The notes below the pieces were generated by a model. That model worked only from the letters and a program-made list of their open reading frames with translations. It was not told the DNA's origin and searched no databases. DNA of 33,041 nt, taken from a virus. This document shows positions 1 through 33,041 of this stretch, one piece after another (positions within the stretch are counted from its first letter, which is position 1; the number at the start of each line of letters is the position of its first letter). The position numbers and the translations under genes are program-made. Location of the stretch: IMG/VR virus record IMGVR_UViG_3300042480_000466, positions 1 through 33,041 of that record; one strand, given 5' to 3'.

Positions 1-973
1 CTACCTGTAACTTCTTGCTATCGTAGTAACTATCCAACCATCCAGCCAATGGATTTGTCTTGGCTGTAGGATATAGTTTCTTGTATCCCATACTAGATAA
101 ACGATTGTTGGCCAACCATTCAACATAGTGTTTGAGACTTTCGCTGGTCAAACCTACTAGATTACCTTTACTGAATAGATAATCAGCCCAGTCTTTTTCT
201 GCATTAACTGCCATTTCATAAGCAGCATAGATCTTGTCTTCGTTCTTCTTAACAATATCTTGGAAGCCTTCTTCTGGGTTATTAATCCAGTTCTTCATAA
301 TGTTCTGAGTAATAGCTACGTGTAGATTTTCATCTCTACTGATAAACTTAATAATCTTACTATTACCCTCCATCTTTCCACGATATCCAAAGTAGAAACT
401 ACAAGCAAATGATACATAGAAGATCAACCCTTCAGTAATTTGAGTTGCTAGTACCGCATCAAACAATTGTTGTTTAACATCATTTGATGGTGCCAATAGT
501 TCGTCATACTTCTTACTAATAGCCTTAGCACGTTTCACGATTTCTTCGTCTTCTAAGACACTATCAAAGAACTTGGTAGCATCTGGGTAAACATTGTTTA
601 GAATGTATGTATAACTGTTACTGTGAATAGTTTCAAAGAAACTCCACGAATTCATACAAATTTCCAATTCACTATTTGTAACGTGCTTCATTAATTCGTG
701 AATACTACGACTCAACATACTATCAGTCATAGTTTGAAACTTGAGATTGCTATCAAAAACAAATCGTTCTTCTGGTGAAAGATTCTTGTAGTCACTAATG
801 TCCTTCACCAATGATACTTCTTGGGGTCTCCAAAAGAAGTTTAGTTGTTGATCATACAACTCGTAAAACTTAGGATACTTGATCTGATCATATCGTTGTA
901 GCGATAAATCTTCTCCCAAGAACATTGGATTACGTAACTGATCTATGTTTTTCTTATTTAATACTGTCTTCAT
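1..973 (-). CDS. nrdB: Ribonucleotide reductase class Ia, beta subunit (3' end outside window)
   Basis: NrdB houses the di-iron centre and tyrosyl radical that starts reduction of ribonucleotides to deoxyribonucleotides in the cytoplasm. The 324 residues present read through to the window edge, so the C-terminus is missing. The metal ligands of the family are visible: D84, E114, H117, E181, E215 and H218, with the radical tyrosine at Y121 in the stretch ETIHSNSY, which closely matches E. coli (E115, H118, Y122). The ATG start is preceded by AGGAGG with a 4-nt spacer, the strongest Shine-Dalgarno in the window. It starts 11 nt after the nrdA stop codon, so the two subunits are clearly one operon. 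The ribosome site lies almost wholly in that short gap, suggesting high, independently set translation of the beta subunit. Confidence 0.96.
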   Translation of the reverse strand, partial: MKTVLNKKNIDQLRNPMFLGEDLSLQRYDQIKYPKFYELYDQQLNFFWRPQEVSLVKDISDYKNLSPEERFVFDSNLKFQTMTDSMLSRSIHELMKHVTNSELEICMNSWSFFETIHSNSYTYILNNVYPDATKFFDSVLEDEEIVKRAKAISKKYDELLAPSNDVKQQLFDAVLATQITEGLIFYVSFACSFYFGYRGKMEGNSKIIKFISRDENLHVAITQNIMKNWINNPEEGFQDIVKKNEDKIYAAYEMAVNAEKDWADYLFSKGNLVGLTSESLKHYVEWLANNRLSSMGYKKLYPTAKTNPLAGWLDSYYDSKKLQV

Positions 974-984
974 ATATCCTCCTA

Positions 985-3273
985 TTATAGAGCACAAGCG
1001 CCACTGGCACAACCAGATTCTTCTTGTACTTTTGTTTTCGCCTCAACAGATTTTGTTTCCATAGCGGTCTGTTTGTCGCCGTCATCGGTATTAGCATAAT
1101 ATAGATTCTTCAATCCATACTTGTATGCCAACAAGATGTCTTTAATAACAACTTCAACTGGCACCTTATTCTTCTCGTAACGTGATGGAATATAGTACGT
1201 ATTTGTACTGATACTCATATCTGTAAACTTTTGGATAGCAGCTGCTACCTTTAGGTAACCTTCATTACTTGGCATATCAAAAGCAAAAGTATAATTGTCT
1301 TTGTACTTATCAATATTAGGAACTACCACAGGCAAAATGTTACTCTTGCTTCCCTTGAAGCTAATAGCACTACGCGGTGGTTCAATGCCATTGGTGCTGC
1401 TCTGAATTACACTACTAGATTCAACAGGCATACAAGCTGTAAGTGTACTGTGTCTCATACCGTACTTCTTGATTTCTTCACGAAGTGTTTCCCAATCACA
1501 ATGTAGTGGTTCTGTAATAAATTCATCTACATCTCGCTTATAAGTATCGATTGGCAAAATACCTTGACTGAACTTGGTACGATCAAACTTTTCACATTTA
1601 CCCAATTCTTTTGCCATTTCAACACTAGCCTTGATTAGATAGTAACTGGTCTTTTCCATCCACTTAGAAACAAAGTTAGGAGCGTTAACATCCCAGTACT
1701 TCAATTCTTCTTTAGCCAATAGAGCAGCCAAGTTACTTACGCCTACACCAAGACTACGACGTTTAGTAGCAAAATTCTTTGCTGCTGGTACAAAATATTC
1801 TTGATGATCAATCAAAGCATCCAACATTCTGACAATGATATCACAAACACTTTCCATTTCATTATCATCCTTGATTTCCAACCAATTTAGTGCTGCTAAG
1901 ACACAAACACCAATTTCACCATCTGGATCATTTACATCATAAATTGGAATTAGTGGATGGTTAACTTCAAGACATAGATTGCTTGTATCTACTTGATCCA
2001 ACCAACTACCGTGTTCATTTGCGTGATCAACGAACATTGTATAAATACGTCCAGTTTCAAGACGTTCTTTAGCCAATAGACCCATCAATTCACGAGCGGG
2101 TACTTTCTTCTTGAACTTAATGTTTTTGTTGGCTTCAGCCTTTTCGTACTTCTCTTTGAATCCTTCCATACCAAAAGTATTCCACAGTGAAGGACATTCG
2201 TGATAACTAAATAGTGTTACGTCTTGATTCTTCAAAAAACGTTCAAAGATTAACTTATCCAATCCCACACAATAGTCCAACTTGCGTACTCGGTTATCAT
2301 CAGTACCTTGATTGTTCTTCAATACAAGAATATCTAGAATATCATAATGGAACCAGGCAAAGTTAACAGTTGCACTACCACCACGAATACCATTTTGGTG
2401 ACAACTTTTTACAGTAGATTCAAATGCTTTAGCAAATGGAATTGGTCCTGTATGTACAACTTCACCATTACGAATAGGAGCGTTAGTAGCACGTAGTCTG
2501 GATAGATTCAATCCAATACCATAACGACTAGCTGTAGCAAATCCCACAGCACTATTGTTACTGAAAATACTACGAAGATCATCGTCTACAGTAAATAGTG
2601 AACAACTAGCATAACTCTTCATTGGAGTTCTTACACCCGCCATAATAGGGGTTGGTAGATTAATCTTATGCTTACTAAAGTAGTTGTAAGCCTTCTTGAT
2701 ATAATCAAGACGATTTTCTTTATAACCTTTAAAGAATGTCATTGCGATAAGCATATAAGCAAACTGTGGGGTTTCATAAATCTGTTTGGTTACACGATTT
2801 TGAACCATATACTTATCACACAACTGTTTAATACCAGCATATGTGAAATTAAAATCACGGTCATGACGTAAAAATTCATCTAGCTTATCAAACTCTTGTT
2901 TGGTGTACCAATTTAAAATTTCTTCATCATATACCAAAGCATCAATATTTGCTTTGACGATATCATATAGTTTAGGAGGATTCTTACCACCCCAAACATT
3001 CTTACGTAACTGGTAATTCAATAAACGTGAAGCTACATATTGATAATTGGGCTTATCTTCAGAAATTAGATTTGCAGAAGCTTCAATCAACATTGCATGA
3101 ATGTCTTTGGATGTCATACCATCGAAAAACGATAGATGCGCATTCATTGCAACTTCTTCAAAACTAACACTTTTTATGTCTTCGGTAGCCCATTGCAAAA
3201 TCTTATTGATTTTATCTGCATTGAATTTCTCGACGTTACCATTTCTTTTCTTTATAAAAATTTCTTTATTCAT
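985..3273 (-). CDS. nrdA: Ribonucleotide reductase class Ia, alpha (catalytic) subunit
   Basis: NrdA is the large subunit that reduces ribonucleoside diphosphates; it works with NrdB encoded just downstream. At 762 residues it has the full family length. An ATP-cone regulatory domain occupies about residues 1-95. The catalytic set is intact: C224 in SCSLF, N432, C434 and E436 in SNLCLEV, and C457, with the radical-transfer tyrosine pair at about 725-726 and the C-terminal redox pair C755 and C760 in CASGAC. There is no intein or intron interruption. The ATG start follows the spacer after the helicase gene; no Shine-Dalgarno is apparent, only a hairpin and U-run (see 3280-3304). Phages use this enzyme to raise dNTP supply for replication. 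Confidence 0.97.
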   Translation of the reverse strand: MNKEIFIKKRNGNVEKFNADKINKILQWATEDIKSVSFEEVAMNAHLSFFDGMTSKDIHAMLIEASANLISEDKPNYQYVASRLLNYQLRKNVWGGKNPPKLYDIVKANIDALVYDEEILNWYTKQEFDKLDEFLRHDRDFNFTYAGIKQLCDKYMVQNRVTKQIYETPQFAYMLIAMTFFKGYKENRLDYIKKAYNYFSKHKINLPTPIMAGVRTPMKSYASCSLFTVDDDLRSIFSNNSAVGFATASRYGIGLNLSRLRATNAPIRNGEVVHTGPIPFAKAFESTVKSCHQNGIRGGSATVNFAWFHYDILDILVLKNNQGTDDNRVRKLDYCVGLDKLIFERFLKNQDVTLFSYHECPSLWNTFGMEGFKEKYEKAEANKNIKFKKKVPARELMGLLAKERLETGRIYTMFVDHANEHGSWLDQVDTSNLCLEVNHPLIPIYDVNDPDGEIGVCVLAALNWLEIKDDNEMESVCDIIVRMLDALIDHQEYFVPAAKNFATKRRSLGVGVSNLAALLAKEELKYWDVNAPNFVSKWMEKTSYYLIKASVEMAKELGKCEKFDRTKFSQGILPIDTYKRDVDEFITEPLHCDWETLREEIKKYGMRHSTLTACMPVESSSVIQSSTNGIEPPRSAISFKGSKSNILPVVVPNIDKYKDNYTFAFDMPSNEGYLKVAAAIQKFTDMSISTNTYYIPSRYEKNKVPVEVVIKDILLAYKYGLKNLYYANTDDGDKQTAMETKSVEAKTKVQEESGCASGACAL

Positions 3274-3279
3274 ATGGGT

Positions 3280-3304
3280 AAAAAATAACTATCTTTTGGA
3301 TAGT
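3280..3304 (-). terminator. Hairpin with U-run in the nrdA leader (possible terminator or attenuator)
   Basis: On the minus strand ACTATC, loop CAAAA and GATAGT form a perfect 6-bp stem followed by TATTTTTT. It lies in the 101-nt gap between the helicase stop and the nrdA start, only 6 nt from the ATG. It could end helicase transcripts, or affect nrdA expression as an attenuator or start-site structure. The stem is short and AT-rich, so function is uncertain. Confidence 0.35.
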
Positions 3305-3319
3305 CTATTGTGTGTTTAG

Positions 3320-3325
3320 ATTATA
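3320..3325 (-). promoter_or_regulatory. Possible -10 box (TATAAT) upstream of nrdA
   Basis: A perfect TATAAT is present on the coding strand about 46 nt before the nrdA start, within an A/T-rich run. The sequence 17 nt upstream is GTATAA, a poor -35, so this is a weak call in a very AT-rich spacer. If used, the transcript would begin just before the hairpin at 3288-3304. Confidence 0.25.
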
Positions 3326-3374
3326 ACTTTTTAATAATTTTTTTATACGTTTTTTGTGCGTTACATACTATAAA

Positions 3375-4757
3375 TTATTCTTCGTCATCGCTGTTATGTA
3401 CATTCCACTTGGACTTTAGTGCTTTTTTAACTTGATTTTCTCCATCCATCATTTCATTTAGAATACTCATACCCTCACGGCTATTTTCTCCATAAATTTC
3501 AATGTGACCACAACCAGCGTTCATCTTACTTGGGAATGTCAAACCATCTGGTCCGAAACGATTCTTAATTACGTGGAATCGTGCTGTATTTGCCTGTTTA
3601 TCGTTAACTTTACGACTGAGTGACATAACGAAGTCAGCAGTCATAATCTTACGATAACTATCAGCAATGTTATTAGCCTGAATGATATCTTCATCCATAG
3701 CAGCACGATTGCTCTGTGAAGCACTCCAAATAGGAACTTGTAGTTCACCAGCTACACCACGTAGTTCTTCATAAATACCACCAGCTTCACTATAACTGTT
3801 ACTATTACGTTCACTCTGAGAAGGACGTAGAATATCAGCGTAGTCAACGATAATCATATCTACCTTTGTACCAAGTACAGCCAATCGTTCACAATGTGCT
3901 TTTAAACTATAAGCACTAACTGTCTTGATTGGGAAGTATTTGATCTTCAACTTGCCTGGTACATCAGCAATCTTCTGTTTTACGATATCAACGTTGTTAC
4001 GAATGTTTTGGAAATCAATTCCAGTAAAACAAGCATCATAACGAAGACCCACATAGTTTTCATTCAACTCTAGAGTAAAATGAACTACATTCTTACCCTG
4101 CTTCATTGCTTCGGCACCCAACTTGGATAGTACCCAACTCTTACCACTACCAGCACAAGCTGTAATAATACCAAGTTCGCCGGCCGCCAATCCACCATCC
4201 ATAATGGTATCAATTTCAGTCCAATTGGTCTTGACACAATTGCGACTCATTACACTCATACGTTTTTCAACGTCTTCAGAGTAATCGTGACCGATATTAC
4301 GTTCCATACCAGCTTTCATTGCGTGGTCAACTACGTTTTTAATCTTTTCGTATTGACCAAGTGCCAATAGATCAGCACTTTCAATAATAGCGTTCTTTAG
4401 CTTTTGATTCTTACAGAATTCCAAAAACTGTTCTTTGACAAATTTCAAATCACTATCACTAACCTTTTGATATACCAATTTGAGATTGTCTACTATGCTT
4501 CGTTTTAGAAGTTCATCATTGATCTCATCCAATTTAATTTTGAATACTGTTAATGTTGGAAGATCTTTATACTCATTGAAATATTTAATACTTTCTTTTA
4601 CTACCCACTTATTTGCATCACTTTCAAAGAAGTCTACTTCAATAATATCGTGAATTCGTTCAATAAATGAACGATCAGATATCAAGCACGAAATACACTT
4701 GATTTGGAAGTCACGGCCATATTTTGTTAATGAATCAATTGCTTTTTTGTTTTCCAT
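3375..4757 (-). CDS. Replicative DNA helicase, SF4 (DnaB / T4 gp41-like)
   Basis: This is a hexameric ATP-driven helicase that unwinds DNA at the fork. At 460 residues it is close to T4 gp41 (475). The N-terminal half (about 1-150) is helical, as in the DnaB/gp41 collar. The RecA-like core has a Walker A motif ACAGSGKS at about residues 200-207, a Walker B aspartate at D305 in MIIVDYADIL, and a downstream SASQSNR segment matching the conserved glutamine motif of SF4 helicases. It sits between the 5'-3' exonuclease and nrdA, as expected for a replication cluster. The ATG start gives the expected N-terminus; the upstream ribosome site is weak. No primase domain is present, so the primase must be encoded elsewhere. 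Confidence 0.93.
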   Translation of the reverse strand: MENKKAIDSLTKYGRDFQIKCISCLISDRSFIERIHDIIEVDFFESDANKWVVKESIKYFNEYKDLPTLTVFKIKLDEINDELLKRSIVDNLKLVYQKVSDSDLKFVKEQFLEFCKNQKLKNAIIESADLLALGQYEKIKNVVDHAMKAGMERNIGHDYSEDVEKRMSVMSRNCVKTNWTEIDTIMDGGLAAGELGIITACAGSGKSWVLSKLGAEAMKQGKNVVHFTLELNENYVGLRYDACFTGIDFQNIRNNVDIVKQKIADVPGKLKIKYFPIKTVSAYSLKAHCERLAVLGTKVDMIIVDYADILRPSQSERNSNSYSEAGGIYEELRGVAGELQVPIWSASQSNRAAMDEDIIQANNIADSYRKIMTADFVMSLSRKVNDKQANTARFHVIKNRFGPDGLTFPSKMNAGCGHIEIYGENSREGMSILNEMMDGENQVKKALKSKWNVHNSDDEE

Positions 4758-4818
4758 AAGATAACTCTACTATACCACTGTTTTTTACCAACCACAACGT
4801 TTAAATAACGTTTATTTT

Positions 4819-5763
4819 TTATTCGATGAAACTGTTTAGTTTGCCAAAACACTCATTCAACCAAATGTGATAATTTGGGATATTATTCCACATTTTGTCT
4901 TCTGTAATCAACTTCGTAAAAGTCATTTTATCTATTTTACGAATAGGAGTCTTTATTATTTCTTCTATACGTAATTGTGTAAATGACTGAACCTGCGTAT
5001 CACTCAATTGCATCAGAGAGTGATTTCTTTCTAGTAACAACTTATTATCCAATACAGTATCGTATATTTTATATTTACCTCTGTTGTTTTCAGAGTAATT
5101 ATAAATTTCTTGTAATCCATATTGTTGACCGTCTGATAAAAATGGAAATGCTTTTACTACACGTTTTAAACCCACACCATCTAGTCCAGGTATGTTGTCG
5201 CTAACGTCACCTTCCATAACTCTGTATAAAACAAAGTTATTGCAAGTAATTCCATATTCATCCACTATTTCTTTACAACCAAAAATTTTCTTTTTTACAG
5301 GACTCCAGATTTTAATCTTGTCACTTGCTAGTTGAAGAAAATCTTTATCAGTAGACATAATTGTTACATTACTGTCCTTAAAAGTTTCTTTAGCTAAATA
5401 AGCAATTGTGTCGTCCGCTTCTATTTGATCAATTGCCATAACTGTTACAGGCAACGTGTCCAAATAATTTACAGTACGAATCAATTCTTTTTTGAAGTTA
5501 ACAGATTCAATCTGTGATGAAGATAATTCTTCGTAATTACGGTTGAGACGAATATCAGTCTTTCTGCCGTTTTTGTAACCTGGATATATCTTTCTGCGTT
5601 TCTGACTACCACCTTTACCATCAAATACAATAATAACTCGGGTAGGAGAAAGTAATTTAATTGCATATCCAATGCTCTTCAAGAAACCAGCAATACCCCC
5701 AGTGTGTAACCCATCTTCATTGAGTGAAGGAATGGCCATAAAACTACGAATGTAAGTATTCAC
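4819..5763 (-). CDS. 5'-3' exonuclease / RNase H (FEN-like), main fragment of a split gene
   Basis: The 314-residue frame is a FEN/PIN-fold 5'-3' nuclease like T4 RNase H and the Pol I 5' exonuclease domain, which removes primer RNA and flaps. Recognisable blocks are IVFDGKGG, IEADD, MSTDKDFLQL and GDVSDNIPGLDGVG, the last being the helix-hairpin-helix region. The frame opens at GTG but lacks the N-terminal strand and first catalytic aspartate, which are encoded immediately upstream in another frame (5763-5891). Deleting the five bases TAGTG at 5761-5765 joins the two pieces as DGL-NTYIRSF, which aligns without a gap to the Pol I segment DGSSYLYRAY. The stop and start overlap as TAGTG, so re-initiation could make this piece. 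It is either a two-piece enzyme, a recoded gene or a recent pseudogene. Confidence 0.88.
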   Translation of the reverse strand: MNTYIRSFMAIPSLNEDGLHTGGIAGFLKSIGYAIKLLSPTRVIIVFDGKGGSQKRRKIYPGYKNGRKTDIRLNRNYEELSSSQIESVNFKKELIRTVNYLDTLPVTVMAIDQIEADDTIAYLAKETFKDSNVTIMSTDKDFLQLASDKIKIWSPVKKKIFGCKEIVDEYGITCNNFVLYRVMEGDVSDNIPGLDGVGLKRVVKAFPFLSDGQQYGLQEIYNYSENNRGKYKIYDTVLDNKLLLERNHSLMQLSDTQVQSFTQLRIEEIIKTPIRKIDKMTFTKLITEDKMWNNIPNYHIWLNECFGKLNSFIE

Positions 5764-5891
5764 TACAATCCGTCAACCAAAAGGACATCACTATTAAGTG
5801 ATTTTTTAAGTCCTCCGGTGACGGAATCGCTTTCTATATTTTGAAATAAAGAAAATAACTTCTTCATTTCTTTGTTGTCAAAGTTGCTCAT
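5763..5891 (-). CDS. N-terminal fragment of the split 5'-3' exonuclease
   Basis: A 42-codon frame starts at ATG (5889-5891) and ends at TAG (5763-5765). It ends in VLLVDGL, the first beta strand and metal-binding aspartate (D40) of FEN-like nucleases, the block that should precede NTYIRSFMAIPS in the main fragment. The rest of the fragment (MSNFDNKEMKKLF and on) is a short N-terminal extension before the fold. The start overlaps the last 14 nt of the homing endonuclease gene in another frame, so the two may be translationally coupled. The fragment alone could not be a nuclease. If the two pieces assemble or are joined by recoding, activity could be kept; otherwise the gene is broken. Confidence 0.75.
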   Translation of the reverse strand: MSNFDNKEMKKLFSLFQNIESDSVTGGLKKSLNSDVLLVDGL

Positions 5892-6810
5892 TTAATAGTT
5901 TTTTAATGTATATATTTTTGTCTTTACATTGTTCCCAATCGTGTTGCCATATAACTTTTATTATATACCCATTCGATTCAGCAATCAACATTTTATTTTT
6001 ATCTTTTTCCCATATTTTAATAACTTCATCGGACGATGTAAAAAATCTAGGATCTCTGTGCCAATAAGTACCATTAAATTCTATTAATAAATTTTTTTCT
6101 TTTACAAACACATCGTATGGCTTCCCCCCAACAACATATTCATCTTGAATTGAATATCCTTGTTCTTTTAACAATCTAATTACTTCCTGCTGTCCTTTAG
6201 ATTTAAAAATTGGTTTGTGAATTCCACTTTTCCACTGATTTTTAGTAATTAACGATAATTTGTGTTTTGTTTCAGTAGTATGTCTAAAATTAGATCGTTT
6301 GGTTTTCTTTGGTTTTCTTAATTTTAACTTATGTTCTTCTGTTAATGGCTTTCCAAGTTGAGATTGAGACATTTTTTGTTTAGTGTCTTCACTGGGTTTA
6401 TACCAGTCTCTACTCTTTACTCGTTTTATTTTACTCTCCATTGTTTGGCACTTTGGTAAACAATGTTTAATCATTAAATCCCTACATCTAGATTTAGCGG
6501 ACTGATTATTTTTATAATATTTTTTAATACCGACAGACATTTTTTGTCTTCTTTCTGAAGAAATAAAATAACTATCTTTGTTTCTTTTTTGATGAGCAGC
6601 TTTAGACGTTCTAACAGCACTTATTTTTTTCAAATAAGTTTCACCATATTTATTATATAAATATTTTTTTATTTTTTCCCCAGTTTTGCTACCAATTTTA
6701 TTCAGTTTAAATAAAGAAGTAAATCCACATATTGATTCATCTTTTATAAAGATTTGATATAATCGTTCAGATCGGTCTTCAAAAAAGAGTTTTTCCGCAT
6801 TGTTATCCAT
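5878..6810 (-). CDS. Free-standing homing endonuclease (NUMOD3 repeats plus Vsr/PD-(D/E)XK-like nuclease domain)
   Basis: The 310-residue protein combines a Lys-rich DNA-binding middle with a C-terminal nuclease. Around residues 70-190 are NUMOD3-like segments such as EDTKQKMSQSQLGKPLTEEH, typical of phage homing endonucleases. The C-terminal domain (about 205-305) has KPYDVFV, LIEFNGTYWH and IWQHDW, resembling the Vsr/EDxHD group of the PD-(D/E)XK fold; the exact catalytic set is inferred. Both neighbours, RecA/UvsX and the exonuclease, are outside it, so it is free-standing rather than intron-encoded. Its 3' end overlaps the exonuclease N-terminal fragment by 14 nt. It looks more AT-rich than its neighbours, in line with horizontal acquisition. 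Its start codon lies inside a large hairpin loop (6790-6839). Confidence 0.82.
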   Translation of the reverse strand: MDNNAEKLFFEDRSERLYQIFIKDESICGFTSLFKLNKIGSKTGEKIKKYLYNKYGETYLKKISAVRTSKAAHQKRNKDSYFISSERRQKMSVGIKKYYKNNQSAKSRCRDLMIKHCLPKCQTMESKIKRVKSRDWYKPSEDTKQKMSQSQLGKPLTEEHKLKLRKPKKTKRSNFRHTTETKHKLSLITKNQWKSGIHKPIFKSKGQQEVIRLLKEQGYSIQDEYVVGGKPYDVFVKEKNLLIEFNGTYWHRDPRFFTSSDEVIKIWEKDKNKMLIAESNGYIIKVIWQHDWEQCKDKNIYIKKLLNEQL

Positions 6811-6839
6811 ACTAATAAATAGTAGGCAATGCGGAAAAA
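6790..6839 (-). promoter_or_regulatory. 13-bp hairpin enclosing the homing endonuclease start codon and a promoter-like motif
   Basis: TTTTTCCGCATTG and its exact complement CAATGCGGAAAAA form a 13-bp perfect inverted repeat with a 24-nt loop. The loop holds TATTTATTA (6813-6821) and the ATG (6808-6810); codons 3-7 of the gene form the 3' arm. In a transcript arriving from recA/uvsX the start would be caged. A transcript starting within the loop would lack the 5' arm and be free for translation. The same logic is established for T4 I-TevI; its use here is inferred. Confidence 0.65.
6813..6821 (-). promoter_or_regulatory. TATTTATTA motif before the homing endonuclease
   Basis: The coding strand reads CTACTATTTATTAGTATG, so the motif ends 2 nt before the start codon. 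It is one of three near-identical copies in the window (others at 24696 and 26473). No Shine-Dalgarno is present, and the motif occupies the place where one would be. Confidence 0.5.
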
Positions 6840-6854
6840 CATCCTATCAACGTA

Positions 6855-8000
6855 TTATTCTTCGTTGCCTGCAGTTTCTTCGTGTGTATCCACAACAGCA
6901 TCCTCAATAATTTGACTATTGGGATCTTTGTATTTCATAATTACAGCGTCACAAATCTTCAGGTAAATTTCTTCACCCAATTGTTTGTCACTCTGCATTA
7001 CACTTACAAAGTCTTTGGATTGGAACTTCCATTCGTTTCCATCGTTCTTTTTATAAGTATAATAAGCACCACCCTGTTTAATTAGATTTTGTTCTTTTAG
7101 AACTTTAATCCAACTGCCATAGTCAGCAATTCCACTATCAAAATAGATATCAAAATTGGCCTGACGTTGAGGTGGTCCCATACGATTCTTGATAACAACT
7201 GCCTTACACTCGTTTCCGATGACTTCTTCACCCTTCTTGAGTTTACCGGCATTATTCAAACGAACACGTACACTACAATGATATGCTAAAGCCTTACCAC
7301 CACTTACTACGTACTTATCACCAAATGCCATAGCATTTAAATTCTGACGTAGTTGATTAGTAAATACAGTCAATACTTTCTGTTTACCAATCATAGTAGT
7401 AATCTTACGCATTGCCTTACTGATAATAATAGATTTACCCGTTGCAAATCCATCCTTACCGTGATCACTTTCCAATTCAACTTTAGTAGATGCTGCTGCT
7501 ACAGAATCTACAATGATTGTAAGAATACGATCTTTGTTGCTCTTACGAACAATCGCGATCATCTTCTCCATCTGAGCAAAAATATCTTCAACGGTTTCAC
7601 ATTGAACATATAGTAGCTTAGACAAATCTACACCAAGACTCTTCCAGAACTCAGGCGCAGCTGCGTTTTCAGTATCAATTACTACAGCGACTCCACCCTT
7701 CTTCTGTGTATCTGCGACAACGTGTGCCGACAATAGACTCTTACCAGTACCTTCAAGTCCGTTGAATTCAACCATCTTACCAACTGGTAGACCGCCGTGT
7801 GGACGATTACTAATTGCAAGATCCAAAATAGAAGAGCCAGTACTAATCCAATCAGTAATTTCTGAAGGATTATCTTGTTCATCTAGGAAATGTGCAATTT
7901 TACCACCATCTTTATTTGCTTTGTTAAGCTCATTCGCCAACATTTCGATTAATTCGTCACGTTGACCCGATGTATCTTTTGTAACACTTTTCTTTGCCAT
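6855..8000 (-). CDS. RecA/UvsX-family recombinase
   Basis: This ATP-dependent strand-exchange protein forms filaments on single-stranded DNA and drives recombination-dependent replication and repair, with the gp32-like protein encoded just upstream as partner. The 381-residue product has Walker A GLEGTGKS at residues 81-88, Walker B aspartate D165 in TIIVDSVAAA, and the L2-side block VFTNQLRQN. Size fits UvsX (391) and RecA (about 350); I would not choose firmly between the two branches. I use the ATG at 7998-8000. A longer frame starting at GTG 8042 exists, but that start lies inside the terminator hairpin and adds a non-conserved leader. The C-terminus is acidic, as in RecA. Confidence 0.93.
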   Translation of the reverse strand: MAKKSVTKDTSGQRDELIEMLANELNKANKDGGKIAHFLDEQDNPSEITDWISTGSSILDLAISNRPHGGLPVGKMVEFNGLEGTGKSLLSAHVVADTQKKGGVAVVIDTENAAAPEFWKSLGVDLSKLLYVQCETVEDIFAQMEKMIAIVRKSNKDRILTIIVDSVAAASTKVELESDHGKDGFATGKSIIISKAMRKITTMIGKQKVLTVFTNQLRQNLNAMAFGDKYVVSGGKALAYHCSVRVRLNNAGKLKKGEEVIGNECKAVVIKNRMGPPQRQANFDIYFDSGIADYGSWIKVLKEQNLIKQGGAYYTYKKNDGNEWKFQSKDFVSVMQSDKQLGEEIYLKICDAVIMKYKDPNSQIIEDAVVDTHEETAGNEE

Positions 8001-8016
8001 AACGTATATAACTAGA

Positions 8017-8061
8017 AAGCCGGTGGGGTATAAAAACTCCACCGGCTTATTTTTATTTTTT
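8017..8061. terminator. Strong 13-bp hairpin between the gp32-like gene and recA/uvsX
   Basis: AAGCCGGTGGGGT pairs with the arm at 8036-8048, giving 13 bp (one G-U) with a 6-nt loop, the most GC-rich structure outside coding regions. On the minus strand it follows the gp32-like stop by 11 nt and is followed by CTTTCT, a modest U-run. On the plus strand it is followed by a long T-tract (8050-8061), so it is best as a plus-strand or bidirectional terminator. Its main role is probably to separate abundant gp32 transcripts from recA/uvsX. Confidence 0.75.
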
Positions 8062-8896
8062 AGGAGTTAAACAAGTCATCAAATGCTTGTTCTACACTGT
8101 CTTTACCCTTTGCTTTGGCAGCAGTTGGTGAAGCTGGTGCCTTAGCTGTAGCAGTTGCGGTTACTGCTGGTGATGTTGAAAACGGAGCTTCATCATCATC
8201 TCCACTAGGAGTAGGTTCAGCTGCAACTTCGGTTGCGGCTGATTCTGGATTCAACCACTTATCCATAACTTCCTTCAAGTCATCATAGGATAGTTCTTCA
8301 AACAAATCCAAGATGTTTACTTGTGCCTTTAGAGCATCCAAGAGTTGGGTATTCTTTGGATCTACGGCGACACTTACGTTTGGTTTAACACGAATGCTGG
8401 TTTCTGGGAAACTAGCTCCGCCTTCAGCTGTCTTGAATTCTACAACGATATCACGACCATTGGTTAGATCGGTAATATCACCGAAATCAGGATCACTGAT
8501 GATTGAAAGAAGTTCTTGATAAACTTGCTTTCCAAATCCCCAGAACTTGACACCTTCTCCTTCTTCACCACGAACAATGACTGGTACGAAAGTACGCATC
8601 TTTGGTTCCATCTTACGACCCATCTGCCAATCTTCCTTTGAACCAGTCTTCTTCAGACGGTTAGCAAATTCAACGATTGGATCTGGCCGACCAAAACTAT
8701 CAGGAGATAGATAAGTCTTGTTATTGATATTGTAATGAAACTTTAGTTCGATAAACGGATTCTCAGGTACGTACTTATATGGTACGATACGAACTACTTG
8801 TTTACCTGGCTTTGGTTTCCAAATCAAGTTGGATTTTTGATTTGTGTTTGAAAGGGAGTTCAAACGACTCTTTAGTTTACTTAGATCTAATGCCAT
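8060..8896 (-). CDS. Single-stranded DNA-binding protein, T4 gp32-like
   Basis: The protein coats single-stranded DNA during replication and recombination and usually contacts the helicase loader, polymerase and UvsX through an acidic tail. The 278 residues begin with a basic segment, MALDLSKLKSRLNSL, corresponding to the cooperative-binding N-terminus of gp32. The core (about 20-200) contains IWKPKPGKQVVRIVPYKY and FWGFGKQVYQELLS, typical of phage gp32-like proteins. The tail is an Ala/Pro/Thr-rich linker followed by an acidic end, DSVEQAFDDLFNS. The histidine-cysteine zinc site of T4 gp32 is missing: the protein has no cysteine. The ATG start follows an AU-only leader and hairpin (8897-8954), which may allow autoregulation. 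Confidence 0.88.
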   Translation of the reverse strand: MALDLSKLKSRLNSLSNTNQKSNLIWKPKPGKQVVRIVPYKYVPENPFIELKFHYNINNKTYLSPDSFGRPDPIVEFANRLKKTGSKEDWQMGRKMEPKMRTFVPVIVRGEEGEGVKFWGFGKQVYQELLSIISDPDFGDITDLTNGRDIVVEFKTAEGGASFPETSIRVKPNVSVAVDPKNTQLLDALKAQVNILDLFEELSYDDLKEVMDKWLNPESAATEVAAEPTPSGDDDEAPFSTSPAVTATATAKAPASPTAAKAKGKDSVEQAFDDLFNS

Positions 8897-8954
8897 AATT
8901 ATTTAATGTTTAATTGTTAATTAGTTAATTACTTCAACGGATCACTCGACCCGT
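8897..8954 (-). promoter_or_regulatory. gp32-like mRNA leader: hairpin plus AU-only tract (possible autoregulatory site)
   Basis: In the transcript, ACGGGTC and GATCCGT (8937-8954) form a 7-bp hairpin (one G-U) with loop GAGT. Between it and the ATG is a stretch of about 40 nt that is almost only A and U, with repeated TTAA elements and no Shine-Dalgarno. In T4, gp32 binds a pseudoknot and then spreads along an unstructured AU-rich leader to block its own translation. The layout here is the same in outline; I see no clear pseudoknot. Confidence 0.45.
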
Positions 8955-8974
8955 CATATAACCAACCTAAAATC

Positions 8975-9003
8975 AGTCTACACTATGTATAGATTGAAAT
9001 CAA
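8975..9003 (-). promoter_or_regulatory. Sigma70-type promoter candidate for the gp32-like gene
   Basis: The coding strand has TTGATT (8998-9003), a 17-nt spacer and TAGACT (8975-8980), each matching four of six consensus bases. Transcription would start near 8968 and give a leader of about 70 nt containing the hairpin at 8937-8954. The sequence TAGACT(T)GATTT occurs twice, 29 nt apart, around this site, which could be an operator repeat. Confidence 0.4.
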
Positions 9004-9017
9004 GTCTAAAATATATA

Positions 9018-9413
9018 TCAAATTTCTTGGATAGAAAACAATTTTAATGGAACTATTTTTACACCAATTTCGTTGGTTAGTATAATACTGTTTTTATATA
9101 GTTCCCAATTTAATTGGAAGTTCTTATCAAATACACCATTGTTTTCGTCAGCAATCAACTTATTCATTGCGTTGAGTGTATATAGTGTATTTGTTTGTTT
9201 CTTACGATGAATACTTATAGTGCCTTTGTAACGATTATTACGTTCGGTTTTTTCCACATTAAACGTTAAGTACAATTCCCGAAGATTATTCTCATTTGCA
9301 AATATAAAAATCTTATTATCGATCAATGTATATTGTTGAGTTATCTCTTTAATCGTTTCAGTATAATTTATACTATTTGCAAATGTGCAAAGTAGTTGTT
9401 TTTGGGTTATCAT
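9018..9413 (-). CDS. Hypothetical protein, 131 aa
   Basis: I do not recognise this protein. It is predicted soluble, with no signal peptide or membrane segment and a mix of short beta-like stretches (for example KIFIFANENN and TISIHRKK). Its ATG overlaps the TGA of the preceding 773-residue gene as ATGA, so the two are translationally coupled and probably work together. It is the last gene before the promoter region of the gp32-like gene. A small virion or chaperone partner of the upstream protein is possible but not shown. Confidence 0.75.
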   Translation of the reverse strand: MITQKQLLCTFANSINYTETIKEITQQYTLIDNKIFIFANENNLRELYLTFNVEKTERNNRYKGTISIHRKKQTNTLYTLNAMNKLIADENNGVFDKNFQLNWELYKNSIILTNEIGVKIVPLKLFSIQEI

Positions 9414-11731
9414 ATTTTATCAACGACTTCTTTTCCTTCTACACTAAACGTAAACGAACTACCACTACTACTATCTAAACTAAAAACAGAATATGTTGGT
9501 GTAGCAATATCATCTTTCATAACAATTCCAGCGAATAAATAAAGAGTTACCGTTAAATATCCTTCGTCAACCACCATATTGATTCGGATCTTACCCAATT
9601 TTACATCTTCGAACTCTTTTGGAATTTCTAATTTAAAATTACCTTTATATCTCAACCTTTCAATCTTTTTACCAGTGTATTTGATTAGAGGTAAACTAAC
9701 GTTTTTGCCAAATACAGCTTCGGTTGAAAGAAGACTAGATAATTTTATAAATTCTTCACGTATTAAATTAGGATCTGATGTATTTACATCTTTTAATACA
9801 TTGTTTAAGATTAAATCTATATACTTAAGTGACAAAACATTAGCTCTGTATTTAAAAATGGGTCTGAGTGTATATCGTTCTAAACAATCTCCAATTTTAA
9901 AATCTCCGTCAATTTGATTTATTACATATATTAGATTTTTTTTCAAATTTTCAATTTGTTGCAATTGTACCGTTTTTATTTCAATTGGAAAAAATTCAAT
10001 TAGAAATTTATTGTTTGATAATTCGGAAATTTTGTTAATAAGAGTTATGTCCTCTGTACTTGATTTCAAAATGTTTTTAAATAAATTCAAATTTTTATTA
10101 ATGGTCTCCGTATATTCTGTATGTTTATTATCACATTTCTTACTAGATTTTTCTGAAATAGTACCTATTTCTCTTTCAAGTTGACGCTCTAAATTTTCTA
10201 GATTTTTTAATTCCGAAGATTGTAAAATTTTTACATCCGTATTTAATTTTTTGAAAAAAAAGTTATTTATTTTTGTAGTAAATGGATTTATTGCTTTTAT
10301 GAATGATTGAAAATAATTTTTAGCAATATCTGGTATACTTTTAATTTTATCTATAGCATATTTTATGCTACTTGATATTTTATCAATTATTCCTTCACTA
10401 AGTGGCACTGGTTCATCCGATGGAGTAGGTGCCAAAGATTGACCAACGTATTGTGCCAATTGAGTTAAAACTCTTCCCAATTTTCCACCACCTGCTTTTA
10501 AACTAATTAAAGCAAATTTAATATTTTTATCTTTTATTTTAGCCATCGAATCGACATCTTGTTCATCAATATTGCCATCTTTTAAAGCGTTTAATACATC
10601 TGCCTTTGTGCCACCATAAATCAAAACAATGTCTGCGGTATTTGATTTTGTTTCTTGTTCACCTTTTAAAAATTTTCTGTTATAATCATCGGCTGCTTTA
10701 TAAAAACTATCTATTGATTTATGAATAAAATCAGTAGGCGTTCCTAATTCCGCTAAAGAAACTCCGTCAAATCCACCAATTTGTTTTAAATCTTTATCGA
10801 CTAAATCGTATAATTTAAGATTTTCTATACGACTGGTTTCGTTTGGTATATTCTCTAATTTTTCTCTTAAATTGCCCCAAGCAGATAAAAATCCAATCGC
10901 AAAATCGTTGTAATCTTGTCCGGTTTTAGCATTTTTAAAATCAGTAATTCCGTAAGCAAACAAAATAGGTATAGTTTCAAATAATTTAGTCCGTGTATTA
11001 TTATCTGCATTTTTTAAGAACTCCAACTTAACCAAAAGTTCTTTGTTTATAATGTCTTTTATTTTTTTTGATTTATCAATATATTTAGCAGGCGCAATTG
11101 CATCAGCTACAATTACGTTTTTAGAAATAGTTTCATCGTATATCTGTTCACCTATTAAATCTCCATTAGTATCAAACCATTTGAATCCTTTGTTGTAAAA
11201 TCCATAACTTTTAGCTTCATCTACACTATAATTAACAAGTGGCGTTTGACCTGTTAATATAGCTTCCACTCCCCAAGCATCTTGCTTTTTCTCAGCTGGT
11301 GTTCTTTTGTCTACACCACTATCACCTTCGATATCTTTATCTAATGTTTGATCTAACGTGGCAGGTTGTTTCTTAGATGGTTCTGAATCTGTTTGTGTAT
11401 CGACTCCTTGTTCACCATCAGCTTTAAAAATATTAGCTTGAGCCTTTTTGGGATTTTCAGCGAAGTGAGTGCCTTTATTAACAGCTCTATCTCTGTATTG
11501 TTTATTAGGAAATGTTACAAGTATACCATCTTTATTATATGCTTGTCGATCTGGAAATCTACCCGCTTCAAATAACCTAGCGGTCTTTTCTACTATCTCA
11601 TCGATATTATATCCAGCTTTCTCTAGATATTCCTGCAATATAAAAACGTGATCTTCGTTCTTAAGATCCAATACACCGTTCTTAATACGATTGTCACAAC
11701 AAATTTCGTTTACTAATGATTTAAAGTTCAT
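9410..11731 (-). CDS. Large hypothetical phage protein, 773 aa
   Basis: I do not recognise a family with confidence. An N-terminal domain (about 1-100) with LFEAGRFPDRQAYNKDG and VTFPNKQYRDRAVNKG is followed by a polar, low-complexity linker (about 100-145) containing Gln, Thr and Asp. Residues about 145-420 look globular and include LISLKAGGGKLGRVLTQL. A Pro-rich hinge near 430-440 leads to a long helical, probably coiled-coil part (about 440-610) and a beta-rich C-terminus. The domain-linker-rod plan suggests a virion or assembly protein, but this is inference. It has the TATTTATA motif 4 nt before its ATG and is coupled by ATGA to the next gene. Confidence 0.8.
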   Translation of the reverse strand: MNFKSLVNEICCDNRIKNGVLDLKNEDHVFILQEYLEKAGYNIDEIVEKTARLFEAGRFPDRQAYNKDGILVTFPNKQYRDRAVNKGTHFAENPKKAQANIFKADGEQGVDTQTDSEPSKKQPATLDQTLDKDIEGDSGVDKRTPAEKKQDAWGVEAILTGQTPLVNYSVDEAKSYGFYNKGFKWFDTNGDLIGEQIYDETISKNVIVADAIAPAKYIDKSKKIKDIINKELLVKLEFLKNADNNTRTKLFETIPILFAYGITDFKNAKTGQDYNDFAIGFLSAWGNLREKLENIPNETSRIENLKLYDLVDKDLKQIGGFDGVSLAELGTPTDFIHKSIDSFYKAADDYNRKFLKGEQETKSNTADIVLIYGGTKADVLNALKDGNIDEQDVDSMAKIKDKNIKFALISLKAGGGKLGRVLTQLAQYVGQSLAPTPSDEPVPLSEGIIDKISSSIKYAIDKIKSIPDIAKNYFQSFIKAINPFTTKINNFFFKKLNTDVKILQSSELKNLENLERQLEREIGTISEKSSKKCDNKHTEYTETINKNLNLFKNILKSSTEDITLINKISELSNNKFLIEFFPIEIKTVQLQQIENLKKNLIYVINQIDGDFKIGDCLERYTLRPIFKYRANVLSLKYIDLILNNVLKDVNTSDPNLIREEFIKLSSLLSTEAVFGKNVSLPLIKYTGKKIERLRYKGNFKLEIPKEFEDVKLGKIRINMVVDEGYLTVTLYLFAGIVMKDDIATPTYSVFSLDSSSGSSFTFSVEGKEVVDKI

Positions 11732-11735
11732 CTAT

Positions 11736-11743
11736 TATAAATA
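11736..11743 (-). promoter_or_regulatory. TATTTATA motif before the 773-aa gene
   Basis: The coding strand reads CTATATTTATAATAGATG; the motif ends 4 nt before the start codon. It matches the copies before the tape measure and 870-aa baseplate genes. A second TATTTATA-like copy lies just upstream near the end of the polymerase-like gene. Confidence 0.45.
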
Positions 11744-11758
11744 TAGATATAAATATAT

Positions 11759-13057
11759 TTACAATTGGACTAATTTCAAATCATTATAATTATTTCCCGT
11801 GTAAGTCTTTACCTTAAATCGCTTGTTTTTAAAGATCTCAATCAAATCAGTAATATCTTGTCTATCCACATCATTGTGAATATCAAACACTATCGAATCA
11901 TATACATACAGAATAGGTACGATCTTTTTGTTACTAACAAACTTAATACACTTACTTAAGCTGTCAATTCCATATTCAGTTTCAGCAGCTTGAATAATAT
12001 AAGCAAACAACTTGTTTTTGTTGGCATCAACTATATGTTTATTTGTTATCTTTCGTTTATATATCGGAGTTGTTATATACCCATTCTTCTCAAACTTTTT
12101 CCAATATTTATCCTTTAACTGTTCAACTTTGTGAAAATAAGGAATATCACAATATTGATTGGAAATCTGACCATATAGATTTACCATCGTTAATTTCTTT
12201 GATTTGCCAATATCATCAGCTGTTACATTGACAATGTTAAAGTAATATTTAGCTAAATGTTCATATATTGTTTCTTCTTCGGGTACTTTGTACTCCACAA
12301 GATTTGCTACAATGTAAGGATGGAATCCTGTAAAATCAATCATCATCAAATGACCGTCTTGTCCATATCGTGAAACAAAACTAGCTCTCGACCCATCATC
12401 TTTTTTAAGAGCTACATAATTGATGGTATCATATGAATTACTTGGTCTTCCCGTTGGATTGTATATGTTGTAGTTGGTATATACAAATTTATTATAAGTT
12501 TTGCTCTTGAAATATTTTGAAAAAACATCAACGTCTACTTTGATTCCGTTCTTTTCTACTTCAAACAATGTATCAGATATAACATTGTTAAAAAATTTAA
12601 AACAATAACTCTCAGTTTCCTTTGAATCCAAGTGTTTGATTTGTTCTACCTCTTTATCAAAGATCTGTTGATGTATAACATATGGTAATATCAAATTAAA
12701 GTTATTGATATTGTAGTAACTATGCTGTAGAAAATTTCTGCTAAGGTTTTCCACTTCATCCAATGTTTCATTGTTGTCTATAAACCCAAATAGATTAACA
12801 TCAATTAATTTACAGTTTAACCAATACTTATATGTCTTTTTATTGTTAACGTATACCGTAATATCTTTTGATTCGATATCTAGTTTAAATTGATCAAACG
12901 AACAATCCACAGGCAAATCACCGTGGGAAAAATTTAAGTAATGTTTCTTACCATCTTTAAAATCATAAATAAAAGCTGCAATAATATCATTACAAGCATT
13001 ATGATAATTATTGTGCTTTGTTACTAATTTTAGATAGATTTTAGACGAATACTCCAC
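11759..13057 (-). CDS. Divergent family A DNA polymerase-like protein lacking a thumb region
   Basis: Family A motifs are recognisable: EKNGIKVD (about 168-175), PTGRPSNS (201-208, the TGRLSSS equivalent), motif A IDFTGFHP with D241, motif B KSKKLTMVNLYG (285-296), FAYIIQAAETE (351-361, the NxPIQ block), and motif C VYDSIVF with D387. Both essential palm aspartates are kept. The motif C glutamate is serine, and the motif B arginine and aromatic residues are isoleucine and methionine. Only about 25 residues separate EKNGIKVD from PTGRPSNS, where Pol I has well over 100, so the thumb is almost absent. The N-terminal 160 residues may be a decayed 3'-5' exonuclease domain. At 432 residues it is short for the family. 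The start is GTG. It sits between tail genes, far from the replication cluster. Confidence 0.8.
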   Translation of the reverse strand: MEYSSKIYLKLVTKHNNYHNACNDIIAAFIYDFKDGKKHYLNFSHGDLPVDCSFDQFKLDIESKDITVYVNNKKTYKYWLNCKLIDVNLFGFIDNNETLDEVENLSRNFLQHSYYNINNFNLILPYVIHQQIFDKEVEQIKHLDSKETESYCFKFFNNVISDTLFEVEKNGIKVDVDVFSKYFKSKTYNKFVYTNYNIYNPTGRPSNSYDTINYVALKKDDGSRASFVSRYGQDGHLMMIDFTGFHPYIVANLVEYKVPEEETIYEHLAKYYFNIVNVTADDIGKSKKLTMVNLYGQISNQYCDIPYFHKVEQLKDKYWKKFEKNGYITTPIYKRKITNKHIVDANKNKLFAYIIQAAETEYGIDSLSKCIKFVSNKKIVPILYVYDSIVFDIHNDVDRQDITDLIEIFKNKRFKVKTYTGNNYNDLKLVQL

Positions 13058-13063
13058 ATCTTT

Positions 13064-13091
13064 AGTGTATACTGTTTACACCAAATGTCAA
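13064..13091 (-). promoter_or_regulatory. Sigma70-type promoter candidate for the polymerase-like gene
   Basis: A perfect -35 TTGACA (13086-13091), a 16-nt spacer and TACACT (13064-13069) lie in the 39-nt gap after the baseplate operon. The transcript would begin within a few bases of the GTG start, leaving almost no leader. It suggests this gene is expressed apart from the late tail operon. Confidence 0.4.
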
Positions 13092-13096
13092 TTGAT

Positions 13097-13480
13097 TTAT
13101 TTGTAGAACTGAGTAAGATTGGTTAGAACTTCGTTGGTTCCGTTAATCACTGTATTTATTTGTTCCACTTGCTTCTTGTTGTACTCAATTACTCCTTGTT
13201 CCAGTAGCATCTTACCATCATACTTACTGTTTAACGGACCTGTTATTTTCCATTTCAATTTGGCTTTTCTGAAAAAGTTTGAGTCTATTTTGTTGTAAAC
13301 GTCGCCTGATACTTCTGTTATTTCCGAGTAGTTGATCTTGGAAACTAGATATCTTTCTATATAACCCACCTTGTAATCTTTTTCTTGTGGTTTTGGCAAA
13401 AACGTATTTGGTAAATTAATGTTAAAATTACCCAGATTTAATTTTGTTTTGGTTGCAACATCAACATCTTTTATAATCAT
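13097..13480 (-). CDS. Small protein at the end of the baseplate operon, 127 aa
   Basis: I do not recognise this protein. It is soluble, with a Pro- and Asn-rich start (NFNINLPNTFLPKPQEKDY), a central beta-type segment KAKLKWKITGPLNSKYDGK, and a helical end. Its ATG overlaps the TGA of the large hub-like gene as ATGA, so it is co-translated with it. Last position in the baseplate operon and small size fit a minor baseplate or assembly component; no T4 counterpart can be named from the sequence alone. Confidence 0.75.
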   Translation of the reverse strand: MIIKDVDVATKTKLNLGNFNINLPNTFLPKPQEKDYKVGYIERYLVSKINYSEITEVSGDVYNKIDSNFFRKAKLKWKITGPLNSKYDGKMLLEQGVIEYNKKQVEQINTVINGTNEVLTNLTQFYK

Positions 13481-16341
13481 ACAGGTATTAGTTCAATGTT
13501 TTGATCTGCTACACATCTTGCCAAACATCCAACAACAGTTTCCCATTTGCCATTGCCAGCTGTAACATAATGTGTAACATCTGTTATCATAAATATCACG
13601 TTCTCAGGAATATAAGGTTTTGGAAAATTTGAAATGCCAAAGTGTTGAAACATTCTAAATCCAAATATACCATCAAATGTTACTGTCAACGAAAAGTTAG
13701 GAGAGATTCCACTATATAAAGATAAATTGTTTTCTATATCTTGATCGTCTATTATTTGTCCCAACTTGTCTTTTAAATCGGTAGATAAATTCAACTGCTT
13801 GTAATTCTTAGCGGCATCATTTGGGTTTTCACCATCTACAATATAAGCACTTGTTAATGTTAATACCTTGTCTATTGTTCCGTGCGTTTGTATTGCAGAT
13901 ATTAATGGGTTTTGGTCTACTGTAATTTCTTCTTGCGAAGGCACTGTATTACTTTCACCAGTGCCTGTTTCTTCTTCATTGAAAACATCCAATCTATCTA
14001 TAAAACTGGTAGCAGGCACACTTGAATTCTTAGCACTCATCGATGTGTCAGAAGAATCTGGTTTGTTGATGCCCGCTTGAAATAATGTCAACGTAGCTTG
14101 TTCGCTCGTCAAAGAAGTATCTAAACTAATGTTTTTTATACAGGAATCAGTGCCACCAGCATCAAAGACATATACTTTTTTTAGACTAGGCGATTTGTCA
14201 CCTAAATCAATATAATTGTTATCCAATATAGATAATCCGCCCAAATCATCTTGTGATATTTGGAATTTCCAAAATCCATTAGAAGCTTCATTAATAACAT
14301 TCAATATTGCGTTTGCAAACTGTTGCCAAGTTTGGACTTCTTTATTTTCTACAATTTCCAAGACTTTGGTTTTGCTTATGTATATGTTTTTTAAATTACC
14401 ATATCTAAACTTCTTGTATGTTCTTTTAATTGACTGCGATCTTGTTTTTTGAGGATCGGATAATACAAGTTCTTCACCTGTCAATACAACTTCTTTGTCA
14501 TAAATAAACGGAAATGATATATTGTCACTTGGACTATTTTCACTTATACCACCAATATCATAGTACAATCTATTGATAACAGTATCTAAATTATCTCTAT
14601 AAGCACCCGCTGTTTTAAATACAGTTTCGACTTTTTTAGCAGCTCTATAAAGTTCGTCGTTTACATTAGTTACCTCGACATCATATTTTGATTTTAAAAA
14701 CGCATTTTGATTTGGATCACCATTTTTCAAATATCCACCAGACTTGATTTCATTTTCAACTCGACTTTGTGCAGTTGGATCCAATTTATTATTTTTTATA
14801 GTATTTAAGTAACTTTCATCTGGAAGTTTTTTGCCAATATTAAATTTAGGAGCAATTCCATTTGGTATTAATACGTGTGGGTCACAACTTATTAAATTTG
14901 GATGTGCATTTATTATCTTATCTACATTAATAGTAAATGTTTTATTTGATACGACGGAACAGAATTTGTTAGCAACTTCAAAAAGAAAATCCAATTGCAT
15001 CCACACTTCATCGTCGCCTTTGGTATCAAAATCACAACGATCATCTTTATATGATACAGCTTTGTAATTTACTCCACCAATATTAGTTGATTTATATGAT
15101 ATATTTTCTTCTCCAACTGGTACAGCTGGTTTTTTATATACATTAGGCGCATCTGTTCTTCCTATAAAAATTCTGTTTTCAATTTTTCCATCATAAAAAG
15201 TTTGTTGTTTTAAAAACTCTTGTGTTTTAGAATTGTCATAATCTTCCGAATTGGATATACCGTTTGTAGCAATATATTCCATAAAATTTTTACGATCAAT
15301 AACAACTTGCTTTAACTTGGGTAAAGCGGTTTTCAAAAACGTTTTTAATCCTGTATATTCTTTTGTTTCTGTTGGTATTTTTTTGCCATTGGAATCGGTC
15401 TTTGAATTTGTTGTGGTACTTACATTGTTTTCCGCAGGCATACCAGCAAATAATGCTTGTCGAGAAGTTAGTTCCACATTGCAATCATATATAGTACCGT
15501 CTTGTGTTGAAAAATTATACTTGGTTACAATTCCAGTAATACCACCATAATTACCATACGATTGGTACCATTTATCCATTATTTTTTGTGGAGATTGTAT
15601 TATTGACCAACATTCATTTTTGCTGGATAAATCAATCAGTGAATTGATATTAAACAAATTCCATCCTATTTCAACAAACACATTTATTCTGGGTGTCAAA
15701 AAGAATGGTGCTAGATATTCCAACTGAGCCAATCCATAACATTTGAATTTTATGGTAGCAAACGACAACATATCTTTGCTAGTTTTTATTTCTATGCTAT
15801 CTAAATTAGGTGGTGGTAACACAGAAGACACTTCAGATTTCTGTACGCTTTCTATAATCTTGCCGTTTTTGTTAAATGTACTTGGCCACTTGTAAGAAAA
15901 TTGATTTCTATATCTAGAATCTATATAATGTGGATTTCCATTAGCTTCATATCCAATAACAGACTTGTCTTGTTTTAATACATTGCCATCTTGTTTAAAA
16001 CCATACATTTCATAAAATCCACTGCCAGGCATAAACAAGAATCCATCATAACTCTTTTCTTCTCCGTTTTTATTTAGTATCGTACTACGAGGTACCAATC
16101 CATTTCCAGCTATACCAGTGCCATTTGAAAAAACTCGTACCCACGGAGTCATTGGTCCTTTGTACTGACCATGTTTATTGTAGAAATCATATACAACACC
16201 ACTTGGGTCACCTGGGGTTGGATAGTTAAAACCAACGTTATTTGAGTTTTTTCTGCGTCTTAATTCACGAATTAATGCAACAGGAATGTTTTGTACTTCC
16301 CACCATCTAGGTTCTTCTGCAATTTCATCCTCGTATGCCAT
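13477..16341 (-). CDS. Large baseplate protein, probably hub-like, 954 aa
   Basis: The protein has several beta-rich regions. Residues about 175-240 contain PPPNLDSIEIKTSKDMLSF and YLAPFFLTPRINVFVEIGW, a pattern I associate with phage baseplate proteins that describe a spatial reference axis. The C-terminus (about 860-954) has FDGIFGFRMFQHFGI and FMITDVTHYVTAGNGKWETVV, resembling the end of gp27/VgrG-type hub proteins. Residues 300-800 are poorly conserved and contain long polar loops. It lies after the gp53-like gene (5-nt gap) and overlaps the 127-aa gene by 4 nt. A hub or central baseplate role is inferred from the C-terminal pattern and position; I cannot exclude another baseplate component. 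Confidence 0.7.
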   Translation of the reverse strand: MAYEDEIAEEPRWWEVQNIPVALIRELRRRKNSNNVGFNYPTPGDPSGVVYDFYNKHGQYKGPMTPWVRVFSNGTGIAGNGLVPRSTILNKNGEEKSYDGFLFMPGSGFYEMYGFKQDGNVLKQDKSVIGYEANGNPHYIDSRYRNQFSYKWPSTFNKNGKIIESVQKSEVSSVLPPPNLDSIEIKTSKDMLSFATIKFKCYGLAQLEYLAPFFLTPRINVFVEIGWNLFNINSLIDLSSKNECWSIIQSPQKIMDKWYQSYGNYGGITGIVTKYNFSTQDGTIYDCNVELTSRQALFAGMPAENNVSTTTNSKTDSNGKKIPTETKEYTGLKTFLKTALPKLKQVVIDRKNFMEYIATNGISNSEDYDNSKTQEFLKQQTFYDGKIENRIFIGRTDAPNVYKKPAVPVGEENISYKSTNIGGVNYKAVSYKDDRCDFDTKGDDEVWMQLDFLFEVANKFCSVVSNKTFTINVDKIINAHPNLISCDPHVLIPNGIAPKFNIGKKLPDESYLNTIKNNKLDPTAQSRVENEIKSGGYLKNGDPNQNAFLKSKYDVEVTNVNDELYRAAKKVETVFKTAGAYRDNLDTVINRLYYDIGGISENSPSDNISFPFIYDKEVVLTGEELVLSDPQKTRSQSIKRTYKKFRYGNLKNIYISKTKVLEIVENKEVQTWQQFANAILNVINEASNGFWKFQISQDDLGGLSILDNNYIDLGDKSPSLKKVYVFDAGGTDSCIKNISLDTSLTSEQATLTLFQAGINKPDSSDTSMSAKNSSVPATSFIDRLDVFNEEETGTGESNTVPSQEEITVDQNPLISAIQTHGTIDKVLTLTSAYIVDGENPNDAAKNYKQLNLSTDLKDKLGQIIDDQDIENNLSLYSGISPNFSLTVTFDGIFGFRMFQHFGISNFPKPYIPENVIFMITDVTHYVTAGNGKWETVVGCLARCVADQNIELIPV

Positions 16342-16346
16342 ATAAC

Positions 16347-16640
16347 TTAACTATTAATCTGTTTGAGATTCTGTAATATATTTGGTAAATTGCCTGGAAT
16401 TCTTAATTGTTTATTTGCATTAACGGACAATTTGCCATCAGATATGTTGTTAGCCAAAGCAATTATCCACCAGTACATTTCATCACCATAATACTTTTTG
16501 GCTAAAGCATCCAAATAATCTTCATTGGATGCGGTAATGTATATATCGTCCTCGGTTTCCGGTATATTGGGATAATACGTGGTCTTAAATACCAATTTCC
16601 CATCATATCTTTTTTCAGTTGGCGTAAATTGATATCTCAT
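16347..16640 (-). CDS. Baseplate wedge protein, gp53-like (LysM-type fold)
   Basis: The 97-residue protein has the signature segment ALAKKYYGDEMYWWIIALAN (about 45-64), typical of T4 gp53 and of LysM-like baseplate proteins that clip neighbouring wedges together. The N-terminus, MRYQFTPTEKRYDGKLVF, is a short strand-rich arm. T4 gp53 is about twice as long, so this is a minimal version. Its ATG overlaps the TGA of the preceding 870-aa gene as ATGA, with AAGGA about 7 nt before the start. The arrangement places it firmly in the baseplate operon. Confidence 0.82.
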   Translation of the reverse strand: MRYQFTPTEKRYDGKLVFKTTYYPNIPETEDDIYITASNEDYLDALAKKYYGDEMYWWIIALANNISDGKLSVNANKQLRIPGNLPNILQNLKQINS

Positions 16641-19249
16641 TTATTTCCTTGTCTGTCAACATCATATCGCATATTCATAGAGAAATCATTATTAGCTACA
16701 TCATTATAATCTTTATCGCCATAAAGATCGGTTGTACCAAATGTAGATACAGTAGCAGTTTCTCCAGCATCCGCCTGAGTCATAGTTGCAACAGGAGCAT
16801 TTCCCCACAAAGCTCTTCCTGTTTTTGGTCTGTCTTTTTCCATCAATGACATATTGATAGTAATTTCCGCTTCTCTTGGAAATTGCGCAACTTTACCTTT
16901 CATACTGGTTTTGTCAAATGTAAATATATTTCCTAAATTATAACTCCAGTCTTGTTGTTGTACAGTACTCTCGTTAATTAATTCCCAAGATGCATCTTCA
17001 GGTATGCTAACATTGCACGAATTTAAAACCACAAAGTGATTTTTGTAAAAATCTCCAAGTGTAAATTGCACCATCGGTGGTATCATAAATCCACCATTTA
17101 CAGTGGAAGTATAATTAGAAGGTCTGGTTAAACCCACCAAATAGTTTACACGTTGCCACATAGGTAATAATTCTTTAACAGAATGTGCAACCACTTTAAA
17201 ATTGAAACTAACGTCTCTGGTAAATCCTTTGTAATAGTATAACTTGTCAGGTCTACCCAAGTATTCAATTGGTTCCCAAGTAGATGTATTGTTTTCTTGT
17301 AACCCTTTTACAGTAGCATTAAACGGTATAAATCTGTTGTTAACTATATCATAGAAGTAAAACTTAACCAAGTCAGGACCCAATCCGTTAAATTGATCAT
17401 TATATTTTTCAGCAAATTCATCAGCATTTAATACACCCAAGCTGTTAACATAGTCAACATTGTTGGTGGGTCTTATAAATCTGTCTCTACCTTCTTTTTT
17501 ACCCAATAGAGTTGGAAACTTTTCTTTTCTTTCATATCTGATTCGACCAGTATAGGTGTATTGATTTGCACTATCAGATCCGTCAGTATTGGTTCTGTCT
17601 GATTTTACTTTCGCTAAATAATTAAAACCAACATCATCTGTGGCATACTGTTGTGTTTTTCCAAATATAGGATCTACACCATACTTTAAATTGTCGTTTC
17701 CAGCAATTTTGGTTTTTAAAATTCTGCTTAAATCTTGAATATATTCTACAGTTTTATCTGTTTTATCTGAAAGTGTACGTTGATAGTTTACAGATAATTT
17801 AGGATCGGTATATTGTTTATAATTTAACAATTGATCACTATATTCTACATCACCATCTATTTTAACTAAATCACCGTATCTATTTGTATTAGCGCCGTCT
17901 ACAGAACTAATTTCAACATTACTAATTGTATACGAATCTGTTAATTTACCAACGCCAGGTGTAGTTGAATATGTAACAGATAAAAAGCTGTTGTTTCTTA
18001 AATTTTTATTGCTTTGAACATATAGTCTCAATCGTTTAGAAACTATGTTTGTCAGAGGAGTGGCAAAAAATCTCATTCCACTTGTACCACTGCTGTTGCC
18101 TCCTGTTATTTGTTGTAATCCAACTGCTTTTAACAACCCACCAATAAAACCACCTTTTGATTTTGGTTGTGTGCCTGTATATAACAAATTGTTACCCTGA
18201 TTTAAATTAACATTTAGATTAGCACTCTTCTTACCACTTGTTCTGTCGTGTGTAATAGAATTACTCCATCTATTGGTATTCAACATCAGATCATATGTAT
18301 CTTCGTCAGCTCTGTAATTTAATCCTGCTATTGGTTGAGTAGGTGGCAACAATCCACCTAGAATCGTATTATTCTTTAAAAATGACCCAGCTGATTTTAG
18401 TAGATTACTAAAGAATCCGCCTTTGCCTGTAGAATTACTCATCAAACTCTTATATCGTTTGTTGTTGTAACCAGCAGTAGCTGTATTACCTCTTAGTAAT
18501 CCTTTAACACCATCTCGACCTGTAATAGGCATTACTTGATCTGCTTTATCGCCACCACCAAGTAATCCTGTAAAATTGAAAAATCCACCCAATCCACTCT
18601 TTGGCTCACTAGCTGCACTAGCCACACTACTACGTGGCGGAGATGGATTGCCTTCAGTTGCACCAAACAATCCACCAATAGCTTTTGTAATACCACCTAT
18701 ACCGGCAGCACCCATTAAACCACCGACGATATTGCTACTATCTATAAATCTGGTGGGTCTTTCTATAGCACCAAATGTTGATAATCTAACCGCAGCCAAA
18801 AGAGGGCTTGCTGGATTATAAATCTTGGTTTCGTCAAATGGAGCAAATCCTTGTAATAGTATTTGTTTTGTTAAAAAAGTACCACCTTTACCAGATCCTA
18901 GAAATCTTCTGATTCTGGTACCGTCTCTCAATGCGGATTGTATAGGAAACGATCTGCTAACATTTATCTTCTGACGTTGACCTTGATTTGGATTTGCGTA
19001 AAATGGAGGTGCTAATTCGCTGCTAATTAATCCTCTTGCGTATAAATCAGTTGGTTTATTCTTGCTATATAATACTTCGTTGTTATTATTAGTATTGAAT
19101 AATGTTTCTAATTTACCAGGCGCTCTTAGATTTATATATTGTTCGGCATTTGGCGGCAAAGATAAACCCGCACCTTGTATATTAGAAAGTGTGGTAACTT
19201 GCGCACCATCATTACCTATTGCGCTAGAATATGTATTACTATTTGCCAT
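16637..19249 (-). CDS. Large baseplate / tail structural protein, 870 aa
   Basis: The C-terminal 300 residues hold the recognisable part: DLVKFYFYDIVNNRFIPFNA, then EYLGRPDKLYYYKGFTRDVS, SVKELLPMWQRVNYLVGLTR and FPREAEITINMSLMEKDRP. I associate this pattern with baseplate or tube-initiator proteins of T4-like phages, without being able to name one counterpart. The N-terminal half is unusual: about residues 165-380 contain at least four Gly-rich hydrophobic segments (IVGGLMGAAGIGG, GLGGFFNFTGLLGGG, GKGGFFSNLLKSAG, KGGFIGGLLKAVG) between polar linkers. It is the first gene of the four-gene baseplate operon, starts with ATG 4 nt after a TATTTATA motif, and ends in an ATGA overlap with the gp53-like gene. 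Confidence 0.72.
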   Translation of the reverse strand: MANSNTYSSAIGNDGAQVTTLSNIQGAGLSLPPNAEQYINLRAPGKLETLFNTNNNNEVLYSKNKPTDLYARGLISSELAPPFYANPNQGQRQKINVSRSFPIQSALRDGTRIRRFLGSGKGGTFLTKQILLQGFAPFDETKIYNPASPLLAAVRLSTFGAIERPTRFIDSSNIVGGLMGAAGIGGITKAIGGLFGATEGNPSPPRSSVASAASEPKSGLGGFFNFTGLLGGGDKADQVMPITGRDGVKGLLRGNTATAGYNNKRYKSLMSNSTGKGGFFSNLLKSAGSFLKNNTILGGLLPPTQPIAGLNYRADEDTYDLMLNTNRWSNSITHDRTSGKKSANLNVNLNQGNNLLYTGTQPKSKGGFIGGLLKAVGLQQITGGNSSGTSGMRFFATPLTNIVSKRLRLYVQSNKNLRNNSFLSVTYSTTPGVGKLTDSYTISNVEISSVDGANTNRYGDLVKIDGDVEYSDQLLNYKQYTDPKLSVNYQRTLSDKTDKTVEYIQDLSRILKTKIAGNDNLKYGVDPIFGKTQQYATDDVGFNYLAKVKSDRTNTDGSDSANQYTYTGRIRYERKEKFPTLLGKKEGRDRFIRPTNNVDYVNSLGVLNADEFAEKYNDQFNGLGPDLVKFYFYDIVNNRFIPFNATVKGLQENNTSTWEPIEYLGRPDKLYYYKGFTRDVSFNFKVVAHSVKELLPMWQRVNYLVGLTRPSNYTSTVNGGFMIPPMVQFTLGDFYKNHFVVLNSCNVSIPEDASWELINESTVQQQDWSYNLGNIFTFDKTSMKGKVAQFPREAEITINMSLMEKDRPKTGRALWGNAPVATMTQADAGETATVSTFGTTDLYGDKDYNDVANNDFSMNMRYDVDRQGNK

Positions 19250-19253
19250 TAAT

Positions 19254-19261
19254 TATAAATA
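19254..19261 (-). promoter_or_regulatory. TATTTATA motif before the baseplate operon
   Basis: The coding strand reads GATATTTATAATTAATG, with 4 nt between motif and start. The site is in the 17-nt gap after the tape measure stop codon, the only place where a signal for the four-gene baseplate operon could sit without entering the upstream gene. Confidence 0.45.
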
Positions 19262-19266
19262 TCAGA

Positions 19267-22200
19267 TTAATTGGTTGTTGCTTGACCAAATGAACCAAAT
19301 TTTGAGTTACTTGTTGCTAATAATTGATTTGCACGTTGACCATCAATATACACAGCAATTTGACCAGATGCCATCATAGAAGTCAATTTATCAAGTTTTT
19401 CTGCTAAAACTCTATTGGAATTTACAATTGTATTGATCAATAAATCATCAGTTTTTACACTTGTTTTTGATTCAGTCGCAGTTTTTGATGGAGTTTCTTC
19501 TGATGTTCCGACTATTCTACCAACAAAACTAAAAGTTTTTCCTATTGTATCAGATATAAATGAACCAATACCTTTCATTTTTTCCCATACTTTTTCAAGA
19601 GCACCAATAATAAAAGTAAAAGCTCCACTGAATGTGTCTTTGAGAAAAGTACCAACTTCAGATACAGCAGACTTTATTAGTTCAAATCCTTTTTTAAATG
19701 GATATGTAATCAAATCAAACATCACATCCATTACGGATTTGAAAGCATCAACAAATGTTGTTTTTAAAATATTTATAATCTCTGGTATAATTTGAGCGGC
19801 TTTTTTAAATGGATATGTAAGTACATCAAATAACATATCTACTACAGATTTAATACCATCAACAATCGCTAAACCGATTTCGGATGGAGATTTACCACCC
19901 AATTTATCCATTACCCAATTATATACCAATTCAAATGGCCATTTAAGTATAGTATATAAAGTGTCTGCTACAGATGCAATACCGTCAGCGATTGCGTTCA
20001 GTCCAAAAGCTTTCAAAATTAACAATCCTAATTTTCCCACTGTTTTAGCTATAGCTATAGGCAATTTAACAAAGTGAAATACAATAATTTCAATTGCTAA
20101 TCTTCCAATATTTGCAAAAATTTTACCCCATTCAATTCCCCCACCGCCACCACTAAATAACTCTTCTATTTTATCAGGCAAACTCGTTAGTGCGTCTAAT
20201 AAAAAGTTGGTTACGTCTTTAAATATTCCCGCAAAATCTATATCGGCTAAAAACGACGGTATCTTTTTAAGAAAATCCCAAACCATTTTTAATGGTTCTA
20301 CAACCAAAGCATTAACTACAGCTTTTAATCCAGCTACTGCTTTTTGACTCACGGTACCTGTCGTTTCATTAAATGCTTTAAAAAACGCTATGCCACCTTG
20401 AATCACAGATACAACTAGTCCTATTGGTCCTAAAAATTTAGCTACTGCTCCAAAAATCGGAGCGAGTTTTGAAAAAAACCCAATGCCAGTACCAAGTTTG
20501 CCAAATATTCCACCCACAAAACTTCCAATTCCTTTTACCGAACTACCTAGTCCACTAAATACGTTTGAGATAATATTTCCAATTTTTGAAATTGCTGGAA
20601 ATTTTGTAAATACTTTTTCAATATTCATTCCGATATTAAAAACGCTATTTGAAAGTTTTGTTAATTGTGTAGATCCTTTTCCGATAAAATTAGATATGGA
20701 TTGAAATCCCGTACCAAATCCTTTTAATGTATCTGATGCTGATTTTAGTCCACTTGCGATCTTTTCTATTTTTAACGAAATATTTACTATCGTGTTTATG
20801 ATACCCGATGTACTCGTTGACCACCCAATAAAAATACTTGATATTTTTAGCGCCGATGATAAAAATTGTGAAGAATAAGTAATTAATTTTCCAAATCCAC
20901 TTGTCATTTTTCCTATCCCACCCAATATATTTGATACTATAGATAAACTTTTAAACATCATATATAGTTTACCCACTTCTTGTGCAAATTTTTTGATTTC
21001 TTCTCGGTTATCTTTTATATATTTTAATAACTGTGTAAATATTGGTCCAATTTCTTCCAATATAGGCCCAATAAATTCCATAAAAATTGCATTAATTTCA
21101 TTTTGCAACTGTTTCATTCTGGTTTGATTTTTTTCTTGAATCAACCCTTTTTCATATTCGGCTTGAGCAGCTTTTTTAGCAGCAATAGGATCGTTCTTCA
21201 TCATTTCCGCCATTTGCTTTTTCTTCTCTGCTTCGGCTCTTACCAATGGATCTTTTGATTTTAATGCTTCTTTCAGATTTTCTTCAGCATTTAACATTTC
21301 TTGCAATTCTTTTACAGTCTTACCAGCAGCTTTTGCAAACGCGTCTTGTGCAATTGGATTTAACTGATTGAACTTAATTTTCTTAGCTTGATCCAATATT
21401 AATTTATTTGCCCCAATAATATCGCCTTGAAATGCCAATCTGCGAGCTTCATTAAAATTAATATTTTTACCAATCAATGCACTAGCTTTTAATTCTGATT
21501 GAATACTACTTTCAAAGTCAAGCAAACCCTTTGCAGTTTTTGCCATATTGTCAAGAGTAGTACCCATTTGTCTAGCTTGAGCTGCAGCTCTAACCATTTC
21601 ATCTGCATTTTTACCAGCAAACATTCTAGCTTCTTCAGATGCATTTGCGACATCGTTCATTACATCGTCCAACCCAACTCCATAAGCATTTGCAGCAAAT
21701 TTTGCCAATCCCAACATATTTTGTTTGGCTATTGCACTTTTTCCAGATACGCCACCTAACGTTTGTAGAAACTTAACACTTGTTTCAGAAGCTACTCCAA
21801 ATTGAGCAGACATTATTGAAACATCTTTAACCAATCCTTTTTCCATAGATTGCAAACTTGTAAAAGTTGAACCTATTTGTTTCATTGTTCCGCCAAGTTG
21901 TTCAGCGTTTATACCAAACTCAGCTAACTCAATAGAAGCTTCTCGTATGTTTTTTTCAAAAATTGCACCCTGACTTGGTAATAGTCCAAATTTTTGTCTA
22001 ACATTTGTAGCAGCGGTGTCAATTTGATTAAAAACGTCTAATATTCTTTCAAAAGTACCAGCTAATGTGGTGGGTATATTTAGTTTAGTTGCTAAACCCG
22101 AAGCCAAATCACCCATCTTGTTTAACAACTTTACACCCATCTCCAATGCTTTGTTATATAAATCTATTAACTCGTTTGCTGCTTTTAGTAAAAAATTATG

Positions 22201-22674
22201 TAGTTTTAACGATTCTAACTTGGAAGCACTGTTTTTCAATAAATGTTCTTCCAAATTCAACTCGGTTGATTTTTTATTAATTAAATCTTGTAAAGCTATA
22301 ACAGTATCGCTGGTAGGATCTTTACTTTGCTCTACTAGAAGTTCAGCTGCGTTTGTCAATAATTCATTTTGTAAACTCTCTATTTTTATGTAACTGTTGA
22401 TACGTGCCTGTGCAAATTCATTTAACTTTTTTTCAGAATTTACAAATTTTGATGATAATTTTTCTTGTAAACTTTTTCCTTTTAACTGTTCATCAAGCTT
22501 ATCTTTTTGTGTTTTATATGCCTGTCCTAACTGTTTGGCTATATCAACCATTCTTTTCTCGGTATCAACTATCTTGTCTAGATTAGACAGAGTATCTTTG
22601 ATTTCAGCGTTTAAATTATTAAACGCCTCTACTAGTTTATCCGCTGTTGCTTTATCAAATGGTTGTGCTGCCAT
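19267..22674 (-). CDS. Tape measure protein
   Basis: The protein is threaded in the tail tube, sets its length and leaves with the DNA on infection. It has the usual composition: a helical, coiled-coil N-terminal third (about 1-170), a conserved-looking globular segment around 190-500, a charged helix near 490-535, then a long hydrophobic, Gly- and Phe-rich middle (about 560-1000) and a short polar C-terminus. Near the C-terminus a 37-42-residue unit repeats about three times (LKWPFE, LTYPFKK, ITYPFKK cores). At about 0.15 nm per residue the 1135 residues predict a tail near 170 nm, longer than T4. The gene follows the gp26-like gene and its frameshift extension, the usual place for a tape measure. 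The ATG is 6 nt after a TATTTATA motif. Confidence 0.9.
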   Translation of the reverse strand: MAAQPFDKATADKLVEAFNNLNAEIKDTLSNLDKIVDTEKRMVDIAKQLGQAYKTQKDKLDEQLKGKSLQEKLSSKFVNSEKKLNEFAQARINSYIKIESLQNELLTNAAELLVEQSKDPTSDTVIALQDLINKKSTELNLEEHLLKNSASKLESLKLHNFLLKAANELIDLYNKALEMGVKLLNKMGDLASGLATKLNIPTTLAGTFERILDVFNQIDTAATNVRQKFGLLPSQGAIFEKNIREASIELAEFGINAEQLGGTMKQIGSTFTSLQSMEKGLVKDVSIMSAQFGVASETSVKFLQTLGGVSGKSAIAKQNMLGLAKFAANAYGVGLDDVMNDVANASEEARMFAGKNADEMVRAAAQARQMGTTLDNMAKTAKGLLDFESSIQSELKASALIGKNINFNEARRLAFQGDIIGANKLILDQAKKIKFNQLNPIAQDAFAKAAGKTVKELQEMLNAEENLKEALKSKDPLVRAEAEKKKQMAEMMKNDPIAAKKAAQAEYEKGLIQEKNQTRMKQLQNEINAIFMEFIGPILEEIGPIFTQLLKYIKDNREEIKKFAQEVGKLYMMFKSLSIVSNILGGIGKMTSGFGKLITYSSQFLSSALKISSIFIGWSTSTSGIINTIVNISLKIEKIASGLKSASDTLKGFGTGFQSISNFIGKGSTQLTKLSNSVFNIGMNIEKVFTKFPAISKIGNIISNVFSGLGSSVKGIGSFVGGIFGKLGTGIGFFSKLAPIFGAVAKFLGPIGLVVSVIQGGIAFFKAFNETTGTVSQKAVAGLKAVVNALVVEPLKMVWDFLKKIPSFLADIDFAGIFKDVTNFLLDALTSLPDKIEELFSGGGGGIEWGKIFANIGRLAIEIIVFHFVKLPIAIAKTVGKLGLLILKAFGLNAIADGIASVADTLYTILKWPFELVYNWVMDKLGGKSPSEIGLAIVDGIKSVVDMLFDVLTYPFKKAAQIIPEIINILKTTFVDAFKSVMDVMFDLITYPFKKGFELIKSAVSEVGTFLKDTFSGAFTFIIGALEKVWEKMKGIGSFISDTIGKTFSFVGRIVGTSEETPSKTATESKTSVKTDDLLINTIVNSNRVLAEKLDKLTSMMASGQIAVYIDGQRANQLLATSNSKFGSFGQATTN
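19691..19990 (-). repeat. Imperfect repeats within the tape measure gene
   Basis: Three diverged copies encode hydrophobic units with cores LTYPFKK, ITYPFKK and LKWPFE, spaced 37-42 residues apart. The DNA copies are similar, for example AAATGGATATGTAA occurs twice. Each unit may correspond to a turn of tail length gained by duplication. Confidence 0.6.
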
Positions 22675-22680
22675 ATAATA

Positions 22681-22688
22681 TATAAATA
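22681..22688 (-). promoter_or_regulatory. TATTTATA motif before the tape measure gene
   Basis: The coding strand reads CATATTTATATATTATATG; the motif ends 6 nt before the start codon. It lies in the 35-nt gap after the frameshift extension of the gp26-like gene. Confidence 0.45.
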
Positions 22689-22709
22689 TGACAACTATAT
22701 TATTTTACA

Positions 22710-22922
22710 CTAAAAAGGCTTATCTACTTTACCTGACTTTTTAGCAGGTTCTTTGTAACTATCACTTTCTTTATTCTTTATATTTGCTAATTGAGCATAG
22801 TAAAAATTACGTAAAAATACAGGTAAATTATACGCAATTTGTACATTTACCGCTCCTTGCGAGAAATAACTCAATTCAAATATTTGACCGTGAACTTGTA
22901 ACTTATATTCAGGACTCAGGCC
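22710..22922 (-). CDS. Frameshift extension of the gp26-like protein (tail assembly, 70 codons, no start of its own)
   Basis: A 70-codon open frame reads GLSPEYKLQVHGQIFELSYF and later NLPVFLRNFYYAQL, then a Lys-rich end, and stops at TAG 22710-22712. It has no ATG or GTG start; a TGA in its own frame lies just upstream, so it can only be entered between about 22938 and 22911. In that window, the gp26-like frame reads CAG TTT TTT TGG over a run of seven T (22923-22929). Slipping +1 lets tRNA-Phe re-pair fully with TTT and reads GGC CTG next. The product would be a 340-residue fusion. A short frameshifted gene just before the tape measure gene is a conserved theme of tail assembly chaperones. 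Confidence is high that it is coding and moderate on mechanism. Confidence 0.75.
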   Translation of the reverse strand, partial: GLSPEYKLQVHGQIFELSYFSQGAVNVQIAYNLPVFLRNFYYAQLANIKNKESDSYKEPAKKSGKVDKPF

Positions 22923-23733
22923 AAAAAAACTGTACCGTCATCGGTACATCCATCCTTTCCACCTCACCACAGTGTTCACATACAAAGTCAAAACCCATAT
23001 CCAATTCAGGCGCAATTGTTTTAATATAAGCTCTTAGTGCCATACTGTCTTTTGACAACAACTCATTGTCAACAAATTTATTGATAGATGCAATATCTGG
23101 TTTTCCATCTATACTTACAATCAGCTTTTTAAGTCTGGTAGTTACTTCTGTACTGGCTTGTTTTTTGATCTTGGTCATCGCTTTAATATCACGATCAATG
23201 CTTTCTTGATCACCAGATGTAACAAGTTTAAATGTTATTCTACGTTTACAATATGGAAACTCAAATTCAAATTCATTACTACCCTTCTGAAACTTATTGA
23301 AGTCCACTTCTTTTTCATTTAATGTACTTAAATCAATATATGTTTTGTTTTCGGTATTACATTTTTTGCACTCAATTTTTACAGGCCCGTATTTGTCACC
23401 ATATGCCAAACGTCTAGCAGCAACAAACAGTGCATTTTTGTCTACCATCAACAAATCTTGTGTTCTTACGCCGGGCGTAACAATTAAAGATTCAAGCAAT
23501 TTATCCAATACAGTACCGTTTTTGATGAAGTTTTCATTGGTTAAAATGTCTTCTTCTCTAGCAGTCATCATCTTTAATTCCACACTACCTTTGCTTAGTG
23601 GACTAGACTCATCATAGAAATATCCTTTAGATGGCAATTCTATTGTTTCCGCAGGATAACTTGTAGGTGCAGCTGTTGTTGATGCAGTTGAATGTTGTTG
23701 CTTTAATTTTTGAATTATAATTTCGTCACTCAT
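22909..23733 (-). CDS. gp26-like baseplate hub / tail assembly protein
   Basis: The 274-residue protein carries IELPSKGYFY near residue 31, the opening block of the T4 gp26 baseplate family, followed by VELKMMTAREEDIL and LLMVDKNALFVAARRLAYG. Two CxxC pairs (C122/C125 and C252/C255) probably bind one zinc ion; the first is in ECKKCNTENKT and the second in VCEHCGEVER. The N-terminal 28 residues are a polar Thr/Ala-rich arm. In T4, gp26 is needed for hub assembly. The frame ends in QFFWPES*, and the TTTTTTT before TGG is a probable +1 slip site that would add 70 residues (22710-22922). The gene lies directly before the tape measure gene, the usual site of the frameshifted tail chaperone pair. 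Confidence 0.85.
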   Translation of the reverse strand: MSDEIIIQKLKQQHSTASTTAAPTSYPAETIELPSKGYFYDESSPLSKGSVELKMMTAREEDILTNENFIKNGTVLDKLLESLIVTPGVRTQDLLMVDKNALFVAARRLAYGDKYGPVKIECKKCNTENKTYIDLSTLNEKEVDFNKFQKGSNEFEFEFPYCKRRITFKLVTSGDQESIDRDIKAMTKIKKQASTEVTTRLKKLIVSIDGKPDIASINKFVDNELLSKDSMALRAYIKTIAPELDMGFDFVCEHCGEVERMDVPMTVQFFWPES

Positions 23734-23782
23734 AACTTTATAACAATATATAGAACTTTATATAACTTTTATGTTATTATAT

Positions 23783-24691
23783 TTAGGTATTTAATTGATG
23801 TTGAGCAGCATCACGAGCGGCTGTTTTACTGTCTACTGCATCTTTTTTGTTTTTTACACGTAGTTCAGCCGCAGCTTTTTCTTCGGGGGTAGTTGCAGCT
23901 TTTAAATCGTCATTTGCTTTTGTAAGTTCTTGTTGTGCCGCATCAAGTTCAACGGTACGAAGAACCAATCCAGCTTGATTATACTTTTTTCTTGCAGAAT
24001 TTATTTTAGCTTCGTCTTCTTTCATTATACCCACAATCAATTTCTTTAATAACTTCTTTTGTTTTTCGGTTAATTTACCAGTAATTTTACCCAATTTATT
24101 GTTTAATATATTATGAACATTTGTATTGTAATTACCAAACAAATCGATAATAAAAGCCTTTTGTTGTTCTGGGGTTAATGTAGCATATTGAGATCTTAAT
24201 TGACTTGCACTTCTAGCCGGTAACCCTAGTACTGTAAAATCTACAGTTGGTACTGTTATCAAGTATCCGTGTTTTATGGCTGGGTCTAATTTGGATTGAT
24301 TTTTTGGCAATGGCTGTAAATAAGAAGGAGATCCATCTTTTTTTACAAAGTTTTTGAATCTTGGATCTTCAATCATATCCTTTTCACTAACTGCAAAAAT
24401 AATAATATCACGTTCTATATTGATTGGTATTTGATTAGCTACACTTTTCAAGTTGTAGTTGTTTTTGACGTTTAGTATTTTGTTTGCCGGTATACCTGTG
24501 GTAATCATCATTTGCATTTTTTCATTGAAAGTAAATGGTGATTTTGGCAATTTTGTAACACCTGTGGTTGTTATGTATACATCATTACCACCAAATTTAG
24601 TGGTTAGGTAGTTGTATACACTTTTGTGACCTTTGTGAAAGGGATGAAATCTACCAGGATAAATTACGAATATTTTCTTGCCCATTTGCAT
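23783..24691 (-). CDS. HIGH-motif nucleotidyltransferase (cytidylyltransferase/NMNAT-like) with coiled-coil tail
   Basis: Residues 5-22 (KKIFVIYPGRFHPFHKGH) give the first strand and the HxGH nucleotide-binding motif (H19-H22) of the nucleotidyltransferase alpha/beta phosphodiesterase superfamily. LPARSASQLR near residue 170 fits the second motif (ISGTxVR-like). These enzymes transfer a nucleotidyl group to phosphate-containing small molecules, for example in NAD or phospholipid head-group synthesis; the substrate here is not determined. The last 80 residues are a charged Ala/Lys/Glu-rich helix, probably coiled coil. I chose the ATG at 24691 (MQMGKK) over ATG 24685 and the GTG upstream; the motif TATTTATTA is 4 nt before it. 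It lies between the tail tube and gp26-like genes, after a terminator, like an inserted moron gene. Confidence 0.78.
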   Translation of the reverse strand: MQMGKKIFVIYPGRFHPFHKGHKSVYNYLTTKFGGNDVYITTTGVTKLPKSPFTFNEKMQMMITTGIPANKILNVKNNYNLKSVANQIPINIERDIIIFAVSEKDMIEDPRFKNFVKKDGSPSYLQPLPKNQSKLDPAIKHGYLITVPTVDFTVLGLPARSASQLRSQYATLTPEQQKAFIIDLFGNYNTNVHNILNNKLGKITGKLTEKQKKLLKKLIVGIMKEDEAKINSARKKYNQAGLVLRTVELDAAQQELTKANDDLKAATTPEEKAAAELRVKNKKDAVDSKTAARDAAQHQLNT

Positions 24692-24695
24692 ATAG

Positions 24696-24704
24696 TAATA
24701 AATA
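24696..24704 (-). promoter_or_regulatory. TATTTATTA motif before the nucleotidyltransferase gene
   Basis: The coding strand reads TTCTATTTATTACTATATG. The motif lies immediately after the terminator of the tail tube gene and 4 nt before the ATG, the position expected of a promoter element that restarts transcription. Confidence 0.55.
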
Positions 24705-24707
24705 GAA

Positions 24708-24731
24708 AACCCCACAAATAAATGTGGGGTT
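24708..24731. terminator. Bidirectional hairpin terminator after the tail tube gene
   Basis: AACCCCACA and TGTGGGGTT form a perfect 9-bp stem with the 6-nt loop AATAAA. On the minus strand it follows the tube stop codon by 19 nt and is followed by TTTCTATTT; on the plus strand it is followed by CTTTTTG. It probably ends the tail tube transcript, keeping this abundant protein's mRNA separate from the next gene. Confidence 0.78.
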
Positions 24732-24750
24732 CTTTTTGATACAATAAATA

Positions 24751-25242
24751 TTAATATTGGAGAATTGCGTAATCGTATGCTACAGATAAACTGATCATCT
24801 GAGCAGCACCGTCATCGCTCCAATCCATTTCTTGGAAATCAGCGCTTACGATAAATGAACCTACCAACTTCCATTCTTCTACTTTGTCACCTACTGGACC
24901 CAAGACGTTAATTGTTAGATCCTTCTTATAGAAGTCTTGGTAACCATCACGACCAGTAACTGATTCGTGGTGCAAACGTACCCATTCCATTACTGCTTGA
25001 GCACCGGATGGTACAATTGGATCATAAAGTTCCATACTGATTTCATCCCATACACTTTTACCCTTGTAGTAGGTTTTTACGTTAATATGGTCAAGTTCCT
25101 TCTTGGCTTGTGTTAGTTTAGGACGATTGACCTTTTTGATGATGAATGATGGAATACCATCAACATAAAGAATAAAACGATTCTTTACTTTTGGTTCGAA
25201 TGCCGTAGCGAATATTTCACTTGGATTTAGTAGTTCTGCCAT
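24751..25242 (-). CDS. Tail tube protein, T4 gp19-like
   Basis: The 163-residue protein matches the T4-like tail tube family in length and sequence, including NRFILYVDGIPSFIIKKVN near the N-terminus, ISMELYDPIVPSG in the middle, and a C-terminal block ADFQEMDWSDDGAAQMISLS, a recurring feature of gp19-type tube proteins. It polymerises into the hexameric-ring inner tube through which DNA and the tape measure protein pass. It is a single-gene unit: it has its own terminator (24708-24731) and an AAGG element 8 nt before ATG. Its codon use is richer in C-ending codons than that of the neighbouring nucleotide-enzyme genes, consistent with high expression. Confidence 0.93.
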   Translation of the reverse strand: MAELLNPSEIFATAFEPKVKNRFILYVDGIPSFIIKKVNRPKLTQAKKELDHINVKTYYKGKSVWDEISMELYDPIVPSGAQAVMEWVRLHHESVTGRDGYQDFYKKDLTINVLGPVGDKVEEWKLVGSFIVSADFQEMDWSDDGAAQMISLSVAYDYAILQY

Positions 25243-25265
25243 ATTTTTACCTTATTGTTCTTGAA

Positions 25266-25273
25266 TATAAATA
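25266..25273 (-). promoter_or_regulatory. TATTTATA motif upstream of the tail tube gene
   Basis: The coding strand reads TTTAATATTTATATTCAAG. The motif ends 23 nt before the ATG, leaving room for a normal leader with an AAGG ribosome site. This is the one clear copy spaced like a promoter with a leader, which favours a transcriptional role for the motif. Confidence 0.5.
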
Positions 25274-25305
25274 TTAAACGATTTAGTTTTATATAAAGTT
25301 TTTTA

Positions 25306-26469
25306 TCATTTACTCAAATTTTTATCTGTAATATTTGTGATAGCATTTTTTAGTTGATTGACGTAACCTGTGGATCTTAAAAGTTTAAACACCAAATTTT
25401 CTGTACTATACTCGCCGCTCTTACTTAATCCAGCTTCTCTCATTTCATACAAACGTTTAACTAAACGCTTTAATTTATCTAAATTTTGTTCTTTTATAGC
25501 TGTGGAAATAAACGAAACATATTGTTTGTATTTCTTTGTAATAGCATCTTTATCAATCTGAATGTCTTCTATTTTTGGCTTTTTTACCCATTCATTTTTC
25601 ATCAAACTATATACAGCTTGACTTCTATTGACCTCTTTAATATCTTGAATGTAAACTTCCACTGGATGATTGCCAATTCTAATGTTGTGGTTTTCATTCC
25701 ATTTGCTTTTTAAGCCATCCACATAATTCTTAACCAGTTCTTCATTTGGATCAATTTTGGAAAAATCTACAACCAAATGTAAGTCAATATCACTTGTTGG
25801 TGTCCAATTATATCCGGCAGTACTACCAAGAAAGTATATATTTTCAAGAGGTACATTCAAATCAGTATCTTTGTAAAAAGTATTTGCAATAGTTAATAAC
25901 TTGTTTAATACATCAGGTTTAATAGCATTTTCAGTAGCCCATATCTCAGGATTTAAAATGCTATTATAAATTCTATGAGATTCTTTGATACCCAACATTT
26001 CTTTTAGTTTATTAATTGTATCTATTGCGCTTTTATGCAATATTGCTTTACCACCAGCTTTGATAAAATCATTTACATTATCTTCACGGTCATCTATCAA
26101 AATACTATCAGGAGTTGCAAACTTTGCTTTTAAATTTCTATGCGGTACCAAATTAGCTTTAATATCAATATTGTTATTGGCTAACCACTGCTTTTTACCA
26201 ACATATGCCAAATTGGTAGGCGCATGACTCAATATCTCTACAGGCAAATTTGATACAAAATTATAAAGCAATCTGCCATCTTTCATCCAAGGCATACTAG
26301 AATAGTATTCAGGACAATTCTTATCTACAAACTTAAATCTATTCTTTTTACCGTGTTCAGCATCATAAGTTTCAACAGGTACACCACCACTATATCGCTT
26401 GAATTGCAATTCCCAATCACTTATCACACCATCCATATCCAAATATATTTTATGTTTATTAGTAATCAT
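25306..26469 (-). CDS. HAD-type 5'(3')-deoxyribonucleotidase fused to a pol-beta-type nucleotidyltransferase
   Basis: Two domains are clear. The N-terminal part (about 1-155) is a HAD phosphatase resembling the NT5C deoxyribonucleotidases: DMDG with D11 and D13, SHAPT (81-85) as motif II, and LIDDRED with D126/D127 as motif IV. The C-terminal part (about 170-330) is a pol-beta-type nucleotidyltransferase: FLGSTAGY with G215-S216, then SDIDLHLVV with catalytic D227 and D229. A short helical tail follows. The HAD domain may dephosphorylate a nucleotide or a polynucleotide end, and the other may transfer NMP; coupling of the two is inferred. The gene lies between the fibre and tail tube genes, outside the replication cluster. 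The ATG is 3 nt after TATTTATTA. I found no direct named homologue of the fusion. Confidence 0.82.
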   Translation of the reverse strand: MITNKHKIYLDMDGVISDWELQFKRYSGGVPVETYDAEHGKKNRFKFVDKNCPEYYSSMPWMKDGRLLYNFVSNLPVEILSHAPTNLAYVGKKQWLANNNIDIKANLVPHRNLKAKFATPDSILIDDREDNVNDFIKAGGKAILHKSAIDTINKLKEMLGIKESHRIYNSILNPEIWATENAIKPDVLNKLLTIANTFYKDTDLNVPLENIYFLGSTAGYNWTPTSDIDLHLVVDFSKIDPNEELVKNYVDGLKSKWNENHNIRIGNHPVEVYIQDIKEVNRSQAVYSLMKNEWVKKPKIEDIQIDKDAITKKYKQYVSFISTAIKEQNLDKLKRLVKRLYEMREAGLSKSGEYSTENLVFKLLRSTGYVNQLKNAITNITDKNLSK

Positions 26470-26624
26470 TTATAATAAATAGTAGCATATTATGCGCTTA
26501 CAGTTAATTTAACTATCAATATTTTAGTATTATTATTTAATAATTAACTTAACCATTTAGTTAACTAAGCGCTAGCTTTAGCTTATACTTTATATAAAAG
26601 CAAAAGTCAAGTGTTATATTAAAT
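26470..26624 (-). other. 155-nt spacer between the fibre and HAD-nucleotidyltransferase genes
   Basis: The spacer is very AT-rich with many TTAA elements. Apart from the motif at 26473 it contains a weak imperfect hairpin built from TAAGC and GCTTA around 26567-26586, which might end the fibre transcript. No reading frame of note was found. Confidence 0.4.
26473..26481 (-). promoter_or_regulatory. TATTTATTA motif before the HAD-nucleotidyltransferase gene
   Basis: The coding strand reads GCTACTATTTATTATAAATG; the motif ends 3 nt before the start. Ten bases (CTATTTATTA) are identical with the copies before the homing endonuclease and the HIGH-motif enzyme. Confidence 0.5.
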
Positions 26625-29600
26625 TTAATTTGAAAATAATACTCTAACATAATCGCAATCGTATAATACGTTATCAGAACCAGGCGTAGAAATTCTACAA
26701 CTACCAGCTAATTGTGCTGTAGGTCTTCTTGGTACTGCAATAAACATATTATTTATAGATTGACCGGGATTTTCATATTGATAAGTTGCTGTACCAGCTA
26801 CCACATAATTTGCATTAGAAAATGCAGTGGTAAAGTTAATTGTATAATCGCCGGTACCATTATCAGTTATGGATGATACGTTATTAGACGCGTTAGATGA
26901 TGGTGTGCCTGTTCCATTAAAGTGAATCCATGCTTTTATATTTGTGACACCGCTAGTACCACTGGTACCAGTAATACCACTAGACCCAGCATTACCATTT
27001 GCGCCACTAGTGCCACTGGTACCTGGATTACCATTTGCGCCACTGGTGCCACTCGTTCCATTGGTACCACTGCTACCCGCACCACCTGGACTGCCATTTG
27101 CGCCACTGGTGCCACTTGTTCCATTAGCACCACCGGTAGATTTGTATACAACGCCGGTTGTATTATCAACTGTTAGAAAATATCCAGTTGCGTTACTTGT
27201 CAATCCTTCCAATTTAAGTGGTAAATTTGTAGAAGATCCACTTATATGCAATTTATTAACAGGACTCGTTGTGCCTATACCAACATTACCACCATTTTTT
27301 AGAGTTAATATTTCTACAGAACCACCATCAACAAAACCGAGTCTATCGATACTTGAGTTTTTATAGTAAAATATATTAAATTGATTCCAAGTACCAGAAG
27401 AATTTCCACTCTTCATTAGTATAGAACCCGTACCAAAACTACCTGCCAACCTACCATCTATTATGAATGAATCTTCAACTGTCAAAGATCCATTCATATA
27501 TGTTGTGCTGTTTACGTAAAAAGTTCCGTTAACTTGAAGTGTATAATTAGGACTTGTTGTACCTATGCCAACACTGCCATTAGAAGCAATACGCATTCTT
27601 TCACTACCACCTGTTTTAAATGTTAGTGTATCAGCGGCTGCCCAATCCATACCAGTATTGGTATCTTGATTAAAAGCATAATATGGGTCATGATTACCAT
27701 AAGCAACTGCTCCTGTAGTATCACCCGCATAAACTACACCCGCACTATTTATCAATAATATAGTGTTGGTACTACCAGCTCTAATTCTAAATGGATAGAA
27801 ATTAGCTCCAACTGCAGCTGCATAATCATATCCAACACCAATTGCCCCACCACCAAAACTTGAATTTGTAGATCTTACAAACAAGAATGAACCAGACGTA
27901 GTATTTGTTCCTTCTGTTTGTATTTGTAAACCTGAATTTGTAATTATCGTACCAATACCAACACATCCACCTGGAATTATGGTTGGTATATATCCAACAC
28001 TATTTTCGTATCCATATAGTTCTACTCTCTTATATGTACCACCATTAATTAGGAACTTACCAGAAATATAATTTACATCTCCTGTATTAATTGACATTCC
28101 ATAATAATAGTTATCAGCTTTTAGAAAGTTATTGGCGGTTAATTGTAATGGAAATGCGTTGCCATATGGATATGAAACAAACATGAAGTTGCTTGTATTT
28201 ATAGAACCAACCACATCCAATTTATAAGCAGGAGTACTTGTGCCTATACCCACATTACCATCTGTAGCTATACGCATTTTTTCATCAACTGCCGTTCTGA
28301 ATACAACAGGATAACTACCAATTGAACCTACATACAAAGCTGATGCACTTGAATCAAATCCACCAATTCTTGAACCACCAACCATCGTTTCAATAACCGC
28401 CGAATTGGTGCCGTTAACTTGTAAAAATCTATAGTTTGATTGTGCAGTTGGTGATGTTGTACCAATACCCACATCGCCATCTCCTGTTATTACCATTCTA
28501 GTAACAACACTACCAAGTACATTTGTATCTGTAGTTTGTACACCAAATTCAAGTCTTGGATTTAAATATTGAGGATTGGCTTGAGTAGTATATAGTCTTA
28601 TATAAGCACCGTAATCATCATTTGCATCTCTTTGTATAAACAATAAACCAGTAGAGTCACCAACACTAGTCATTGTTCCTCCAGATAATCTAATTGGATA
28701 TACTGCACCGGCTCCTGTTGAAGAACCATTATTTATAGTTAATTTTTGTGATGGACTTGTTGTACCTATACCAACATTACCATCGGCTGCAATTCTGAAT
28801 CGTTCGGATGAATTTGTGTAGATAGTAAAGAAATTACTAGCACCAACACCATATAAATAATGTTGATTTCCAGCACTTCCAATTTCAAAATTACCATTTG
28901 AATTTCTAATGCGTAAATATCTATCAGATGTATTATTTGCACCAATTGTTACGGATACTCCAGTTCCAGATGTATTTAATCCAACACCACCTGTCACATC
29001 CAATGAAAATACAGGACTTGTTGTACCTATACCAACATTACCTGCTCCTGTTACAACCAATGAAGTTGCGGATGTACCACCTACTTCAAAATAATCTGAA
29101 GTATCTACAACTTTTAGATCCCAATTTCTTACACCATTATCAGTTAATCTTAATGTAGAATTACCTGATGTGGCCAATACTCTAATTATTGGGCTAGACC
29201 CAGCTACTTCTAATAATTGACTTGGACTTGTTGTACCTATACCTACGTTACCGACTGATGTAATTCTAAATTTTTCTGTCAGTGTTGAATTATCTGATCC
29301 GCCTGTAAATGTTCCCACTATAAAAGCACCTGCAGCGGTACCTCCATTTTCATTTAATGCTCTTAAAACCACGCTTGGTCTAGAAGTTCCTGATCCGCCA
29401 AATGTATTTGCTCCTGAACCGGCGCCACTCCATAATTGAAATGCAATTTCTGCGTAGTCATTTGTTGTAGATGTTTTATTTAATTTTAAATTTAAAGTTT
29501 GTGGACTTGTTGTTGATTGTATATCCGTTAAATAATTAGGACTTGTTGTACCTATACCAACATTACCACCATTTTCTATAGTAAAGATATCAGCCGCATC

Positions 29601-30113
29601 AGTATTATTAGTAATTCTTAAACTATTAGAATTTGAACCCAGTTTAATATAAGAATTGGATGCACCACTTGAATATCTACCAATTTCTAATTTTGCATTA
29701 TTATCATCTAATATACGAATACCGCCTGCTACACTTAACTTTCCATAAGTTCCCGTAGGACTTGTTGTACCTATACCAACATTACCATTGTTGTCAATAC
29801 GAACTCTTTCACTACCAACTGTAACAAACTTTATAGTATTTGTTAATCCACCTGAACCAGTTGATCCAAACACTTGCATTGCCGCACTATTATCACTTGG
29901 ACCATATGTTGCTGCGGTTAATACTGAAAAATAATTAGAACTATACACAGAACCAACTACATCCAATTTATAAACAGGACTTGTTGTGCCTATACCAACC
30001 GATCCTTGTACATACAATCTAGAAGCAGTTAAACTGCCACTGAAACCACTAGCTTTAATAAAAGTTGTAGCTATAATTGATCCTGTAATTCGAGCACCTT
30101 GTAATATTGCCAT
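26625..30113 (-). CDS. Tail fibre / adhesin with VGIGTTSP repeats and a collagen-like segment
   Basis: The 1162-residue protein is a repetitive fibre. About eleven copies of VGIGT(T/S)(S/T)P occur, usually as GNVGIGTTSP followed by a short hydrophobic element such as KLDVVGS, at intervals of about 50-130 residues. This is the common beta-rich shaft of phage fibres and other adhesins. Near residue 990-1055 a Gly-X-Y segment (GTSGANGSPGG and similar) precedes a non-repetitive C-terminal domain of about 105 residues starting VTNIKAWIHFNG, a likely receptor-binding tip. No S74-type chaperone domain is present at its end, unlike the gene upstream. It starts at ATG, 9 nt after the upstream gene's stop, so the two are one unit. 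The N-terminus MAILQGARITGSII has no signal peptide. Confidence 0.88.
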   Translation of the reverse strand: MAILQGARITGSIIATTFIKASGFSGSLTASRLYVQGSVGIGTTSPVYKLDVVGSVYSSNYFSVLTAATYGPSDNSAAMQVFGSTGSGGLTNTIKFVTVGSERVRIDNNGNVGIGTTSPTGTYGKLSVAGGIRILDDNNAKLEIGRYSSGASNSYIKLGSNSNSLRITNNTDAADIFTIENGGNVGIGTTSPNYLTDIQSTTSPQTLNLKLNKTSTTNDYAEIAFQLWSGAGSGANTFGGSGTSRPSVVLRALNENGGTAAGAFIVGTFTGGSDNSTLTEKFRITSVGNVGIGTTSPSQLLEVAGSSPIIRVLATSGNSTLRLTDNGVRNWDLKVVDTSDYFEVGGTSATSLVVTGAGNVGIGTTSPVFSLDVTGGVGLNTSGTGVSVTIGANNTSDRYLRIRNSNGNFEIGSAGNQHYLYGVGASNFFTIYTNSSERFRIAADGNVGIGTTSPSQKLTINNGSSTGAGAVYPIRLSGGTMTSVGDSTGLLFIQRDANDDYGAYIRLYTTQANPQYLNPRLEFGVQTTDTNVLGSVVTRMVITGDGDVGIGTTSPTAQSNYRFLQVNGTNSAVIETMVGGSRIGGFDSSASALYVGSIGSYPVVFRTAVDEKMRIATDGNVGIGTSTPAYKLDVVGSINTSNFMFVSYPYGNAFPLQLTANNFLKADNYYYGMSINTGDVNYISGKFLINGGTYKRVELYGYENSVGYIPTIIPGGCVGIGTIITNSGLQIQTEGTNTTSGSFLFVRSTNSSFGGGAIGVGYDYAAAVGANFYPFRIRAGSTNTILLINSAGVVYAGDTTGAVAYGNHDPYYAFNQDTNTGMDWAAADTLTFKTGGSERMRIASNGSVGIGTTSPNYTLQVNGTFYVNSTTYMNGSLTVEDSFIIDGRLAGSFGTGSILMKSGNSSGTWNQFNIFYYKNSSIDRLGFVDGGSVEILTLKNGGNVGIGTTSPVNKLHISGSSTNLPLKLEGLTSNATGYFLTVDNTTGVVYKSTGGANGTSGTSGANGSPGGAGSSGTNGTSGTSGANGNPGTSGTSGANGNAGSSGITGTSGTSGVTNIKAWIHFNGTGTPSSNASNNVSSITDNGTGDYTINFTTAFSNANYVVAGTATYQYENPGQSINNMFIAVPRRPTAQLAGSCRISTPGSDNVLYDCDYVRVLFSN
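26950..27140 (-). repeat. Collagen-like Gly-X-Y segment within the fibre gene
   Basis: Codons encode (Gly-Thr-Ser/Ala-Asn-Gly) triplets such as GTSGANGNPG in an unbroken series of about 60 residues. The DNA is a degenerate 9-bp-like repeat (ACCACTGGT family). It joins the shaft to the C-terminal domain and shares sequence character with the upstream gene. Confidence 0.8.
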
Positions 30114-30122
30114 ATAATATAA

Positions 30123-33041
30123 TTATTTATTTATCAATCGATTTATTGTTATTTGTTGTTCATCAACTATCTGCTTCAATTCTTTAACACCCTGTATCAA
30201 TACAGCTGTCAATTTACTATAATTTATACCAGATATATTACCCAACTCATCATAACTAACAAATTCAGGATATATCTTCACAACCTCTTCAGCTATCAAA
30301 CCAATACTAAATTCATTGTTGTTCTTATACCTAAATGTCACCGGATTCAATAACACAATCTTGTCCAATTGCGGCGGCAATAAAGGCATAATATCCGTTT
30401 TAGTATTTTCACTAGACGTTTCTATCAATGTAGTAGCACTAACAGTTCCAACAACTGTTAATGTAGTACCATCCACACTTAAAAAATTAACACTCTGTAA
30501 CGTAGTAAGACCAGTAGTTTTTACCAAATAATTAGGCTGATCAGTAAAACTACCACCACTAATTCCACTGGTACCACTAGGAGCACTAATACCACTAGTG
30601 CCACTCGTACCACTGCTACCACTAGTTCCACTTATACCACTACTTCCACTACTAGCACTAGCACCTCCACCAGCACTTACACCACTTGTTCCACTTGTAC
30701 CAACAGTACCACTACTACCACTCGTTCCGCTTGTGCCACTCGTACCACTGCTACCACTTGTTCCACTGGTTCCATTTCGACCACTTGTGCCACTGCTACC
30801 ACTTGTTCCGCTCGTTCCACTTGTGCCACTTGTTCCGTTTGTTCCACTTGTTCCGTTTTGACCGCTACTACCACTTGTGCCGCTCGTTCCACTACTACCA
30901 CTTGTACCACTACTACCACTTGTGGCACTATTACCGCTGCTACCACTATCACGACTAAATCCGCTTGTACCACTACTTCCACTTGTACCACTGGTTCCGC
31001 TTGTACCACTTGTACCACTGGTTCCATTTCGACCACTCGTACCACTTGTACCACTTGTACCACTGCTACCACTACTACCACTACTACCACTGGTTCCGCT
31101 TGTGCCACTAGTACCGCTTGTTCCGTTTTGACCGCTGCTACCACTTGTTCCACTTGTACCGCTACTACCACTTGTACCACTACTACCACTTGTGGCACTA
31201 TTACCGCTGCTACCACTATCACGACTAAATCCGCTTGTACCACTGCTACCACTAGTACCACTTGTTCCGCTTGTTCCGCTTGTGCCACTTGTACCACTGG
31301 TTCCATTTCTACCACTGCTACCACTAATACCACTGCTACCACTGCTACCACTAGTTCCACTTGTTCCGCTAGTGCCACTCGTTCCATTTGTTCCGCTTGT
31401 TCCGTTTTGACCACTGCTACCACTTGTTCCACTTGTACCGCTACTACCACTTGTACCACTACTACCACTTGTGGCACTATTACCACTGCTACCACTATCA
31501 CGACTAAATCCGCTTGTACCACTGCTACCACTAGTACCACTGGTACCACTTGTTCCGCTTGTTCCACTGGTGCCATTTGATCCGCTTATACCACTTGTAC
31601 CACTAGTACCATTAGTACCACTGCTACCACTTGATCCACTTGTTCCACTTGTGCCACTAGTACCATTTGTACCATTTGACCCACTTATACCACTTGTTCC
31701 ACTCGTTCCACTGGTACCATTTGATCCACTCGTACCACTAGTGCCACTGGTACCACTGCTCCCACTTGATCCACTTGTTCCGCTTGTGCCACTAGTACCA
31801 TTTGACCCACTTGATCCACTTGTACCACTTGATCCACTTGACCCACTTGATCCACTTGACCCACTTGACCCACTTGATCCACTTGATCCACTTACACCAG
31901 ACGATCCGCTACTACCACTAGTACCGCTTGTGCCACTAGTACCATTTGACCCACTTATACCACTTGTGCCACTTGATCCATTACTGCCGCTTGTTCCACT
32001 TGTTCCGCTTGTGCCACTAGTACCACTTGATCCGCTTGTACCACTTGTGCCACTGCTACCACTGGTACCATTAGATCCACTTGTACCGCTTGTGCCACTA
32101 GTACCATTTGTACCACTTGTACCGTTAGATCCACTTGATCCGCTAGTACCAGACGATCCGCTACTACCACTTGTACCGTTTGATCCGCTTATACCACTTG
32201 TGCCACTTGTACCACTGGTGCCGTTTGTTCCACTGCTACCACTTATACCAGACGATCCGCTACTACCACTTGTACCGTTGGATCCACTTGTGCCACTTGT
32301 ACCGTTAGATCCGCTTGTACCGTTAGATCCGCTTGTACCACTTGATCCACTTGATCCGCTTGTGCCACTTGATCCACTTGATCCACTTGACCCACTGGTG
32401 CCGTTCGATCCGCTTGTACCACTTGTGCCACTTGATCCACTTGACCCACTTATACCAGACGATCCGCTACTACCACTAGTACCGCTTGTACCACTAGTAC
32501 CACTAGTACCACTAGTACCACTTGTACCGTTAGATCCACTTGTGCCACTAGTACCACTGCTTCCACTTGTGCCACTGCTTCCATTTGATCCACTTGTACC
32601 ACTACTACCACTTGTACCACTTGTACCACTACTGCCACTTGTACCGTTGGATCCACTTGTGCCACTAGTACCACTGCTTCCACTTGATCCACTTGATTCA
32701 CTTACGCCACTGGTGCCGCTTGTTCCATTTGTACCACTGCTGCCACTTATACCAGAAGATCCACTACTACCACTTGTGCCACTTGTGCCATTAGATCCAC
32801 TTGTACCGCTTGATCCATTTGACCCACTTGTACCGCTTGATCCACTTGACCCACTTGTACCATTTGATCCACTTGACCCACTTGTACCACTTGTGCCGCT
32901 TGTACCACTTGTGCCATTAGATCCACTTGTTCCACTAGTACCGCTTGTGCCATTAGATCCGCTCGTACCACTAGTACCACTAGTGCCGCTTGTGCCGCTT
33001 GTGCCATTTGATCCACTAGTACCACTTGATCCACTACTACC
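30123..33041 (-). CDS. Giant collagen-like tail protein with C-terminal intramolecular chaperone domain (5' end outside window)
   Basis: One frame is open from the window edge to TAA at 30123 (973 codons). Almost 830 residues are Gly-X-Y triplets, mainly GTS, GSS, GTN and GSN, with X and Y being Thr, Ser or Asn and no proline scaffold. A short tail (FTDQPNYLVKTTGLTTLQSV) links to the C-terminal domain: SSENTKTDI with a Ser-Lys pair like the catalytic dyad of S74 endosialidase chaperones, then LLNPVTFRYKN, IGLIAEEVVKIYPEFV and YSKLTAVLIQGVKELK. Such domains help the fibre trimerise and then cleave themselves off. No start codon is in the window; a TTG at 30525-30527 is internal. Gly positions are broken in a few places (RDS, ATS, ESS, APS triplets). 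It is probably a trimeric fibre arm. Confidence 0.85.
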   Translation of the reverse strand, partial: GSSGSSGTSGSNGTSGTSGTSGTSGTSGSNGTSGTSGTSGSNGTSGTSGTSGTSGSSGSNGTSGSSGSSGTSGSNGSSGTSGSNGTSGTSGSSGSSGISGSSGTNGTSGTSGVSESSGSSGSSGTSGTSGSNGTSGSSGTSGTSGSSGTSGSNGSSGTSGSSGTSGTSGSNGTSGTSGTSGTSGTSGTSGSSGSSGISGSSGSSGTSGTSGSNGTSGSSGSSGSSGTSGSSGSSGTSGSNGTSGSNGTSGTSGSNGTSGSSGSSGISGSSGTNGTSGTSGTSGISGSNGTSGSSGSSGTSGSSGSNGTSGTNGTSGTSGTSGSNGTSGSSGTSGTSGSSGTSGTSGTSGTSGSNGSSGTSGISGSNGTSGTSGTSGSSGSSGVSGSSGSSGSSGSSGSSGSSGSSGTSGSSGSNGTSGTSGTSGSSGSSGTSGTSGTSGSNGTSGTSGTSGISGSNGTNGTSGTSGTSGSSGSSGTNGTSGTSGISGSNGTSGTSGTSGTSGTSGSSGTSGFSRDSGSSGNSATSGSSGTSGSSGTSGTSGSSGQNGTSGTNGTSGTSGTSGTSGSSGSSGISGSSGRNGTSGTSGTSGTSGTSGTSGSSGTSGFSRDSGSSGNSATSGSSGTSGSSGTSGTSGSSGQNGTSGTSGTSGTSGSSGSSGSSGTSGTSGTSGRNGTSGTSGTSGTSGTSGSSGTSGFSRDSGSSGNSATSGSSGTSGSSGTSGTSGSSGQNGTSGTNGTSGTSGTSGTSGSSGTSGRNGTSGTSGSSGTSGTSGTSGSSGTVGTSGTSGVSAGGGASASSGSSGISGTSGSSGTSGTSGISAPSGTSGISGGSFTDQPNYLVKTTGLTTLQSVNFLSVDGTTLTVVGTVSATTLIETSSENTKTDIMPLLPPQLDKIVLLNPVTFRYKNNNEFSIGLIAEEVVKIYPEFVSYDELGNISGINYSKLTAVLIQGVKELKQIVDEQQITINRLINK
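30560..33041 (-). repeat. Low-complexity Gly-X-Y coding repeat
   Basis: Nearly 2.5 kb is a 9-bp-like degenerate repeat (ACCACTNGT on the plus strand). Codons for Gly, Ser and Thr vary at third positions, so copies are rarely identical at the DNA level. From about 31800 upward GSS and GSN triplets become more frequent than in 30560-31560. The repeat makes many long spurious frames on both strands. It continues beyond the window edge. Confidence 0.9.
30770..31560 (-). repeat. Three tandem units of about 270-280 bp inside the collagen-like gene
   Basis: Two landmarks recur with equal spacing: TTCCGTTTTGACC (GQNG) at 30851, 31121 and 31400, and the interruption encoding GFSRDSGSSGNSATSG near 30921, 31191 and 31470. 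Spacings are 270 and 279 bp, both multiples of three. Each unit has two triplets where Gly is replaced (RDS and ATS). This is recent tandem duplication of a 90-93-residue block. Confidence 0.85.

Follow-up and report, generated by a model that had tools for sequence, protein, structure and literature searches.

Tail assembly chaperones (TACs) of T4-like phages are said to come from a single frameshifted gene in several groups and from genes 26 and 51 in T4, as reportedly found in 2022 by Vladimirov, Gautam and Davidson. Passages in PMC12846349 and PMC10885494 name Vladimirov et al. (2022) as the source on TAC genes of T4-like phages that use either a frameshift or a short and a long gene, and going by these passages the role of a T4-type gp26 as a tail assembly chaperone, put forward for our locus in an earlier note, is already in print. 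T4 gp26 and gp51 are also listed as hub assembly chaperones in a passage of PMC3004832, where gp51 is described as being of unknown function and absent from the particle. In phage lambda, a -1 frameshift adds a C-terminal extension to the short form gpG, giving gpGT, which acts on the tape measure protein; the passages of PMC5009743 that describe this call G-T frameshifting in tailed phages 'widely conserved ... except T4' and the shift in the tail chaperone of the archaeal virus HSTV-2 'very likely +1'. A claim to have solved the T4 exception here was dropped, as the citing passages place its publication in 2022. A +1 site consisting of CUU before a stop is given for release factor 2 (prfB) in a passage of PMC10885494.

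Judged from its sequence and that of its relatives, the locus described here, in a tailed-phage fragment of 33041 bases from a virus record (the window, i.e. the whole stretch analysed), most likely has a conserved +1 shift site that makes a long tail assembly chaperone. With the T4-like TACs it shares the family (PF12322, phrog_150), a homologous extension, predicted short and long forms and a single gene with overlapping frames. It differs from the cyanophages, KVP40/Aeh1 and jumbo phages examined, which shift by -1 at T_TTT_TTC or T_TTT_TTT, whereas the window group would shift by +1 at YTT_TGG, and from T4, where the two forms are separate genes instead of one gene with overlapping frames. 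The window falls outside the -1 class of T4-like shifts, as the -1 frame is open for just 14 codons in near-identical relatives and the extension lies in +1. Like lambda gpG/gpGT, it would combine a short with a frameshift-extended form (-1 in lambda, +1 here), a likeness seen in the layout; with HSTV-2, an archaeal myovirus, it shares by description a tail chaperone that is probably made by a +1 shift. In prfB as in the +1 loci the P-site YUU re-pairs +1 on UUU, and CTT_TGG differs from CUU_UGA by one base, but the A site holds a stop in prfB and a sense UGG (or UAC, CUA) here; the window has the YTT_T slip with TGG in place of the stop. The +1 direction, which is compatible with one origin, and the sense codon in the A site look new. 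In the literature covered, with most subscription journals outside that coverage, we recognised no report of a +1 shift in the T4-type TAC family, and the passages of PMC5587285, PMC11821841, PMC11131426, PMC12671138 and PMC9603447 add nothing on shift direction.

Gene order and reading frames

The features that the following sections refer to are all on the minus strand:

24751..25242, minus strand: tail tube gene (phrog_4542, E 3e-25)
23783..24715, minus strand: cytidylyltransferase-like (nucleotidyltransferase-like) gene (PF01467), between the tail tube and chaperone genes
22909..23733, minus strand: gp26-like gene, zero frame, predicted short chaperone form (TAC-N), 274 aa (Pfam PF12322, phrog_150)
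22938..22940, minus strand: upstream TGA closing the +1 frame (sequence reading)
22921..22929, minus strand: predicted shift site TTT TTT TGG (sequence reading; TTT_TGG_CCT kept in 46/46 relatives)
22909..22911, minus strand: zero-frame stop TGA (sequence reading)
22713..22922, minus strand: +1-frame extension (TAC-C domain), 70 codons after FF, predicted three helices (AlphaFold2; dN below dS in close pairs)
22872..22874, minus strand: TTG, sole start-like codon of the extension frame, 16 codons into the extension, within the conserved domain (frame codon 286)
22710..22712, minus strand: extension stop TAG (sequence reading)
19267..22674, minus strand: tape measure protein gene, 1135 aa, beginning 35 nt past the extension stop (phrog_5493, E 5e-7)

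The order tail tube, gp26-like gene, tape measure is present in the window and in its relatives. The PF01467 gene between tube and chaperone was found in L001-L034, L047 and L048 and weakly in L045, and was not found there in L035-L044 or L046. Upstream of the tail tube gene, at 25306-26469, a 5'-3' deoxyribonucleotidase-like part (phrog_2643, residues 3-162) is fused to a phrog_36119 part.

The gp26-like protein matched PF12322 (T4_baseplate, gp26/gp51) with 45.5 bits and E 9e-12, exceeding the curated cut-off of 24.5, and phrog_150 ('baseplate hub') with E 9e-14. Its zero-frame ORF (23733..22909) ends with CAG TTT TTT TGG CCT GAG TCC TGA, in which the T7 run occupies 22923-22929, the P-site TTT 22926-22924 and the zero-frame A-site TGG 22923-22921; after a +1 slip GGC (22922-22920) would stand in the A site, and FFGLSPEYK is the predicted fusion peptide across the junction. 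The TGA at 22940-22938 closes the +1 frame just upstream, as the earlier note had stated, and entry into this frame must therefore come downstream of it. The same note described the extension frame as having no start codon, which is correct for ATG and GTG and has to be amended for the one TTG at 22874-22872.

Conservation of the +1 frame in relatives

The closest relatives comprised 48 loci, two of which end before the 3' end of the gene, leaving 46 usable ones with 47-100% protein identity. All 46 keep the +1 extension together with TTT_TGG_CCT; in L023 the extension itself reaches the locus end. A further 182 loci were obtained with queries from Mel-JY01, immuto, LIS04 and LR756508 (for Mel-JY01 and immuto the best 80 of at least 600 IMG/VR matches each), five of which reach the contig end too early to be classed. 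Of the remaining 177 among the matches listed, 175 encode the extension in +1, with YTT_TGG in 166; within these listed 175, the sites are TTT_TGG (132), CTT_TGG (34), which is also the site of phage immuto, and others (9). Taken together, the 46 closest and 175 further +1 loci show YTT_TGG in 212 of 221 cases among the matches listed. The same +1 frame is seen in the isolate genomes immuto, Mel-JY01 and RM378. The +1 second frame after the gp26-like gene is thus confirmed as a conserved feature. The reading proposed in the earlier note, in which a +1 frameshift lengthens the gp26-like protein immediately ahead of the tape measure gene, is supported as the best one.

The nine loci lacking YTT_TGG carry TTT_TAC (L314, L316), CTT_TAC (L362), CTA_TGG preceded by TTT_CTA (L334, L345, L356, L359) or a Thornevirus-type site (L404, L405). 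Except for the Thornevirus type, they still fit a tRNA-Phe slip on TTT_C or a YTT slip on T. In Thornevirus-type phages of Firmicutes (L404, L405, L054, L070, L052) the extension likewise lies in +1, but YTT_TGG is missing; our guess for them is a slip on the codon that precedes CGA or AGA. Several points bear on how these counts are to be read. The P1 extension HMM was seeded with 18 of the 46 closest loci and three named phages, and the classing of those loci is partly circular; none of the loci of the further set or of the -1 sets was used as a seed, yet L404 and L207 are apparently seed genomes. One locus scan used an FF-containing peptide pattern, which favours FF, not its codons. The extension reaches the locus end in 11 of 221 +1 loci among the matches listed and in 3 of 117 -1 loci. 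The P-site TTT in all 46 closest relatives is only weakly surprising, because TTT makes up 82% of the Phe codons there. A single-protein search of genome contigs for a relative found none.

The earlier note had placed the slip on the T7 run and asked for its joint conservation with the second frame. The full re-pairing of tRNA-Phe after +1 stands, and all 46 relatives keep the second frame, but TTTTTTT is present in the window and in 45 of the 46. In the remaining one, L036, the site is CAG TTC TTT TGG, and the frame is the same without a T7 run, as it is in immuto and in the 34 further CTT_TGG loci among the matches listed. This matters for two other explanations, since RNA polymerase slippage on the widespread T7 run, or a ribosomal -2 shift, would give an identical downstream frame, and a T7/T6 miscall, with a true T6 and one continuous ORF, would look identical in a single genome. 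That the run is dispensable argues against all of these. A -2 slip in L036 would moreover place tRNA-Phe on TCT, and we regard slippage or a -2 shift as very unlikely. A homopolymer error in sequencing or assembly is hardly credible at all, as the same frame recurs in 46 of 46 relatives, which come from separate contigs and have protein identities as low as 47%, and in the isolate genomes immuto, Mel-JY01 and RM378, besides the CTT_TGG sites that have no T7 run; as an explanation for the clade it is, on these sequences, already refuted. The +1 slip is the reading that we retain, and as far as the comparison of sites goes, the functional site is YTT_TGG and not the T7 run as such.

Selection and start codons in the extension

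Over the extension, dS exceeded dN when L001 was paired with L017 (dS 0.295, dN 0.029), L028 (0.432, 0.060), L029 (0.481, 0.068) and L032 (0.964, 0.175), and the two control frames of these same pairs had dN above dS. Control frames with dN below dS exist (e.g. L017/L028, L017/L029, L038/L044), but there the gap is far smaller. Altogether 66 pairs were compared, with dS saturated in many distant ones; the extension of L017/L038 is without dS excess (dS 0.505, dN 0.506). Purifying selection acts on the second frame among close relatives. The locus shows three features of a TAC pair: the tube/tape-measure position, a selected second frame overlapping at the 3' end and a conserved shift site in the overlap.

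A selected frame could also belong to a separate gene, translated from its own start or by re-initiation past the zero-frame stop. A start codon lies upstream of the slip or at most 12 codons after it in 132 of 221 +1 loci (ATG in 83) among the matches listed, so that codon absence alone cannot settle every locus. The TTG of the window recurs as the first start-like codon in 36 of the 46 closest loci, among which near-copies are frequent, and cyanophage P-SSM2 is annotated with distinct gp26 and gp51. The earlier note had named an ATG-led second gene in relatives as the refuting case, and such genes do occur in two of the 177 further loci among the matches listed. In L417 (2209-2300) and L421 (2206-2300), distant loci with 41-42% identity to their query, the extension domain forms an ATG-led ORF just past the zero-frame stop, whose N-terminus consists of about 25 new residues; the ATG lies 5 and 8 nt, respectively, from the start of that stop, and L421 retains CTT_TGG. 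Their layout is unlike that of the window, where the frame is without ATG or GTG and its TTG lies 16 codons inside the domain. Moreover, where the extension is complete (210 +1 loci among the matches listed), this frame lacks an ATG in 45 loci, and four (L045, L268, L269, L296) have no ATG, GTG or TTG. On balance a separate gene is very unlikely, and the frameshift into the extension is preferred.

Homology of the extension and relation to T4 gp26 and gp51

Jumbo phages, cyanophages, KVP40, Aeh1, HTVC008M and phiM12 encode the extension in the -1 frame, with the change of frame at the Phe-Phe that is also conserved in the +1 loci. Two IMG/VR sets have a -1 extension with T_TTT_TTC in 80 of 80 loci (the best 80 among the matches listed) and in 37 of 37; TTC makes up 21-25% of the Phe codons in -1 loci, and a preceding T, expected in 73.4 of the 117, was seen in all 117 among the matches listed. 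Profile comparison by hhalign matched the +1 extension to that of the -1 jumbo phages (prob 93%, E 3.5e-7), of the cyanophage/KVP40 type (prob 81%, E 1.3e-5) and of the Thornevirus type (prob 91%), and the cyanophage-type extension to the C-terminus of T4 gp51 (residues 191-249; prob 87%, E 4e-6), with reversed-profile controls at or below 1.3%. A direct comparison of the +1 extension with the T4 gp51 tail gave 0.17%, which is not significant, so that the link to T4 gp51 is transitive, via the cyanophages. As the RM378 extension (TTT_TGG site) matched no other group, RM378 is counted for frame layout and not for domain homology. PHROGs has no family for the extension of the window. Homology to the -1 extensions, and through the cyanophages to the gp51 C-terminus, points to a TAC-N/TAC-NC pair of the lambda G/GT kind.

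T4 gp26 (1-206) and gp51 (1-201 of 249) both span the whole length of PF12322, and two PF12322 copies are present in T4 and in five of five other gp51-bearing Straboviridae, one in 23 of 26 records. Pfam missed the known PF12322-type copy in two of the 26, immuto and Mel-JY01, and a diverged second copy could therefore be missed elsewhere too. The gp51 of P-SSM2 (gp26/gp51, L109:1996-2891) and other cyanophages is annotated separately, but its frame overlaps gp26 at T_TTT_TTC, and it is therefore probably the -1 extension.

In a TAC-N tree of 52 rows (quick search; L417 and L421 left out), the three modes (-1, +1, two genes) need two changes, the minimum, and the two-gene state arose once (support 99). 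The +1 rows lie on one side of a branch with a weak support of 63, or 83 with the -1 row LR756511, and RM378 is on a very long branch. A single change of shift direction fits this tree but is not proved by it. We suggest only tentatively that the direction changed once in T4-type chaperones, from -1 at T_TTT_TTY to +1 at YTT_TGG, with the extension kept, and that the +1 shift needs neither a stop in the A site, which holds a sense codon, nor a conserved downstream RNA structure, perhaps being tuned by competition between tRNA-Trp and tRNA-Gly(GCC).

Proposed formation of a short and a long chaperone

Taken together, these comparisons make it very probable that the gp26-like gene yields a short and a long chaperone (TAC-N and TAC-NC) via a +1 slip at YTT_TGG. 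Most ribosomes would terminate at the TGA at 22911, giving the short TAC-N, and a minority, with tRNA-Phe on TTT and TGG waiting, would slip one base forward. The tRNA-Phe would re-pair fully on the overlapping TTT, GGC would enter the A site, and translation would continue for 70 codons to a TAC-NC of 340 aa (from the N-terminus through ...QFF-GLSPEYK... to KPF). If lambda G/GT is a guide, the tape measure protein may be coated by many copies of the short form, with a few copies of the long form bringing in the tail tube protein. The sequences themselves show the layout, its conservation, coding selection in close relatives and the homology of the extension to shifted-frame extensions of other TACs; synthesis of the two forms, the proportion between them and the proteins they bind are inferred.

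No consistent structure that could act as a downstream RNA stimulator was seen in 15 +1 sites (50 and 90 nt folded; 90-nt z -1.9 to +1.2). The 60 nt upstream of the slip had a negative folding z against dinucleotide shuffles in 14 of the 15 (-3.25 to +0.54), a mild trend, and no Shine-Dalgarno-like stretch common to the sites was seen by eye 5' of the slip. A record with an identical TAC-N, IMGVR_UViG_3300042940_001453 (132 kb, perhaps incomplete), carries eight tRNA genes including tRNA-Gly(GCC), with none for tRNA-Trp or tRNA-Phe among the eight. GGC is among the rarer Gly codons in the loci of the relatives (8.9 per thousand versus 35.5 for GGT). Help for the shift from the phage tRNA-Gly(GCC), which reads GGC, is a guess, and the common GGT is also read by this tRNA. 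Beside the eight tRNA genes there is a phage-borne tmRNA gene with the tag AEDNVVSYDFSYDDVVALAA (L243:9653-12426, at the contig end).

AlphaFold2 predicted three helices for the extension (residues 6-22, 29-34 and 37-59; mean pLDDT 82) and a TAC-N model with a mean pLDDT of 84. A Foldseek search of viral structures with the extension model gave no match at E <=0.001; the best, an uncharacterized Caudovirales protein (E 0.011, 30% identity over 70 columns), could itself be an extension of this kind. For the TAC-N model, Foldseek gave no PDB match at E <=0.001, and the best hit of a sequence search in solved structures was no better than E 0.3. VIA-align, run on 455 of Foldseek's 461 best chains, ranked YqbN (3klu; Z 5.2 over 83 residues, Foldseek E 1.0) first and the tail assembly chaperone of HK97 (2ob9; Z 4.9, 72 residues, Foldseek E 3.8) second, both weak matches below Z 8 that fall on different halves of TAC-N. 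YqbN is presumably a member of a phage tail chaperone family, and the two weak matches may point to the expected function or reflect no more than a common arrangement.

With this assignment, a common environmental phage group (at least 600 IMG/VR matches each for Mel-JY01 and immuto) would find its place in the tail-chaperone scheme, and two annotations would be explained, namely the extension cut short in immuto and the separate hypothetical protein in Mel-JY01. As phages appear to obtain the same two domains by a -1 shift, by a +1 shift, from two genes or from an ATG-led second ORF, they offer a natural comparison of whether the ratio, the fusion or the domains alone are needed. YTT_TGG would be compact as a +1 site, differing by one base from the CUU_UGA of prfB and having a sense codon in place of the stop.

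Other features of the window

Towards the end of the window, an open frame at 30123-33041 has GSSGTSG-type repeats in the first 400 residues shown, with a G+C content of up to 44% and a strong skew. The protein encoded beside it has 1162 aa and contains GIGTTSP motifs in several copies as well as a collagen-like stretch.
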